Source: Zhouia spongiae
GTDB taxonomy: Bacteria; Bacteroidota; Bacteroidia; Flavobacteriales; Flavobacteriaceae
Length of the DNA: 64,000 bases
NCBI RefSeq assembly: GCF_022760175.1
Contig: NZ_CP094326.1
Span: 1 to 64,000 of the forward strand
Reading direction: 5' to 3'
Shown here: positions 1 to 64,000 of the stretch, piece after piece
Layout: every line of letters begins with the position of its first letter
How positions within the stretch are numbered: the stretch's first letter is position 1
Made by a program: the position numbers and the translations under genes
The notes under the pieces: model-generated
What the model was told of the DNA's origin: nothing
Database searches by the model: none
What the model saw: only the letters and a program-made list of their open reading frames with translations

Positions 1-3000
1 CATAACCACTCAAAAGGGCAGATGAACCAAAAGCATTCACCTCTGGGTCTTGCCCGGTATACTTGGTAAAGGTTAGCAGGTTGTTCCCTTGTATGTACAG
101 TGTTAACTTACTTAAGAAATATTTATCCAACAACGTTTTTGGAAAGTTATAGGCCAACCTGATATTCTTTAACCTGATGTATGAAGCGTCTTCGAGAAAA
201 CGGTCTGAATCGCGCCCCACGGTATAATCCCTTACGCCGCCAAATCCGTTTTCATCAAGCGAAGCATTATGTATCTGAGGGATATCCGTCCTGTGCCCCG
301 GAATCAACCAATAGTCGAGAATATCTGTAGAGAGGTTGTTTGCGCTGTTTTGGCTGTAGGTAAAGAGTTGTGCTTTAGCTCCGTTATACAATTGTCCGCC
401 GTAAGCAAACGAAAAGAATGCGCTCAACTCGATATTCTTATACGAAAATGTATTGGTGATCCCCCCGAAAAAATCCGGCATGGCATCGCCCATAGGTGAT
501 CGGTGTTGGTTAGGGTTATCATTCAACGAAGCAGGCGGTGTTTCACTTTGTGTCCCATCGACATAATTCCACAACGGGTTTCCTGTTAATGGATTTACTC
601 CTGCCCAATCATACAGAAAGAATTGTGCCGCAGATTCTCCTTCGGCAAAATACTTATACCCCAATTCTGCCCCTGATGCCGAGCTTCCGCTATAGTTCAG
701 CTTTAATATTTTGTTGGTATTCCTTGCAATATTAAAATCTGTAGTCCATCTAAAATCCGGGGTGCTTATATTGATGGTATTTAAGGTCACCTCAATACCT
801 CTGTTCTCCATATCGCCTATATTCTGTTGTTGGTCCGGGTATCCCATGTACCAGGGCACTGCCGATGAATAAAGCATATTGGTTATCTTTTTATGGTAGT
901 AATCTACCTGTAGATCAACCCTGTTACCGAACAAGTTGGCATCGACCCCCAAATCTAAAGTTCTGGTCCTTTCCCATTTTAAATTCGGGTTATTGGGTTG
1001 TCTTGCCTGTAAAATAGATACTCCGTTATAATTCAATCCGTTCGGATGCGGTAAATACTGTCCCTGATTACCATAATAACCACTGGTTCCATCGATACCC
1101 GTAAATCCCATGCTCCCCCTGAATTTCAGGTCGTCTATCCAATTAAAGCCCTTCATGAATGCTTCTTCTGAAAGTCTCCATCCCAAAGAGAAGGACGGAA
1201 AACCGATATACCTGTTATTCTTGTTAAACCTCGAAGATCCGTCTACCCTGTAGGTAACACCGGCCAGGTATTTATTGTCGTATTGATAATTAAGCCGACC
1301 GAAAGCTGAGAACAAAGCCCATTCCTGGATCAAAGTATTCGAAATACCACGATTTCCAGCCCTGCCTATTGCCAACACATTATCGTTATCAAAATTACGC
1401 CCAAAGATTGAAGTAGCCTGCTCGCGTGATTTCTCAAAACTCTGTCCAATCACACTGTTTATAGCATGTTTATTGAAATTCTTCACATAGTTAATGGTAT
1501 TGTTTACCACCAACTTTCTATTCTGTTTCGTGGTTTCCCTTGCGCTTCCCCCTTCTAAATCAGGTCTGCTTATAAGACGACTGTATGCTTCTGACCCAAA
1601 ATAATCGATTCCTACTTCCGATTTTAAGGTAAGGCCGTCTACCGGTTCGTATTCCAGATAGGCATTACCAATGGTCCTGGAGTCTTTTACATAGTTAATA
1701 TCCCTATAGGCCTGAGCAAGTGGATTGTCGGCAGATCCTCGGTAATTAGGTGCAGAACCAAAATAATAATCACCCAAGGCTGTTTTTTCGGCTACATTGG
1801 GCGCTTTTAAAACAGCATTTCTGTAAATACTCTGGGCGTTAAGGGCATTATTATCTGAAAAATTAACTGTTACGTTGGTGCCAAACTTCAGCTTATCGCT
1901 AAACTTATAGTCTGTATTTACCCGGGCACTGTACTTTTTATAATCCTGCCCAACAATATATGACTCCTGGTCCAACACAGAAAAGCTAAAATAATATTTC
2001 ATTTTTTCCGTTCCGGCCGCCATAGATGCAGACAGGTTGTTTGCTACAGCTGTCCTGGTTACCCTATCCAGCCAATTGGTTTCAATACCAACAGGAAAGG
2101 GATTGTCTTGCTCGTCATAATACTTGTTATAAAAATCTGAATATTGTTGTGCATTCAACACATCCGGCGTTGCAACCGGATTGCTCAGTGTGGTTGAGTA
2201 GTTAACATTGATCCTCGGTTTTCCAACCGCACCAGACTTGGTTGTGATCAAGATAACCCCCGCAGCCCCTCTCGAACCATAAATTGCCGTTGCATAGGCA
2301 TCTTTCAGTATTTCTATAGATTCTATATCGTCCATATTGAGCATGGAAAGCGGATTCCTTTCAAAATCGGATCTGGGATCCAGGTTATTTGAAACGGAAC
2401 CTCCGCCCAGCATTCCTGGTATAACAGACGTTCGTGAAAAATCGGTAGTATTATTGTTTCTGTCCGTACCATATACCGGAACTCCGTCGATGACGATCAA
2501 CGGGTTATTACTATTAGCATTTAATGAGGTAATTCCTCGAATGGTTATAGATGTTGCACTGCCTGGCACCCCGGAACTCGAATTTACCTGTACTCCGGAA
2601 ATTTTACCCGCCAAAGCGTTGTCGAAACTAGCAGTTATGTTATCGAGTTTCTCTCCTTTTATAGAACCTATGGCTCCAGTAAGGTCGCGTCTTTCCTGTT
2701 TTCCATAACCTACAACCGTAATAGCCTGTAACGCTTCTATATTTTCCTGGAGCAGAACAACTATCTTTTTATTAATGTCTGTAACCTTATATTCTGCATT
2801 TTCGTACCCAATAGAAGATACTAACAATAGATCTCCTTTGTTTACCTGAATCTCAAAATTTCCGTCTAAATCTGCTGCCACTCCATTAGCACTCCCTTTC
2901 ACCATAATAGTAGCGCCAAATACCGGAAAATCGTTTGCTTTATCTACTACTTTTCCGCTAACAAGTGCACTTTTTATTGGCTGTGCTTTGGTTACTTTTT

Positions 3001-3061
3001 GTCCGTAAGAGAACACTCCACACAAAAACAAAAACACGTATAGGATATGTTTTCTATTCAT
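1..3061 (-). CDS. SusC/RagA-like TonB-dependent outer membrane receptor, partial (3' end off window)
   Basis: The minus frame is open from the ATG at 3061 to the window edge, about 1020 residues. It starts with a signal peptide (MNRKHILYVFLFLCGVFSYG), then a carboxypeptidase-regulatory-like domain (SGKVVDKANDFPVFGATIMV), a plug with the VVGYGKQERRDLTGAIGSI signature and GSRGAAGVILITTK, and aromatic-rich beta-barrel repeats. It has no STN domain, unlike the other two SusC proteins here, so it probably does not signal directly to a FecR. Such receptors import oligomers across the outer membrane with a SusD lipoprotein; the partner presumably lies past the edge. The Kelch-like lipoprotein gene is 124 bases upstream on the same strand, so the two are likely co-transcribed. 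The substrate cannot be told. Confidence 0.93.
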   Translation of the reverse strand, partial: MNRKHILYVFLFLCGVFSYGQKVTKAQPIKSALVSGKVVDKANDFPVFGATIMVKGSANGVAADLDGNFEIQVNKGDLLLVSSIGYENAEYKVTDINKKIVVLLQENIEALQAITVVGYGKQERRDLTGAIGSIKGEKLDNITASFDNALAGKISGVQVNSSSGVPGSATSITIRGITSLNANSNNPLIVIDGVPVYGTDRNNNTTDFSRTSVIPGMLGGGSVSNNLDPRSDFERNPLSMLNMDDIESIEILKDAYATAIYGSRGAAGVILITTKSGAVGKPRINVNYSTTLSNPVATPDVLNAQQYSDFYNKYYDEQDNPFPVGIETNWLDRVTRTAVANNLSASMAAGTEKMKYYFSFSVLDQESYIVGQDYKKYSARVNTDYKFSDKLKFGTNVTVNFSDNNALNAQSIYRNAVLKAPNVAEKTALGDYYFGSAPNYRGSADNPLAQAYRDINYVKDSRTIGNAYLEYEPVDGLTLKSEVGIDYFGSEAYSRLISRPDLEGGSARETTKQNRKLVVNNTINYVKNFNKHAINSVIGQSFEKSREQATSIFGRNFDNDNVLAIGRAGNRGISNTLIQEWALFSAFGRLNYQYDNKYLAGVTYRVDGSSRFNKNNRYIGFPSFSLGWRLSEEAFMKGFNWIDDLKFRGSMGFTGIDGTSGYYGNQGQYLPHPNGLNYNGVSILQARQPNNPNLKWERTRTLDLGVDANLFGNRVDLQVDYYHKKITNMLYSSAVPWYMGYPDQQQNIGDMENRGIEVTLNTINISTPDFRWTTDFNIARNTNKILKLNYSGSSASGAELGYKYFAEGESAAQFFLYDWAGVNPLTGNPLWNYVDGTQSETPPASLNDNPNQHRSPMGDAMPDFFGGITNTFSYKNIELSAFFSFAYGGQLYNGAKAQLFTYSQNSANNLSTDILDYWLIPGHRTDIPQIHNASLDENGFGGVRDYTVGRDSDRFLEDASYIRLKNIRLAYNFPKTLLDKYFLSKLTLYIQGNNLLTFTKYTGQDPEVNAFGSSALLSGY

Positions 3062-3185
3062 TTTCAATTGGTTATAAGTTTTGGTATTTTTTATATTGAA
3101 TTTAACACTCTTTCAGCATTGCAACAAAGAAAGCGCAGGGATTTCAGAAACCCCAGCACTCTCTTTATCAATAAGAACAAAACCA

Positions 3186-4646
3186 TTATAGTTTATTCAA
3201 TTTACCTGTCCACACATCGGTAAGAACATGGTATTCCACATTTATATTTCCTTCTTCGTCTGTAGTTACCTCGGTATATTCACCTCCGATAATCAATAGA
3301 TTACCATCTTCGTCTACCGTTACGTCGGCATTACATCTCGGAGTAAAGTTAGACGGTAATGCCTGATCTTCGGCCACCGGATCCCAGGTAATACCCCCGT
3401 CTTCAGAAACCAATATCTCTGAGGTACAAGTACCATCGGCCAGCAAGCCACCAATCATCCATATCTTATTGTCGTAAACCACCGTGCTTGCTTTATGTCT
3501 CGCCGCAAAGGCACCATCTGAGACCAAAGTCCAGTTTACCCCGTCTGAAGACGACCAAACATCGCTATATGAGGTGGCATCAGTACCGAGTCCGCCCACA
3601 AGATACATTTTATCATTGTATACATATGAAGCTGAAAAAGCTCTTCTGGGCATTTCTGCCGTATATTCTCCGCTTTGACTATAAACAATTCCGTCGGTAG
3701 ACATCAATGTTGTAGAGCTAACCCCAGCCGGCGGATAGAATACGGCTCCTTGTGATTTACCTCCATTAAAGCTACCAAAAACAGCAGTATTACCACCTAC
3801 TGCATAGACCGTTCCGTCTAATACATACGAAGGCGTATTAATTCGTCCGTAATACATTTTACTCCAGCCTTCGCCTTCTACCAAGGCTCCTTCCGTTTTA
3901 GTCCAGGTCATTCCGTCTGTGGTAACATAGGCATCAACCCCCAAGGTGTTCTGATAATATTGAGGGTCTCCCAACCCATATGGATCGGTCATCTCTAAAT
4001 ATCCAACAACATAGGCAACACCGTCCTGAACCACTATGTTATGGTTAAACCCAGAGGGGAAGTCGCCTGCAATTTCTACCTCTGTCCATGTCTTTCCGTC
4101 TTCAGAGCTATAGAGTTTGTTTTCCATTGTCTTTGTTTTCCCGGCAATCACATAATGTTTGCCTCCTGCATAGAAATACTCCTGAGTATCGTAGTTAGCG
4201 TCAAAGGCATTGGGAGTTGCCTGGTTCCATTGTAATGCTTCAGGATTGAGCCGGGCAACATTTACCTGAACGGAATAGTTTTTAAAAGTAACGCCATCCT
4301 CAGCTGTCAATACATAAGTTACTACATCCGAAAAATCATTTTGGGTAACTCCGCTAACCTGTTCTACGCCCCCCACTGTTACTGTCGACCCTAGAATGAT
4401 CTGGAACTCAGCTGTCAGGGCACTGGCATCGTAACCATATGGAAGACTGTCCTTATTTTCAATTTTATAATTTACATTATCTACAGTAAAAGGATAGTTT
4501 TCTATCACCCCATCCTTGAATCCAAAAGCGGTAATACCTGTTAAATCATTTAATGACTCATCGTCTTTTTGACAACTTACGTTAGCTAGCAGTCCGGCCA
4601 TTAGGACAGATAGCGTTAATCTTTTTAAATTTGTTCTGACAATCAT
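3186..4646 (-). CDS. Kelch/BNR-like repeat lipoprotein
   Basis: 486 residues. A signal peptide with lipobox (LLANVSC, Cys at about 26) marks a surface or periplasmic lipoprotein. Residues 30-135 look like a small beta-sandwich module (YVLTAEDGVTFKNYSVQVNV), as in DUF5018/DUF6242-type Bacteroidota proteins. From about 140 there are repeated blades of the type YVYNDKMYLVGGLG, VVYDNKIWMIGGLL and LLIIGGEYT alternating with SSDGVNWT/SEDGGITWD, the pattern of Kelch and BNR/sialidase-like propellers. No catalytic site is evident, so a glycan- or protein-binding role is the modest inference. It is the first gene of the leftward SusC operon. Confidence 0.75.
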   Translation of the reverse strand: MIVRTNLKRLTLSVLMAGLLANVSCQKDDESLNDLTGITAFGFKDGVIENYPFTVDNVNYKIENKDSLPYGYDASALTAEFQIILGSTVTVGGVEQVSGVTQNDFSDVVTYVLTAEDGVTFKNYSVQVNVARLNPEALQWNQATPNAFDANYDTQEYFYAGGKHYVIAGKTKTMENKLYSSEDGKTWTEVEIAGDFPSGFNHNIVVQDGVAYVVGYLEMTDPYGLGDPQYYQNTLGVDAYVTTDGMTWTKTEGALVEGEGWSKMYYGRINTPSYVLDGTVYAVGGNTAVFGSFNGGKSQGAVFYPPAGVSSTTLMSTDGIVYSQSGEYTAEMPRRAFSASYVYNDKMYLVGGLGTDATSYSDVWSSSDGVNWTLVSDGAFAARHKASTVVYDNKIWMIGGLLADGTCTSEILVSEDGGITWDPVAEDQALPSNFTPRCNADVTVDEDGNLLIIGGEYTEVTTDEEGNINVEYHVLTDVWTGKLNKL

Positions 4647-4850
4647 AAGTTTTAGTTTTGGTGATCCGATTAATTCTTAAAAAAGTTTATGATTTGTTAC
4701 ATTATCCGTTAACAAAATATAATCTTCGTTGACAAACGTAGCTTAAACGTTAAAAAAAGAAATAGGGGGATTTCCTCATTTTTTGCCGGGAAAGAAAATA
4801 TTAGTCATTAGTTATCATATATTTGACCACGTTGCAATGTAAAGATCAGA

Positions 4851-7019
4851 ATGAAGAATTCAATTTTATACTTATGTTTAATCTTAATTTCCTTAAATGG
4901 ACATACCCAGGTATTTAAGGAAGACCACCTGCTTTCTCAAGATCTTGATTCTTTAAATCTGAAATATTACGAAACTATTAATAAGAACCCCAGAATAGGG
5001 CTCACCTATGCCGAAAAGGCTTTTGAATTGTCAAAAACGACCTCCTCCCCTATTCAGTTTAAAACAATTACCAACTATGCTACTGCTTTATATATTAACG
5101 AACAATTCGATATCGCTTATAATATTATTCAACAGGCGGAGACTTTGGCAAATAATCCAGAAGAAAAAGCGCTGTACCTCACCATTAAAGGACTTATTGC
5201 TAACGACCTGAATAAGACTACAGATGCCGAAACTGCATTTAAAGAGGCACTCGAACTCTACACTTCATTAAATGATAAGAACAATCAGTTTGCCGTTTTA
5301 AACAATCTTGGGTTACTGTACAACAATAATGGAGAGTACAAAAAATCTCTGAAAGCCTATCTTCAGTGTTACGATATCATAAACGACATCAACGATGAAA
5401 TAGACAGTTATAAGTACTTTTTGAACCTGGGAGCCGTAAGCTATAATCTGAATGATTACCAAAATGCCCAAAACTCTTTTCTAAAGGCCCTTAATGAAGC
5501 CAGGGAAAAGAACGATTCTTTAAGGATATACAAGGCCAATGAGAAACTTGCTCAAACCTATATGGCAATCGACAGTACTGCGCAAGCTCTTTCTTTTTAT
5601 AAAAACACCCTGCCTTTTTATCAACGCTCCGGATTAAAAAAAGATGCTACCAATGTTCTTATACAACTGGGAAGCATTAACTATTCGCTTGGTCATAAAG
5701 AAAAGGGCTGGGAATACTTTAAAGAAGCAGAGATTCTTGCCCTGCAAAATGGTTATGTGCAAAACAAGGCACTTGTGTTTTTAAAAATCGCCGTTTATTA
5801 CAAAGACAAAGGAATTCTTGAAGATGCTGAAAACTATCTCCATAAGGTTATCAAAATGGAAGGTCTGATCGCTAACCTCGAAATCTTAAAATTAACCTAT
5901 ACGGAATTATATGCAATTGCCAGACAGAGAAAGGACCAGGCTTCTTCTTTGAGTTATCTGGAGAAAGCCAGCTATTATCAAGATCTTATCAAGGAAAAAC
6001 ATTTAATCAGTGAATCCGATCAGATAGAAGCCCGGTTAAGCTTAAAGAAAAAAGAACTCGAGCTGGAAAATCTTAAGATCAATTATGAACTGAATGAATT
6101 ACAGATATCAAATCAAAAACAGAAAATACAGGGACTTGTTATTTTTGCAATTCTTATCGGGATCCTGTTATGGTTATCTGTCGCCATGTATTTTCAAAAA
6201 CGGAAATCACAAAAAAAATTATTTATTCAAAACAGTAAAATTCAACTCCAAAATAAAAAGTTGATCGATATCAATACAGAAATAAAGTCACAAAGACAAG
6301 AACTGGCATCCCTTAACTTATTAAAAGATGAACTATTATCGATTCTGGCCCATGATGTAAAAAGTCCGATCACCAATCTCTCCCATTTATTATTTATTCT
6401 CCGGAACAGTCTCGACCATTTAAAAAAGGACGAGTTGGAAAAGAACCTTGCAAATATCGAAGTGAATTCAGCCAATTTACTCAATCTCTTGAATAATATC
6501 CTGAACTGGATCATAAGCCAGTCAAAGGGCATCAAAGTAAAAATCACCGGATTCTCATTAACCGAACTCATTAAACAAAATATAAAGATAGTCGAAAGCA
6601 GTATTGTCTCGAAAGATCTGACCATTGAGTTTCATGACCATACAGACCATATTATACATTCCGACAAAAACATTATAGACCTTACGATTAGGAACCTGCT
6701 CTCTAATGCGGTAAAATTTACCCCGAAAAACGGTATAATTAAAATTGAGGCAGTGAAAGTAAACGATGAAATGTACCATATTAAGATCATTGATACGGGG
6801 ATCGGTTTTGATGAAAGGATCCATTCCATGCTAAAAGGGAATATCGAAAAAGTTCCTGTTACATCAGGCACTTCTAAAGAAAAAGGCTATGGTATCGGGC
6901 TTTCTCTTTGTAAAAAGATGTTGTTAAAAATAAATTCTAAAATCGTCTATGAAAAAAATTCCCCTAAGGGCTCTGTTTTTATAGTTCATATTAATACCAA
7001 AACCATAGAAAATGAATAA
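4851..7019 (+). CDS. TPR-containing sensor histidine kinase
   Basis: 722 residues. Order: signal peptide, TPR repeats from about 35 to 400 (AVLNNLGLLYNNNGEYKKSLKAY is typical), a coiled stretch, one membrane span at about 426-448 (GLVIFAILIGILLWLSV), a HisKA domain with the phosphoacceptor His501 in LAHDVKSP, and an HATPase with N-box NLLSNAVKF, G1 DTGIGF and G2 GYGIGLSL. The TPR part is predicted to be periplasmic and to sense a peptide or protein partner. The last 8 bases overlap the response regulator, so the two are translationally coupled. It is divergent from the SusC/lipoprotein operon, which it may control; that link is inferred from position only. Confidence 0.92.
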   Translation: MKNSILYLCLILISLNGHTQVFKEDHLLSQDLDSLNLKYYETINKNPRIGLTYAEKAFELSKTTSSPIQFKTITNYATALYINEQFDIAYNIIQQAETLANNPEEKALYLTIKGLIANDLNKTTDAETAFKEALELYTSLNDKNNQFAVLNNLGLLYNNNGEYKKSLKAYLQCYDIINDINDEIDSYKYFLNLGAVSYNLNDYQNAQNSFLKALNEAREKNDSLRIYKANEKLAQTYMAIDSTAQALSFYKNTLPFYQRSGLKKDATNVLIQLGSINYSLGHKEKGWEYFKEAEILALQNGYVQNKALVFLKIAVYYKDKGILEDAENYLHKVIKMEGLIANLEILKLTYTELYAIARQRKDQASSLSYLEKASYYQDLIKEKHLISESDQIEARLSLKKKELELENLKINYELNELQISNQKQKIQGLVIFAILIGILLWLSVAMYFQKRKSQKKLFIQNSKIQLQNKKLIDINTEIKSQRQELASLNLLKDELLSILAHDVKSPITNLSHLLFILRNSLDHLKKDELEKNLANIEVNSANLLNLLNNILNWIISQSKGIKVKITGFSLTELIKQNIKIVESSIVSKDLTIEFHDHTDHIIHSDKNIIDLTIRNLLSNAVKFTPKNGIIKIEAVKVNDEMYHIKIIDTGIGFDERIHSMLKGNIEKVPVTSGTSKEKGYGIGLSLCKKMLLKINSKIVYEKNSPKGSVFIVHINTKTIENE

Positions 7020-7683
7020 AGAAAAGGTACTTGTTGCAGATGATCACTATTTGGTACGGTTAGGATTAAAAGTACTCATTGAAAGCTTTGATAATTATAC
7101 AGTCTCTATTGATGTTGAAAACGGTAAGGATGCCATAGAGGCAGTTGATCTGGCGGATATATTTATTTTAGATCTGGAAATGCCTGTTTTTGACGGAATC
7201 AAAGCCTTGAAAATCATAAAAGAAAAGCACCCGAAGAAAAAAGTGGTCTTACTGACAAACTCCATGAGCATTCCCATATTGGTTACGGCCAAAAATTTAA
7301 AACCTAATGGTTTCTTATTTAAGGACTGTGTACATCAAGAAATAAAAACCTGCCTTGAAGAAATATCCAAAGGCAATTATTACCAGGGGAAAAACTGTAT
7401 GGCGTTTTTTAATAAACACGCTGAGGAAATTGAATTCGTAGAAAACCTGCTTAGAAACCTAAGCTACCTTACCAAAACCGAACTAAAGATCTTATACAAG
7501 ATCTCTTTAAACCTGACCAACCCGGAGATTGCAGAATTGCTGTATAACAGTCCTAAAACCATAGAGAACCACAGAACCAATATCTCTAAAAAGTTAGACA
7601 TCAGCGGTTATAATAACCTGCAAGTCATTGCGGTCAAATACCGTAAATCCATAGAGTCGTTATATAATGATATTTGTAAATAA
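7012..7683 (+). CDS. NarL/LuxR-family response regulator
   Basis: 223 residues. The receiver domain (1-120) shows the acidic pair D10/D11, the phosphoacceptor D54 in FILDLEMPVFDG, and LLTNS before the switch region. The C-terminal LuxR-type helix-turn-helix (about 150-215) shows LTKTELKILYKISLN, NPEIAELL and SPKTIENHRTNISKKL. It overlaps the upstream TPR kinase gene by 8 bases and is its obvious cognate partner. It probably acts as a phosphorylation-dependent transcription factor; the targets are unknown, with the divergent lipoprotein/SusC operon the closest candidate. Confidence 0.93.
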   Translation: MNKEKVLVADDHYLVRLGLKVLIESFDNYTVSIDVENGKDAIEAVDLADIFILDLEMPVFDGIKALKIIKEKHPKKKVVLLTNSMSIPILVTAKNLKPNGFLFKDCVHQEIKTCLEEISKGNYYQGKNCMAFFNKHAEEIEFVENLLRNLSYLTKTELKILYKISLNLTNPEIAELLYNSPKTIENHRTNISKKLDISGYNNLQVIAVKYRKSIESLYNDICK

Positions 7684-8099
7684 TCAGGAAGCAAGAATAA
7701 ATGACAGGACTGTCTGTTAAGGAGTGCCCATCGATATTATAGCAATGAAAAAGATCCGTGTGTGTTTTTTCTTGGGGCAAACCCTAAATTAATAAAACTA
7801 CGGATTCAGCTGTAAGCTTCCTTAAAAAGTGAAATGTTTATAATCAGATAAACATATGAATTACCCGATCTATTTAGCTTTTAATCAGAGGCGACCCCAA
7901 AGTGACTTTCTTAAAAAGCTCTTATGAACCTAATCAACCATTTAAGTCTGTTAATTCAGGAAACCGTTTATATACCTTTTTTTTTGAGGCAATAAACCTT
8001 AAGGTACAACTTAATTATACATATATGAAAAGGCCATTAATCAAGAATTAAATATGATATTATAGAAATAATTTTAGTTTTGTATAATTATATTCTCTT
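7684..8099 (+). other. 416-base intergenic region with no recognisable gene
   Basis: AT-rich sequence between the response regulator and the TTG start of the ECF sigma gene. No credible reading frame was found and no clear hairpin plus T-tract. It should hold the promoter of the ECF sigma operon, but I could not find a convincing TTTG/TAnnTTTG pair at the usual spacing. Confidence 0.5.
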
Positions 8100-8624
8100 T
8101 TGAATACCAACCATACCATATTATCGTCACTTTTTACCAGACATTACCAGGAATTATGTCTTGTCGCTTATTATTATGTTAAAGATGCTGATGAAGCCGA
8201 AGATATTGTTCAGGATGTCTTTGCCCGAATAATTGCTACCGGAAAAGATAGAAAAGTAGAGAACCTTAAAGCTTATATTTTTACAGCCGTTCGAAACCAA
8301 AGTCTGAATAGTGTCCAAAGAAAAAAGATCTCTTATTCGATAGACCACAATGCCTTTGAATTATCAGGCTCACAATCTTCTAAAGAAGAAGAGATGGTAT
8401 CGGAAGAAAAAAAATCGCTACTCCACGCTATTGTCAGGAAACTACCTGAGCAATGCAGGCAAGTTTTTTTACTATGTGCCATAGAGGGATTAAAATACCA
8501 TGAGGCAGCCGACAAACTCGATATCTCTATTAACACGGTAAAGGCACAAATGAAAAAAGCATATCGGATTTTAAGAGGCTCTCTGAGTGATGAGATATTT
8601 CTCTTTTTACTTCAAATGTGTTAA
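8100..8624 (+). CDS. ECF-type RNA polymerase sigma factor (FecI-like)
   Basis: 174 residues. Region 2 is seen in LFTRHYQELCLVAYYYVKD and DEAEDIVQDVFARI, and region 4 in LPEQCRQVFLLCAIEGL and KYHEAADKLDISINTVKAQ. The start is TTG at 8100: an in-frame stop (TAA at 8085) lies just upstream, and the next in-frame ATG would remove region 2. It heads the block sigma-FecR-SusC-SusD, where the family normally reads substrate occupancy of an STN-bearing SusC through FecR and then transcribes the receptor operon. Confidence 0.9.
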   Translation: MNTNHTILSSLFTRHYQELCLVAYYYVKDADEAEDIVQDVFARIIATGKDRKVENLKAYIFTAVRNQSLNSVQRKKISYSIDHNAFELSGSQSSKEEEMVSEEKKSLLHAIVRKLPEQCRQVFLLCAIEGLKYHEAADKLDISINTVKAQMKKAYRILRGSLSDEIFLFLLQMC

Positions 8625-8690
8625 AAATTAAGAAATTATTAATTTTTTTAAATTTAGCGTTACCCTAAAATCATGTTTTTGGGTCTTTTA

Positions 8691-8830
8691 AGTAAACTAC
8701 CTCGGGCAAGCCTACGGGGCATTAAAAGGAAAACCTAAAAAAACATTTCGACGTAAGTCCAATGAAATTCCTTTAGGAACATTTCACAGGGGCAAGCGTC
8801 GGAGCATTTAAATCTCGATGATCGAGTAAA
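8691..8830 (+). repeat. Palindromic intergenic repeat, copy 1
   Basis: Starts AGTAAACTACCTCGGGCAAG and ends TTTAAATCTCGATGATCGAG followed by TAAA. It holds a degenerate internal inverted repeat (CGACG at 8749 against CGTCG at 8797) and the terminal hairpin CTCGAT-G-ATCGAG. Related copies lie at 18603-18797 and 19742-19812. Its last 40 or so bases differ from copy 3 at a single position. It sits between the sigma and fecR genes. Confidence 0.85.
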
Positions 8831-8848
8831 CAGCAGTTTGTCTACCCT

Positions 8849-10006
8849 ATGAAAGATGACGCACTATATATGGATCTCATTACAAGAAAGCTCTCTGAAT
8901 CACTTAACGATGCCGAAGAGAAACAATTTCAAGAATGGCTGGAAGAAAGTAAAGAAAATGAGTTGTTCTTTGAAGAACTGACCCTTCTTAAAAAGAACAA
9001 AAAAGATGTTTTGCACATCCTGAATCCTGATGCCGGCAAGGCCTGGTTAAATATTCAGAAAAAAAGTGTTCTTCTGCGTAGAAACGCACGAAGAAAAAAA
9101 CAACGGGACTTCGTTTTTAGAATGGCCGCTGTGTTTTTGGTATGTATAGGCGCATATTTTTTCTTTAAACCTCAAAACAGGGTTACAGATACACTCGACC
9201 CGGTTCACGAAGCAGTTACTTTCCAGACAGAATACGGGAAAACTGAAATACTGAACCCGGAAAACAATAAGATAACCAATAACCAGGGGCAGCTGATAGG
9301 AACTAATAATGGTAATGAATTGATTTTCAGCGGCGACGGATCTACACCCGACACCTATAATGCGGTACATGTTCCCAGAGGGAAACGCTTTACTGTTGTG
9401 CTGCCCGACAGTTCTAAGATCTACCTGAACTCTGAAAGTTCATTGAAATTCCCCGCCGACTTCAAGGATAAACAGAACAGAATGGTGTTTTTAAAAGGAG
9501 AGGGGTATTTTGAAGTGACAAAGGATTCGTCGAAACCCTTTATAGTGAGTTCCCACGGGATTCAAACCAGGGTTCTGGGAACGAAATTTAATATTACTGC
9601 TTATAGCGAAGACCATTCGGTACGTACGGTCCTTACGGAAGGAGCCGTTGCCCTGTACGATGAAACAACCGGTTATTTACCTGAAACCTCTGTGAAACTA
9701 AACCCCGATCAGTGCGCTACCTGGAATGAACTGACAGATGAAATTGAAGTGAAGGATGTAGATGTTTCTCCTTATATAGCATGGATCAAGGGCGTACTGA
9801 TGTTTAATAAAGAACCTTTCTCTGAGATTGTGAAACGAATGGAACGCTATTACAATGTAGAAATACAGAATAACAATAAGGAGCTGAACAAACAGGTGTT
9901 TACAGCCAAGTTTGTAGACGAACACATAGAGGATGTATTGGCATCGTTTAATAAAAGTTATAATTTTTCATATACCATTGAGAGCAATACGATTATTATA
10001 AATTAA
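8849..10006 (+). CDS. FecR-family anti-sigma factor with DUF4974 tail
   Basis: 385 residues. A short cytoplasmic anti-sigma segment (ITRKLSESLNDAEEKQFQEW) precedes a single membrane span at about 92-109 (FRMAAVFLVCIGAYFFF). The periplasmic FecR domain follows (VPRGKRFTVVLPDSSKIYLN, GEGYFEVTKDSSKPF, VLGTKFNITAY), then a C-terminal DUF4974/STN-like domain (MFNKEPFSEIVKRMERYYNV). It is predicted to hold the upstream sigma factor inactive until the downstream SusC contacts it. A palindromic repeat separates it from the sigma gene. Confidence 0.93.
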   Translation: MKDDALYMDLITRKLSESLNDAEEKQFQEWLEESKENELFFEELTLLKKNKKDVLHILNPDAGKAWLNIQKKSVLLRRNARRKKQRDFVFRMAAVFLVCIGAYFFFKPQNRVTDTLDPVHEAVTFQTEYGKTEILNPENNKITNNQGQLIGTNNGNELIFSGDGSTPDTYNAVHVPRGKRFTVVLPDSSKIYLNSESSLKFPADFKDKQNRMVFLKGEGYFEVTKDSSKPFIVSSHGIQTRVLGTKFNITAYSEDHSVRTVLTEGAVALYDETTGYLPETSVKLNPDQCATWNELTDEIEVKDVDVSPYIAWIKGVLMFNKEPFSEIVKRMERYYNVEIQNNNKELNKQVFTAKFVDEHIEDVLASFNKSYNFSYTIESNTIIIN

Positions 10007-10040
10007 TTCAATGCCTATGATATGATTGCATTTTAAATAA

Positions 10041-10070
10041 ATCGGGAAAGTGCTGCTACACTTCCCCGAT
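10041..10070 (+). promoter_or_regulatory. Intercistronic hairpin between fecR and susC
   Basis: Inverted repeat ATCGGGAAAGTG / CACTTCCCCGAT, 12 bases per arm with one mismatch and a 6-base loop, in the 113-base gap before susC. It lacks a T-tract directly after it, so an mRNA-processing or attenuation role fits better than full termination. It could let receptor mRNA accumulate separately from the regulators. Confidence 0.55.
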
Positions 10071-10119
10071 GAAAACAGTTTAATTTTTAAGAGAATAATA
10101 ACTAAACCATTACAAAACT

Positions 10120-13100
10120 ATGAAAAAACTCTTTAGACCGGAAAGAGAATCCGGCTATTCCCTAAACTTAGGTTTAACCATGAGGATCACTTTCTTCTTT
10201 TTACTTGTCTGCCTGTTCAAAATACAGGCCAATAGTTATTCACAGAACGTAAAAGTTTCGTTAAACCAGACCAATACATCTATTGAAAAAGTTTTTAAGG
10301 AAATAGAAATGGCTTCTGGCTATCGCTTTTTGTATAACCTGAAAGATGTAAATGTATCGCGTAAGATTACGCTTAATGTAGAAAATGTTCCGTTAAGCAG
10401 GGTTCTTAAAGAACTGTTTAAAAATACCAATGTTGATTTTGAAGTACTTAACAAACAGATTGTACTTAAAACCAAAAAATTGATACCTGTAACTACTCCC
10501 CTTATCCAGCAGAAAAAGGTCAAGGGTATAATAACCGATAATAATGGTGTCCCTCTTTTCGGGGCGGCAATACTTATAAAAGGCACCCAAAAAGGAACTT
10601 CTGCCGATACAAACGGGTATTATGAAATAAGCGTTACTCCCGGCGATGAACTGGTATTTAGTTACGTAGGGTTTGCCGATAGTACTATTGTTATAGACGA
10701 GAAAACAACGACCCTCAATGTGAGCCTCAAAGAACAGTCGAGCAGGTTAGATGAAGTCGTATTGGTAGGGTATAGTAAAACGCGAAGGGAACAGTTTACG
10801 GGAGCTGCCACAAAGATAGATACCAAAGTATTGCAAACTACCCAGAATGTATCGTTTGCCGATGCTCTTATAGGGGTTGTTCCCGGAATGCTGGTACAGG
10901 AAAGTTTCAGCACCCCCGATTCGCCGCCAACCATCTTGTTGAGAGGAATAGGGTCTATAAATTCCTCTACCGAGCCACTTATTATCGTAGACGGGGTTCA
11001 AATGCCGTCAGGTTTGGGGCAGACCATGCTTAATGCCAATGACATAGAAGATATATCGGTGTTAAAGGATGCCGCTGCTACCTCTATTTATGGTTCCAGG
11101 GGGTCTAACGGGGTGATCCTTATTACTACCAAACGAGGTGAAAGAGAGCAGAAACTACAGGTTCAGATAAACTCCAGAATGTCGGTATCTTACCCAAGTC
11201 AGTCATTTACTTCCGATCTGATGAACACACAGCAGAACCTCGATTACGGAGAGTTAATAGGGGTTTACAACGGACGTGAAGATGTGCTTGCACAACGAAG
11301 AGCATCGGGAAACAATGTACTTTGGGCAGATCTGCTGTTGAAGAACGGCGATAATATGAATCACGATATCGCTGTTTTCGGGGGTACCGGAAAAGCAAAT
11401 TATTACTCGTCATTATCATATAACGGAGAGAACAATCTCTACGGAAGTGCATACAACAGGACTGTAGCAACGGTTAAAGTAGACTACGACCTGTTTAACA
11501 ATGTAACCCTGGGATTTTCCGGTAGCTACGGGCAGACTCGCCTGAGCGATCTGAGAACAAGTGTAGATCCGTTCGGGAACTCGTTCCTTCTTAACCCCTG
11601 GGAAGATGTGTATGATGAGAATGGGGAATTGATACCTGTTTTAAAGGAGGGTACAGGCAGGCCTCCGTACAATCCTTTGTTCCTTTCCGGGAATACCGAA
11701 GGTGAATCACACAGGAAGAACATAATGGGAAATATTTATATTACCTATACTCCTTTGGCATGGCTTACTTTAAAAGGGACCTGGGGCGGTAATTTTAATA
11801 CGTCTAACAGCACCAATTTTGAAAAGATAGTCCTCAGCGGAGGGAAACTTCGGGTAGCCAATTCCGAAAGTGAAAATTATACGGCCAATATTACGGCAAC
11901 GATCGATAAGAATTTTAACGACCACCATCTTACCCTTTTATTGGGTAGTGAGGTAGGAGAAGCCGAATCGAGCAGTTTTTCTGCAACGGCCAGGGGATAC
12001 CTTAACAATAAGGTACGTACCATATCGGCGGCAACGAACGCCCCAACCATATTTGAGAACATGACCCAGTCGGGATCTGTATCCTATTTTTCCAGACTGG
12101 ACTATGGTTACAAAGGGCTTTATAATGTGTCGGCTTCCATAAGAAGGGACGGTTCTTCCCGTTTTGGCGACCATAACAAATATGCAAATTTCTGGTCGCT
12201 GGGTGCCGGATGGAATATCCACAATAACTTTTTTAAAAATGCGAAAGGGATGAGCAGCCTTCGGTTAAGGGCCAGTATCGGAACATCGGGCAATGATTTT
12301 ATAGGCGATTTTGATGCCTTGTCCCTTTACGGTTTCAGAAAAACCTACGATGGGGTTAATGTACCAACCCTTTCGGGCGGCGCAAATCCCGACCTTACCT
12401 GGGAAAAGAACAGAAACCTGAATATAGGCCTCGATTTCGGTGCCTTCAACAACAGGATAAGTGGTAGTGTCGATTATTATATAAGGGATACCAAAGACCT
12501 TATTAACGACAGGCAAATCTCGTTTACTTCCGGGTTTTCGGACCTTACTTCGAATATAGGGGAATTCAGGAACCAGGGAATAGAAGTTTCCCTGAATACG
12601 TTAAACATTCAGGCGAAAGACTTCTCGTGGTCTTCCACACTCAATTTTTCGCATAACAAAAGTAAAGTACTGGAGCTTATCGAAGATGCAGATCTCATAC
12701 AAAGAGGATATATAGCTTATAAAAAAGGAGCCGTGATAAATGCATTGTATATGATTGACTGGCTGGGGGTGAATCCCGAAAACGGCTTAAACCGGTACCA
12801 GGATGCAGAAGGAAATGTCATAGAATACGATACTCAGAGTACGACTCCAAACCAAAGTGAATTGAGCCAGGCCCGCAGTGTAAGCGATAAAACCTCTGCT
12901 CCGGTATATTTCGGAGGGTTTACGAACAACATTCAGTACAAGAATGTGGAATTATCCTTTCTGATCTCTTTTTCGGGAGGAAATTACGTGATAAACGGCG
13001 GACTTCACGAGCTGTATAATACCCCTTACCTCAATCAGCATATCAATGCATTGAATGTATGGAGGTCGCCCGGAGATGAAACAGATGTAGCCGTAAGGGC

Positions 13101-13377
13101 GCTGAACCGGGAATCTGATTACGGGGTTTCTACCCAGTTTCTTCAGGATGCCGATTATATAAAGTTAAAGAACCTGACCCTGGCTTATAATTTCGACAAA
13201 GACCTTACCAAGAGGTTTGGCGTTGAATCACTGAGGGTTTTTGCTCAAGGACAAAACCTCTTTACGATCACCGATATTGATTATACGGATCCGGAGTACA
13301 GTACTCTTACAGGAGGAATTGGCTTATCGTCTTCTATTGTAAGGAAGATCTCTTTAGGAATTAATGTTACCTTCTAA
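10120..13377 (+). CDS. SusC/RagA-like TonB-dependent receptor with N-terminal STN signalling domain
   Basis: 1085 residues. Signal segment at about 20-42, STN domain at about 45-115 (IEKVFKEIEMASGYRFLYNL, VPLSRVLKELFKNTNVDFEV), a carboxypeptidase-regulatory-like domain (VKGIITDNNGVPLFGAAILI), plug (LDEVVLVGYSKTRREQFTGA, GSRGSNGVILITTKRG) and a barrel ending in the expected aromatic residue (SLGINVTF). The STN domain links it to the upstream FecR/sigma pair by trans-envelope signalling. The SusD gene starts 10 bases after its stop. The cargo is not predictable from sequence; neighbours suggest an amide- or peptide-like molecule rather than a polysaccharide. Confidence 0.95.
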   Translation: MKKLFRPERESGYSLNLGLTMRITFFFLLVCLFKIQANSYSQNVKVSLNQTNTSIEKVFKEIEMASGYRFLYNLKDVNVSRKITLNVENVPLSRVLKELFKNTNVDFEVLNKQIVLKTKKLIPVTTPLIQQKKVKGIITDNNGVPLFGAAILIKGTQKGTSADTNGYYEISVTPGDELVFSYVGFADSTIVIDEKTTTLNVSLKEQSSRLDEVVLVGYSKTRREQFTGAATKIDTKVLQTTQNVSFADALIGVVPGMLVQESFSTPDSPPTILLRGIGSINSSTEPLIIVDGVQMPSGLGQTMLNANDIEDISVLKDAAATSIYGSRGSNGVILITTKRGEREQKLQVQINSRMSVSYPSQSFTSDLMNTQQNLDYGELIGVYNGREDVLAQRRASGNNVLWADLLLKNGDNMNHDIAVFGGTGKANYYSSLSYNGENNLYGSAYNRTVATVKVDYDLFNNVTLGFSGSYGQTRLSDLRTSVDPFGNSFLLNPWEDVYDENGELIPVLKEGTGRPPYNPLFLSGNTEGESHRKNIMGNIYITYTPLAWLTLKGTWGGNFNTSNSTNFEKIVLSGGKLRVANSESENYTANITATIDKNFNDHHLTLLLGSEVGEAESSSFSATARGYLNNKVRTISAATNAPTIFENMTQSGSVSYFSRLDYGYKGLYNVSASIRRDGSSRFGDHNKYANFWSLGAGWNIHNNFFKNAKGMSSLRLRASIGTSGNDFIGDFDALSLYGFRKTYDGVNVPTLSGGANPDLTWEKNRNLNIGLDFGAFNNRISGSVDYYIRDTKDLINDRQISFTSGFSDLTSNIGEFRNQGIEVSLNTLNIQAKDFSWSSTLNFSHNKSKVLELIEDADLIQRGYIAYKKGAVINALYMIDWLGVNPENGLNRYQDAEGNVIEYDTQSTTPNQSELSQARSVSDKTSAPVYFGGFTNNIQYKNVELSFLISFSGGNYVINGGLHELYNTPYLNQHINALNVWRSPGDETDVAVRALNRESDYGVSTQFLQDADYIKLKNLTLAYNFDKDLTKRFGVESLRVFAQGQNLFTITDIDYTDPEYSTLTGGIGLSSSIVRKISLGINVTF

Positions 13378-13387
13378 AAAAGACAAA

Positions 13388-14779
13388 ATGAAAAGATACA
13401 TACAATACATATATATCACCTTTTTACTGATTGGGTGTTCAAAAGATTTTATAGAAAAAAATCCGTTAGACGGGGCAGCACCCGGCGATTTTTTAGATAG
13501 CAAAGAGGCTTACCGAAGTGCCTTAGACGGGGTTTATGCCGTAATGAAGGAAGAGCTCACAGCTTATAACATGAGTTTTTTAACGGTTACCGAATCGGTG
13601 TCGGATAATCTTTTAGGGACCAATGAAGGTTTTGCTTTTGATGGTGTCGACAGGGATATTTATCCTCTGGCCTATGGTAGTGATGCATTTCAACTGGAAG
13701 GTTTATGGCGTATTTCATATCAGGCTATCGAAAATGCCAATACCATTATCCGGGAGGCGAGAGGCGCTTCCAATCCCGATTTTGCAGCTTATCTGGGCGA
13801 AGCACTTGCTCTGAGGGCATATTTACATTATAACCTGTACCGTTTATTTGCTCCAGCATATGTGAGTGATCAGGAAGCCCTGGCCGTGCCTTACAGGTTC
13901 GAAACAGATGCTTTGCTCGATATTAAGCCAAGGAGCACCAATAAAGAGCTCATTGAATATGTACTAAACGACCTTGAAGAAGCAGAGCGCCTGGCAACTA
14001 ATGAAGCGAATTCTTACCGTATATCCTTAACGGCTGTCAGAGCCTTAATGGGAAGGATCTATCATGAGACCGGAAATTACGAACAGGCCGTGAAATATAC
14101 CGAGCAGGCGCTTACAGATACCAGATATAAGCTTGTGAATACAGTTGAGGCTCTGGAAGACGAGTGGTATTATGATGAGTCCGACGAGATCATTTTCAGG
14201 ATCAGGTTCGACGATAGCGAAGGCAATGTAAATGCAGCCATGTTCGCTATTCCTATTTACTTTAGTTATCCGTTTAATGCCCCGCAGGAACTTCTGGATC
14301 TGTATGATAAAGATAGCGATATCCGTTTTCCCGTTTATTTTGGAGAGAACCCTTTGCAGCCGGGCGCTTATTTCCCTAAGAAATATGTGGGGTTGAGAAC
14401 TGTTGATGAGGCCAGTTTTAATCCAGGAACAGCCGATTTAAAATTGATCCGCGTACCGGAACTTTACCTGATCCTTGCCGAAAGCTACGCAAAGCTCTCT
14501 GAGAATACCAAAGCCATAACAGCTTTAAATACACTTAGGACCAATCGCGGGATCGGGGCTTACGAATCGGGTAGCGAACCCCTGCTCGATGCCATATTAA
14601 AGGAAAGAAGAAAAGAACTGGTTTTTGAAGGTTTCAGGTTTACCGACCTTAAAAGGCTAGAGCAAGGATTTACCCGAACAGACGGTTCTTCCATGAGTCC
14701 GAACGATACCCGTTATGCTTTGCCTATACCACAATTGGAAATCGACAGGTCGGGAATAGAGCAGAATCAGGGCTATTGA
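13388..14779 (+). CDS. SusD/RagB-family substrate-binding lipoprotein
   Basis: 463 residues from the ATG at 13388. That start gives a clean lipoprotein signal (MKRYIQYIYITFLLIGC, lipobox LIGC); an earlier ATG at 13364 would add eight charged residues. It shows SusD features: KDFIEKNPLDGAAPGDFLDS after the Cys, TPR-like helices (YRISLTAVRALMGRIYHETG), and a C-terminal ILKERRKELVFEGFRFTDLK signature. It should cap the upstream SusC as the surface lid of the import complex. Confidence 0.94.
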   Translation: MKRYIQYIYITFLLIGCSKDFIEKNPLDGAAPGDFLDSKEAYRSALDGVYAVMKEELTAYNMSFLTVTESVSDNLLGTNEGFAFDGVDRDIYPLAYGSDAFQLEGLWRISYQAIENANTIIREARGASNPDFAAYLGEALALRAYLHYNLYRLFAPAYVSDQEALAVPYRFETDALLDIKPRSTNKELIEYVLNDLEEAERLATNEANSYRISLTAVRALMGRIYHETGNYEQAVKYTEQALTDTRYKLVNTVEALEDEWYYDESDEIIFRIRFDDSEGNVNAAMFAIPIYFSYPFNAPQELLDLYDKDSDIRFPVYFGENPLQPGAYFPKKYVGLRTVDEASFNPGTADLKLIRVPELYLILAESYAKLSENTKAITALNTLRTNRGIGAYESGSEPLLDAILKERRKELVFEGFRFTDLKRLEQGFTRTDGSSMSPNDTRYALPIPQLEIDRSGIEQNQGY

Positions 14780-14914
14780 TCATAGATTGCTATCCGGTAA
14801 CTGAAATATCATCCTGAGCTTTCTGATGGTTATTGTAAACAGACAGTAACACTTTACAGGTTCAGGATGGTATTGCTGATCAGATTTTTCACCCATTATT
14901 TAAACGAAATAAAC

Positions 14915-16153
14915 ATGAACAAATTACAGTACTATGTAATGTGCCTGGTGTTTGTAATGATATTACATACCAATATCAGGGCACAACAACAATCAGATCC
15001 CATATTATTGCGGAATGTATTTATAGTTGACGTAACATCGGTCTCTTCACCGAAAAAAGGGGCTATCCTGGTAGAAGGAACCGAAATTTCCGAGGTCTTT
15101 TACGATAAGGACAGTATCGCCGGTTTTAAGGGAACGGTATTCGATCTGTCGGGAAAGTATGTAATACCCGGACTGATAGATGCTCATGTACACCTGGCTA
15201 CCGTACCGAAGCCTGACCTTTCCGAAAACCGGAAAGAAACCGAAAAAGTATTGCACAAGATGTTGTATGCCGGGATCACTACGGTACGGGATATGGCAGG
15301 AAATGCAGTGTTACTCGGATATTACGAGAGAGCATCGGCGCTACAGCAGATCCCTGCCCCGGAAATTTATTATGCGGCCCAGTTTGCCGGTCCCGGTTAT
15401 TTTGATATGATAAATACACATTCGGATGACCAGCGTCAGGGTTACAGTCCGTGGAGCAGGATAATCACCGACACTACAGACATCCGACAGGTTGTAGCAG
15501 AAGCCAAAGGAGCCGGTGTTACCGGCATCAAGATATACAATGACCTTTCAGCCGGATTGGTAAAGAAGATTACAGCAGAAGCACACAGGCAACATTTACA
15601 GGCCTGGAGCCATGCAGCAGTTTTTCCGGCCATGCCTGCAGATGTGGCTGTAGCAGGAGTGAACAGTATGTCGCATGCTTTCGATATGGCCCATGAGGTG
15701 AATCCCGATATGTCGGCTAAAATGGAACCGATAGACGAAAGACGTCTGGATAAAGTATTCGGTATGATGAAGGCCAATAACATTATTCTCGACCCTACCA
15801 ATTTGCTTGCCGAGAACAATGGGCTGGAAAACAGTGTTCGCATAACAAAAAGAGCTAAGGAAAAAGGGGTCGAAATAGTAGCAGGGACCGACTGGCCTTA
15901 TACTATGGATAACAGTATTCCCTTGGTGGAAGAATTACAATTATTAGTAAATAAATGTGGTTTTACTCCCTTTGAAGCTTTAAAGAGTGCTACAAATACA
16001 GGTGCAAAAGCGATAGGTTTAAACGACAGGGGGATTATACAAAAAGGGAAAAGGGCCGATCTGGTTATTTTATCAGGCAATCCGCTTGAGGACCTGAACC
16101 GGTTACTGAATCCGGAGCTGATAATTAAAGGAGGAAAAATATATAAACCATAA
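14915..16153 (+). CDS. Secreted amidohydrolase (imidazolonepropionase/prolidase-like)
   Basis: 412 residues from the ATG at 14915, the start that gives a signal peptide (LVFVMILHTNIRAQ). An earlier ATG at 14867 is less likely. Metal-dependent hydrolase motifs run in order: DAHVHL after VIPGLI, the Lys of GIKIYND, His of WSHAAV, His of SMSHAFD, and GTDWP as the final metal-site Asp. The C-terminal GIIQKGKRADLVILSGNPLE strand completes the composite beta domain. Members cleave amide or cyclic amide bonds (dipeptides, imidazolones, related compounds); the substrate here is unknown. As the third gene of a SusCD operon it probably processes the imported ligand in the periplasm. Confidence 0.88.
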   Translation: MNKLQYYVMCLVFVMILHTNIRAQQQSDPILLRNVFIVDVTSVSSPKKGAILVEGTEISEVFYDKDSIAGFKGTVFDLSGKYVIPGLIDAHVHLATVPKPDLSENRKETEKVLHKMLYAGITTVRDMAGNAVLLGYYERASALQQIPAPEIYYAAQFAGPGYFDMINTHSDDQRQGYSPWSRIITDTTDIRQVVAEAKGAGVTGIKIYNDLSAGLVKKITAEAHRQHLQAWSHAAVFPAMPADVAVAGVNSMSHAFDMAHEVNPDMSAKMEPIDERRLDKVFGMMKANNIILDPTNLLAENNGLENSVRITKRAKEKGVEIVAGTDWPYTMDNSIPLVEELQLLVNKCGFTPFEALKSATNTGAKAIGLNDRGIIQKGKRADLVILSGNPLEDLNRLLNPELIIKGGKIYKP

Positions 16154-16165
16154 TAACGACACCTA

Positions 16166-17329
16166 ATGAAACTAAAAACACAATACCTTTCGTTTATCGC
16201 CTGTGCCATAAGTTTAACCATATGGGTTGGATGCACATCCGAAAAGCAGCGCCTAGTAAAAATACAAGGAGAGATAAATGGGCTTAAAAGTGAGAAAGTG
16301 ATATTGCTGAATCCTTATTTTCAGCCTGTAGATACGGTGATCTCCCGGGAAGGGCATTTTGAATTTGCAATACAAGCCCGGGAAGATGGTCCGGTATACC
16401 GGGAGATATATATCCCTTCACTCGGCAACCTCAATTATAGCCAGACAAGAAACAGGATCGGTTTTTTTACAGACGGAAAGGTCGTAGTCCTAAAAGCCGG
16501 GATAGACAAAGGAAGCCTTCAGCATATAGAAGTATCCGGTTCCCCTGCTTATGAGGAAATGAACCTCCTGGATAAGAATTTCCCGGCAAGCATAGCCCTC
16601 GATCGGTATAGCGAAGAATACAATGCAGCATTTAAAGCGTATAATGAAGTAGAACAATCGGAAGAGAATCGAAAACGATTAAACTATTATTCTGCCATCA
16701 TAGATTCTCTTTTTAAAGTGAAACGCGAGAATATTATAGCTGCAATAGATCACAACAAAAACAGTACAGCCTTGTCCTTTATAGTATATAATAATTTCAG
16801 GAATGAACCTACCGGTTTTTTAAAGGACATTATAAACCGTTTTTCTCCTTCAGCCCAAAAACGGTTCTATTTAAAGGCACTAAACGATAAAGTGAAATTA
16901 CAGGAAGCATCGGATGTAGGTGCAGCCGCTCCCGATTTTTCTCTTGAAACCAGTGAAGGAAAACAGTTGCAGTTGTCTTCTTTCAGGGGAAAGTTTGTTT
17001 TGATGGATTTTTGGGCATCGTGGTGCGGCCCCTGCAAAAAGGAAATCCCAAATGTAATTGAGAATTACAAGCGGTTTAAGGATAATGGACTGGAAGTACT
17101 TGCAATATCAATAGACGATAGTGAAGAAAAATGGGAGAAAGGCATGGCTGAAGCAAATATGCCCTACCATCAATTGCTCGACCGTAACAAACACACAATG
17201 GATATATATCAATACAGAGGCATTCCTTATATGGTGCTTGTAGACCCAAAAGGCGTAATAATAGCCAAGGGAGATGCGCTAAGGGGAGAAGCACTGGAGA
17301 AAACATTAAACAAATTTTTAAAAGAATAG
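16166..17329 (+). CDS. TlpA/ResA-like thioredoxin lipoprotein with DUF4369 domain (first of two)
   Basis: 387 residues. The signal peptide ends in a lipobox-like IWVGC. An N-terminal DUF4369-type beta domain (KIQGEINGLKSEKVILLNPY) is followed by a helical linker and a C-terminal AhpC/TSA-thioredoxin fold from about 250 (AAPDFSLETSEGKQLQLSSF, then WASWCGPCKKE with the CxxC, and GIPYMVLVDPKG with the cis-Pro). It is predicted to be a periplasmic thiol-disulfide oxidoreductase. It starts 12 bases after the amidohydrolase stop, so it is in the same operon, possibly keeping a partner protein reduced. Confidence 0.9.
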   Translation: MKLKTQYLSFIACAISLTIWVGCTSEKQRLVKIQGEINGLKSEKVILLNPYFQPVDTVISREGHFEFAIQAREDGPVYREIYIPSLGNLNYSQTRNRIGFFTDGKVVVLKAGIDKGSLQHIEVSGSPAYEEMNLLDKNFPASIALDRYSEEYNAAFKAYNEVEQSEENRKRLNYYSAIIDSLFKVKRENIIAAIDHNKNSTALSFIVYNNFRNEPTGFLKDIINRFSPSAQKRFYLKALNDKVKLQEASDVGAAAPDFSLETSEGKQLQLSSFRGKFVLMDFWASWCGPCKKEIPNVIENYKRFKDNGLEVLAISIDDSEEKWEKGMAEANMPYHQLLDRNKHTMDIYQYRGIPYMVLVDPKGVIIAKGDALRGEALEKTLNKFLKE

Positions 17330-17483
17330 ATTGTATGAAACGAACATCAAGAAATTTAAAAATTAATTCATAAAAGGAAATGTTTAAATTTCTTAATGTG
17401 AGAACGGAGCACAGCAGAGTGGTTGCATACGTTCTTAAATTTTTAATTATTTCATTTTCAATCAATTACAAAATTTTAAACGT
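17330..17483 (+). promoter_or_regulatory. Structured gap between the two TlpA-like genes
   Basis: 154 bases with a perfect 12-base inverted repeat AAGAAATTTAAA / TTTAAATTTCTT (about 17350-17395). The 13-mer GTATGAAACGAAC appears just after the first gene's stop and again at the start of the second gene, a mark of partial duplication. It could be an mRNA-processing hairpin. Confidence 0.4.
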
Positions 17484-18584
17484 ATGAAACGAACATTTTT
17501 GATGATATTAGGAATGGCAATTGCATGTTGTTCTTGTTCAACCAGGCAAAAAAAAGCTGTCATTAAAGGAGTTTTTGCTAATGAGCGTTTTAACGGTGCC
17601 CATGTAAAACTTATACATACCGACGGAGCTTATGAGGTAGCAGATTCCACGCTTGTAGAGGGAGGTGTCTACAGCTTTGAAATAGCATGCGGGAAACCTT
17701 CGGTATATGAGGTTAGGGTAGAAGGCAACTACGGGCAGCCGGTACTTTTTATAGAACCTTCCGGAAGTTATAATCTGAGTTATGGAAAAGAGAAAGGAGC
17801 CCCATCCTTAGAGATTAAGAATTCGCCCGAACAAGAAAAGTATGAACACTATGTCGATAATGTACTGAAGGTGTATGAGGAATCGGCTCATGCCGTACAG
17901 GCCGATACCACGTTGCCGGAAACACTGAAGAATGAAAAGCTGAGCAGTTTGTTTGAAGAACGAATGCAAAGATCATATCGGTTTATAAAGGAAAATCCGC
18001 GATCGCTGGTCTCGTTGTATGTATTGTATAGCGATAACAGAATGGGCGCCCTTAAATACAAAGACCTGGTAAAATGGATGGAAGCCGGCGATATTGCATT
18101 ATTTGAAGACTATGATATGTATAAGGAGATCGTAAAGATAAAAGATCAACAGGCTGCTTTACAGTTAACAGGAAAGAATGCTCCCGATTTTACCTTAAAC
18201 AGGCCGGACGGAACAGAAGTTAAATTGTCTTCGCTAACCGGAAAGTATGTATTGCTCGATTTCTGGGCATCGTGGTGCAAGCCATGCAGGAAAGAAAATA
18301 GGCATCTCAGGGAGTTGTATGCTCAATACAAAGACAAACCTTTTGAGATCGTATCCGTTTCTATGGATAATAACAAGGAAGCCTGGGAAAAAGCCATTGA
18401 AGAAGACGGGATTACATGGATCAATGTCTCAGACCTCAAAGGCTTTAAGGAATCGGAAGTGAGGGAAGCATACCATGTAAAGTATATGCCTACTACTTTT
18501 TTATTGGATAAGGAAGGGATGGTTATAGACCAGAACCTTGACCATAAATCACTGGGGGAGCAACTTGAAGAAATTTTTAAATAG
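17484..18584 (+). CDS. TlpA-like thioredoxin lipoprotein with DUF4369 domain (second of two)
   Basis: 366 residues. Lipoprotein-type start (MILGMAIACCSC), DUF4369-like N-terminal domain (VIKGVFANERFNGAHVKLIH), helical middle, then a thioredoxin fold (NAPDFTLNRPDGTEVKLSSL, WASWCKPCRKE active site, YMPTTFLLDKEG cis-Pro). It is paralogous to the preceding gene, with CKPC in place of CGPC, which should shift the redox potential. It is the last gene of the SusCD-amidohydrolase operon: a terminator-like hairpin and the second palindromic repeat follow it. A periplasmic disulfide reductase role is expected; the partner is unknown. Confidence 0.9.
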   Translation: MKRTFLMILGMAIACCSCSTRQKKAVIKGVFANERFNGAHVKLIHTDGAYEVADSTLVEGGVYSFEIACGKPSVYEVRVEGNYGQPVLFIEPSGSYNLSYGKEKGAPSLEIKNSPEQEKYEHYVDNVLKVYEESAHAVQADTTLPETLKNEKLSSLFEERMQRSYRFIKENPRSLVSLYVLYSDNRMGALKYKDLVKWMEAGDIALFEDYDMYKEIVKIKDQQAALQLTGKNAPDFTLNRPDGTEVKLSSLTGKYVLLDFWASWCKPCRKENRHLRELYAQYKDKPFEIVSVSMDNNKEAWEKAIEEDGITWINVSDLKGFKESEVREAYHVKYMPTTFLLDKEGMVIDQNLDHKSLGEQLEEIFK

Positions 18585-18602
18585 TTTGAAAACAGGCTTT
18601 AA

Positions 18603-18797
18603 AGTAAACTACCTCGGGGCAAGCCCACGAGAAGGCCAAGCGTAAAGAAAAGGTCTGGCAGACCTTTTTAGCTATGGAGCCGGCCGGCACATGGCAAAAC
18701 ATTTCGACGCTTGTCCCGTGAAGTTCTTCAGAAACATTTCACGGGACAAGCGTCTTAGTTCACGTGCTATCGGGATAAACCTCGGTTCTCGAGTAAA
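18603..18797 (+). repeat. Palindromic intergenic repeat, copy 2 (longest)
   Basis: Opens AGTAAACTACCTCGGGGCAA and contains CTCGGGGC-AA-GCCCACGAG, a near-perfect hairpin. It also holds a perfect 17-base inverted repeat (GACGCTTGTCCCGTGAA at 18706-18722 against its complement at 18738-18754, loop 15) and ends in TTCTCGAGTAAA. The terminator-like hairpin at 18648-18669 lies inside it. Confidence 0.85.
18648..18669 (+). terminator. Rho-independent-type terminator after the amidohydrolase/TlpA operon
   Basis: AAAAGGTCT-GGC-AGACCTTTTT: a stem with a 3-base loop that ends in a T-run, 64 bases after the last TlpA gene. Confidence 0.7.
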
Positions 18798-18882
18798 AAA
18801 GTAATTATTTCTGTTTTTAATATGATTTTCAAATACAAAAGGTATACATTTATGTTGTTTATTGTTTTTTACAGTTTGTTGA

Positions 18883-19746
18883 ATGAAAAAAAATAAAGAT
18901 ATTACATCCTTTGATGTCTATGACTATTTAAATTACACTTTTTTCAAGGACTCAAAGCTACCTTATTTAATGGTAGATAGTAATATTTATAAAAAAGCTT
19001 CCATTGATTTTCCTATTAGAAATACTTTCTATGGTATTGCCCTTACTAACCCGGGTAATGTCCGGGTAAAAATTGCCTGCCAAAATTACACTATTAAAAA
19101 TAACAGTTTAATATTACTTGGCCCCGGAATTGTATCGCAATGGATGACAGATTCCGATGCTCCGACCGATACAATCCTATTTCAGGAAACCTTGCTGGAA
19201 AAGCTGGTATCCCCCGTCTTTTTAAGTTCGTTGCCTTTTTTTCAACCAGGAGGACACCATGTTTTTGAATTGAAAAATCAAGAATATAAAAAGATAAAGA
19301 CGTTTTTTTTATTAATGAGCCGGTTTACGAAAGAACCAAATATTTTACCCGGCATTGTATATTCGTTATTAGAATACATAAAAACACTCTACTATAAGCA
19401 TTTAATTAATAATCAAACTACATTAAATATAAAAGAAAATCAGGTTCTTACATTTAAATCGTTGGTAGCCAAATACTTTCGGGAGCAAAAACAAGTAAGT
19501 TTTTACGCTTCGAAAATGAATATCACACCTAAGTATCTTAGTGAATTTTTACTTTCAGAAACTGGAAAAACGGCAAAGAATCATATTATTGATGTTGTTA
19601 TTCTTGATGCCAAAAGCTTATTAAAACAAACATCCTTAAGTGTTCAGGAAATATCTTTTATATTAGGTTATACCGAACCTTCGTATTTTTCTAAAATCTT
19701 TAAAAAGATAGAAAGTATATCCCCATTGGAATACCGTAGGAAGTAA
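18883..19746 (+). CDS. AraC-family transcriptional regulator
   Basis: 287 residues. The N-terminal ~170 residues form an effector-type domain without a clear cupin signature. The C-terminal AraC double helix-turn-helix is clear: VSFYASKMNITPKYLSEFLL, then VQEISFILGYTEPSYFSKIF and SPLEYRRK. Its TAA stop (19744-19746) falls inside the first bases of palindromic repeat copy 3. Targets are not evident; the DoxX/hydrolase group 670 bases downstream is one possibility. Confidence 0.88.
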   Translation: MKKNKDITSFDVYDYLNYTFFKDSKLPYLMVDSNIYKKASIDFPIRNTFYGIALTNPGNVRVKIACQNYTIKNNSLILLGPGIVSQWMTDSDAPTDTILFQETLLEKLVSPVFLSSLPFFQPGGHHVFELKNQEYKKIKTFFLLMSRFTKEPNILPGIVYSLLEYIKTLYYKHLINNQTTLNIKENQVLTFKSLVAKYFREQKQVSFYASKMNITPKYLSEFLLSETGKTAKNHIIDVVILDAKSLLKQTSLSVQEISFILGYTEPSYFSKIFKKIESISPLEYRRK

Positions 19747-19812
19747 ACTACCCCGGGGCAAACCCATGAGAGGGGCAAGTGTCGGAGCATTTAAATCTCG
19801 ATGATCGAGTAA
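19742..19812 (+). repeat. Palindromic intergenic repeat, copy 3 (short form)
   Basis: A 71-base version that keeps both ends (AGTAAACTACCCCGGGGCAA at the start, TTTAAATCTCGATGATCGAG at the end) but lacks the middle. Its final 40 or so bases match copy 1 with one difference. Its left end supplies the stop codon of the AraC gene. Confidence 0.85.
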
Positions 19813-20412
19813 CCTTTTTAAGCATGGATCAAAAATGTCCCTTCTATTTTTTTGATCAAGCTGAACACCATATCCGTAAAGGCTTACAACGAAACCCTGA
19901 AAGAGGCTTCTACAAGAAATATCTATAAAATTGTAGCTTCCATACGAACCCATTGTAAAAGTGCAGATCTTCTAACTTCATCAGTCGATATTTTTCCAAC
20001 AACTTGTGTCCAACATCATAAGTCCGGTATGTTTGTTGGTATATAAATATTAAATCCAGTCATAATTATTTCCCCGGCAGTGATAGAAACACACCATAAC
20101 CGTCCCTGTAATGTGTAATGAATCAAGCCTGCCCTATATCGGAAACAATAAAGGCCAGTATGTGCTTTTGTGGTCCAGTCCAATCTCAATCTATCAGGAA
20201 ACCTGAGCCGGTTAAAACACCTTCCCCACGCAATGGGAATGTTATTTTCCCTGGCTAAATTGTAAAGAAAAATGTACCATTTCTACCGAAAAACAGACAT
20301 CTAACCTATTGATTACAAATGTAAATTCGCTAATGAATGATTTGTGAAAATATATAAATACACATGATATTTCCTATTTCGGAATTAAGGAACCTTTCAA
20401 ATCTATAATATT
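19813..20412 (+). other. 600-base region without an intact gene; decayed coding sequence suspected
   Basis: No intact gene was recognised. On the minus strand 20016-20282 is open for about 89 codons with protein-like composition (NLARENNIPIAWGRCFNRLR and onward) but has no start codon near its 5' end. Short open stretches on the plus strand (19824-19928 and 19852-20046) overlap and look like noise or relics. I cannot name the source of any of them. Confidence 0.4.
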
Positions 20413-20862
20413 ATGAAAACACTTTTTATTATAATGAGTCGGGCTTTTAGACTTAACAGCAGTATTCCCCCACTCATCTTAAGAGTTAGTCTAGGAATCG
20501 TTATGTTACCGCATGGTTATAGCAAAATAACCAATATAAATGGCGCCATAGAACATCTTATTCAGGACTATAACTTGCCCTTGGCTATAGCTATCACAAT
20601 AGTAATTATAGAATTCTTTGCTTCCTTATTCCTATTGGTTGGACTCGAGAGTCGAATAATGGCATTTTTAATTTTTATTGTTATGACAGGTGCCGTGCCG
20701 TACCATTGGAACAATGGCTTTTTTATGAATTGGTTTGGGAAACAAGAAGGGGAAGGTTTTGAGTATCACTTGCTTGCAGCAGGTATCGCCTTGACGATTA
20801 TTTTTTTAGGCGGAGGAAAATACTCATTAGATGCAAAATTGCTCAAAAGAGAAAAATTGTAA
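20413..20862 (+). CDS. DoxX-family membrane protein
   Basis: 149 residues with four predicted membrane spans. DoxX hallmarks are LRVSLGIVMLPHGYSKI near the N-terminus and a span ending ASLFLLVGLESRIMAFLIF. A loop with HWNNGFFMNWFGKQEGEGFE precedes the last helix (YHLLAAGIALTIIFLGGGKY), as in DoxX/DUF5683-type relatives. DoxX proteins are linked with oxidative or thiol stress and quinone-related redox. It is followed on the same strand by three secreted or formerly secreted proteins. Confidence 0.88.
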   Translation: MKTLFIIMSRAFRLNSSIPPLILRVSLGIVMLPHGYSKITNINGAIEHLIQDYNLPLAIAITIVIIEFFASLFLLVGLESRIMAFLIFIVMTGAVPYHWNNGFFMNWFGKQEGEGFEYHLLAAGIALTIIFLGGGKYSLDAKLLKREKL

Positions 20863-20876
20863 AATGTTGATTATGA

Positions 20877-21599
20877 TTAAAAATCAACACCAAAACACCA
20901 TTTTTATTGATATTAATATTCATTGTTTGTTCTGCTGGTAAAAAACATAAAATTATGGACACTACGATTTCTAAAGAAGAACTGACTCAAACAAGAACTT
21001 TTTTCAATACTTTGGAGACTATTTACCCGCCTTCAGAAGGTGTTCCCTTCAATAGAGAGAAAATTAATGGCGTGGTTACCTATACATGCTGCCCGCAAGA
21101 GACAAAACGAAATAGAATATTACGCTATGTACACGGTGGTTCATTTGCTTTGGGGGGCATTGAATCTCATAAAGCATTTATAAGTCATTTTTCCAAAAAA
21201 ACACAAACAAAAATAGTTTTTGTTAAGTATGACACACCCCTTAAACACCCATATTCCAATGGGTTAAAGGATTTTAAACCTGTTTATCAGGAAATATATG
21301 TTCGAAACAAGGAGAGCCGTATGATAACAGGAGGCGACAGTGCGGATGGTATAGACATCAATACTTTAACGCCATCAAACTTATCTTTTTCAACATTCCC
21401 ACCAAGCCTGATTATGGTTGGGAAAGATGAAATACTATATGACGGTGGCAAAAACCTCGTTAAGACCATAAAGAAAAATCAACCTGATTTAATTTTAGTA
21501 GAATTTGAAGGAGTGTCCCATGTTTGGCCACTAACCGATATTTCTTCAGGGTCCTCTCAAAAGCTATTTCAAAAGATCAATAAATTTTTAAATCACTGA
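20877..21599 (+). pseudogene. Damaged HSL-type (alpha/beta hydrolase fold-3) esterase
   Basis: The frame encodes hormone-sensitive-lipase family motifs: oxyanion-hole HGGSFALGG, nucleophile elbow GGDSADG (normally GDSAGG), acid PPSLIMVGKDEIL and base GVSHVW. The elbow and the acid motif are only about 20 residues apart; members normally have roughly 80-100 there, so most of the central fold is missing. Upstream the frame continues through a signal-peptide-like LLILIFIVCSAG, but where ATG would be expected the codon is TTA (20877). A product could still start at TTG 20907 or ATG 20955 (214 residues). The short length, the altered elbow and the lost start all point to decay. Confidence 0.65.
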
Positions 21600-21678
21600 A
21601 TCTAATTTCATCATTGCATCTGGCTTCGTTTAAGAAAATAAAACATGGTCTTTCATAACTGTCCCAACACTAAAAAAT

Positions 21679-22530
21679 ATGGAATCAAATCAAAAAAAAC
21701 TGTTTTTGTTATTGCTATTAATCCAATTATTGCATTCGGCAAAGGCCCAGGAAAACATAAACCATTTAAGACCTATAACCATGGAATCAAAAATTAAAAT
21801 ACAAAATCAGAACAAAGAACTTATCAAACACCTATATAATGTGGTAATAAATGGAAGAAAATGGGATGAGTTACCAAACATGATATCAAAAAAATATACC
21901 AACGAAAAGGGACATAAAGGAGTCAGAGCATTTAAAAAAGACATCAGTGATGTTATTAACATTTTTCCGGATGCTTTATGGGCTATCGAAAAACTAATCT
22001 CTGAAGATAACAATGTTGTTGTCAGACAAACAATAAAGAAAACTCATAAAAAGATCCCCGGTAATAATTCAATATCACATGATACCATGTACAGCCAGGG
22101 ATATGTTATTTATACTTTGGAAAATGGAAAAATTTTTGACTCTGAAATATTGATGAATGCACCTGCATTTTCGCAACAGCCTGCCCATATACCCAAGCCG
22201 TTGGATGAACCAAGTTCAAATGTATATTTCGTTGACAGATTTATTGTTCCTATAGAAGCATATTCTGAGTTCATGAAGAAGATGTCTCTCAGCAGAAATA
22301 TCATTAAAAAGCTTCCAGGCTTTATCAAAGATGAAGTAATGATAAATGATGAGAACGACAACACAGTAAAAGTAATTACCATAGCACTTTGGAAAAACTT
22401 AGAGCATTTTGAAAACGCAAAAGAACGTGCCTTTGAAGAATACAAAAAAGTGAATTTTGACCCAAAAACCTTTACTCAAAGATTGGGGATTCAAAGAGTA
22501 AGGGAAGTATACAAATCTTATGAAGAATAA
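21679..22530 (+). CDS. Secreted SnoaL-like plus antibiotic-biosynthesis-monooxygenase-like two-domain protein
   Basis: 283 residues. A strong signal peptide (LFLLLLLIQLLHSAKAQ) precedes a second methionine (MESKIKIQNQ, residue 35) at which the cytosolic-type protein would begin. Residues about 40-165 resemble SnoaL/ester-cyclase proteins (NKELIKHLYNVVINGRKWDE, GVRAFKKDISDVINIFPDAL). Residues about 178-283 resemble an ABM (dimeric alpha/beta barrel) domain (FVDRFIVPIEAYSEFMKKM, LPGFIKDEVM, ALWKNLEHFENAKERAF). Each domain is usually a small stand-alone cytosolic protein. Function unknown; small-molecule binding or modification in the periplasm is the inference. Confidence 0.72.
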   Translation: MESNQKKLFLLLLLIQLLHSAKAQENINHLRPITMESKIKIQNQNKELIKHLYNVVINGRKWDELPNMISKKYTNEKGHKGVRAFKKDISDVINIFPDALWAIEKLISEDNNVVVRQTIKKTHKKIPGNNSISHDTMYSQGYVIYTLENGKIFDSEILMNAPAFSQQPAHIPKPLDEPSSNVYFVDRFIVPIEAYSEFMKKMSLSRNIIKKLPGFIKDEVMINDENDNTVKVITIALWKNLEHFENAKERAFEEYKKVNFDPKTFTQRLGIQRVREVYKSYEE

Positions 22531-22656
22531 CTCTTTTCCCGGGTTTCCAGCAGTTATGGTTTATAAAAACCTAAAACATTTTGACAAGGTATTACCAATG
22601 ATATTAATGGTATTTCCCCAACAAAGTACAAGTTACCTGCAAACTTAAAAAACGAA

Positions 22657-23145
22657 ATGAAATACTTATTCCTTACAATACTACTACTATCGTATTTCGA
22701 ATCGAAAAGCCAAAACATTATGGAAATAAAAAAAGAACGGACAATAAAAGCATCGCCTACGGTGGTCTGGAATGTCTTAACAGAACCCAGGCATATTAAA
22801 AGATGGTTGGGCGTAGAAACAGAATCGAACTGGAAAGTCGACAGCGAGCTGCTCTTCAAATTCTCTTGGGACGGAAAAGAATATGTCGATAAGGGGAATA
22901 TTATCCATCTTGAAGAAAACAAACTCTTTGTTTATACCTTTTGGAGCAACTTTTCAAGACTACCGGACAAACCTGAAAACTATTCAAAAATTCGGTTTGA
23001 TCTCGAAGAAAAAGGTATAATAACCGTGCTAAAACTAACACATTCCGAAATCAAAAACCGAACGATGCGCGAACATTCAGAAAAAAACTGGGAAGAGACA
23101 TTGGATCAAATAAAAAGCATCGCGGAATCGATAAAAAATAACTAA
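22657..23145 (+). CDS. AHSA1/SRPBCC-family protein with signal-like N-terminus
   Basis: 162 residues. The body from about residue 22 is an AHSA1-type START-like fold: ERTIKASPTVVWNVLTEPRH, IKRWLG, LFKFSWDGKEYVDKG and a C-terminal amphipathic helix (NWEETLDQIKSIAES). The first 20 residues (MKYLFLTILLLSYFESKSQ) look like a signal peptide, with an internal Met (MEIKK) where a normal cytosolic family member would begin. It follows the SnoaL/ABM gene by 126 bases. The ligand is unknown. Confidence 0.8.
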   Translation: MKYLFLTILLLSYFESKSQNIMEIKKERTIKASPTVVWNVLTEPRHIKRWLGVETESNWKVDSELLFKFSWDGKEYVDKGNIIHLEENKLFVYTFWSNFSRLPDKPENYSKIRFDLEEKGIITVLKLTHSEIKNRTMREHSEKNWEETLDQIKSIAESIKNN

Positions 23146-23818
23146 AACCAAAAATTAACAATACATCATCGAAATTACGGCTGATTTGACTATGTCAGAA
23201 TCTACTCGGAAAGAGTATAACTCAAAAAGGGAACTGTACGGGAAATAATCGTTTACATATATACAGCAGGGCTTATTGATTTCTGTGTTAAACATCAAGT
23301 AAGTCCTCTTGTTTTATTAAAAAATCAGGAAGATAGAGCTGGGATTGCTATAGAAGAAGCTTTTGTACTGAAAAACTGGAATTATTATGAGCTTATGACC
23401 AAAGTACAAGGTTGAGAAAGATGGTATTAAACTTATTACAGGTTAAAGAATTTATCAAGGGTGCGTACACCCGTAAGGTAAAATTGATAATAATACTCAC
23501 TAAATATGAGTAGTATATGCAACCGATTCACATTAGATAAATTAGTCAATTCTAAATCCGACAGTCGCACAGCAATAATAAGGTAGTATCTCCCCAAACC
23601 AAAAAAGAAGCTGACTCTTGGCAGCTTCTTTAAACGAGAGCTTTCCTTTTTGAAAATTCCTTAAATCATCTCTTATAACAAAACTTCTTGCAATAAAATT
23701 TAAATGATTAACTTATATCCCCCCGATACAAAAGCTATCCATCAAATATAAAGTCAGCATCATTTACATCTCTACTATCAAATAAACCTGTTATCTGAAA
23801 CATTTATTATTCTTTGCG
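23146..23818 (+). other. 670-base region of decayed coding sequence and a terminator
   Basis: No intact gene. On the plus strand a short AraC-like N-terminal scrap (MSESTRKEYNSKRELYGK) ends in a stop, and a second frame is open for about 60 codons to a TGA at 23413 (VSPLVLLKNQEDRAGIAIEE within it). I do not recognise the second fragment. A small hairpin GGGTG-CGTA-CACCC lies near 23460. The region appears to be a graveyard between the AHSA1 gene and the polysaccharide locus. Confidence 0.45.
23604..23631. terminator. Bidirectional terminator-like hairpin
   Basis: AAAGAAGCTG / CAGCTTCTTT, a 10-base perfect stem with an 8-base loop. A-rich and T-rich flanks allow action on either strand. It lies between the plus-strand AHSA1 group and the end of the minus-strand polysaccharide locus. 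Confidence 0.65.
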
Positions 23819-26116
23819 TTAATCCATAATCGTTATTTCCTGACCAGGCTTTGTTTTAATTATAATAACTCCGTTTTTAATTTTGTACGCTGTATTAATT
23901 TTTAAATCCTTACTGTTAATAGGGTCTTGCAGTTTTAAAACACCTCCTTTTTCAGAAAGAACAGTAACCCTTACAACTTTACCTTCTTTCTTTTGTACAG
24001 AAACCAAAAATGCTCCTTCGGTCCTTAATTGTTGAAATCCAATATCTTTCCAACTTTCAGGAACGGCTGGAAATATTTTTATGACCCCCGTATGGCTTTG
24101 AATCAACATTTCCTGAATGGCTGCTGCAAATGCAAAATTACCTTCTAAGGTGAAGGGACGATACTTAAACTTGGAATATCCTCTATTGAATTGCTCTCCG
24201 TTTACATGAAAAGAATTGGGCAAACAGAAATTCTCAGCAAAAATTCTCAAGGTCTTTGCTGCCCCTTCCCCATCAAAAGCTCTCGCCTGTAAATTCCCCA
24301 ACCAACTAAACGAATATCCTGTAAAATAATCGGTTCCGGCTTTAATCAACTGGCCTAATGTATTATTTATCAATTGTTTATCCTTATCGCCACCCGAGTA
24401 ATCAATCAATCCATACGGATGGAACGCCATTAGATGCGATAAATGCCTGTGGGATTGGGTATAAGGATTATCAGGTGCTACCATTAATCCGCTTTGGTCA
24501 TCGATAGCAAAATAAGGCCATTCTTTGAGTTGTTCCTTCCACTTCTTTGCTTCTTTATTCTTACCCAATTCCTGGGCCAATTCTGCAGCCCTCCCGTATG
24601 TCCATCGAATAGTAGCCAAATCAAAATTAGTAGTTTCGCCGAACCAGGCTTTTCTGGAATTGTTATGTATTTCCGGACTTGAACTAATGGGTAGTTTACG
24701 TAATCCTGATTCATCTTTAACAGAAATTTCCTGAAAAAGAATAGCTACATCTCTAATCCAGGGATAAGCATGTTCCTTTAAGAACTCTCTGTCCATTGAG
24801 TAACGCCAATGCAAATAAAAATGCTGTCCCAACCAACCTGAAACTGTGGGCCCAAAAGCGTACTGTATCCATCCTCCCATAGGCTCTCCTGTTAAAGTAG
24901 TAACCCCCGGAACGGCTAATCCGTCAGATTCAAAATATGTTTTAGTATATTTTTTAAAACTTTTTTTATTGGCTACCAACCATTCTAAAAAGCCGATCTC
25001 TAGATCGAGATGATTTCCTGAATAAGAAGGCCAATAGCTTAATTGGGTATTTAAATCGTGATGAAAATCTCCTTTCCACGGTGGTAACTTTCCATTGTCG
25101 GCAGTCCATACGGCCTGAAGTGAGATAGGAGGTGCTCCTGATCTTGCCGAAGAGCCAAATTTATATTGCTCCATATACCACTGTTTTTCCAAAACATGAT
25201 CTGGTAATTGTATTGACGATTTACTCCAAAAATTATCCCACCATTGTGAATGATCTCGTAATGCATTTTCAAAGCTTTTTTCATTATTCATTGTCGACAC
25301 AACATCTTCTGTTCGAAATAAATCAATTTTATTTTTGGAGTTTGTGATAATGCTCCATTTACCTATGATGGTTTTATCTACATAAGTCCACGCTACGCTA
25401 ACCTTATATTTAAAACCTCCCCAGCCTTCCTGAATATACTCCAGCCGGTTATTACCCCCAATCTGTTTTCCATTTGAATAACCAAGTTTACGCAGGTCCT
25501 GGCCTTTAACCGGAGATGCATCGGTATCCGATCCTTTATCATAAACCGGAGGAATTAACATCGGTTTAAAATCTTCATCGACCCCCTTAAACTTAAACCA
25601 GCCTTCATTTTTGGATGCGTGAACAAACGATGAAAACTCTATATCCGAGTCCCATTTCACCTTACACAGCGCATTATTTAAAGAAAGGCTAACTTTTTTA
25701 ACATCACCAAAAGAGCTGATATCAAACTCTATAGCTGCTCCCGGGATTTTAGAAGGAGCCGGGGACCTGTCGTAGGGAACATCAAATTTATCCTGTACAT
25801 CCTTGTACTGATCAGACTTCCATTTCTCGTAAACCCATGAGAACTTAAATTCAGGGCTATTTAAATTTTCCATTGGCCTTAAATCCCATAGATAAACATT
25901 GTCTAAGGACATTCTTAAATGGTCGTTCTTTTGCCAAATAAGCGCCCCTATAAATCCATTTCCCAAAGGAACCCCTTCATCCCAACTTTTAGCCAGGTTG
26001 GCAAACTCTAATAAATGGTTGTTTGTCTTAATAGTTGTACTATTCTGTGATTGTACGTGGAAACTAAAACACATTACCATCAAGGATAAAACGACCTTCC
26101 TTAAACCTTTATTCAT
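23819..26116 (-). CDS. GH95-like glycoside hydrolase (alpha-L-fucosidase/galactosidase family), divergent
   Basis: 765 residues with signal peptide (VVLSLMVMCFSFHVQSQ). Overall order matches GH95: N-terminal beta domain with WDEGVPLGNGFIGALIW (about 45-61), an (alpha/alpha)6 core with ISLQAVWTADNGKLPPWKGD and HHDLNTQLSYWP (352-363), SPEIHNN (480-486), HRHLSHLMAFHP, RPFTLEGNF (653-661), and a C-terminal beta domain (IKIFPAVPESWKD). As recalled for GH95, the general acid Glu sits in SPEN (here E482) and the base uses Asn residues in the NIN segment plus an Asp in DGNFG. Here the first Asn is D354, the second is N356, and the Asp is E658. It is in a locus with a sulfatase, so the target is likely a sulfated glycan. 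Linkage and sugar are uncertain. Confidence 0.82.
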   Translation of the reverse strand: MNKGLRKVVLSLMVMCFSFHVQSQNSTTIKTNNHLLEFANLAKSWDEGVPLGNGFIGALIWQKNDHLRMSLDNVYLWDLRPMENLNSPEFKFSWVYEKWKSDQYKDVQDKFDVPYDRSPAPSKIPGAAIEFDISSFGDVKKVSLSLNNALCKVKWDSDIEFSSFVHASKNEGWFKFKGVDEDFKPMLIPPVYDKGSDTDASPVKGQDLRKLGYSNGKQIGGNNRLEYIQEGWGGFKYKVSVAWTYVDKTIIGKWSIITNSKNKIDLFRTEDVVSTMNNEKSFENALRDHSQWWDNFWSKSSIQLPDHVLEKQWYMEQYKFGSSARSGAPPISLQAVWTADNGKLPPWKGDFHHDLNTQLSYWPSYSGNHLDLEIGFLEWLVANKKSFKKYTKTYFESDGLAVPGVTTLTGEPMGGWIQYAFGPTVSGWLGQHFYLHWRYSMDREFLKEHAYPWIRDVAILFQEISVKDESGLRKLPISSSPEIHNNSRKAWFGETTNFDLATIRWTYGRAAELAQELGKNKEAKKWKEQLKEWPYFAIDDQSGLMVAPDNPYTQSHRHLSHLMAFHPYGLIDYSGGDKDKQLINNTLGQLIKAGTDYFTGYSFSWLGNLQARAFDGEGAAKTLRIFAENFCLPNSFHVNGEQFNRGYSKFKYRPFTLEGNFAFAAAIQEMLIQSHTGVIKIFPAVPESWKDIGFQQLRTEGAFLVSVQKKEGKVVRVTVLSEKGGVLKLQDPINSKDLKINTAYKIKNGVIIIKTKPGQEITIMD

Positions 26117-26302
26117 TTTAATTAAATTTTTATTTTTTAATCATTCTTTTGCCAGAAAAATGATTCGTGCGATTTCTTAACTTTTCAAAAATTATTCTGC
26201 CATAATGTCGATGATTCAAAAAGACAGACCTTCATTCTTCCTAACAGATGGATGCAATTATATTTTGTTTTATATAAACATCTCTTTCACTAATAGTTTG
26301 CT

Positions 26303-27886
26303 CTATTTTATATAGATAAAGTTCCTACTATAACTGATTGAACCATTTATTAAGTTACCGTCGCATTTTTGAATCAATTCAGATTTTAATGTTTCTACTT
26401 TTTCAGGATACTGTTTTGAAAGGTCGGTGGTTTCTTTATAATCATCCGGCAAATAGTATAATTGGTATATTTTTTTAGGTGCGAAGTATCTGAGTTTCCA
26501 CCCGTCCTTTGTTATTAAGGCCGGTCCCATAAAAGAAGCAAATGCTATAGAATTACGATCTTTAGTCTTCTTGCTTTTCTTACCCAAGAATTCATTAAAA
26601 TAAGAGACTCCATCCTTTTTTTCTTTTATTTTAATGTCAAGCATATCTGCCATTGTCGCCATAAAATCGTAGTTAGCTACCAGCTTTTCGGACTGTGCCC
26701 CCGATTTTACTTTTTTCGGCCAGTAGACGAACAAAGGGACTTTAACTCCTCCATTCCAATTACTACGTTTGAGACCAGCCTGTCCTTTATTACCATTAAA
26801 AATATCACCGCCAATTTCACTATAGAATTTATCGGTAATATTGTTAAAAGGCTCCCCGGTTTTCATGTTCTTATATGGCTTGGCAGTGCGTCCTTCATAA
26901 TTATAATAGAGTTCATGACCGTTATCGGATGAAAAAACAATCATTGTATTTTCGGCAATCCCCAGCGTTTCCAACTCATTAAAAATGACCCCTAAATCGT
27001 CATCCAATCTCTTCACCATTGAGGCATAAGCCTTTTCTATTAGAGTAAGTGAGTCGCTAAAGGCTACTTCAGGATGAATAGCAGGTATCGCTACAGGACC
27101 ATGAGGAAGCTGTGTTGGATGATATAAAAAGAAAGGTTTCTCTTTATTTTCCCTAATGAACTCTAACATTTTACTCAAAAATAAGTCCTGAGAATAGACT
27201 GTTTTGCCATTCATATCCCACCGATCTTTTTCCTGTTGCTCATCAGATCCGGACTCTCCTGTTTTGGCTGCATCCGGATGTGTGTTTCCCGGTATAGAAA
27301 CGCGCTTGCCATTTTCGTGTAGGAACATAGGATAAAATCCGTGACATTGTGTATGGTCGTAATAGCCGTAATGGTAATTCCACCCATGATTATCTATTTG
27401 TTTTGAAGTAGTTACAAAACCATAGTCCAACTTCCCTATTTGTCCTGTTACATAACCGGCAGCCTTGAATATTTGCGGGAGATAAGTAATATCCGGTTCT
27501 TTTCCAATTGCGGAGTTAATTGCATTCTGAATCACCTCGTCTTTTGATTCATCTACAGCAGCTTCTTTATAACTTCTTCCCGTGGTTAACACATATTTAT
27601 TTTCGCGGCAGTCATTATATCCGGTAAGGAAAGTAGCTCTTGAAGGGGCGCAAAAGGTACTGGAATATGAATTATTAAAAACAATTCCTTGTTGAGCCAG
27701 CTTATCGATATTAGGTGTTGTAAAATGTTTTTGTCCGTAATAAGAAAGCAGACCTTCTCCCAAATCATCTGCCATGATATAAATTACATTGGGTTTATTG
27801 ATATCGCGTGACTTATTTTTCTGCGCATGTATAACATGAATGTTTACAAATACCAGAACCCAAATAATTTTGGAGATAGATTTCAT
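26303..27886 (-). CDS. Secreted FGly-dependent sulfatase (S1 family)
   Basis: 527 residues from the ATG at 27886, which gives a signal peptide (ISKIIWVLVFVNIHVIHAQ); an upstream ATG at 27925 would add 13 residues. Sulfatase hallmarks are NVIYIMADDLG (metal-binding Asp pair), the C-x-P-S-R formylglycine motif FCAPSRATFLTG, HGPVAIPA, and FSSDNGHELYY for the second metal site. It removes sulfate esters from sugars in the periplasm. With the GH95-like enzyme and the SusCD pair it indicates a sulfated polysaccharide substrate. An anaerobic or FGE-type maturase must be encoded elsewhere. Confidence 0.93.
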   Translation of the reverse strand: MKSISKIIWVLVFVNIHVIHAQKNKSRDINKPNVIYIMADDLGEGLLSYYGQKHFTTPNIDKLAQQGIVFNNSYSSTFCAPSRATFLTGYNDCRENKYVLTTGRSYKEAAVDESKDEVIQNAINSAIGKEPDITYLPQIFKAAGYVTGQIGKLDYGFVTTSKQIDNHGWNYHYGYYDHTQCHGFYPMFLHENGKRVSIPGNTHPDAAKTGESGSDEQQEKDRWDMNGKTVYSQDLFLSKMLEFIRENKEKPFFLYHPTQLPHGPVAIPAIHPEVAFSDSLTLIEKAYASMVKRLDDDLGVIFNELETLGIAENTMIVFSSDNGHELYYNYEGRTAKPYKNMKTGEPFNNITDKFYSEIGGDIFNGNKGQAGLKRSNWNGGVKVPLFVYWPKKVKSGAQSEKLVANYDFMATMADMLDIKIKEKKDGVSYFNEFLGKKSKKTKDRNSIAFASFMGPALITKDGWKLRYFAPKKIYQLYYLPDDYKETTDLSKQYPEKVETLKSELIQKCDGNLINGSISYSRNFIYIK

Positions 27887-27925
27887 AAAATTAGTTCTCA
27901 TAAGTGTACTTAAATGATTTTTCAA

Positions 27926-28335
27926 CTGGTTGTTTGGTGTCTATATTTAGATGCTTTATTATGATAATCAAAAGGATGTCAAGCTATTTTAAAACTTGTC
28001 CTTTCCCTACCAGAATACTCTCTGTCTGGCCGGTATCAGATCGGGTAACCAAGAACTTGTCCCGGTGAAGTATTCCCGAAGGGCTTTCACAAGAACAACT
28101 CCGGGATTATTTATTAGTTATGGTAAACACGACGTTTTTAATTTGATTATGTTTCAATTTATGATTGAACCCGCTTCAGACTCTATATGTGAATATGAAA
28201 GTTCCTTTTTTTCAACCAATTTAAGGAAAGTCCAAATGGGTTCAATCTGTATACTGATTAACTCGATAATTGAGACTTATCCCGTATAGCTACGGGGATA
28301 TCAAATGTCCATTATCATTAAATACTTCTTTACGA
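27926..28335 (-). other. 410-base gap in the polysaccharide locus with several inverted repeats
   Basis: No gene is supported. It contains a hairpin ATCCCGTA-TAGC-TACGGGGAT (about 28279-28299) just after the susD stop on the minus strand. A widely spaced inverted pair GATTGAACCC / GGGTTCAATC (about 28160 and 28244) is also present. The segment near 28055-28110 faintly resembles the core of the palindromic repeat family. It probably lowers expression of the enzymes relative to SusCD. Confidence 0.5.
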
Positions 28336-30189
28336 TTATTCCCATAGAGGATTCTGCTCCAAATTAGGGTTGAGTGTTCTCTGATTCAAAGGAACAGGAT
28401 ATAAATAATAATGCTCTTGCCAACCTAATCCCATTTGAACAACGTCATCAACGCGGTAGCAACGACCAGCATCATCGCCTGACTCTACCCATTTTAGTGA
28501 GCTTGGATTGCCTTCACGCGGTATTCTTACCCCCAGTGGTTGCTGATTTATGAAATAGTCAGCCTTTTTCCAACGTCTGATATCATCAAAACCAAAACCT
28601 TCTCCCATTAATTCTACCATACGTTCTCTTCGTATTTCCCAAAGTACTGCCGGAACTTCCGGGTCTCTGTTTGGATCAAAAGCATCAGAGATATCTGCCA
28701 CAATCATGTTTGTCACTCCTGCTCTTGGCCGCAATTTGTTGATTGTTATATCCGCTACTTCCTGATTGAATTTGCCCAATTCGAACATGGTTTCTGCATA
28801 GTTTAACAACACTTCTTCGAGATGAAAAATCGGAGAGTCTGTAGTAGAGAACGCTGCACCTCCTGTTACATTGGTAGCCACATTATAAAACATGTTTATA
28901 TAATAACCACAATAGTTAGATACAGGTGCTAATGAATTTGCCGATCCTTTGATATGCGGCATCCTGTCAATAGTAAAAGGTTGCCAGCTCAAAACAGGAA
29001 ATGGTCTGTTTCCGGTTACATCCAGATTATTCATTAAATCTATGTATTCACGATCTTGAGGATTACCTGTATGCTCCCAATCTACATTGTTACCATTTAT
29101 TCTATTTACTTTATATGGAGGAAAAACACGATACAATAATCTAAGATCCCTGTTTCTGAATTCATCATATATGGTGGTATCCCCATCATACACTTCACTG
29201 GTTGCTATTGGTTTTCCGTCTGTGCATAAATAACGTTCTAAGGTGCGGGCATGCATTTCTACAACCTGTCCGCCTCCCCTTTCGTGCCTGGAAAATGGTT
29301 GCATTATAATATTTGTAGCGTATTCTTTGTATAAAATTGTACCCGGGTATGTACTTAAGTCTTCTGTTGACCAACGATGCTGAAAGTTATTGCCGACAGA
29401 AGGATACTTATCTATAAGCATTTTAGACACTCGTTCTGCCTCTTGTAAATAGGTAAGCCCATCCTGAAGTCCATGATAATTACGCCATGTACCTTCACGA
29501 AGTCCAAATCTTGACAACAAAGCACGAACACAATCCTGATTTATGGTATTATTACCATCGCCGGCAATTTTAATATGCTCTTCTGCATATTTTAGATCTC
29601 TCAAAATATTTGAAGCTACAAGATCGCGTGAATCACGTGATCCGTAAATAATGTCTGTCTGATTTTCATTTACAACATGTTCGATCCACGGAACTCCTCC
29701 AAAACGACTTAATAATTCCATATAATGATATGACCTAAAAAAGAGTCCTACGGAACGCCAATGCTCCTTTTCACTTTCAGTCATTTCTGAATTGTCAATA
29801 TTATCAAGCATGACATTAACGGTTCTTATATATGAGTAATCCCAGCCTCCCGGTGCATTTTCAACACTTACTGTTTGCCAGGCCCATCTGTTTCTTCCGT
29901 TAGGTCTGTAGAGATAATTAGCTTCCACATCACCAGCATATACAGACCCGCTGTTTTGAATACGTTGTAAATGACTTCCAGCGGAAAAAATATCGTATAA
30001 TGACCATGCATAGGTTTTAAAATTATCGTACGATCTGAAGGCTGTCTGCTCCGTATACTTATCCTGAGGAAGTTCGTTAAGAAAATCATCGTCACAACTT
30101 GCGGCGATTAAAACAACAAGTATGAAAAGTGTTGTTTTTAGTAAGCGAAGTTTTTTTATGGCTTTTTTATTTTTATTGTGAATATTCAT
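28336..30189 (-). CDS. SusD/RagB-family glycan-binding lipoprotein
   Basis: 617 residues, long for the family. Lipoprotein signal LFILVVLIAASC then DDDFLNELPQDKYTEQTAF, typical of SusD. The helical TPR-like core contains VRALLSRFGLREGTWRNYHG and the C-terminal WEIRRERMVELMGEGFGFDD signature. The gene lies 11 bases downstream of the SusC gene on the same strand, so the two form one import unit of the sulfated-glycan locus. Confidence 0.95.
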   Translation of the reverse strand: MNIHNKNKKAIKKLRLLKTTLFILVVLIAASCDDDFLNELPQDKYTEQTAFRSYDNFKTYAWSLYDIFSAGSHLQRIQNSGSVYAGDVEANYLYRPNGRNRWAWQTVSVENAPGGWDYSYIRTVNVMLDNIDNSEMTESEKEHWRSVGLFFRSYHYMELLSRFGGVPWIEHVVNENQTDIIYGSRDSRDLVASNILRDLKYAEEHIKIAGDGNNTINQDCVRALLSRFGLREGTWRNYHGLQDGLTYLQEAERVSKMLIDKYPSVGNNFQHRWSTEDLSTYPGTILYKEYATNIIMQPFSRHERGGGQVVEMHARTLERYLCTDGKPIATSEVYDGDTTIYDEFRNRDLRLLYRVFPPYKVNRINGNNVDWEHTGNPQDREYIDLMNNLDVTGNRPFPVLSWQPFTIDRMPHIKGSANSLAPVSNYCGYYINMFYNVATNVTGGAAFSTTDSPIFHLEEVLLNYAETMFELGKFNQEVADITINKLRPRAGVTNMIVADISDAFDPNRDPEVPAVLWEIRRERMVELMGEGFGFDDIRRWKKADYFINQQPLGVRIPREGNPSSLKWVESGDDAGRCYRVDDVVQMGLGWQEHYYLYPVPLNQRTLNPNLEQNPLWE

Positions 30190-30200
30190 ATTTTTCTCGT

Positions 30201-33200
30201 TTAAAAATTTACATTAATACCAATAGATGAAGTCGTGTAGTTTGGATAAGACCAAGCCGTTGACTCCGGATCTACCCCCTGAACCAGATTTGTAAATGTA
30301 AACAGGTTTTCACCGCTATAAAATATACTTAATTCGCCCAATCCTAATTTTTCAATTACGTTTTTAGGAAGCTTGTAGCTTAATGTTACATTTTTAACCC
30401 GCAAGTATGATGCATCTTGCAAAAATTTAGTTTGGACTCTTTGGTTAACTCCATGTGCTTCTTGTGTATTGGCATAAATACGCCCGTAATACGCATTAGT
30501 GTTTTCAGGAGTCCAATAATCTAACTGGTGACTTTGAAGTGTTGAGAAGTACCCGGAGTGTGGAAACATTACATCTCCTCCAACCCATAGATTTCTTTTG
30601 GCAACACCTTGTAAAATGAATGAAAAGCTAAAATTTTTATAGTCTAGAAAACCATTAAATCCATAACTATATCGAGGTGTTGTATTACCTATAATTCTTC
30701 TATCTCCAGAATTCTCCAGAGTGTTCTCTCCTGCATCAATAGTATTAACAGAAGTTTCAGAATCTCTTAAGTTCTTATATTTTATATCTCCTTCATGTGA
30801 TATAACCCCATTAATTCTAACAACCTCCTCTTTTAAAGTACCATCTGAATTAAAATCAGATGCAGTATAGAAGCCATCTGTTTCATACCCCCATATTTCA
30901 CCAATTTCCATTCCTATATAATAGTTATTTAAGCCTCCGCTTCCACCAATCATAAGTGCATTATTCTCATTTCGATATTTGGTAATCACTGCCTTTGAAT
31001 CGCTTATAACCACACCTAATCCATACGATAATTTCTCGGTATTTCCGCCTTTCCAGTTCAAGGTAAGTTCCCAACCGGTGGTTTTTAAGTCAGCAGCATT
31101 CTGTAATGGTGCAGGCGCACCTGCTACCGCCGGGAAGTCAAGTCCGGGTGCCAGCATACCTATAGTTTGACGTTTAAAAATCTCAAAAGCTCCTGTTAGC
31201 CTATTCCTGAAGGCGCCAAAATCAACCCCTCCATTGAGACTCTCTACTTTTTCCCATGTATAGTTAGACCTTACCAGACCAGGGGTTGTCAGACTTGTTG
31301 GTTGCTGATCATTGTTGATCCAGTTTGCATTGAAAGGATTCATCGTTGCCAAAAAGCCATAATTACCTATATTCTGATTCCCTAAGGATCCAAGCGAACC
31401 TCTTATTTTAAAAAATGACAGGGTATTTTCTACTGGTTTAAAAAATGGCTCTCTCGAAATAACCCAACCTGCAGAAACTGATGGAAAGAAACCATTTCGG
31501 TAGCCGTCAGGAAACTTAGAGCTCAGATCATAACGTCCGTTAAAGCTTACTAAATACTTTTCCTTATAGTTATAACTCAACCTTCCAAAAGCACCCCTGA
31601 GCGTATATCGATCATAAGCATCGTCTGTTTCCGGTGGTGTAGCTCCTGTTGTTCCTCCTAAAGAGGGTTGCTCATTACTGATTTGAAGAAATGAACGCGA
31701 CCAATGAGACTCATAATTACGCTCTTCCTGGTTAAATCCGACAAGAGACTCAAAGTTGTGTACGTTTTTGAACGATTTATTATAATTGGCAAAAAGGTTT
31801 AATGTTTTATAAGTTCTTAATTCATTTGCCAAATAAAACGTTGTATTTTGATCTGATGGATTCAAGGCATCTTGTAGCCCTTGTTGAAGTAGAAAATAGT
31901 TATTGTACCTTCTGTTTTTCTGACTATTTTGCTGATAGGAATAATCGAATGTTATTTTTAAATCTTCTATGAGTTTTATCTCCGTATGTGAAAACAGACG
32001 AATATTATTGTTTTTCCAAGTTTGCTTGGTTCCGTATTTTATGGCATTTTCCGGGGTTTGTACCGGATATTCCTCCCCTTGGTACGGAATTGTACCTTCA
32101 GGGTGATATGACGGGTAGTCGGTTCGGAAAAGTCCAAAAGAACCGGTATTGGGATATCCTCGATCATCCGCAGCATATTTAACATCCAGTGATGTAGTTA
32201 ACCAAGGCGTTACATCGGAGCTAACATATGATGAGATATTCGTTCTTTTATAAGAGTCTTTATCCGTAATTAAAACACCATCTTCATCTAATTGCCCAAA
32301 TGAAATTCTGTAACTGCTCTTTTCTGAACCACCAACAATAGATAGGTTATGCATACTTTTAAATCCTCCGAAACTTTCAAACATATCTTCCACCACATTT
32401 GTTTCTTTTAAGAAGTACTTGGTCCCGTTTACTTCTGTCCATCCTAGCGGATATTTTGAAGGATCTGCAATATATTCATTAAGGAGATCTAGCCATAAAT
32501 CTATATTTTGCCCGGACCAGTATGCGTCATATCCCATATCTTTTAAGGCTGTTACAGTCTCGAGGGGTGAAGCTGCTTCTAAAATATTGATAGGTTTAGA
32601 TACAGAAAAATTGTTGGTGTATCGGATAGACGGCTTTTGATTTGATTTCCCTTTTTTTGTTGTAATCAAAACTACTCCGAATGAGGCCCGGGCTCCATAA
32701 ATAGCTGCAGCCGAAGCGTCTTTAAGTACTGTAATACTCTCTATATCATTAAGGTTTAGCATTTTCAGGTTTTCCATTACAGTATTATCTACAAGTATTA
32801 ATGGTCCTCCTCCGTTTATAGATGTTATCCCTCTGATATTAAAACTATTATCTCCTCCAGGTAGTACGGAAGTCGATGTTGTAAATCCAGACATTGTACC
32901 TTGTAATGCCGAACCTAAGCTCGTTACCGGCCTGCTTCCAAGTACTTCATCCATTTTAACCTGACTAACAGCTCCAGTAAGATCTTTTTTCTTTTGTGTT
33001 CCAAACCCCACCACAACAACTTCATCTAAAGCTGCCGCTTCCTCTTCTAAAATTACTTTTATATGCCCTGAGCTTGTAGCCTGAATCTCCTGAGTTTTAA
33101 ACCCAATAAAAGATATTACCAAGGTTACCGGCTGATTTGATACAAGGAGTGTGAAATTACCATCAAAATCAGACTGTACTCCATTAGTTGTCCCTTTTTC

Positions 33201-33653
33201 CAGAATGTTGGCTCCCGGCATTGGTTGTCCATCTTTATCTACAACAATCCCATTAATTTCATGCTTTTGAATAGTTGGCATCAACAATGTTTCACTGATA
33301 ACTATCACATTGTTTTCCATTAAGTCCAGTTTGTATTTTTTACTGGAAATAATACTCTTTAACAATTCGTTAGCTTCAATTTTTCCTTTTTTAAGGTGTA
33401 CTTTCGGAGTATTCTTAAACAGATCTCTTTCGTAAAGAAAAGAATAGTCTGTTTGCGTTCTTATAAGGTCAAAAACCTCATCGATGGTTAAAACTTTGTC
33501 TTCATTAATTGTAACTTTTGTATTTTGAGAAAATACATTGTGTGTAGTAAAACTAAAGACGGTGGTGCAAAATAAGAATATAAAGGTTCTCATCATTAAA
33601 AGTAAAATCCTCTTCCACTTACCAGAAGAGTAATTGGTAAAATTTAAATTCAT
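30201..33653 (-). CDS. SusC/RagA-like TonB-dependent receptor with STN domain
   Basis: 1150 residues. Signal segment at about 15-42, STN domain (VLTIDEVFDLIRTQTDYSFL, ANELLKSIISSKKYKLDLM), carboxypeptidase-regulatory-like domain (INGIVVDKDGQPMPGANILE), plug (LDEVVVVGFGTQKKKDLTGA, GARASFGVVLITTKKG) and a barrel ending SIGINVNF. The STN domain fits control by the FecR/sigma pair encoded upstream. It is expected to import oligosaccharides released from a sulfated glycan, in complex with the SusD lipoprotein. Confidence 0.95.
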   Translation of the reverse strand: MNLNFTNYSSGKWKRILLLMMRTFIFLFCTTVFSFTTHNVFSQNTKVTINEDKVLTIDEVFDLIRTQTDYSFLYERDLFKNTPKVHLKKGKIEANELLKSIISSKKYKLDLMENNVIVISETLLMPTIQKHEINGIVVDKDGQPMPGANILEKGTTNGVQSDFDGNFTLLVSNQPVTLVISFIGFKTQEIQATSSGHIKVILEEEAAALDEVVVVGFGTQKKKDLTGAVSQVKMDEVLGSRPVTSLGSALQGTMSGFTTSTSVLPGGDNSFNIRGITSINGGGPLILVDNTVMENLKMLNLNDIESITVLKDASAAAIYGARASFGVVLITTKKGKSNQKPSIRYTNNFSVSKPINILEAASPLETVTALKDMGYDAYWSGQNIDLWLDLLNEYIADPSKYPLGWTEVNGTKYFLKETNVVEDMFESFGGFKSMHNLSIVGGSEKSSYRISFGQLDEDGVLITDKDSYKRTNISSYVSSDVTPWLTTSLDVKYAADDRGYPNTGSFGLFRTDYPSYHPEGTIPYQGEEYPVQTPENAIKYGTKQTWKNNNIRLFSHTEIKLIEDLKITFDYSYQQNSQKNRRYNNYFLLQQGLQDALNPSDQNTTFYLANELRTYKTLNLFANYNKSFKNVHNFESLVGFNQEERNYESHWSRSFLQISNEQPSLGGTTGATPPETDDAYDRYTLRGAFGRLSYNYKEKYLVSFNGRYDLSSKFPDGYRNGFFPSVSAGWVISREPFFKPVENTLSFFKIRGSLGSLGNQNIGNYGFLATMNPFNANWINNDQQPTSLTTPGLVRSNYTWEKVESLNGGVDFGAFRNRLTGAFEIFKRQTIGMLAPGLDFPAVAGAPAPLQNAADLKTTGWELTLNWKGGNTEKLSYGLGVVISDSKAVITKYRNENNALMIGGSGGLNNYYIGMEIGEIWGYETDGFYTASDFNSDGTLKEEVVRINGVISHEGDIKYKNLRDSETSVNTIDAGENTLENSGDRRIIGNTTPRYSYGFNGFLDYKNFSFSFILQGVAKRNLWVGGDVMFPHSGYFSTLQSHQLDYWTPENTNAYYGRIYANTQEAHGVNQRVQTKFLQDASYLRVKNVTLSYKLPKNVIEKLGLGELSIFYSGENLFTFTNLVQGVDPESTAWSYPNYTTSSIGINVNF

Positions 33654-33748
33654 AAATTTGTGTTTTAGTTAGTTAAACTATTTAATTAATTAAGGATTCA
33701 GAGGGGATAAAGAGTAGTACTGTGGCGGTATCATCTTTACTCCCTTTT

Positions 33749-34915
33749 TTATTTTATTATTACTTTATCTTCTTTTATCTCATAAGCGCTGATTAGATTT
33801 GTTTTATTAATGGCTTTTAATAACACTTCCAGTGATTGGTCTTTTTTAAGTACCCCATTAAACATGGCATTTTCTAACTCTGAATTTTCAAAAATGACCT
33901 CTACATCATACCAGCGAGAAATTACAGTCATAATTTCTTTAAGAGATTTGCTCTTAAAACTGAAAAGTCCTTTTCTCCATGAAGTTTCTCCATAAACATC
34001 TACGTTTCTGACTTCAATATCTTTTTGATCTATATTTGTGACAGACTGCTGATTAGGAAGTAATTTTTGTTGTTGATCACCAAAATTAACAGTTACTTTC
34101 CCTTCTACCAGTGTTGTATAGATGTTTGTTTCTTCTTTATAAGCTTTTATATTAAACTCAGTTCCCAAAACTTCAACTTCCTGAGACTGATTGAAAACCT
34201 TAAACCTGGCCCCTTTATGTGCTGTACTTGGAGATACATCGAAGTAAGCTTCTCCATAGATCAATTCTACTTCACGAGATTCACCATCAATAAAAGCAAC
34301 CGGATATTTTAATTGCGATTCAGAGTTTAGCCAAACTTCTGTCCCGTCTGATAAAACCACATGAAACTGTCCGCCCCTAGGAATAGTAAGGTAGTTATAC
34401 ACCACCTCTTTTCCCCTTTTTTTATCTGCTTCATATACAATCTCTTCTCCATTGCTATTGGCATTTTGTGTTTGCAAAGAACTTCCTTTTTCCAACGCAA
34501 TTTGCGAACCGTCTTCTAAAGTCAGGGTTGCCTTGTCGGTACCCGGCTCTATTTGACTGTTTACTACAGTAGATGTACCATACGCTGTAGCTTCTTTAAA
34601 AGCAAATTCATTTAATAGATAAACAGATGCAAAACCTATTGCAATGACAGCGGCTGCATTTCTTAATGCATTGTATGTTTTTAACTTACGATCTCTTCGT
34701 TTCTTCAACCGGATTTTTTGCAGATACTCTTCTTTGGCACTTACAACATCAAACTCATTGAAATTGCTATCCATTACATAATTTATTTTAACATGGTTTT
34801 TAAATATTTGTTTGTTCTCCTCTTTCTTTAACCAATTTGATAATATCTCCAAATCGTCAATATCAGCTGCATTCATCAAATACTTAACCAGTATTTTTTC
34901 TATTTTTTGATCCAT
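33749..34915 (-). CDS. FecR-family anti-sigma factor with DUF4974 tail
   Basis: 388 residues from the ATG at 34915 (an upstream ATG at 34951 is possible). The cytoplasmic N-terminus (KILVKYLMNAADIDDLEILS) is followed by a membrane span at about 89-107 of that form (RNAAAVIAIGFASVYLL). The FecR domain (IPRGGQFHVVLSDGTEVWLN, YGEAYFDVSPS, VLGTEFNIKAY) and a C-terminal DUF4974 domain (FKSKSLKEIMTVISRWYDVE) complete it. It is divergent from the sigma gene, 109 bases away, and precedes SusC by 95 bases. Confidence 0.93.
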   Translation of the reverse strand: MDQKIEKILVKYLMNAADIDDLEILSNWLKKEENKQIFKNHVKINYVMDSNFNEFDVVSAKEEYLQKIRLKKRRDRKLKTYNALRNAAAVIAIGFASVYLLNEFAFKEATAYGTSTVVNSQIEPGTDKATLTLEDGSQIALEKGSSLQTQNANSNGEEIVYEADKKRGKEVVYNYLTIPRGGQFHVVLSDGTEVWLNSESQLKYPVAFIDGESREVELIYGEAYFDVSPSTAHKGARFKVFNQSQEVEVLGTEFNIKAYKEETNIYTTLVEGKVTVNFGDQQQKLLPNQQSVTNIDQKDIEVRNVDVYGETSWRKGLFSFKSKSLKEIMTVISRWYDVEVIFENSELENAMFNGVLKKDQSLEVLLKAINKTNLISAYEIKEDKVIIK

Positions 34916-35024
34916 TTTAAAGGAACCCTTTTTTATTATTACGTATGTCAAATCTACCCACCCACAAAATCGAATAAAAAATTATTTTCTTAAGTTTACC
35001 ATTACATTAAATTTTAATTAAACT

Positions 35025-35636
35025 ATGTCTTCAGATTTCTCAGATAACGATATTCTGGTTAAGTATTTAAAGCTGGGGCATGAAGATGCTTACGCTTATT
35101 TAATGGATCATTATTATGAAAAATTATGTGTCTATGCCAAAAGCTTATGCAAAGATGTTTATTTATCTGAGGATATCGTTCAAAACATATTTATGAGGGT
35201 TTGGGAAGGGAGACAAAAATTAAAGGATAATTACTCCGTAAAGAATTATCTATATCAAAGTGTCTATAATGAGTTCATCAATCAATATCGCAAAAAAGCG
35301 CACCTACTGAATCTTGAAAAAGAATATATTAATACGCTAAATACGATATTGGAAGAAGAAGACACTCATGAGCTTGCCAGATTAATAACTTTGGTAAAGC
35401 AGGAAATACAACACCTTCCTCCGAAATGCAAAGAGATATTTATCATGGGTAAAGAAGAAGGACTTACTTATGGTGAAATTGCAGAACACCTAGGAATATC
35501 TTTTAGAACAGTAGAAAATCAAATGAGCAAGGCTTTTTCAATTATCAGGGAAAAAGCAGGAGAAAAACTAGACATTATTTTATATTTCATGTTCGGTAAA
35601 CATGTATTGTCTGCAAATCATAAAATGAAAGATTGA
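35025..35636 (+). CDS. ECF-type RNA polymerase sigma factor of the polysaccharide locus
   Basis: 203 residues. Region 2 appears as DHYYEKLCVYAKSLCKD and SEDIVQNIFMRVWEGRQKL; region 4 as LPPKCKEIFIMGKEEGLTYG and IAEHLGISFRTVENQMSKAF. It lies divergently next to fecR, the usual arrangement for Bacteroidota glycan loci where the sigma is not co-transcribed with its anti-sigma. It should activate the leftward FecR-SusC-SusD-sulfatase-GH95 operon when the STN-bearing SusC is occupied. Confidence 0.92.
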   Translation: MSSDFSDNDILVKYLKLGHEDAYAYLMDHYYEKLCVYAKSLCKDVYLSEDIVQNIFMRVWEGRQKLKDNYSVKNYLYQSVYNEFINQYRKKAHLLNLEKEYINTLNTILEEEDTHELARLITLVKQEIQHLPPKCKEIFIMGKEEGLTYGEIAEHLGISFRTVENQMSKAFSIIREKAGEKLDIILYFMFGKHVLSANHKMKD

Positions 35637-35770
35637 GCTCGTGTCTTCATAATTGGGCATTATTTTAAACCAGTTTTTGACTATATTTTAAAAAGGATTC
35701 AACTGTAGAAAAGTCAAATCCTCGATGAATTTTATTTATACACTTTACGGGATAGTATCGAAATCTTCTC

Positions 35771-36202
35771 TCAAACGATTCTTAAATGTTCAAATTCAGT
35801 TTTTGTGTACTGTTGGCTCTTTTTTGATTTCATTTTTAGCTGCCTCATATCCTTGCTGATCTTCTTTTCTATCACCCTGGCATACTTTTGTGTCGTAGAT
35901 AATTTTGTATGGCCCAACATCTTGGAAACCGTTTCTATAGGTACATCATTTAAAAGTGTTACTATAGTAGCAAAGGTATGTCTGGCAATATGGAAATTCA
36001 GATTCTTTTTGATGCCGCAGGCATCGGCAATCTCCTTCAAATAAGAATTCAGCTTTTGGTTGGATATTTTAGGAAAGAGCCTACCCTGAGCAACGGCTTT
36101 ATAATTGTTCCAGTATTTTTCAATTTCAGGATGATGAAGGCATTCTAATGACACTCCCTTTCCTAACATCCCTGTAGACCCGGTTATAATGACTTTTTTC
36201 AT
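35771..36202 (-). pseudogene. Chimeric ORF: epimerase N-terminus joined to a tyrosine-integrase C-terminus
   Basis: 143 residues with two unrelated parts in one frame. Residues 1-27 (MKKVIITGSTGMLGKGVSLE and the next few) are the dinucleotide-binding start of an NAD(P)-dependent epimerase/NmrA-type protein. From about residue 28 the sequence is the C-terminal part of a tyrosine recombinase, with HIARHTFATIV (H-x-x-R), MLGHTKLSTTQ and the tyrosine in QKYARVIE. The catalytic core lacks the first Arg. Neither protein can function as such; this is a recombination scar. The integrase half is a cousin of, not identical to, the intact one at 50265-51536. Whether it is expressed is unknown. Confidence 0.85.
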
Positions 36203-36214
36203 CTCAAGCTTAAT

Positions 36215-36850
36215 TTAATAAAAAGCTGGTTGATCACCTTCGGTTCCTGGTTTGTTTATACCCACGCTTGCTTTAATATCTATCTCTGGATGTTGGATAA
36301 TTTCAGCTATATAATTCCCTACACTTTTACGAGATACTTCGGTTCCTTTAAAATCTTCACCTTTTTGAGTCTTTTCAAAATTCACCTCATCTTTATTGGT
36401 TAACCAGGCGGGTCTAACAATGGTATAGTCTAAATCGGAAGCTTCAATTATATCAGCAGCTTTTCTATAGGTTTTTAAAGCTCCTCCAATCATTTTATCA
36501 TTCCACTCTCCAAATTTACCTGGTATTTCATTGTAAATACCCAATGAGGTTACAAAAATCAATCTTTTGGGTTTACTTTCTTCCATTTCATTAATGATTG
36601 CTTGAGCCAAATCTTCCATTGGACCAGAAAGATTTGCATATACAATATCTTTGTCCTTTAAGGCTTCTTTTAGGTCTAATGTATTCAATACATCGCCTTC
36701 GATAATTTGTATATGTGAATTTTTAAATCGCTTTATTTTATTAGAACTTCTCACAAAAAGGGTTAAATTGATATTGTTATCGTTTTGTAACTTTTCTATA
36801 GTATGTTGAGCAATTGCACCACTAGCTCCTAATATGAGTACATTTTTCAT
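36215..36850 (-). CDS. NAD(P)H-binding NmrA/atypical-SDR-like reductase
   Basis: 211 residues. Rossmann glycine motif near the N-terminus (VLILGASGAIAQHTIEKL), then IQIIEGDVLNTLDLKEAL, FVTSLGIYN with no full YxxxK, and LDYTIVRPAWLTN, all typical of NAD(P)-binding-10/NmrA-like proteins. The substrate is unknown. It is the last gene of a leftward group with two alpha/beta hydrolases; a hairpin lies directly upstream. Only 12 bases separate it from the chimeric scar. Confidence 0.87.
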   Translation of the reverse strand: MKNVLILGASGAIAQHTIEKLQNDNNINLTLFVRSSNKIKRFKNSHIQIIEGDVLNTLDLKEALKDKDIVYANLSGPMEDLAQAIINEMEESKPKRLIFVTSLGIYNEIPGKFGEWNDKMIGGALKTYRKAADIIEASDLDYTIVRPAWLTNKDEVNFEKTQKGEDFKGTEVSRKSVGNYIAEIIQHPEIDIKASVGINKPGTEGDQPAFY

Positions 36851-36867
36851 AATTCTGTTATATTATA

Positions 36868-36891
36868 AAGCCGAAGCATAACTTCGGCCTT
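36868..36891 (-). promoter_or_regulatory. Intercistronic hairpin B
   Basis: AAGCCGAAG / CTTCGGCCTT with a short A/T loop, followed on the minus strand by TTTATAAT. The stem GCCGAAG/CTTCGGC is the same as in the hairpin at 37951-37978. It lies between the 340-residue hydrolase gene and the NmrA-like gene, so it may reduce read-through or be a processing site. Confidence 0.6.
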
Positions 36892-36906
36892 ATGGTTAAT
36901 GCTATT

Positions 36907-37929
36907 TTATTTCATATGTGAATCAAGGAAAGCCAATACTTTCTCTGGTGTTCTACCAAAATAGTTATAACCATCTTTGAAACGGTGTGTTGTTCCTTCA
37001 ATCCAAAACAATTCTTTTTCTTTGCTTGGAATGGTTGCAAAAGTGGCTTCAGCATCACCCGGATTTTCTACCCACGCATCGTTTTTTACTTGCCACATAA
37101 GCAAAGGCATTTTGATGTTTTTGGTGTATAATTTTGGATCCATTTCATCACGAGTAAACCCTCCAGCTCTAATCAATTCAAAATCTAATAAATCTAAATA
37201 CTCACTTACTCCTAATAATTTAGAGAATGCATTATAAATAGACCGCATAGAAGGCACTAACGGACTGCACATACATTTTACATTCTCAAACAATTCAGGT
37301 TGTTTATCGATAGCTACGTATTGGGAACAGCCTCCCATACATTGACTATAAAGAGCTACCTTCATTTTGTTTAATCGAGGATGTTCATCGACATATTTTT
37401 TTACACCTACACAATCTCTCCACTCTAACAATCCGATACCACACATACCATCGTTGGCAGTACCGCTTTGACCGTGATTACGAATATCGTAAGCCAATAC
37501 ATTGTAACCTGCATCGGTTAAATGTTTCATCTGTATTACGAAGTCTATTTCTACCGCTTCAAAACCACTCCAAGGCTCTCCCATATGTCCTTGAAAACCT
37601 GCTCTGCTCATTGGTAGTGCATGATTGAAAATAACAAGTTTATCGCTTTCGCCTCCTTTGGCAGGAATATACCATCCGTTTAAAGGTACGCCATCATCTG
37701 CTTGAAAATAGATATCTTCCCATCCTTTCATTCCGTAATCATCCGGAGTTTTGTGCAATAAACTTCTCCATTCCCTTTTGCAAACTTTTACCATACCCAT
37801 AATTTTGGCATAGTCTTCTTCTGAAATTTTGTTCATCTGGTCAACAGCATTTTCCATCATTTCTTTTGACATTCTTGCTGTACTTGTTGGCTGATTTTCG
37901 ATACCAGCTAAATTTATTTGATGTTCCAT
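36907..37929 (-). CDS. Alpha/beta hydrolase with Cys nucleophile elbow
   Basis: 340 residues from the ATG at 37929, chosen because residues before it look like leader; an ATG at 37962 also exists. Alpha/beta hydrolase features: KLVIFNHALPMSRAGFQ (oxyanion region), NVLAYDIRNHGQSGTANDG, a nucleophile elbow YSQCMGGCSQ with Cys in place of Ser, and the base His in WIEGTTHRFKDG. A Cys elbow is the dienelactone-hydrolase pattern, though the rest looks like a general esterase. It is co-directional with another Cys-elbow hydrolase. The substrate is unknown. Confidence 0.83.
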   Translation of the reverse strand: MEHQINLAGIENQPTSTARMSKEMMENAVDQMNKISEEDYAKIMGMVKVCKREWRSLLHKTPDDYGMKGWEDIYFQADDGVPLNGWYIPAKGGESDKLVIFNHALPMSRAGFQGHMGEPWSGFEAVEIDFVIQMKHLTDAGYNVLAYDIRNHGQSGTANDGMCGIGLLEWRDCVGVKKYVDEHPRLNKMKVALYSQCMGGCSQYVAIDKQPELFENVKCMCSPLVPSMRSIYNAFSKLLGVSEYLDLLDFELIRAGGFTRDEMDPKLYTKNIKMPLLMWQVKNDAWVENPGDAEATFATIPSKEKELFWIEGTTHRFKDGYNYFGRTPEKVLAFLDSHMK

Positions 37930-37950
37930 TTTATTTTTTATAAGATTAGA

Positions 37951-37978
37951 AAGCCGAAGCAAAACATTTCTTCGGCTT
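37951..37978 (-). promoter_or_regulatory. Intercistronic hairpin A
   Basis: AAGCCGAAG / CTTCGGCTT, a perfect 9-base stem with a 10-base loop, followed on the minus strand by TTTCTAATCTT. It sits between the two hydrolase genes and shares its stem with the hairpin at 36868-36891. Confidence 0.65.
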
Positions 37979-37994
37979 ATTGAATAATGTGTTA

Positions 37995-38936
37995 TTAAGC
38001 TTCAGCGAGTTCTGCGACTCCTAAATGCTCTTTAAAGAAGGGTGCTAATTGAGCAACTGCCTCATCTAAATATTGAGGGATATCATATAATTTCATGTGG
38101 TTTGCACCTTCAACAATATACATTTGTTTGTTGTCAGTTCCTGCTCTTTCCATAAGGTCATCACTCATCCATTTAGATTCAGCAATGCTTCCTGCTACTA
38201 CAAATAATGGTTGTGTAAGGTAAATTTCAGCCATATTGTATGCATCATATGTAACCAATTGTGTTAGGCTTCTCGCTGTACCGTAACCTGGTGATGTAGA
38301 ACATTGTGCTCTATCTGTATGGTAATATTCCCAAGCTTCTTTCAAATCAGTATAAGGTGTATCGTCTTCATTTAGAGGTGCCATAGGCATTTGAACAATA
38401 TCTCCACTATTAGCTTCAATGGTACGGGCTTGAGCACCAAATTGCAATGAGCCTATAGCATCTTTCATATCCTGGTCGCCCAACCACCCCTTGCTAATCA
38501 TATGACCAATATTTACAGCACTTACAGTACCAACAGCTTTGATACGCTTATCATTGATAGCAGCATTTACCGTATAACCACCACCTGCACAGATTCCCCA
38601 GGCTCCAATTCGCTCGTTATCTATATAAGGTAATGTAGTTAAATAATCAACAGCAGAACTAATATCTTCAGTTCTGATATAAGGGTTTTCCAATTGGCGT
38701 GGTTCTCCACCACTCTCTCCTTGGTAAGATGCATCTGTTACTATGGTTACAAAACCATGTTCTGCAAATTTACGTCCATAAATACCAGCTGTTTGTTCTT
38801 TTACACCACCACCCGGGTGTGTAATTACTATAGCTGGATAAGCTTTGTTTTTATCAAAATCGTTTGGAAGGTCTAAATAAGCGGACATTATTATTCCGTT
38901 ATTCGTGTTCTTGTATGAAATTTTTTCTTGTGACAT
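37995..38936 (-). CDS. Dienelactone-hydrolase-like alpha/beta hydrolase
   Basis: 313 residues, no signal peptide. PAIVITHPGGGVKEQTAGIY supplies the oxyanion hole, the elbow is GAWGICAGGGYTVNAAI with Cys as nucleophile, and the His is in IVEGANHMKLYD near the C-terminus. This fits the DLH/YcjY-like group of esterases. It heads a leftward cluster with a second hydrolase and an NmrA-like reductase; the AraC gene on the same strand lies 116 bases upstream and may control it. Confidence 0.88.
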   Translation of the reverse strand: MSQEKISYKNTNNGIIMSAYLDLPNDFDKNKAYPAIVITHPGGGVKEQTAGIYGRKFAEHGFVTIVTDASYQGESGGEPRQLENPYIRTEDISSAVDYLTTLPYIDNERIGAWGICAGGGYTVNAAINDKRIKAVGTVSAVNIGHMISKGWLGDQDMKDAIGSLQFGAQARTIEANSGDIVQMPMAPLNEDDTPYTDLKEAWEYYHTDRAQCSTSPGYGTARSLTQLVTYDAYNMAEIYLTQPLFVVAGSIAESKWMSDDLMERAGTDNKQMYIVEGANHMKLYDIPQYLDEAVAQLAPFFKEHLGVAELAEA

Positions 38937-39052
38937 AATATTGAGTTTTTAGAATTAACAATTAATTGCAACTCAAAATTACCTGATAACAAGAAGTTTA
39001 CATGGTGATTTTTACAGACAAAAAAGAAACATTTTACTGATACCTACTATTT

Positions 39053-39925
39053 TCAACTATTCTTAGTTTTTTGCTTTACTCTATATTGCCTGGGGGTTAA
39101 TTGCGTTTGTTTTTTAAAAAACTTAGCAAAATAGTTAGGATAATCAAACCCTAACTCAAAGGCTATTTCAGCATTGGTTAGGTTCGTTTCAAGAAGTAAT
39201 TCCTTTGCTCTGTTGGTGGTACGCTCATGAATGGTAGCAATAGCAGATTTCTGCGTATAGGTTTTTAAAACATCACCAAGATAATTGGGTGTGAGTTTCA
39301 TTTTATTGGCAAAATAATGTACGGTAGGGACTCCTTCTATCGGTCCATTATAATAATCGCGAAGCAATTGCTGAAACTCGCTAACAATGGGACTATACAT
39401 CTTGATCTCTGTTTTAAACTGGCGTTTGTAATAAGATTCAACCATATTTAAAATGAGATTCACAGAGGCTCGAAGAATGTTCTTTTCTTTAAAGTTACGC
39501 TGGTAGTGTTTTAAAAGAAATTGATAAAGACGGATTACTTCAATTTCTTCCTCTTTGGTTAAAAAAAGTGCTTCGTGATAGCCGTATTCTAAATAATTTT
39601 TGAAGAGATAACGGTTTGCTTCTATAAGTTCCTTAGATAACTGAAGATAGTAGCCTTCAAACTTTTCCGTTAAATTCCACTCATATAAATTGCCTGGACT
39701 ATTAAAAAAAACGGCCGTTATCGGCTCCGTTTTTTTCGAGTCGTAATCAGGAAAACCAGGATTTACATAATTGGTTTTAAACGATATACGGTAAAAATCG
39801 ATATAAACAGCTTCAGATTTCAAACGTGTTTTTTCAGGATAAACACCAACATCTATATGTTGATCCAATGGCTCTGACAAACCAATGTACTCATTAAAGG
39901 TTTTAAAATTCGAAAATGTATTCAT
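39053..39925 (-). CDS. AraC-family transcriptional regulator
   Basis: 290 residues. The N-terminal sensing domain contains FFNSPGNLYEWNLTEKFEGY, typical of a cupin-like fold. The C-terminal AraC DNA-binding domain shows VHYFANKMKLTPNYLGDVLK, NAEIAFELGFDYPNYFAKFF and TPRQYRVK. It precedes the hydrolase cluster on the same strand, and pairs of AraC plus hydrolase/reductase genes of this sort are common in Flavobacteriaceae. The inducer is unknown. Confidence 0.9.
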   Translation of the reverse strand: MNTFSNFKTFNEYIGLSEPLDQHIDVGVYPEKTRLKSEAVYIDFYRISFKTNYVNPGFPDYDSKKTEPITAVFFNSPGNLYEWNLTEKFEGYYLQLSKELIEANRYLFKNYLEYGYHEALFLTKEEEIEVIRLYQFLLKHYQRNFKEKNILRASVNLILNMVESYYKRQFKTEIKMYSPIVSEFQQLLRDYYNGPIEGVPTVHYFANKMKLTPNYLGDVLKTYTQKSAIATIHERTTNRAKELLLETNLTNAEIAFELGFDYPNYFAKFFKKQTQLTPRQYRVKQKTKNS

Positions 39926-40656
39926 AAGGTAAAAATGAACTGTTAATTTAATGATTTAAATTAAAATCGTTTGAAAAGAATCCCAATATCCTCCCTAATC
40001 TTACGCTCTACTCCCCTAATACAAGTGCGAATTATTGGGAGTTGAATGCCTGCTCCGTAAAGGTTTCGGACTTAGCGGAACAGTCATTCTGCTCAGTATA
40101 CTTCCTAGGCAAGAGACTTCAGAGAGCAGAGGTGTGGCCTCTTAGCATTCCTAAGTATATCAGTACCTTTCAATGCAGTAAGTTGAGTCGCGTATTTATT
40201 TAACAATAACAGGCACTTCTCAACCATTTTCATAGTTTTCTTCTCTGGAATTTTATCAGGACCCGCATTGCTCAAAGAAATTGTCACTTGAAACCGCATA
40301 TAACTAATGGAAAAAGAATAGTTTTGGTTAGTTCCTCTTCCCCCGTGCTTTGATTTTAACTGAAACCAATTACCTTCTATTAACACCAATTTTATTTTAC
40401 AAAGGTGGAATTAGTTATCTCTTTTGATTCTTTTCAAGTGACATAGAATATTTTACATGAGAACTTTAATACTAAATGGTTTTGTTTAAGTCCAAGCCTT
40501 TTACAATTACATGCTTTTGTATAGTTTTATGTGTCTCGTTATCTACTAATGTATCAAGTCCTGTTTTTTTAAAATGTTCATTCTTTATTTTTTAACAAAA
40601 GACTGTCCAACCTCAAGAGATAGTCCTCTAAAATAAAATTAATCCAAGAGTTCAAC
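39926..40656 (-). other. 730-base region with one doubtful ORF and gene relics
   Basis: A minus-strand frame at 40105-40389 (94 codons, TTG start) encodes a protein I do not recognise (NQNYSFSISYMRFQVTISLS within it); it has no domain signature and may be a relic. On the minus strand near 40469-40590 another frame is open for about 40 codons without a start (GLDTLVDNETHKTIQKHVIV) and resembles the tail of a lost protein. No terminator is obvious. Confidence 0.4.
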
Positions 40657-42213
40657 TTATTCCTTTTGATAATAATAAATCCCTAAAACATCAAACGCTT
40701 TTAAATGACGATTTAAACTTCTTGTAAATCTATCCCAATCCTTATTTTGTTCGTCAGACCAGCCAACTTCGGCTAATGCTAGAATTCTCGGAAAAATTTG
40801 CCTGTCCATTTCAGGTTCGATTCTATTGATATGTGACCAAAAATTTGCTTGTACACCTAAAACTTTTTCCGATTGTTTTTTATTGAAAATTGACGGTACA
40901 GGATTGTAAGAATATACCTTCTCTATGGTAATGGTTTCGTTACCATAATCAAAATAACAATGAGAAGTGGGAGTCATGATTAAATTGTTTCCCTGATTCA
41001 CAACGAACTCTGGAACTTCGTTTTCCCATGCCCTCCAATACATTACTGTAGCATTCGGGCTTAATCCTCCCTCTACAATTTCATCCCAGCCAATAAGTAT
41101 TTTACCATTTGAGGATAAATAGTCTTCTATTTGACTGATAAACCAACTTTGCAATCCATGTTCATTTTTTAAATTTAACTCTCGTATCCTTCGTTGACAT
41201 TTATCGCATTCTTTCCAATGCTTTTTCGGTGCCTCATCTCCTCCTATATGAACATATTTTGATGGGAATAATTCAATTATTTCTGAAAGTATGTTTTTAA
41301 GAAATACAAAGGTTTCATCATTACCGGCACAAAATATTTCGTTATGGATGTTGGGGCCATCAGTAAAAGGATGTATTTTCATAGCTTCTCCTTTACAGGT
41401 CAATTCAGGATAGGCAGAGAAAACCTCCGAAGAGTGACCAGGCATTTCTATCTCTGGGATAAGATCTATATTCCTTGCCTGTGCATATGCAACCAGCTCT
41501 CTAATATCAGATTTCTTAAAATACCCTTCCCTTTCTTTGGGTTCATTATAAATAGTATCAAATTTAGAAGCAACGTCAGTCAATTTTGGGTAGTTTTCAA
41601 TCTCAACACGCCACCCTTGATCATCTGTAAGATGCATATGTAGTTTGTTAATCTTGTAAAATGCCAGTGCATCGATATATTTTTTTGTCGTTCTTATGTT
41701 CCAAAAGGTTCTACTGTAATCAATCATCAGTCCTCTCCAGGCAAATCTTGGTTTATCAACTATTTTACAATTTGGTATGTTCCATTTTTTTGAGTCGACT
41801 TTTGCTTCCCTTAATATGTCATTTGGGAGAAGTTGAAGAAATGTCTGCAATGCCCAAAATATTCCATTTGAGTTGTAAGCCTCAATTAGAACCAGGCTTT
41901 TAGTTACTTTCATTGTATACCCTTCTTCTCCAAGATGGGGTAACTTTCTGTTTAACCGTAAAACTATAGAGTTAGTTTTATTTTTTGTTGCCTTTCGGGT
42001 AGCAAAGGAAAAACCTGTAGCGCGCTCAAGTGATTCCTCATACTGTTTTGCCTGTTCAAATAAATCATTTTCATAGATTATTGATGTGTTAGGTTTTAGC
42101 TCGAAAAAACCTTTATCCTTTTCTACTTTATTTGGATAAGGAATTATATTTAAATCTTGACATTGTATAGTATAAGGCAAAATAATAATCAAAAGTAACC
42201 TTAGTTTTTTCAT
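40657..42213 (-). CDS. GH20 beta-N-acetylhexosaminidase
   Basis: 518 residues with a signal peptide (LRLLLIIILPYTIQCQ). An N-terminal GH20b-type domain (about 20-150) precedes the TIM barrel: RGLMIDYSRTFWNIRTTKKY, MHLTDDQGWRVEIENYP, IPEIEMPGHSSEVFSAYPEL, and the catalytic Asp-Glu pair D326-E327 in VHIGGDEAPKKHW. The Trp-rich C-terminal part (LIGWDEIVEGGL, VMYWRAW, GVQANFWSH) is standard. It releases terminal GlcNAc or GalNAc by substrate-assisted catalysis in the periplasm. A broken sugar-porter gene lies upstream on the same strand. Confidence 0.95.
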   Translation of the reverse strand: MKKLRLLLIIILPYTIQCQDLNIIPYPNKVEKDKGFFELKPNTSIIYENDLFEQAKQYEESLERATGFSFATRKATKNKTNSIVLRLNRKLPHLGEEGYTMKVTKSLVLIEAYNSNGIFWALQTFLQLLPNDILREAKVDSKKWNIPNCKIVDKPRFAWRGLMIDYSRTFWNIRTTKKYIDALAFYKINKLHMHLTDDQGWRVEIENYPKLTDVASKFDTIYNEPKEREGYFKKSDIRELVAYAQARNIDLIPEIEMPGHSSEVFSAYPELTCKGEAMKIHPFTDGPNIHNEIFCAGNDETFVFLKNILSEIIELFPSKYVHIGGDEAPKKHWKECDKCQRRIRELNLKNEHGLQSWFISQIEDYLSSNGKILIGWDEIVEGGLSPNATVMYWRAWENEVPEFVVNQGNNLIMTPTSHCYFDYGNETITIEKVYSYNPVPSIFNKKQSEKVLGVQANFWSHINRIEPEMDRQIFPRILALAEVGWSDEQNKDWDRFTRSLNRHLKAFDVLGIYYYQKE

Positions 42214-42313
42214 CAGTTATTAGTTTTTTATCGTTTATATTACAAAATTTTATTACCAGTCAGTTATATGAGATTAACTCGTTGGTATTAATAATCATCC
42301 ATTAAAAGTTGAG
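42214..42313 (-). other. Short spacer upstream of the GH20 gene
   Basis: About 100 AT-rich bases between the sugar-porter relic and the GH20 start. They probably contain the GH20 promoter; no clear element was found. Confidence 0.3.
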
Positions 42314-42600
42314 TCATTCATTTTCAAGCTCAACTTCTTCCAAGATTTTGTTTGTGGTTTCAAGCAAAAATCTTTTGAAAAAAGCAAGAACTATAATCAA
42401 TCTCCTGTCCATCTTTAAAGGCTCTCGATAAAAAGGTGATTAATCCATTCACAATCCAAATTGAAAAAGAGCCAATAGCTACATCGCGAGATCTAATGTT
42501 GTTTGGAAAAATCTCTGCCAATAAATAAATACAACAGCACAATTTCAGAAATGTAAATAAAAGTACAGATGTAACAACAACAGCTAATGTTCCTACTATA
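42314..42600 (-). pseudogene. MFS sugar-porter remnant (C-terminal part)
   Basis: The minus strand encodes IVGTLAVVVTSVLLFTF and LLAEIFPNNIRSRDVAIGSF, the conserved end of helix 10 and loop of MFS sugar porters (usual form YLAEIFPNRIRGKA). A shift of frame then leads into FLLETTNKILEEVELENE ending at TGA 42314-42316. That is the family's C-terminal PETKGKTLEEIE motif. The helix 11-12 region between them is deleted. Upstream bases are unreadable as transporter. The intact gene would be about 450-500 residues. Confidence 0.8.
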
Positions 42601-42779
42601 CAGAACTAACTGTGCCCAACCTGTCATGACACCCTTTAAATGGAAAAGGGGTTTGAAAAAAGGTAGTGCTCTACTAGTCACTGCTGTATCAAAATCGTAT
42701 TGTAGACCTCCTGTTCTGGCTACCTATGTCTATAATATCCATTTTCCTCTCATTAAATTACTATTCATTTATAACAAAA

Positions 42780-43814
42780 TTAAAATGCTTTATTCAGCAC
42801 CTCACCATAAGCTTCACCCAGTATTTTCCATACCCTTTGAGGTTCAGGTGCAGATAAAAATGTTCCTTGTCCGGCACGATAAGTCCATGAGAAAATAGAA
42901 TTAACTCCCTCCTTGGCATAAATCTTCACAATGTCCCTGATGGTATTTAAATCTTCAGGTGACCTAAAGAAGGATTGAATCCATCGCTGTGATGGTTTAT
43001 TATTTTGTTTAGCCAGATCCACTGTCTTAGCAGCAATATTTCGATGTGCAATCATCGGATCGTTCCCGTCCACTAGAATAGATGTAGAAAACACATCATA
43101 ATCCGGATTGAATGCTATCTTTTCCCAATTATCAAAACCCCGGGCCTGAGTTGCATAAAAATGGTTATCGGCCGGTAATGAACATTGTGTTACTGTTAAA
43201 TTGGGATTAATACTTTTAACAATTCGGCTAGCCTCCGACAAAATTTCATTGGCTTGGTCAAACCTAAATTTAAGCACCGTTTTGGTCAATGTTTTAGGCA
43301 TCTCATAACCATACTTTTCCTTAAATAGCTTTTGTGTTATGGGGTTTCTACAAGTAAAATCCGTCGTACTTTGATAACTTATCGGATAAACCGGCATCGC
43401 ATAATGAGGTTCATCCCAAAAGAATCCATCGGCATCACAAGTACGGGCCAAATCTTCTAAAACCCCCCAAAAATATTCTCTGAAAGCGGGAGAACTAGGG
43501 GAAGCTGCTGCTAATGGTTCCCCCGTTAAAGCAGACCACTGTTTATCATATATACTACATTCCTGTAAAAAGACCGATGGCGGTTCGCCCCCAAAAAACT
43601 TACCGATACCCCATGTATTCAAATATACTTTTAAACCAGCCTTTTTGGCTTCGTCCACAATTTTAGGTATTGTAGGTTTCCAAAAAAATAAATCAAATTC
43701 TGTAAGAGCCAGCAATACTGCCGTACAATTATGAGCCTTCATTTCCTGAAAATCCTTTCTGGCATGTTCAGAATAAGAAATACCGTAATAACTAACGCCT
43801 GTTTCTGTTACCAT
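42780..43814 (-). CDS. Uncharacterised TIM-barrel glycosidase-like protein
   Basis: 344 residues, no signal peptide. The pattern of alternating strands and helices and motifs such as AVLLALTEFDLFFWKPTIPK, GLKVYLNTWGIGKFFGG, DADGFFWDEPHYAMP and VNSIFSWTYRAGQG suggest a (beta/alpha)8 hydrolase, with Asp/Glu of DGFFWDEPH as possible active-site residues. I do not recognise a numbered GH family. The gene is 11 bases downstream of the SIS-domain gene on the same strand, so the two are an operon, probably intracellular sugar-derivative catabolism. Function is not assigned. Confidence 0.7.
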   Translation of the reverse strand: MVTETGVSYYGISYSEHARKDFQEMKAHNCTAVLLALTEFDLFFWKPTIPKIVDEAKKAGLKVYLNTWGIGKFFGGEPPSVFLQECSIYDKQWSALTGEPLAAASPSSPAFREYFWGVLEDLARTCDADGFFWDEPHYAMPVYPISYQSTTDFTCRNPITQKLFKEKYGYEMPKTLTKTVLKFRFDQANEILSEASRIVKSINPNLTVTQCSLPADNHFYATQARGFDNWEKIAFNPDYDVFSTSILVDGNDPMIAHRNIAAKTVDLAKQNNKPSQRWIQSFFRSPEDLNTIRDIVKIYAKEGVNSIFSWTYRAGQGTFLSAPEPQRVWKILGEAYGEVLNKAF

Positions 43815-43825
43815 AACAAAATGGA

Positions 43826-44572
43826 TTATAAAAATTTAACTCTAGGATTGTACTTGGCCCTCAAGGCTTTATTTTTTTCGTCTCCTCCAGGGATATTGGC
43901 ACTTGACCATACCGGTGCTTCAATACCGCGATCAACACAGGTCTTCACACATTCCATTTCCAAACGGTGAGCGATATAAAAATCAATGGTACTGGAAATT
44001 CCTGTAATAGGTTGTTCCATACCTTCAATTTCGATCACCGTATCTCCATAAGGAACAAAGTTTTCTATAAAAATTTCAACTACATCCGATAGATGATAAC
44101 CACTTTTATGTCTTATCGGAAAGTCCTTTGGTATATTTTTATTCCAATCTGAAGAAGAAATACCAATAGTATGGGCCCCTCGCTTTTTGGCTTCAAGAGC
44201 ACAATCAATGGTTGGTGCATTAAAACCATAACTATGAAAAATTAACACCACATCATCCTTACCAATACCATAGTAATCCACCATAGCATCTCCCACACCA
44301 TGCATACGTTCATGAGAAAGGTACATATAAGCCGGCGTTGCCGGATGAATTGAAAAATCAATCATAGGGCATAAATTTGCCAACCCCCCTGCCCTCCAAA
44401 AAAGCTCCTGCATAACCAAGCAGGTGTGACCGCCACCTCCAAAAATATAAATGAGCCTATCCTGTTCAATAGCATCGGCCATTAATCTTGCTGCTTTTTT
44501 CAAATTACTCTGTTCTTGCGTTTCAAAACTGTTTGCAAGCGAATTAAAAGCATTTAATAATCTAAGATCCAT
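43826..44572 (-). CDS. SIS-domain sugar-phosphate-binding protein (UPF0309-like)
   Basis: 248 residues. The SIS fold is suggested by RLIYIFGGGGHTCLVMQELF, WRAGGLANLCPMID, VVLIFHSYGFNAPTIDCALE and AKKRGAHTIGISSS. The HTCLVMQELFWRAGG segment resembles the UPF0309/YkoA group (GHS...EVFYRAGG). These proteins bind phosphosugars and include isomerases and lyases. It is the first gene of the operon with the TIM-barrel protein and divergent from an AraC regulator, 89 bases apart. The reaction is unknown; a phosphorylated amino sugar is a reasonable guess given the adjacent GH20. Confidence 0.8.
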   Translation of the reverse strand: MDLRLLNAFNSLANSFETQEQSNLKKAARLMADAIEQDRLIYIFGGGGHTCLVMQELFWRAGGLANLCPMIDFSIHPATPAYMYLSHERMHGVGDAMVDYYGIGKDDVVLIFHSYGFNAPTIDCALEAKKRGAHTIGISSSDWNKNIPKDFPIRHKSGYHLSDVVEIFIENFVPYGDTVIEIEGMEQPITGISSTIDFYIAHRLEMECVKTCVDRGIEAPVWSSANIPGGDEKNKALRAKYNPRVKFL

Positions 44573-44661
44573 GTTTAAGTTTTTTAAATGATTCTTTTTT
44601 CAAAGGAAATAATTAATTAAAAAAATATTATTAATTTTAATATTATAATACTTTTTCAAAC

Positions 44662-45531
44662 ATGCAACAATTAGACAGGACCTCCACAAATGAACGTCAT
44701 ATCATTGATTTAGAAGCCTTGGGGTTTGAGTGTATCAAGGTTTTGGGAACCTACAATTACAGGCAAATGAAAAAAAGTCTGGAAATGCATATTCATGATA
44801 ATATGATTGAGATATGTTTTCTTGAAAAAGGGTCACAATATTATCATATACAAGGCAATGATTACCGCATTAACGGTGGAGACCTGTTATTGACATTTCC
44901 TGGTGAAGAACATGGAACCAAAAGCTTTCCAGAGGAACGAGGCCGTTTATTTTGGTTAATTATGGAAGTACCTGATAAAAATCAAAGACTTCTAAATTTA
45001 ACTAAAAAACAAACAAAGTTATTTTTTGATGCCTTTTTTGAACTAAAGAAAAACAGAGTGTTTAAAGGCTCTAACAGGCTCAAATATGATCTCAATACTA
45101 TTTATAGAATTTGTGAATATCCATTAGACGGGCTCAATAAAATAAAAATAACCAACCTGTTAATACATTTTCTATTAAGCGTCCTGGAATTTGGAAATAA
45201 GTCCAAACATAAAACTATAAGCAAGGATATTATGGAAACATGTATCTACATTGATAAGAACTTGAATGAACCCCTTTCTCTGGAGGAACTGGCGAATTTT
45301 AATAATTTGTCTTTGTCCCACTTTAAGTATAAGTTCAAAAAGGAAATGGGATATTCTCCCTCTGACTACATTTTAAGGCAAAAAATAGAAAGAGCAAAGG
45401 AGTTACTAAAAATCCCAAAAAATAGTATCCAGGATGTAGCCTATGATTTAGGCTTTAGCTCCTCCTCCTATTTTGCCACTGTGTTTAAACGCTATACGGG
45501 TAAATCCCCATCTTCTTATTATCTCCTGTGA
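44662..45531 (+). CDS. AraC-family transcriptional regulator with cupin sensing domain
   Basis: 289 residues. The N-terminal cupin has LEMHIHDNMIEICFLEKGSQ (metal/ligand-type His pair) and GGDLLLTFPGEEHGT, the usual arabinose-type arm and barrel. The C-terminal double HTH is clear: LSLEELANFNNLSLSHFKYK, IQDVAYDLGFSSSSYFATVF and GKSPSSYYL. It lies divergent from the SIS-domain operon, with a short very AT-rich shared intergenic region, and is likely its sugar-responsive activator. Confidence 0.92.
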   Translation: MQQLDRTSTNERHIIDLEALGFECIKVLGTYNYRQMKKSLEMHIHDNMIEICFLEKGSQYYHIQGNDYRINGGDLLLTFPGEEHGTKSFPEERGRLFWLIMEVPDKNQRLLNLTKKQTKLFFDAFFELKKNRVFKGSNRLKYDLNTIYRICEYPLDGLNKIKITNLLIHFLLSVLEFGNKSKHKTISKDIMETCIYIDKNLNEPLSLEELANFNNLSLSHFKYKFKKEMGYSPSDYILRQKIERAKELLKIPKNSIQDVAYDLGFSSSSYFATVFKRYTGKSPSSYYLL

Positions 45532-45656
45532 ATTATCTGCGGATAGTAAAAGCTTAAAGAAAATATTACTTTATTAAACAAAAATACAATTCAAATTCTA
45601 GCCAAAACTATCTTAAAAGGCAAGAATAGTTCATTATATTTATCAAAATAAAAGTA

Positions 45657-46274
45657 ATGGATAAGCTAATTATTAAGGATACTTCCCTTTCAGCTTACGA
45701 GGCTAGAGTTAAATTATTGGTTTTATCTAATTCAGTAAATTTTGAAAACCTAGCAAGTAGTTGCTTAAGAATAATTCTGAACTTAGATGAGAATGCAATT
45801 TCGATTGGTAACTCTAGTCATGCATTATCAATGAATCAAAAAGTCCAATTGTTGTTAGATACAAAATTTTTTGATAAAACGAATAAAGCAAATACTCAAG
45901 TTTTCATGTCAATAAGAAACCAATTCATGCATAATTCGGCCGCAAAATCCTTTGAAAGTTGCTTGTCATTTTTATCCGGAACTGATACGTTCATGGAAAA
46001 TGCATACTGGAAAAAAAGAAAGATGAACCAGAAGATTGGTGGTGAAATAGCCGCAAAAGATACAAAGGACGAAAAAACCAACAATCATGAGCTTCTTCCT
46101 TTTAACATAACTGAAAAAGAAAAACTATTATATAAAAGTTGGATCTCTTTAACTGAGGATGTAATATGGAGTTTTGAAAAAACTATTAAGAAAATTTTCA
46201 AAGAAAGAAAAACAATAAAGCTTGATAACAACAAATACATATATTTAAACTTCCCCTCCGAAGAGGAAATTTAA
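45657..46274 (+). CDS. HEPN-like hypothetical protein
   Basis: 205 residues, mostly alpha-helical by composition, with no signal peptide or membrane span. IRNQFMHNSAAKSF contains R-N-x-x-x-H, the active-site pattern of HEPN ribonucleases and related HEPN-like proteins. FENLASSCLRIILNL and KVQLLLDTKFFDKTNKA fit the helices that precede this motif in MltR/DUF4145-type members. A Lys-rich linker follows. No antitoxin-like partner was found beside it: an IS element follows downstream. It could be a stand-alone regulator or an RNase of a defence module. Identity is tentative. Confidence 0.5.
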   Translation: MDKLIIKDTSLSAYEARVKLLVLSNSVNFENLASSCLRIILNLDENAISIGNSSHALSMNQKVQLLLDTKFFDKTNKANTQVFMSIRNQFMHNSAAKSFESCLSFLSGTDTFMENAYWKKRKMNQKIGGEIAAKDTKDEKTNNHELLPFNITEKEKLLYKSWISLTEDVIWSFEKTIKKIFKERKTIKLDNNKYIYLNFPSEEEI

Positions 46275-46398
46275 TTACATCTAAATTCATTCAACTTCTT
46301 ATACTAAACACCTTCAAGCTAACTAAATGTTATAAGTTGATCCAAGAACTACCTCTTGCCCTACTCCTATGACTATCCCAATCTTTAAGGTGAATAGA

Positions 46399-46443
46399 GG
46401 ATCATTTCCAATTGTTGTGTTTATGCAAAGATTGGGAATGATC
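46399..46443 (+). terminator. Strong hairpin downstream of the HEPN-like gene
   Basis: GGATCATTTCCAAT / ATTGGGAATGATCC, a 14-base stem with one mismatch and a loop of about 17. It lies 125 bases after the HEPN-like stop and about 90 bases before the IS left end. No T-run follows directly, so its role as a terminator is uncertain. Confidence 0.5.
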
Positions 46444-46529
46444 CGTAGTTATTAAGTGCTTTTAAAAAAGCAGCGAACTCTACGGTCATACGAGTTCCCT
46501 GCGCTACCAAATCCCAATTTCGATGCACT

Positions 46530-46554
46530 GTAAGGCTCCCTAAAAAACGAAGCG
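46530..46554 (+). repeat. IS3-family left terminal inverted repeat
   Basis: GTAAGGCTCCCTAAAAAACG followed by AAGCG; pairs imperfectly with the complement of 47733-47755. Confidence 0.75.
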
Positions 46555-46587
46555 TTATAAATTAGAAAAACGTTTAAATTTAGGGTA

Positions 46588-46854
46588 ATGAAAAAAACAA
46601 GACACACCGAAATACAGATCATCAAGATCTTAAAGTCCCAGGAATCCGGACAATCCGTGACTGACCTATGCCGGGAACAAGGGATCAGCCAGGCCACTTT
46701 TTATAATTGGAAGAGCAAATATGGAGGTATGGATGCCAACCAACTTAAGAAGATGAAAGAGATGGAGGCAGAACTGTCCCAGTTCAAACGGATGTATGCC
46801 GATCTTGCTTTTGAAAACAATGCATTAAAAAACCTAATCGAAAAAAAGCTCTAA
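46588..46854 (+). CDS. IS3-family transposase OrfA
   Basis: 88 residues. The helix-turn-helix of Transposase_8 type is seen in RHTEIQIIKILKSQESGQSV and DLCREQGISQATFYNWKSKY; a leucine-zipper-like stretch follows (LKKMKEMEAELSQFKRMYAD). The gene ends at TAA 46852 after a run of seven A and a G (46841-46848). A-AAA-AAG in the zero frame is a classic -1 slippery heptamer for making the OrfAB fusion transposase. Confidence 0.93.
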   Translation: MKKTRHTEIQIIKILKSQESGQSVTDLCREQGISQATFYNWKSKYGGMDANQLKKMKEMEAELSQFKRMYADLAFENNALKNLIEKKL

Positions 46855-47729
46855 GGCCTGTCGATAAACGAGCAGCAGTTGGATATTTAGTCAAAGAGGA
46901 ACACTTAAGCATCCGGCGGGCCTGTACAGCACTCAGTCTAAGCATATCGGTTTACTATTATCGTTTTAAAGCCAAGACAGAGGATCGGCATATCATAGAT
47001 GAATTAGAGAAATTGGCGGAGGCTTATCCTACATATGGTTTTAAAAAGATGTATTATTTGTTACGGTCCAAAGGATATCTGTGGAACCATAAACGGGTTT
47101 ATAGGGTTTATGTGATGATGAGCCTGAACATTCGGCGAAAACGCAAGAGAAGGCTCCCTGCACGTATTAAAACACCACATATCATACCGGTGGACTGTAA
47201 TATTACCTGGAGTATGGATTTTATGCAGGATACCTTGATAAGCGGGAAGAGTTTTAGAACTTTTAATGTGATTGATGACCATAACAGGGAAGCTCTTATG
47301 ATAGGGATTGACACCTCACTGAGTGCCAGACGTATTGTGAGGGATCTGGACAGACTCATTAGTTGGAGAGGGGCTCCTAAAGTAGTACGAGTGGATAATG
47401 GCCCAGAGTTCACTTCAGCTGTATTCGACTCCTGGGCACGCAAACACAGTATCAAAATTTGTTTCACACAACCCGGTAAACCAACTCAAAACTCTTTAAT
47501 TGAGCGATTTAATGGCTCTTATAGAAAAGAGGTTTTAGATGCACATTTATTTTTTGAATTAAATCAGGTAAGAGATCAAACACAAACATGGCTATGGAAT
47601 TACAATAATATTAGGCCACACAAGTCCTTGGGATATAAAACCCCAGTCAATTTTGTAGAGCAAAGAAGCAAAACGCGTTTTGCATCCCTTATAATCGACC
47701 AACACTTAATGGAAAAATACTATATTTGA
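46842..47729 (+). CDS. IS3-family transposase OrfB (DDE catalytic part, translated by -1 frameshift)
   Basis: In the -1 frame, coding potential continues from the slip site: KALRPVDKRAAVGYLVKEEH leads into RRACTALSLSISVYYYRFKA (HTH_21) and the integrase core. The DDE triad is visible as D in ITWSMDFMQD, D in VVRVDNGPEFTS and E in NSLIERFNGSYR. An internal ATG at 47013 gives only a truncated form lacking the HTH_21 segment, so the frameshift product is the likely transposase. No stops interrupt the frame, so the element may still be active. Confidence 0.9.
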   Translation, partial: KKALRPVDKRAAVGYLVKEEHLSIRRACTALSLSISVYYYRFKAKTEDRHIIDELEKLAEAYPTYGFKKMYYLLRSKGYLWNHKRVYRVYVMMSLNIRRKRKRRLPARIKTPHIIPVDCNITWSMDFMQDTLISGKSFRTFNVIDDHNREALMIGIDTSLSARRIVRDLDRLISWRGAPKVVRVDNGPEFTSAVFDSWARKHSIKICFTQPGKPTQNSLIERFNGSYRKEVLDAHLFFELNQVRDQTQTWLWNYNNIRPHKSLGYKTPVNFVEQRSKTRFASLIIDQHLMEKYYI

Positions 47730-47732
47730 AAG

Positions 47733-47755
47733 TGCTTCTATTTAGGGGAGTCTTA
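47733..47755 (+). repeat. IS3-family right terminal inverted repeat
   Basis: GCTTCTATTTAGGGGAGTCT followed by TAC, the imperfect complement of the left end. Confidence 0.75.
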
Positions 47756-47885
47756 CAATAACAAGTATCTTGAATTGGATATCCGCAAGACTCTGGAATT
47801 AGCAAGTAGTCTCATGCCCTTTGAGGAAGGAGAGTTTTTAGATGAAGCCTATAAAATGTTAGTTAAAAGTGAGAAACCTAAATGA
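47754..47885 (+). pseudogene. C-terminal remnant of an interrupted gene
   Basis: An open frame of 43 codons runs from the IS right end to TGA at 47883-47885 (DIRKTLELASSLMPFEEGEF, then LDEAYKMLVKSEKPK). It has no start and abuts the IS, so it looks like the tail of a gene the IS entered. I do not recognise the protein, and I did not find a matching 5' part to the left of the IS. Confidence 0.45.
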
Positions 47886-47924
47886 AAACGATACCAAAAA
47901 CAATATTTTTTTGGCTTAATAATG

Positions 47925-47979
47925 AATTTCCTTTCAATGCGCTCCTCGTAAAACGACGGGAGTGTATTGAAAGGAAATT
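47925..47979. ncRNA. Long hairpin of unknown role in the accessory region
   Basis: AATTTCCTTTCAAT on the left arm matches perfectly with the right arm (ATTGAAAGGAAATT). The stem extends inward through GCGCTCC.TCG against CGACGGGAGTGT with wobble pairs, around a short TAAAA loop. That makes an arm of roughly 24 bases. It could be a terminator for a plus-strand transcript or part of a non-coding RNA downstream of the retron RT (minus strand). The function cannot be decided from sequence. Confidence 0.5.
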
Positions 47980-48286
47980 TTATGTTACAAATTATAATTT
48001 ATGCTAAAAAATAATCTTGTATTTAATTAGGCTTTCATATATGAAATGTACCTTTTAAAAGATATCCTGAAAACGTTTTTCCGTGATTTTTGCTGCAAAA
48101 AAATGCCTGTTTTCGGGGCTTCCGAAGGTTTTTGCTGCAAATTCCGTGAAAAATAGAATTCACAAAACTACACAATAATCTGTTTTTCAATGAATTAACA
48201 AAAGTAACGTCGCTTTAGCGCGTTACCCTCTTGCTCTTCATTCGAAGAGCATGTTTTTCAAATTAATAGATAAAGAATAATGGACG
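47980..48286 (-). other. Structured non-coding region downstream of the retron RT
   Basis: No gene is seen. On the plus strand TTTTTGCTGCAAA occurs twice (about 48088 and 48129) flanked outward by CCGTGA (48081 and 48144), in mirror order around GGGGCTTCCGAAGG. GTAACG-T-CGCTTTAGCG-CGTTAC (about 48204-48226) is a near-perfect palindrome. TGCTCTTC-ATTC-GAAGAGCA (about 48232-48251) is a further perfect hairpin followed by TGTTTTT. On the minus strand the GTAACG palindrome is followed by TTTTG, so it could end the RT operon. The region as a whole is unusually rich in paired elements. Confidence 0.55.
48232..48258 (+). terminator. Hairpin with T-run next to the RT stop
   Basis: TGCTCTTC / GAAGAGCA stem with a 4-base loop, followed on the plus strand by TGTTTTTC. 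It sits 29 bases beyond the RT stop codon. It could terminate plus-strand transcription entering from the IS side. Confidence 0.55.
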
Positions 48287-49321
48287 CTAGTTGTTGGATA
48301 TCGGTTTAAAACTTTTCTTATAGAGAAACTCGGAGTATTTTTTACTAAACTTTGGTTCTATAGAATTTATATAAAGTAACCATCCATTAATTTTACTTTG
48401 TAATTCAGAAATGGCTAAATCCACTTTATTTTTCACATCTTCATTTGTCTTATAATCTTTATTTTTCACTTTTAATTTATGCATAACATGGCCTTTATAA
48501 CCATATTTTTTTATATAATAGATTTCTTGTCGTATTTTTTTCTTAATTCTTTTAGCAATCCTTGGATAATCAGGATCAAAAACGGTTAACCCTGTTACAT
48601 ATTGTTTACTTCCTCTTTTCATCATCCTAGTTTTACTTTCATTAACTTCAAATCCAAATTTCTTTAAATTTTCAACAATAAAATCATGAATTTCAAATTC
48701 TTCATCAGACGAAAAATATAAATCGTCTGCATATCTAGTATAGGTTATGTTTTTAGAAATATTAGAGAAAACATTATCTAAATCTATAAATACAATATTA
48801 GCCAAAGTCGGACTAGTATGAAACCCTTGGGCAAGAGTATTATTAATCGTAACTATTTTACATAAACAGTCTAAAACAGCTTTGTTAAAACCTAATCTCA
48901 TAAAAGCTTTTTCAAGCATATCAGAGTTTATACATTCAAAATAATCTTTTAGGTCAACTTTGTAAACATATTTCTTTCCAAGATGTTGAGACGCATTAGA
49001 CTGGACACTTCTTCCTTTAATAAAACCAAAAACATTTTTAGAAGGAACATAAATCTTACTTAACTTTTTATTTAAAACTTTCAAACAATTTATTACGCTA
49101 TCAGATACTGGCGAATATACAGTCCTTATTCCTCCATTTTTTTTATAAATCTTAATTTTTTTTATCACTAAAGTTAAATCACTATTATCTGCTCGATACT
49201 TTAATATTTCTCTAGCGCTTAACCCTATGTAATCATTCTCACATATAGTTTTCAATAAGTTTTTGTCTAACTTAAGATAATTAGCTAATAAGTTTAAATT
49301 GTTTATATCCGATACTTTCAT
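48287..49321 (-). CDS. Retron-type reverse transcriptase
   Basis: 344 residues from the ATG at 49321; a TTG at 49366 would give 359. Positions below use the longer form. RT motifs run in order: VYKVDLKDYFECI (first catalytic Asp), LAQGFHTSPTLAN (180-190), YADDLYFSS (YADD at 212-215) and YVTGLTV. Two features are hallmarks of retron RTs: an N-A-x-x-H segment (NASQH, 124-128) before the first catalytic Asp, and the VTG motif after the YADD. The QG-x-x-TSP box reads QGFHTSP rather than the common QGAPTSP. The gene follows the DUF3800 gene on the same strand. It should make a multicopy single-stranded DNA from a nearby ncRNA, in an anti-phage module. No ncRNA was identified with certainty. Confidence 0.88.
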   Translation of the reverse strand: MKVSDINNLNLLANYLKLDKNLLKTICENDYIGLSAREILKYRADNSDLTLVIKKIKIYKKNGGIRTVYSPVSDSVINCLKVLNKKLSKIYVPSKNVFGFIKGRSVQSNASQHLGKKYVYKVDLKDYFECINSDMLEKAFMRLGFNKAVLDCLCKIVTINNTLAQGFHTSPTLANIVFIDLDNVFSNISKNITYTRYADDLYFSSDEEFEIHDFIVENLKKFGFEVNESKTRMMKRGSKQYVTGLTVFDPDYPRIAKRIKKKIRQEIYYIKKYGYKGHVMHKLKVKNKDYKTNEDVKNKVDLAISELQSKINGWLLYINSIEPKFSKKYSEFLYKKSFKPISNN

Positions 49322-49392
49322 ATAAAAAGAGGCAGTGACCAAGGTAACAAGTTTGTGTTTTTCCAAATCGAATACGACTCGTATCCGTTAAT
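49322..49392 (-). promoter_or_regulatory. 71-base gap between DUF3800 and RT genes with a palindrome
   Basis: Contains the 13-base palindrome ATACGACTCGTAT (49372-49384) just after the DUF3800 stop. Further on, AGTGACC and GGTAAC segments (about 49334-49348) can partly pair. It is too short for a full msr-msd unless the RNA overlaps the 3' end of the DUF3800 gene. Confidence 0.35.
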
Positions 49393-50136
49393 TTATCCTC
49401 GGTCTCCTGCCATTTTATTTCTAATATTTTTAATTTCAACTAAATGTTCCAAATCGCCTTTTCTACTATAAAAAGAATTATCATCAAGCACATTAATTAG
49501 TGCTATTTTATCCTTTAATATTTCAAAATTCTGTAGAGTCCTTTTTTGAGGTTTATCATTTGGGTTTAAAACAGAATATAAATTATAGTTAACATAATCT
49601 ATAACAGCCATATTTACATTTTCTTTCCCCACTATCTCATACTCCACATCATATTTTTTACTAAGACCAGAAAACAATTCATCCAATATATTCTTCAAAG
49701 ACTTTTTTTCAACCTCTAAAGTCTCAAAAATAAAACAATTTTTATCTTCTCTATTTTTACTAACTCTAGGTTTAATCAATTTTCTTAACATCAAATCAAT
49801 TATTTCATAATCCTCTTTTTCTTTTTTAAGGTTTTTAAAATACGAAGACATCTTGTTAGTAACCACAAAGTAACCTCTAAAATTTAAGTAAGGTAAAATT
49901 TTATACATTTCAGCTCTAATATCAAAATGATCATCAACCGCATGGAAATTCCTTTCAATCAAACTTTTTCGGAAATCTTCATAATAAACCTCTTCAATTA
50001 TAGAGCTTTTTAATTCTTCAATACTCTTTTCGAGAGTAGAAGGAGTATCTGTTTTAATACAGCCATACAAAAATATAGCGGAATCATTATTAACATGTCC
50101 CGCTTCATCAATATAGAAATAATTAGTTTTTTTCAC
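49393..50136 (-). CDS. DUF3800 protein, putative retron effector
   Basis: 247 residues with a GTG start at 50136; an in-frame stop lies two codons upstream, so no earlier start exists. The N-terminal YFYIDEAGHVNN is the signature of DUF3800 (usual form YIDESG), a group with an RNase H-like fold. Other acidic positions (FETLEVEKKSL, VNMAVIDYVNY) fit the family core. DUF3800 is a recorded accessory of one retron class (type VII in the published typing, as I recall it). It is therefore proposed as the nuclease-like effector whose activity is kept in check by the RT-msDNA complex. The catalytic role is inferred, not shown. Confidence 0.85.
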   Translation of the reverse strand: MKKTNYFYIDEAGHVNNDSAIFLYGCIKTDTPSTLEKSIEELKSSIIEEVYYEDFRKSLIERNFHAVDDHFDIRAEMYKILPYLNFRGYFVVTNKMSSYFKNLKKEKEDYEIIDLMLRKLIKPRVSKNREDKNCFIFETLEVEKKSLKNILDELFSGLSKKYDVEYEIVGKENVNMAVIDYVNYNLYSVLNPNDKPQKRTLQNFEILKDKIALINVLDDNSFYSRKGDLEHLVEIKNIRNKMAGDRG

Positions 50137-50264
50137 TTTTTAAAAATAAGTATTAATAAATGAAAATTCTAACGGACTTACAACAAAAAGGTCGACAATT
50201 GTTTGAGTTGGAAATGATTTATTTTCCCCCTCCAATTTTTTGTAAAGAATATCTATTTTAAATA
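50137..50264 (-). promoter_or_regulatory. 128-base gap upstream of the DUF3800 gene; likely promoter, possible ncRNA site
   Basis: On the minus strand this gap reads from the integrase stop to the GTG start of the DUF3800 gene. It includes a GGAGGGGGAAAATAAATC stretch and AACAATTGTCGACCTTTTTG. No strong long stem is visible, so the usual msr-msd shape is not obvious. It is the standard place to look for the retron RNA, as it is upstream of the operon. Confidence 0.35.
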
Positions 50265-51536
50265 TTACTTTAATTCAATTTTAGATAATATTCCATACCT
50301 TTTATTTTTATCCTTTAACTTAAACCTATCCAATAAATCGGAAATATCTTCACTTATTTTAGTCTCCACAACCCTTGCATATAATTGTGTGGTGGTAAGC
50401 TTGGAATGACCCAATAATTTTGATACCGTTTCAATAGGCACGCCATTAGAGAGCAATACGGTAGTGGCAAAGGTATGTCGTGCCACATGGAATGTAATAT
50501 TCTTATGGATGTTACACATTGCTGATATCTCTTTCAAGTATTTATTGGTCTTTTGATTGGAATTTACAGGTAATAAATATCCCATTGAATCCGTCGCCTG
50601 TAAAATTCTATATTTTTCAATGATTTCCCAAGCTTTTGGCAGTAACGGTACTTTAACACGTTCGTCTGTTTTTTCTCTTTTAGTAAATATCCAATAGTTC
50701 CCATCGATCCCCTGTACGATATTGTCGTCGGTTAGTTCCTTTACATCCACATAAGACAAGCCTGTATAGCAGGAAAACACAAAACAATCCTTTACCCGTT
50801 GTAAACGTTCACTTGTAAACTCTGTACTTTCTAACAGTTCCAATTCCCTTTCGCTCAGGTAAGCCCTATCGTATTTCTGATACTTCAATTGGAATTGGTT
50901 GAACGGGTTTTTGTGCATCCATTCCAATTTAACAGCAAGGTTTACCATTTTTTTGAAACGTTCCAAATGTTTCATAACTCCGTTGTTGCTTAACATGAGC
51001 TGTTTCCGGGAATTCCTGTAATTGCGAAGGAAGTGTTCAAAATCGGTTACAAATTCGTAGTTCAATTGCTTTAGATAGATGTCCTTTAATCTTCTTTTCT
51101 TTAGCAGGAATTTGTACAGATATTTTTCAGTTGTATAATAATTTTTCATTGTCCCTCTTTTAAGAACAAATGCCATATTTCCATAATGGTAAGCAATGAG
51201 TTCCCGTAAGGTCTTACTGTTATCATCCTCTCCAAGATACCGAGCTTTAATAGCTTCAGAGGATATAAACTTGTCTTCCTCTAAAATCTCCTTATGGCAC
51301 TCCAAAAGCCTGTTATATACCTCGTCTAAATAGGTATTTAACGTTCTTACCTGTTGGGAATTGCCTCTGCCTCGGCTTTTGTTACTATCCCAATCTTTAA
51401 TTGGAATTACTCGTTTTAAACTGATTTCTGCACGCTTTCCGTTAATTGTGATGCGTACATAGATGGAAAGTTGTTTGTGATTACTTCTTGATTTTCTAGT
51501 AAAGAAAATTACCGTAAAGGTGTGTTTTGTCTTCAT
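50265..51536 (-). CDS. Tyrosine-type site-specific integrase
   Basis: 423 residues from the ATG at 51536. A TTG at 51581 could add 15 residues. An Arm-DNA-binding N-terminus (TVIFFTRKSRSNHKQLSIYV) is followed by a SAM-like core-binding domain (about 110-210). The catalytic domain shows CFVFSCYTGLSYVDVKEL at the expected box I position, HVARHTFATTV (H-x-x-R), LLGHSKLTTTQ and the nucleophile Tyr of LYARVVETKI. It is the CTnDOT/Bacteroidota island type. It lies 215 bases from the 3' end of tRNA-Pro, pointing away from it, the usual layout for tRNA-targeted islands. Confidence 0.93.
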   Translation of the reverse strand: MKTKHTFTVIFFTRKSRSNHKQLSIYVRITINGKRAEISLKRVIPIKDWDSNKSRGRGNSQQVRTLNTYLDEVYNRLLECHKEILEEDKFISSEAIKARYLGEDDNSKTLRELIAYHYGNMAFVLKRGTMKNYYTTEKYLYKFLLKKRRLKDIYLKQLNYEFVTDFEHFLRNYRNSRKQLMLSNNGVMKHLERFKKMVNLAVKLEWMHKNPFNQFQLKYQKYDRAYLSERELELLESTEFTSERLQRVKDCFVFSCYTGLSYVDVKELTDDNIVQGIDGNYWIFTKREKTDERVKVPLLPKAWEIIEKYRILQATDSMGYLLPVNSNQKTNKYLKEISAMCNIHKNITFHVARHTFATTVLLSNGVPIETVSKLLGHSKLTTTQLYARVVETKISEDISDLLDRFKLKDKNKRYGILSKIELK

Positions 51537-51627
51537 TTTCAATGACTTTGAGTTAAACAATATTGTTAAATCGAAAGTCAAATCATACCCGAAGGTTCTC
51601 TAAAGATAGTACAATTTTGATGAAACA

Positions 51628-51648
51628 TTGCACACCGAATTGCACACC
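51628..51648. repeat. Tandem 9-mers upstream of the integrase
   Basis: TTGCACACC occurs at 51628-51636 and 51640-51648, spaced 12 bases apart, between the integrase start and tRNA-Pro. Such short direct repeats near an att site are often arm-type integrase or excisionase binding sites. Confidence 0.45.
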
Positions 51649-51696
51649 TTTTATATGGTTTTAAATGAATTAAAATAAGTGTATAAAAAACGAAAA

Positions 51697-51727
51697 ACAC
51701 TGAAAATCATACGATTAACAGTGTTTT
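51697..51727. terminator. Inverted repeat between the integrase and tRNA-Pro
   Basis: AACACTG / CAGTGTT with a loop of about 16 and a T-run after the right arm. On the plus strand CAGTGTTTTG is terminator-like. On the minus strand it is just downstream of the tRNA and could end its transcript. Confidence 0.45.
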
Positions 51728-51750
51728 GATTCTAGTTGATACTAGGTTCG

Positions 51751-51825
51751 TCGGGGTGGCAGGATTCGAACCTGCGACCTCCTCGTCCCAAACGAGGCGC
51801 GATAACCGGGCTACGCTACACCCCG
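51751..51825 (-). tRNA. tRNA-Pro (anticodon TGG)
   Basis: The complement folds as a standard cloverleaf: acceptor CGGGGTG/CACCCCG, D-arm, anticodon stem CCTCG/CGAGG with loop TTTGGGA (anticodon TGG), and T-arm with GGTTCGAATCC. The discriminator base is A and CCA is not encoded. The length is 75 bases. Its 3' end faces the integrase, so it is the likely attachment site of the island to its left. Confidence 0.95.
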
Positions 51826-51988
51826 AAAAATCATAATCTTGTCGTGTAGTTTATCTCGAACTTGATGAGAGACTACAACCCCCCGAACGATTTTCGGAGT
51901 GCAAATATAACATATTAATCCACAAAACAAACTTTTTTTCTTAGCTTTTAATAAGCATTATTTGTAAATTCCCTGAAAATCATTGATT

Positions 51989-53101
51989 ATGAACAAGTTT
52001 ATCGTATATATATTTTTTTCTTTCACGCTCTTCTCCTGTGCGCAAAGTAAGGACAATGAAATTAAAGCTCCTGAAAACCTTGAATATAAAACAGAACTGG
52101 TAGTTCCCGATCTTTCTATTCCCTGGGGAATGGTATTCTTACCCGACGGGTCAATGCTGATTACCGAAAAATCCGGAACCTTGATTCATTTTATAAATGG
52201 AGAAAAAAAGATTATTAAAAATACTCCGGAGATATATAACCGCGGACAGGGAGGGTTTTTAGACATAGAACTACATCCTGATTACAAAAATAACGGCTGG
52301 ATCTATTTTTCGTTTGCCTCGGAAACAGGAAATGGCTCAGGAGGAAATACAGCAATAATGAGAGCCAGACTCTCAGGAGACTCGCTGGTTGAAAACGAAC
52401 TGCTGTATAAAGCCGAACCCAATTCTACCCGGGGACAACATTTTGGTTCGAGAATAGAATTTGACCCTCAGGGATATTTATACTTCTCTATTGGAGACAG
52501 GGGAGACAGGGATGTAAACCCACAAGACATTACCAAAGACTGCGGAAAAATATACAGACTACACGATGATGGAAATATCCCTGCTGACAATCCGTTTTAT
52601 AATGAACCTGATGCAAAAAAAGCCATATTCAGCTATGGTCACAGAAATCCCCAGGGAATGATCAGGCATCCTTCTACAGGCGACATATGGACTCACGAAC
52701 ACGGTCCTCAGGGTGGCGACGAGATCAACATCATAAAAAAAGGAGCCAACTATGGCTGGCCTGTAATTACATACGGTATTAACTACAGTGGTACTCCCAT
52801 TACTGAAACCACAGAAAAAGAGGGAATGGAACAACCGCTCTATTATTGGGTACCTTCTATAGCACCCAGCGGTATGGATTTCGTTTCTTCTGATCGATAT
52901 CCGGACTGGAAAGGAAACCTGCTGGTCGGTTCTCTCAAATTTCAATATCTGGAACGAATGATTATAAAAAACAATCAGGTAACGGAACGTATAAAATTAT
53001 TTGACGGAATCGGCAGACTGCGCAATATCAAGCAAGCTCCGGATGGCTACATCTATATAGCTGTAGAAAACGAAGGCATCTTTAAAATTGTTCCAAAATA
53101 G
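51989..53101 (+). CDS. PQQ-dependent sugar (aldose/sorbosone) dehydrogenase-like lipoprotein
   Basis: 370 residues from the ATG at 51989; a TTG two codons earlier is less likely. Lipoprotein signal (YIFFSFTLFSC) is followed by a six-bladed GSDH propeller: LSIPWGMVFLPDGSMLITEK, GQGGFLDIELHPDYKNNGWI, GQHFGSRIEFDPQGYLYFSI, YGHRNPQGMIRHPSTGDIW and HEHGPQGGDEINIIKKGANY, which include the residues that bind PQQ and calcium in soluble glucose dehydrogenase. It likely oxidises aldoses in the periplasm, if PQQ is available. The gene ends two bases before the end of the convergent murQ. Confidence 0.92.
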   Translation: MNKFIVYIFFSFTLFSCAQSKDNEIKAPENLEYKTELVVPDLSIPWGMVFLPDGSMLITEKSGTLIHFINGEKKIIKNTPEIYNRGQGGFLDIELHPDYKNNGWIYFSFASETGNGSGGNTAIMRARLSGDSLVENELLYKAEPNSTRGQHFGSRIEFDPQGYLYFSIGDRGDRDVNPQDITKDCGKIYRLHDDGNIPADNPFYNEPDAKKAIFSYGHRNPQGMIRHPSTGDIWTHEHGPQGGDEINIIKKGANYGWPVITYGINYSGTPITETTEKEGMEQPLYYWVPSIAPSGMDFVSSDRYPDWKGNLLVGSLKFQYLERMIIKNNQVTERIKLFDGIGRLRNIKQAPDGYIYIAVENEGIFKIVPK

Positions 53102-53102
53102 T

Positions 53103-53915
53103 TTATTTGTTAGCATCAATAGCTGCCTTAACAGACCCGTGCTTTTTCAATAAAGCCAATGCTTTATCCATATCGACATTTAACACTTCCGTTATAAAAC
53201 GGGCGCCTCGGTCTACAAGCTTATTATTGTTTAACTGCATATTAACCATCTTGTTCCCTTCTACCCTTCCGATTTTAATCATTAAAGCGGTACTTATCAT
53301 GTTAAGAACCAGTTTTTGAGAAGTCCCGCTTTTCATCCGTGTACTCCCGGTAACAAACTCGGGACCTACATTTACCGCAATCGGAATATCCACAGAACCG
53401 GCCAAAGGCGATCCCGGATTATTGGTAATACAGGCCGTTAAAATGCCGTGTTTACGTGCATCCTTAACACCTCCTGTAACATATGGAGTCGTTCCTGAAG
53501 CTGCAATCCCTACCACCACATCATTCTTATTTATATCATGCTCCTTTAAATCTACCCAGGCTTGCTGTGTATCATCCTCGGCAAACTCAACGGCCTTTCT
53601 GATAGCGGTATCTCCTCCTGCAATTAAACCAATTACCCTCTCATGTGGCAAACCAAAAGTAGGAGGAATTTCCGAAGCGTCTAAGATCCCCAATCGTCCA
53701 CTGGTCCCGGCTCCTATATAAAATAAACGTCCGCCATCAACAAATCTAACAGCCAGTTCATCTACCAGCCTGGAAACAGCCGGAATAACTTCCTGTACCG
53801 CTAACGCTACTTTTTGATCTTCCTTGTTCATATTGGAAAGAATCTCATCTGTTGTCATATTTTCCAAATGATCATACAAAGAAGTCTGCTCGGTTATTTT
53901 AGTGAATTCGCCCAT
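53103..53915 (-). CDS. murQ: N-acetylmuramic acid 6-phosphate etherase
   Basis: 270 residues, in the usual size range. SIS-fold motifs FYIGAGTSGRLGILDASEIP (about 64-83), GDTAIRKAVE with EFAEDD, GIAASGTTPYVTGGVKDARK and the TGSTRMKSGTSQKLVLNMIS signature identify MurQ. It cleaves the lactyl ether of MurNAc-6-P to give GlcNAc-6-P and lactate. It is divergent from anmK (73 bases), which makes the MurNAc-6-P substrate from anhydro-MurNAc, so the pair forms a peptidoglycan recycling unit. Confidence 0.96.
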   Translation of the reverse strand: MGEFTKITEQTSLYDHLENMTTDEILSNMNKEDQKVALAVQEVIPAVSRLVDELAVRFVDGGRLFYIGAGTSGRLGILDASEIPPTFGLPHERVIGLIAGGDTAIRKAVEFAEDDTQQAWVDLKEHDINKNDVVVGIAASGTTPYVTGGVKDARKHGILTACITNNPGSPLAGSVDIPIAVNVGPEFVTGSTRMKSGTSQKLVLNMISTALMIKIGRVEGNKMVNMQLNNNKLVDRGARFITEVLNVDMDKALALLKKHGSVKAAIDANK

Positions 53916-53988
53916 CAGTTATAAAATTAGATTCATTAGCCACAAAGTTATAAATTTGGAGAACGTACATATATAAATTTATTTCCTT

Positions 53989-55065
53989 TTGAAAAACACC
54001 TATTTCGTAATCGGTTTAATGTCCGGCACTTCATTGGATGGTCTCGATATCGCCTGCTGTAAATTTCAACGTCAAGATGACAAATGGAGTTTTGAATTGC
54101 TAAAAAGCAGTAGTATAGACTATAAGGATGCTTTTAAAGACAAATTAAAAAATACTGTAAACTTGTCTGCTCCTGAACTATTAGATTTTAATAACAAATA
54201 TGGAACCTGGCTGGGAGAACAGGTAGATACTTTTATAAAGAAACATAACCTGTGTGTTGACTTTATTTCAAGTCACGGACATACCGTTTTTCATCAAACA
54301 AAAATCGGTTTAACATATCAGATCGGTTCTGGTCAGCATCTTGCAAATGCCTGTGGGATTAAGGTGATTTGCGATTTCAGAACTAATGATGTGGCAACCG
54401 GAGGCCAGGGAGCCCCTTTGGTTCCGATCGGCGACCTGTTCTTATTTTCAGAATACGACTTCTGCCTTAACCTGGGAGGGATCAGTAATATTTCCTTCGA
54501 CAAAAACGGAGAAAGAGTGGCATTCGATATCTCCCCGGTAAATATGTTGCTGAATCATCTTAGCAATAAAATTAATATGGCATACGACAAAAACGGGAAA
54601 CTCGCCAAAAAAGGAACCCTCAACAAAAAATTACTGGAACAATTAAATAACCTCGATTTTTACAAACATTCATACCCTAAATCATTGGGTTTCGAATGGT
54701 TTTCAGAAAATGTACTCCCCATCATAAACAGAACAACCGATTCCATCCAGAATCTCTTACACACCTCAGTACATCACATTACCGATCAATTGGCTTTCGT
54801 TATTAATCAAATCGGTTCTCGCTCCGGCAACAAACTGCTGATAACCGGTGGTGGTGCCAAAAACACCTTCTTCATTGAAACTTTGCAAGACAAGTTAAAG
54901 AACACAGAAGTTATTATTCCTGATGAACATATAATCGATTTTAAAGAGGCCATTGTTTTTGCTTTTATGGGGGTGCTCAGGGAAAGAAATGAAATAAACT
55001 GTTTAAAATCTGTAACCGGGGCTGAAAAAGATTCCAGCTCCGGAGTAATCTTTTTGCCAGGGTAA
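53989..55065 (+). CDS. anmK: Anhydro-N-acetylmuramic acid kinase
   Basis: 358 residues with a TTG start at 53989 (reads KNTYFVIGLMSGTSLDGLDI straight after it). AnmK hallmarks: GLMSGTSLDGLD for ATP binding, SSHGHTVFHQ, DFRTNDVATGGQGAPLVPIG, and LITGGGAKNTFFIE near the C-terminus. It phosphorylates and opens 1,6-anhydro-MurNAc to MurNAc-6-P, the substrate of MurQ. It is divergent from murQ and precedes udk by 43 bases. Confidence 0.96.
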   Translation: MKNTYFVIGLMSGTSLDGLDIACCKFQRQDDKWSFELLKSSSIDYKDAFKDKLKNTVNLSAPELLDFNNKYGTWLGEQVDTFIKKHNLCVDFISSHGHTVFHQTKIGLTYQIGSGQHLANACGIKVICDFRTNDVATGGQGAPLVPIGDLFLFSEYDFCLNLGGISNISFDKNGERVAFDISPVNMLLNHLSNKINMAYDKNGKLAKKGTLNKKLLEQLNNLDFYKHSYPKSLGFEWFSENVLPIINRTTDSIQNLLHTSVHHITDQLAFVINQIGSRSGNKLLITGGGAKNTFFIETLQDKLKNTEVIIPDEHIIDFKEAIVFAFMGVLRERNEINCLKSVTGAEKDSSSGVIFLPG

Positions 55066-55108
55066 TTATTAACCTCATTTTTTTACATTTGCAAAAACTA
55101 ATCATCAT

Positions 55109-55720
55109 ATGCTCATCATAGGTATTGCCGGAGGTACCGGTTGTGGAAAAACAACCGTAGTCAATCAAATTATCAATGAACTACCCGAAAAGGAAGTCGG
55201 GATAATTTCACAGGATTCGTACTATAAAGACACATCTCACCTATCATATGAGGAACGTACCAAAATAAATTTCGATCATCCGAGAGCAATCGATTTCGAT
55301 CTTTTGGTAAGCCATCTGAAGGAACTGAAAGAACACAAAACAATTCATCAACCCGTCTATTCTTTTGTTAAACACAACAGGACACAAAACACCATTTTAA
55401 CCCATCCCAGGAAGGTTATGATCGTTGAAGGCATCCTTATCTTTACCAATAAAGAACTTCGCGATATGTTTGACATAAAAATATATGTACACGCTGACTC
55501 CGATGAACGTTTGATAAGAAGGGTAAAAAGAGATCTTAATGAACGGGGAAGAGACATCGAAGAAGTTCTTAACCGTTATCAAACAACCCTGAAACCAATG
55601 CATCAGCAGTTTATTGAACCAACAAAGGAGTATGCAGATATTATTATTCCAAACAATAAGTACAACACTGTAGCAGTTGATATTGTAAGGACGATCATTA
55701 ACGAACGGATTTCCTTGTAA
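55109..55720 (+). CDS. udk: Uridine kinase
   Basis: 203 residues. Walker A GIAGGTGCGKTTVVNQI (about 5-21), then ISQDSYYKDTSHLSYEERTK and NFDHPRAIDFDLLVSHL, MIVEGILIF and DERLIRRVKRDLNERGRDIE, the standard uridine/cytidine kinase layout. It salvages uridine and cytidine to UMP and CMP using ATP or GTP in the cytoplasm. It lies between anmK and the septum-formation gene on the same strand, likely in one transcript. Confidence 0.96.
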   Translation: MLIIGIAGGTGCGKTTVVNQIINELPEKEVGIISQDSYYKDTSHLSYEERTKINFDHPRAIDFDLLVSHLKELKEHKTIHQPVYSFVKHNRTQNTILTHPRKVMIVEGILIFTNKELRDMFDIKIYVHADSDERLIRRVKRDLNERGRDIEEVLNRYQTTLKPMHQQFIEPTKEYADIIIPNNKYNTVAVDIVRTIINERISL

Positions 55721-55766
55721 GCCCGGGAAGGTTCTCAACTTAATAAGATTGCTTAATTTTATATCG

Positions 55767-56099
55767 ATGAAGCTTAAAGAGTTAAAAAAGAAAAAATGGT
55801 TTGCATTCATAAGTAATATTTATGTACTTATACTAACTGTATTCGTAGTTTGGATGCTGTTCTTTGATGCTAATTCGCTGTTAACTCATATCGAACTTCA
55901 ACAGGAAATTAATAAATTAGAGAAACAGAAAGAGCATTTACAAAAAGAAATTGCACGCGATAAAAAAACGATCAAAAAACTGAAAAACGAACAAGAGCTG
56001 GAACGTTTTGGAAGAGAACAATATTATTTAAAACGGGATAATGAAGAGATCTATATCATAGAAAACGCAGACAGCTTAAAGAACATAACTAATGAATAA
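55767..56099 (+). CDS. FtsB/DivIC-like septum formation initiator
   Basis: 110 residues from the ATG at 55767; a TTG at 55749 could add six residues. Short basic N-terminus, one membrane span (FISNIYVLILTVFVVWMLFF), then a coiled coil (LQQEINKLEKQKEHLQKEIA) and a C-terminal FGREQYYLKRDNEEIYII motif, typical of FtsB/DivIC. It is a bitopic component of the divisome that pairs with an FtsL-type protein. It overlaps the following mutase gene by 8 bases. Confidence 0.9.
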   Translation: MKLKELKKKKWFAFISNIYVLILTVFVVWMLFFDANSLLTHIELQQEINKLEKQKEHLQKEIARDKKTIKKLKNEQELERFGREQYYLKRDNEEIYIIENADSLKNITNE

Positions 56100-57462
56100 A
56101 AAGCTTTTTAATGAGTTTAGTGAGGTAACTTCTAAAGAGTGGAAACAAAAAATACAGTTTGATCTTAAAGGTGCGGATTATAATGAAACCTTAATCTGGC
56201 ATACCCCTGAAGGCATTAATGTAAAACCCTTCTATCATTCCGAAGATCTGAATCAAACATCAACCACTCCCGGTAAAGCTACTTCTCGATGGAATATTGG
56301 TCAACGTATTTACGCAGGCAATGAACTGTTAGCTAATAGAAAAGCTATAGATGTATTGAACAGAGGTGCCGAAAGTTTAATGTTTTGCATCCCTTCGGAT
56401 AACACTGATATTAATACGCTTCTGCAAGATATAGACTTCTCCTCCGTTCCCCTGTACTTCGAATTTGAGTTCTTATCCGTGAACTACATTAAAAAATTAA
56501 AAGATTTTTTTGCAGGTAAGAATGCACGGATATATTTAAACATTGATATTATCGGGACTTTAGCGCGGACAGGGAATTGGTATCAAAACCTGAGTGAAGA
56601 TTTTAATTCACTCGGAGAAATCAGCTCTCTTAATCAAAAAAGGGTTTTTGAAAGCACGCTGAGTATCGACCTTTCTCTATATCAGAATGCCGGCGCAAAC
56701 ATAGTTCAGCAATTAGCCTACAGTATAGCACATGCCTGTGAATATTTAAACCGGTTTCCGGATATTCATTTAACCTTCAATGTATCTGTTGGAAGCAATT
56801 ACTTCTTTGAAATTGCCAAGCTTAAGGCCCTCAGGGTACTCTGGTCTTCATTAGTTCCGGAATTTAACAACCAATCTGCCCCCCACATAATCGCAACCCC
56901 TTCCAAAAGAAATAAAACACTATACGATTACAATGTAAACATGCTGCGTACTACTACAGAGTGTATGAGTGCCATATTGGGAGGAGCTGATGCCGTATTC
57001 AATAGCCCGTATGACAGCATATATCACAAGGATAATGAATTTGCCGATCGGATAGCCAGAAATCAATTGCTTATCCTTAAATCGGAAAGCTATTTTGATA
57101 AAACAGGAAACCCCACTGATGGCTCTTTTTATATTGAAAGCATTACAGATCAGTTGGCAGAGAAAGGACTCGAATTGTTTAAAAAGATCGAAGAAGCCGG
57201 TGGCTTTTTAAAACAACTGAAAAACCATACCATCCAGAAAAAAATAAAAGAAGCTGCTGAAAACGAACAAAACCTGTTCAACGATAAAGAGGAAGTATTA
57301 ATAGGCACCAATAAATACCAGAATCCTGATGATAGAATGAAAAACGAGATCGAACTGTATCCGTTTATGAAAAAACAATCCGGTAAAACCCTGATCGAAC
57401 CGATTATTGAAAAGAGACTGGCCGAATCTCTGGAACAGGAAAGGTTAAAGACCGAAAATTAA
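56092..57462 (+). CDS. mutA: Methylmalonyl-CoA mutase small subunit
   Basis: 456 residues, shorter than some because the C-terminal cobalamin-like domain is absent. The start overlaps the FtsB-like gene by 8 bases. The mutase barrel is recognisable (WKQKIQFDLKGADYNETLIW, WNIGQRIYAGNELLANRKAI, RTTTECMSAILGGADAVFNS, ARNQLLILKSESYFDKTGNP). The subunit is catalytically inactive in the alpha/beta enzyme but needed for stability. It is followed 58 bases later by the catalytic subunit. Confidence 0.94.
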   Translation: MNKKLFNEFSEVTSKEWKQKIQFDLKGADYNETLIWHTPEGINVKPFYHSEDLNQTSTTPGKATSRWNIGQRIYAGNELLANRKAIDVLNRGAESLMFCIPSDNTDINTLLQDIDFSSVPLYFEFEFLSVNYIKKLKDFFAGKNARIYLNIDIIGTLARTGNWYQNLSEDFNSLGEISSLNQKRVFESTLSIDLSLYQNAGANIVQQLAYSIAHACEYLNRFPDIHLTFNVSVGSNYFFEIAKLKALRVLWSSLVPEFNNQSAPHIIATPSKRNKTLYDYNVNMLRTTTECMSAILGGADAVFNSPYDSIYHKDNEFADRIARNQLLILKSESYFDKTGNPTDGSFYIESITDQLAEKGLELFKKIEEAGGFLKQLKNHTIQKKIKEAAENEQNLFNDKEEVLIGTNKYQNPDDRMKNEIELYPFMKKQSGKTLIEPIIEKRLAESLEQERLKTEN

Positions 57463-57520
57463 CTCCCTTTCAAAAAGAATTTAACAGACATTCTGTATCA
57501 AAGAAGCACACACAAAAACA

Positions 57521-59641
57521 ATGAGCAGAAAAAATATTCAACATATTATCGTTAAAAAGTCTTCAGAACCTAAAGCTGATAAGGGTATTACATTCCAAAC
57601 AGCAGAAGGCATTCAGATAAAAGAGACTTATAATGCAGACGATATTAGCAATGCGGAACACTTAAACTTTGCCGCCGGTATCCCTCCATACCTCAGAGGT
57701 CCGTACTCAACCATGTATGTCAGAAGACCCTGGACCATCAGGCAGTATGCAGGTTTTTCTACAGCAGAAGAAAGCAATGCATTCTACAGAAGAAATTTAG
57801 CTGCAGGTCAAAAAGGACTATCCGTAGCTTTCGATCTTGCTACACATCGGGGATATGACTCAGATCACGACCGTGTAGTAGGTGATGTTGGGAAAGCAGG
57901 GGTTGCAATCGATTCGGTAGAAGACATGAAAATACTATTCGATCAGATCCCTCTCGATAAAATGTCCGTTTCAATGACCATGAACGGTGCCGTACTCCCC
58001 ATAATGGCATTCTATATCGTAGCTGCCGAAGAACAAGGCGTTAAACACGAACTGCTTTCAGGAACTATTCAGAATGACATCCTGAAAGAATTTATGGTCA
58101 GAAACACGTATATCTATCCGCCCAAACACTCAATGAAGGTGATAGCCGACATCTTTGAATATACAAGCAGGTATATGCCGAAATTCAACAGTATCAGCAT
58201 CTCGGGGTACCACATGCAGGAAGCCGGAGCTACTGCCGATATAGAATTGGCCTATACCCTGGCAGACGGTTTGGAATACATCAGAACAGGTCTCAGGGCA
58301 GGTATGAAAGTTGACGATTTTGCCCCTCGCCTCTCGTTTTTCTGGGCCATCGGAATGAACCATTTTATGGAAATTGCCAAAATGCGTGCAGGCAGAATGT
58401 TATGGGCCAGGCTGGTAAAACAGTTCAGTCCGAAAAATCAAAAGTCTCTGGCATTAAGAACACATTGTCAAACCAGCGGATGGAGTCTAACCGAACAGGA
58501 TCCATTCAACAATGTGGCAAGAACATGTATTGAAGCTGCCGCTGCTGCCTTTGGAGGCACGCAAAGTCTTCATACAAACGCTCTGGATGAAGCCATCGCC
58601 CTACCAACAGACTTTTCAGCCAGAATTGCCAGAAATACGCAGCTCTATCTTCAGGAAGAAACAAAAATCACCAAAACGGTCGACCCGTGGGCCGGCAGCT
58701 ATTACGTCGAAAGCCTTACTGACGAAATTACTCATAAAGCCTGGAAACTCATCGAGGAAGTAGAAGCCTTAGGCGGAATGACAAAGGCTATCGAAGCGGG
58801 AATCCCTAAAATGAGGATTGAAGAAGCCGCTGCCAGAAAACAGGCCCGTATCGACAGCGAACAGGATATCATTGTCGGGGTAAACAAGTACAGGCTCAAA
58901 CAAGAAGATCCGCTACAGATTTTAGAAGTCGATAACCAGGAAGTTCGAAGACAACAAATCGAACGGATCAATCAAATCAAAAACAGTCGAAATAATGAAG
59001 CCGTACAAACGGCCCTCGATAAATTAACCGCATGTGCTAAAACCAGTAATGGAAATTTATTAGCTTTGGCAATAGATGCTGCCAGAAACAGAGCGTCTCT
59101 CGGCGAAATCAGTGATGCGCTCGAAAAAGTTTACGGCAGGTATAAAGCAAGAATTCAATCTACCAGCGGCGTGTACAGTAAAGAAATAAAAGACGACGAA
59201 AACTTTGATAAGGCACGACAGCTAGCCGACAAGTTTGCCGAAACAGAAGGGCGAAGGCCACGTATAATGATTGCCAAAATGGGACAAGACGGACACGACC
59301 GCGGAGCAAAAGTAGTCGCTACCGGTTATGCAGATCTGGGCTTTGATGTCGATATTGGCCCCCTTTTTCAAACCCCCCGGGAAGCTGCAAAACAAGCCGT
59401 TGAAAATGACGTACACATACTTGGTGTTTCATCTCTTGCCGCCGGACACAAAACATTGGTTCCTCAGGTAATTGAAGAATTACAGAAATACGGTCGGGAT
59501 GATATTATGGTAATCGTAGGAGGCGTAATACCTCAGCAGGACTATCAATACCTTTTCGACGCAGGCGCTGTGGCCGTTTTCGGACCAGGCACCAAAATAA
59601 GTGAAGCAGCCATCAAAATCCTTGAAATCCTGATAGACTAG
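57521..59641 (+). CDS. mutB: Methylmalonyl-CoA mutase large (catalytic) subunit
   Basis: 706 residues. The TIM barrel carries [60 protein letters not shown] and [19 protein letters not shown]. The C-terminal B12 domain shows the DxHxxG motif in [20 protein letters not shown], then [19 protein letters not shown] and [12 protein letters not shown]. It interconverts (R)-methylmalonyl-CoA and succinyl-CoA with adenosylcobalamin. In Bacteroidota this links succinate and propionate metabolism. Confidence 0.97.
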
Positions 59642-59692
59642 ACTCCCATTTTAAAAAGAATCCCTTAAAATTATTTTTTTGAAATTTTATTT

Positions 59693-59708
59693 AGGACAAT
59701 TTTGTCCT
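59693..59708 (+). promoter_or_regulatory. Operator-like palindrome upstream of the broken Rrf2 gene
   Basis: AGGACAA-TT-TTGTCCT is a perfect inverted repeat. Its right half overlaps the TTTG -33 element of the promoter at 59701-59732. A degenerate copy (AAGATAATTTTATCCG) lies upstream of the NO reductase at 60125-60140. The likely ligand is an Rrf2-type repressor. Confidence 0.7.
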
Positions 59709-59732
59709 TTTAATGTTTTGTTTATACCTTTG
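59701..59732 (+). promoter_or_regulatory. Bacteroidota-type promoter for the Rrf2 gene
   Basis: TTTG (59701-59704), a 20-base spacer, then TACCTTTG (59725-59732) match the Bacteroidota -33 TTTG and -7 TAnnTTTG consensus at the usual spacing, 21 bases before the ATG at 59754. Confidence 0.75.
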
Positions 59733-59753
59733 CTATGATTTTTAACGTAAAAG

Positions 59754-60107
59754 ATGCTTTCAAAAACATGTGAATACGGGCTCAAAGCAGCAATTTTTAT
59801 AGCACTTCATTCAAATGATAATAACAGGGTCAGTTTGAAGGCTATTGCCGAACAGATCAATTCACCTGTTGCTTTTACCGCAAAATCTTACAGAAGTTGG
59901 TAAAGAGTAATATTGTTTGTTCTGTAAAAGGTAAGCATGGAGGATTCGAAATTGAGAAAAACAAGTAAATGCGACGACACACATCCTTGTCCAATCCATC
60001 TCAAGTTTATTTTTATCAGAGACCACTTAAAGTTTTTGCTTGAAACAACTCGTCTTGAAAACTTGTCACAAAGTATTAAAGATGGCCCCTCGTACTTAAG
60101 AACATAA
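59754..60107 (+). pseudogene. Rrf2-family (NsrR/IscR-like) regulator, frameshifted and internally deleted
   Basis: The first frame reads MLSKTCEYGLKAAIFIALHS and IAEQINSPVAFTAK, a standard Rrf2 winged helix, then shifts. The next frame continues ILQKLVKSNIVCSVKGKHGG FEIEKNK and stops. The C-terminal block CDDTHPCPIHLKFIFIRDHL then FLLETTRLENLSQS, with the family's Cys positions, follows in another frame to TAA at 60107. The segment between (in intact relatives, roughly 40 residues including the first Cys) is gone. The protein cannot be made whole. Its position before norB suggests the lost protein sensed nitric oxide or iron-sulfur status. Confidence 0.9.
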
Positions 60108-60124
60108 TTTTTTTAAATATAAAT

Positions 60125-60140
60125 AAGATAATTTTATCCG
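60125..60140 (+). promoter_or_regulatory. Second operator-like palindrome, upstream of norB
   Basis: AAGATAATTTTATCCG contains GATAA-TT-TTATC and matches the Rrf2-gene palindrome at 12 of 16 positions. It ends 13 bases before the norB ATG. Confidence 0.5.
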
Positions 60141-60153
60141 AATTGATTTTACT

Positions 60154-62391
60154 ATGAACAGAGAACGAAAACTATGGATTGGATTTGCATTGGTAATGCT
60201 AATTTCCTTTAGTGTATTGGGCTACTACGGTTATCAGATCTATCAGGAATCTCCCCCCGTACCCAAATCAATTATTACAGACAATAACCAGGTAATATTC
60301 ACCGAACAAGAAATAAAAGACGGTCAGAATATCTGGCAAAGTATCGGTGGACAGGAAGTAGGTTCCGTCTGGGGACATGGAGCATATGTAGCACCGGACT
60401 GGACAGCCGATTGGCTGCATCGTGAAGCGCTTTTTATACTAAATGTCTTTGCCCAGAATGACTTTAATACTTCTTATGAAAAATTAAATGATGAACAGCA
60501 GGCAGCACTACAAGTCCGCTTACAGAATGAATTAAGGCCAAACACATACAATGAAGCATCTCAGACAATAACCATATCTCCTGTACGGGCAGAAGCAATA
60601 AAATACCTGAGTAAATACTACAAAGGCCTCTTTACCGACGATCCGGAATTCGACCAGCTGAGAAAAGATTACGCCATTCCGAAAAACAGTATCAAAGACG
60701 ATGCCCGGATGCATAAAATGAATGCCTTTTTCTTTTGGGCTACCTGGGCAACAGTAACAGAACGTCCCGGCAGCGATATTTCATATACACACAACTGGCC
60801 CGCAGACGAACTGGTTGGTAATAAACCAACACGCGATCTGCTCGCCTGGTCCGGTGTAAGTATCATTCTATTAATTCTATGTATAGGAATTATGGTCTTC
60901 TATCATGTAAAATCGGGCGAAGACGAGAATGTACCGGCACCTGCCGAAGACCCTTTGCTCAAGCAAGGTATAACCCCCTCAATGAAACTCGTAAAAAAAT
61001 ATTTCTGGGTAGTCAGCCTGCTAATGGTATTACAAATGCTATTGGGAATCGTCACTGCTCATTACGGCGTGGAAGGTGACGGATTTTACGGAATTCCGTT
61101 AGATCAGATTTTGCCGTATTCAGTATCGCGAACCTGGCATACGCAACTGGCCATTTTCTGGATAGCAACAGCATGGCTGGCAACAGGACTTTACATAGCT
61201 CCGGCAGTTTCAGGAAAAGATCCGAAATTTCAAAAATTCGGTATCAATTTCCTCTTTATCGCTTTACTGATTATAGTGCTGGGGTCTATGGCCGGACAAT
61301 GGCTTGGAGTAATGCAAAAACTCGATCTTATCGATAATTTCTGGTTCGGTCACCAGGGTTATGAATATGTCGATCTGGGAAGATTCTGGCAAATATTCCT
61401 GCTTATCGGTTTATTCTTATGGCTTACCTTAATGGTACGTCCGTTAATTCCGGTACTGAAAAAGAAAACTGCCGAAAAGAACCTCATCATCATGTTCCTG
61501 GTATCATGTACTGCAATAGCTACATTCTATGCAGCAGGACTCATGTGGGGAAGGCAAACCAATATCGCCATTGCTGAATACTGGAGATGGTGGGTAGTTC
61601 ACCTCTGGGTAGAAGGCTTCTTCGAAGTATTTGCAACTGTTGTTATTGCTTTTCTCTTTGTTAGATTAGGATTATTAAAAACAAAAACAGCTACCCTGAA
61701 TGTATTGCTGGCCACCATTATATTCATGTCCGGAGGAATATTAGGAACTTTCCATCACTTGTATTTTTCAGGAACTCCGACTGCGGTAATGGCCTTGGGT
61801 GCCACTTTTAGCGCCCTCGAAGTCGTGCCCCTTACCCTGATCGGCTATGAAGCCTACCATAATTATAAATTGTCAAAGGCCACCAAATGGCTCGAAGATT
61901 ACAAATGGCCTATATACTTTATGATTGCAGTGGCCTTCTGGAACTTCTTAGGAGCAGGGATTTTCGGCTTCATCATCAATCCTCCTATTGCATTATACTA
62001 CGTACAGGGACTCAACACAACTCCGCTGCACGGACATACTGCTTTATTCGGTGTGTACGGTATGCTCGGAATCGGATTGATGCTCTTCGTCCTCCGAAGC
62101 TTGTACAGAAATACGCAATGGAATAACAAATTGTTAAGAATTAGCTTCTGGACCCTCAACATAGGCCTGTTGGCAATGGCCCTTCTCAGTTTATTACCTA
62201 TAGGGGTGTGGCAGGCCGTAGAAAGTATCGAACACGGAATGTGGTATGCCCGTTCGTCAGAACTTATGCAACACCCGACAATGAACTTTTTAAAATGGTT
62301 ACGCTCTATAGGCGACATTATTTTCGCCATAGGCATTGTTACCATTTGCTGGTTTGTATTTCAATTAACATTAAAGAATAAAAAAAATTAG
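60154..62391 (+). CDS. norB: Quinol-dependent nitric oxide reductase (NorB/NorZ type)
   Basis: 745 residues. An N-terminal extension after the first helix (GQNIWQSIGGQEVGSVWGHG) is the cytochrome c-like domain of qNOR without heme ligands. Then the heme-copper oxidase core follows: WHTQLAIFWIATAWLATGLY, WWVVHLWVEGFFEVFATVVI (His and Glu of the iron-B site), GTFHHLYFSGTP and PLHGHTALFGVYGMLGIG (heme ligands). About 14 membrane spans. It reduces two NO to N2O using quinol in the inner membrane. With scdA downstream it makes an NO-detoxification pair. A broken Rrf2 regulator lies upstream. Confidence 0.96.
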   Translation: MNRERKLWIGFALVMLISFSVLGYYGYQIYQESPPVPKSIITDNNQVIFTEQEIKDGQNIWQSIGGQEVGSVWGHGAYVAPDWTADWLHREALFILNVFAQNDFNTSYEKLNDEQQAALQVRLQNELRPNTYNEASQTITISPVRAEAIKYLSKYYKGLFTDDPEFDQLRKDYAIPKNSIKDDARMHKMNAFFFWATWATVTERPGSDISYTHNWPADELVGNKPTRDLLAWSGVSIILLILCIGIMVFYHVKSGEDENVPAPAEDPLLKQGITPSMKLVKKYFWVVSLLMVLQMLLGIVTAHYGVEGDGFYGIPLDQILPYSVSRTWHTQLAIFWIATAWLATGLYIAPAVSGKDPKFQKFGINFLFIALLIIVLGSMAGQWLGVMQKLDLIDNFWFGHQGYEYVDLGRFWQIFLLIGLFLWLTLMVRPLIPVLKKKTAEKNLIIMFLVSCTAIATFYAAGLMWGRQTNIAIAEYWRWWVVHLWVEGFFEVFATVVIAFLFVRLGLLKTKTATLNVLLATIIFMSGGILGTFHHLYFSGTPTAVMALGATFSALEVVPLTLIGYEAYHNYKLSKATKWLEDYKWPIYFMIAVAFWNFLGAGIFGFIINPPIALYYVQGLNTTPLHGHTALFGVYGMLGIGLMLFVLRSLYRNTQWNNKLLRISFWTLNIGLLAMALLSLLPIGVWQAVESIEHGMWYARSSELMQHPTMNFLKWLRSIGDIIFAIGIVTICWFVFQLTLKNKKN

Positions 62392-62394
62392 ATC

Positions 62395-63126
62395 ATGGAA
62401 ACACTGGAAAAAAAACAAATTGGAGAATTTGTAGCAGACGATTTCAGAACCGCAGCTGTATTCTCAAAACATGGAATCGATTTTTGCTGTAAGGGAAACA
62501 GAACAATCGATGAAGTATGTTCTAAAAAGGGAATCGACAAAGACCTTCTGCTACATAGCCTGGAAGAAGTACTGAACAACAAGTCCGAACAATCTATCGA
62601 CTACAAATCGTGGCCTTTAGATCTGCTTATAGATTATATAGAGAAAAAGCATCACAGGTATGTAGAACAAACCACCCCCGTACTGTTGCAGTTCCTCGAT
62701 AAGTTAAGAAAGGTACATGGCGAAAGACACCCTGAACTGTTTGAGGTATATGAATTATTTTCCGGATCCGCAGGAGACCTGGCACAACACATGAAAAAAG
62801 AAGAACTTGTTTTATTTCCATTTGTAAAAAAAATGGTAAAAGCACGACTAACCGGAGAGGCGATTGAAATGCCGCACTTCGGAACTGTCGAAAACCCTAT
62901 TGAAATGATGAAACACGAACATGACAACGAAGGGGAACGATTCAGGGAGATCGCTAAAATAACCGGTAACTATACCCCGCCTGCTGACGCTTGTAATACC
63001 TACCGGGTTGCATTCTCGATGCTTGAAGAGTTTGAAAAAGACCTGCACCTCCATATTCATCTGGAAAACAATATTCTTTTTCCGGAAGCACTAAAACTTG
63101 AACACCTGTTCTCACAAGAGTCTTGA
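62395..63126 (+). CDS. scdA: Iron-sulfur cluster repair di-iron protein (ScdA/YtfE/RIC)
   Basis: 243 residues. The N-terminal DUF542 domain shows IGEFVADDFRTAAVFSKHGI and DFCCKGNRTIDEVC. The hemerythrin-like domain (about 80-240) has His/Glu ligands in YIEKKHHRYVEQTTP, GDLAQHMKKEELVLFPFVKK, MMKHEHDNEGERF and HLHIHLENNILFPEAL. It repairs iron-sulfur clusters damaged by NO or oxidants in the cytoplasm. The start is 3 bases after the norB stop, so they are one transcript; a strong terminator follows. Confidence 0.96.
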   Translation: METLEKKQIGEFVADDFRTAAVFSKHGIDFCCKGNRTIDEVCSKKGIDKDLLLHSLEEVLNNKSEQSIDYKSWPLDLLIDYIEKKHHRYVEQTTPVLLQFLDKLRKVHGERHPELFEVYELFSGSAGDLAQHMKKEELVLFPFVKKMVKARLTGEAIEMPHFGTVENPIEMMKHEHDNEGERFREIAKITGNYTPPADACNTYRVAFSMLEEFEKDLHLHIHLENNILFPEALKLEHLFSQES

Positions 63127-63141
63127 TTATGATTGGTTTTT

Positions 63142-63178
63142 AATGATCCGGGGGGAAATCAGACAGTTCCTCCCGGAT
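63142..63178 (+). terminator. Rho-independent terminator after scdA
   Basis: ATCCGGGGGGAA / TTCCTCCCGGAT, 12-base stem with one G-U pair, followed by a run of T (TTTTTTG). It lies 16 bases after the scdA stop. Confidence 0.85.
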
Positions 63179-63223
63179 TTTTTGTTTCTAATAACTACCT
63201 TTATCAAACAATCTATATTTTCC

Positions 63224-64000
63224 ATGCTGAAAAACCTGACCCTTGTTTCTTTATTGAACTTTCTCGTAGCTGCCTTGATGGGACTTACACTGCGCTTTGC
63301 TTATGTGTTGCCCATTGATATTAATTACAGGTTTCTGACACATGGTCATTCTCATGTTGCCATGTTAGGCTGGGCATACTTGATGCTTTTCACTTTCATT
63401 ATTCATTACTTTATCCCACACCCCCGAAAAGTGTATAAAAACCTGTTTTGGGTTACAGAACTTTCCGTGATAGGCATGATGATCAGTTTCCCCCTTCAGG
63501 GATATGCTGCGTTCTCTATCAGCTTTTCAACCCTGCACATTTTTTGCAGTTACTTCTTTGTTTACCTCCTTTGGAAAGATCTGGGCAACAAATCGTTTTT
63601 TAGCACAAAACTCTTAAAAACAGCTCTTATCTTTATGCTTATATCTACTATAGGCGTGTGGTGCTTAGGTCCGGCAATGGTTTTTTCTGGTCCGGCATCC
63701 GCTCTGTACCAAATAGCCATCCAGTTCTTTCTGCACTTCCAGTTTAACGGATGGTTTATGATTGCAGTCATCGCCTTGTTTATAAAGCAATTTGAAAAAA
63801 AGGGGCTCGTCATCAACAACAACCTGTTCTATGTATTTTATAAGCTACTCGTTCTCGCAACTGTTTGTACCCTGGCTCTCCCGGTAAGCTGGTTTATAAA
63901 ACATCCGGCCTTTCAATGGCTGAACAGTTTTGGAGTCCTTATCCAACTGCTGGCATTATGGTATTTTATAAAATTGCTCCAACCCGTTTTAAGAAGGTTC
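63224..64000 (+). CDS. Polytopic membrane protein near the NO genes, partial (3' end off window)
   Basis: The frame is open from the ATG at 63224 to the edge (about 259 residues). It has at least six membrane spans (LTLVSLLNFLVAALMGLTLR, HGHSHVAMLGWAYLMLFTF, VFYKLLVLATVCTLALPVSW). The FLTHGHSHVAMLGW segment resembles the HGHTALFGVYG helix of heme-copper NO reductases and oxidases, and later HFQFNGWFMIAVI recurs with a His. It may be a heme-copper-subunit-I-like or NnrS-like membrane protein linked to NO; I do not recognise the exact family. Confidence 0.7.
   Translation, partial: MLKNLTLVSLLNFLVAALMGLTLRFAYVLPIDINYRFLTHGHSHVAMLGWAYLMLFTFIIHYFIPHPRKVYKNLFWVTELSVIGMMISFPLQGYAAFSISFSTLHIFCSYFFVYLLWKDLGNKSFFSTKLLKTALIFMLISTIGVWCLGPAMVFSGPASALYQIAIQFFLHFQFNGWFMIAVIALFIKQFEKKGLVINNNLFYVFYKLLVLATVCTLALPVSWFIKHPAFQWLNSFGVLIQLLALWYFIKLLQPVLRRF

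Follow-up and report, generated by a model that had tools for sequence, protein, structure and literature searches.

NsrR is a regulator of the Rrf2 superfamily that carries three C-terminal cysteines, has a palindromic operator over its own promoter and is linked to genes for NO reductase, iron-sulfur repair and globins (PMC1274295, PMC4432287). The system described here resembles NsrR in all of these respects. Repression by NsrR ends when NO acts on its cluster (PMC4432287). On the other hand, our protein type scored 24.8 and 27.6 bits against the NsrR equivalog model NF008240, of which the cut-off is 182 bits. The operator is AGGAYAAWWTTRTCCT, which does not match the NsrR consensus gATGyAT-N5-ATrCATc (PMC1274295), and the cysteines are spaced C-x6-C-x5-C instead of C-x5-C-x5-C. 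We regard the protein type as NsrR-like by context only. The first-pass annotation of this DNA speaks of an "NO-type" Rrf2; membership in NsrR was not borne out by the curated model.

Flavobacterial metagenome scaffolds have also been reported to carry Rrf2-family regulators close to clade II nosZ (PMC6264515). These genes are similar to the present system in lying beside denitrification genes in Flavobacteriia/CFB but differ in that the portion of that report consulted presents the gene neighbourhood, without an operator, a regulon or a broken regulator. The clade II nosZ carriers of Flavobacteriia matter for N2O consumption, and little is known of their regulation (PMC6264515). Our literature search found no Flavobacteriia Rrf2 operator, regulon or regulator turnover of the kind described below. 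Two further comparisons are with genes identified in this study. The IscR/CymR-type Rrf2 (genome positions 2025111-2025518) belongs to the same superfamily and is encoded in the same genome, but its recognition helix, ENISKKFLEMILL, is unlike that of the paralogue described below and its gene adjoins sulfate-assimilation genes. The intact norB-linked rrf2 genes of Galbibacter, Aquimarina, Aestuariibaculum and Marixanthotalea occupy the orthologous position and are accompanied by the same two operators, and differ from the locus studied here in being whole.

The window analyzed comprises the first 64,000 nucleotides (64 kb) of the 4.04-Mb, single-contig genome of Zhouia spongiae. Here, 512 nt separate a methylmalonyl-CoA mutase-like gene from norB (Table 1); a mutase-like gene also precedes the intact rrf2 in Galbibacter. 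NorB of the window and that of Zhouia amylolytica share 91% identity. No NCBIfam model matched the window NorB at E<=0.001, although the protein is strongly conserved across the family.

Table 1. Features of the rrf2-norB locus in the window.
Feature	Position	Strand	Basis
Methylmalonyl-CoA mutase-like gene (upstream neighbour)	57521..59641	+	ORF; order mutase-rrf2-norB also in loci L016 and L101
Candidate operator 1, AGGACAATTTTGTCCT, over the promoter -33 element	59693..59708		Matrix score 22.6; conserved before intact rrf2 genes
Promoter, Bacteroidetes-type (TTTG 59701-59704; TACCTTTG 59725-59732; spacer 20)	59701..59732	+	Sequence, alignment
rrf2 pseudogene, orthologue of norB-linked Rrf2	59754..60107	+	Frameshift, stops and deletion relative to intact orthologues; tree
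Candidate operator 2, AAGATAATTTTATCCG, just upstream of the norB ATG (60154)	60125..60140		Matrix score 19.5; same site in relatives with an intact gene
norB, quinol-type nitric-oxide reductase, 745 aa	60154..62391	+	ORF; named by homology and gene context
scdA/ytfE, di-iron iron-sulfur repair protein (RIC)	62395..63126	+	TIGR03652, 242.9 bits (cut-off 204.7)

The 512-nt region contains the wreck of a Rrf2-family repressor gene. Frame 1 starts with the ATG at 59754 and encodes the beginning of a winged helix typical of Rrf2 proteins over ~43 residues, to ...AFTAK, with stops at 59901 and 59925. The middle stretch of homology, ILQKLVKSNIVCSVKGKHGGFEIEKNK, lies in a different frame from the N-terminal piece, and the C-terminal stretch (KCDDTHPCP...SYLRT), ending at 60107, is back in frame 1. 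In the alignment with the intact genes of Aquimarina, Galbibacter and Marixanthotalea, an A-run near 59882 was found to be one base short and ~80 nt were found to be deleted at about 59963-59967. The two ends of the remnant share a frame because the one-base shortfall and the ~80-nt deletion add up to 27 codons. Thus, the frameshift claimed in the first-pass annotation is present, and its estimate of about 40 lost codons was too high. The deletion takes out the first of the three C-terminal cluster cysteines. With the frameshift, two stops and ~80 nt lost, the frame is disrupted relative to the intact orthologues, as in a pseudogene, and the profile scan of the genome for Rrf2 did not list the remnant, as expected of a broken gene. 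In the phylogeny, the window pieces clustered with the norB-linked Rrf2 of Aquimarina with support of 96/96.

The gene appears to have been functional until recently. Over 115 comparable codons, the remnant and the intact Aquimarina gene differed at 35/18/74 first/second/third positions, while pairs of intact genes with similar protein identity showed, for instance, 27/21/65 and 38/21/66 differences. The remnant retained 50 of the 57 residues that do not vary among six intact genes, and its pieces contain no stops beyond those created by the frameshift; in simulated neutral decay with 0.5 changes per site, only ~1% of the runs stayed stop-free. The functional-type codon-position bias, the lack of extra stops and the retention of invariant residues together support a recent loss of the repressor in this genome, as had been suggested earlier. 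On the codon-position counts and the lack of extra stops, a long-standing neutral relic was rejected for the gene.

Both palindromes look like real operators. The one before rrf2 is intact and covers TTTG, the -33 element, as the first-pass annotation had it, and TACCTTTG constitutes the -7 box; the promoter is in keeping with the flavobacterial consensus TAnnTTTG (PMC9723704). We trained a palindromic position matrix with 62 promoters (29 distinct sites), all from intact norB-linked rrf2 genes of other genera, which yielded TTTAGGACAAATTTGTCCTAAA as the family operator consensus. The sites at 59690 (22.6) and 60122 (19.5) ranked first and second in the 64-kb window, the latter corresponding to the related palindrome before norB, and first-order Markov sequences of the same length contained 0.017 sites scoring >=19 per 64 kb. 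AGGAYAANNTTRTCCT occurs exactly once in the 4.04-Mb genome, as operator 1. Both palindromes were found conserved upstream of intact rrf2 homologues; the refuting outcome named in the first-pass annotation, a lack of this conservation, was not observed. Third in the ranking, with a score of 15.0, is a site within a SusC-like gene (1839-1860), probably a chance match given an expectation of 0.23 such sites per 64 kb.

Each of the two Zhouia genomes encodes only two Rrf2 proteins above the Pfam cut-off, one being IscR/CymR-like and the other of the norB-linked subtype. The latter, an unlinked paralogue (genome positions 3541473-3541904; 85% identical in Z. amylolytica), scored 83.6 bits for the Rrf2 superfamily (PF02082/TIGR00738; cut-off 73.3 bits), and the intact Aquimarina-type gene scored 92.7. 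The three C-terminal cysteines are present in the paralogue and in the intact orthologues, and the recognition helix of the paralogue, IDSPEAFTAKIMQ, is nearly identical to that of the norB-linked type, INSPEAFTAKILQ. Its own promoter bears the operator-like AGGACAAACTAGTCTT. As the paralogue's own operators are imperfect (scores of 16.4 and 16.5), its operator preference could be slightly different. In both Zhouia species, the paralogue is followed by a gene that we name truncated-haemoglobin-like from its sequence, for which no NCBIfam model was matched. The unlinked Zhouia pair stood apart in the phylogeny (100/99); the deeper branching, including that between the paralogue and the norB-linked genes, was without resolution. 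A comparison of the paralogue sequence with solved structures returned nothing at E<=0.001.

We consider it probable that the linked rrf2 died recently and that the promoter and both operators stay under selection because the unlinked paralogue of the same subtype binds them. The best reading is that the paralogue has taken over, or has always shared, control of norB-scdA. In the mechanism that we infer, the paralogue would bind the same palindromes as the dead repressor and repress both the old rrf2 promoter and the site next to norB as long as its iron-sulfur cluster is intact, and, by analogy with NsrR, an attack of NO on the cluster would lead to release. The old rrf2 promoter would transcribe norB-scdA via a ~415-nt leader containing the dead gene.

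The first-pass annotation had left the choice between constitutive expression of norB-scdA and takeover by another Rrf2 protein. Takeover by a related repressor encoded elsewhere is the most likely reason for the kept operators, because these survive in the gene-less Z. amylolytica, an operator precedes nos, and a same-subtype paralogue remains. Constitutive expression, with the operators being relics yet to decay, is unlikely in our view. As the loss in the window genome is recent, relic operators are expected there for a time, and the promoter under operator 1 must be retained anyway; the conservation of operator 1 could be in part that of the promoter, as the two overlap. Z. amylolytica, the one congener compared, argues against constitutive expression, however. 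It possesses no rrf2 but a 108-nt spacer, in which no remnant was recognisable, and yet its operator 1 scored 21.0, a 38-nt run covering operator 1 and the promoter is identical to that of the window, and its operator 2, AGGATAAATTTATCCT, is a perfect palindrome that overlaps no recognisable promoter. Between the two species, norB and the mutase gene agree at just 36% of their 4-fold sites (near saturation). We regard the two losses as independent, because, at such synonymous divergence, the remnant in the window would no longer be readable had the loss been common to both species; a shared ancestral loss in Zhouia was rejected on this ground. The existence of a paralogue with a matching recognition helix and the retention of the nos operator in both Zhouia species also stand against constitutive expression.

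The distribution of the operator across genomes is consistent with a trans-acting regulator. The strict operator pattern matched 5 sites in the window genome and 5 with the reversed-pattern control; therefore, the placement at norB and nos, not the number, is the evidence. The rrf2-norB pair accounts for two of the 5 sites, a third precedes the cytochrome-nosZ operon, and the last two are apparently due to chance (one examined). The loose pattern (2 mismatches) was not enriched genome-wide (82 matches vs 118 in the control), and thus strict matches alone were used. The remaining one-mismatch and strict-pattern sites examined were within or near unrelated genes. The sites upstream of nirK in the two Zhouia species were weaker (11.2 and 11.7). 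All of the three strict sites in Aestuariibaculum (G115) are at nirK and norB, and three of the six in Marixanthotalea (G226) are at rrf2, norB and nirK. As the operator precedes nos in both Zhouia species and nirK in the latter two genera, action in trans is likely normal for it.

It is less probable still that the palindromes are used by another regulator, such as a CRP/FNR-type NO regulator, or function as RNA, for instance in terminating transcription of the mutase gene. FNR-like TGAYNNNNRTCA boxes are present at nos and nirK in both Zhouia species, but none was found before norB in either. The RNA of operator 1 can form a 6-bp hairpin (-7 kcal/mol, z -3.2), whereas that of operator 2 is unfolded (-0.7 kcal/mol, z 0.3), and the terminator was rejected on this difference. 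Furthermore, the motif follows the Rrf2 subtype across genera at a constant position relative to the promoter. Whether linked to norB or to a globin gene, nearly all members of the subtype carry the palindrome ~40 nt upstream of the start, and most Rrf2 genes of <36% identity were without it. Apart from this, the FNR/CRP-like boxes TGACATTTATCA and TGATAAATATCA/TGATAAATGTCA at nos (genome ~684965) and nirK (~69250-69450), seen in both Zhouia species, suggest that part of the regulon has a second regulator.

It is very improbable that the lesions stem from assembly errors in a gene that is whole in the organism. The lesions were read from a single assembly and the frameshift lies within a homopolymer, where an indel alone could be a sequencing error, but a ~80-nt deletion hardly results from usual base-calling errors and would by itself remove the first cluster cysteine and put the downstream codons out of frame; the sister species is also without the gene. 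We give even less credence to the possibility that the pieces still act, as a short winged-helix fragment or as a 56-residue C-terminal peptide whose start would lie inside the gene at 59937, since, despite residual codon bias and the internal ORF 59937-60107, the first stop (codon 50) precedes completion of the winged helix, the first-cysteine segment is gone and the sequence is wholly lost in the sister species.

Takeover by an unlinked Rrf2 protein gains further support from other genera. G244 (L032, reversed locus ~690-1090), which belongs to a genus other than Zhouia, has a strongly decayed rrf2 upstream of norB, and its operator is identical to that of the congener G014 with an intact gene (21.8 each); an unlinked Rrf2 copy is kept. 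Arenibacter possesses no linked rrf2 but a norB operator (20.6) and an unlinked copy, which adjoins scdA and cupin genes, and Flavobacterium BC.034 likewise combines the lack of a linked rrf2 with a norB operator (16.7) and unlinked Rrf2. Because the same constellation recurs in these three cases, a trans-acting user of the operators is supported. Across the genomes compared, the linked repressor has thus been lost and its operators kept on separate occasions, in Zhouia in at least one sister species and also outside this genus. Parallel loss of the linked repressor, preserved operators and an identified candidate heir would make these loci a natural experiment in regulator turnover, and the palindrome and the genes that it precedes provide a candidate operator and regulon for the control of NO and denitrification in Flavobacteriia. 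We are evenly divided on the broader proposal of a Flavobacteriia-wide NO regulon, in which a distinct Rrf2 subtype would act through AGGAYAAWWTTRTCCT at norB, nirK, nos, globin and rrf2 genes, the linked repressor being repeatedly and independently discarded and unlinked paralogues inheriting the operators. Separately, Rrf2-like genes with in-frame stops were observed at five loci of Flavobacteriaceae (L215, L273, L276, L280 and L281), and Rrf2 genes may often be lost in this family.
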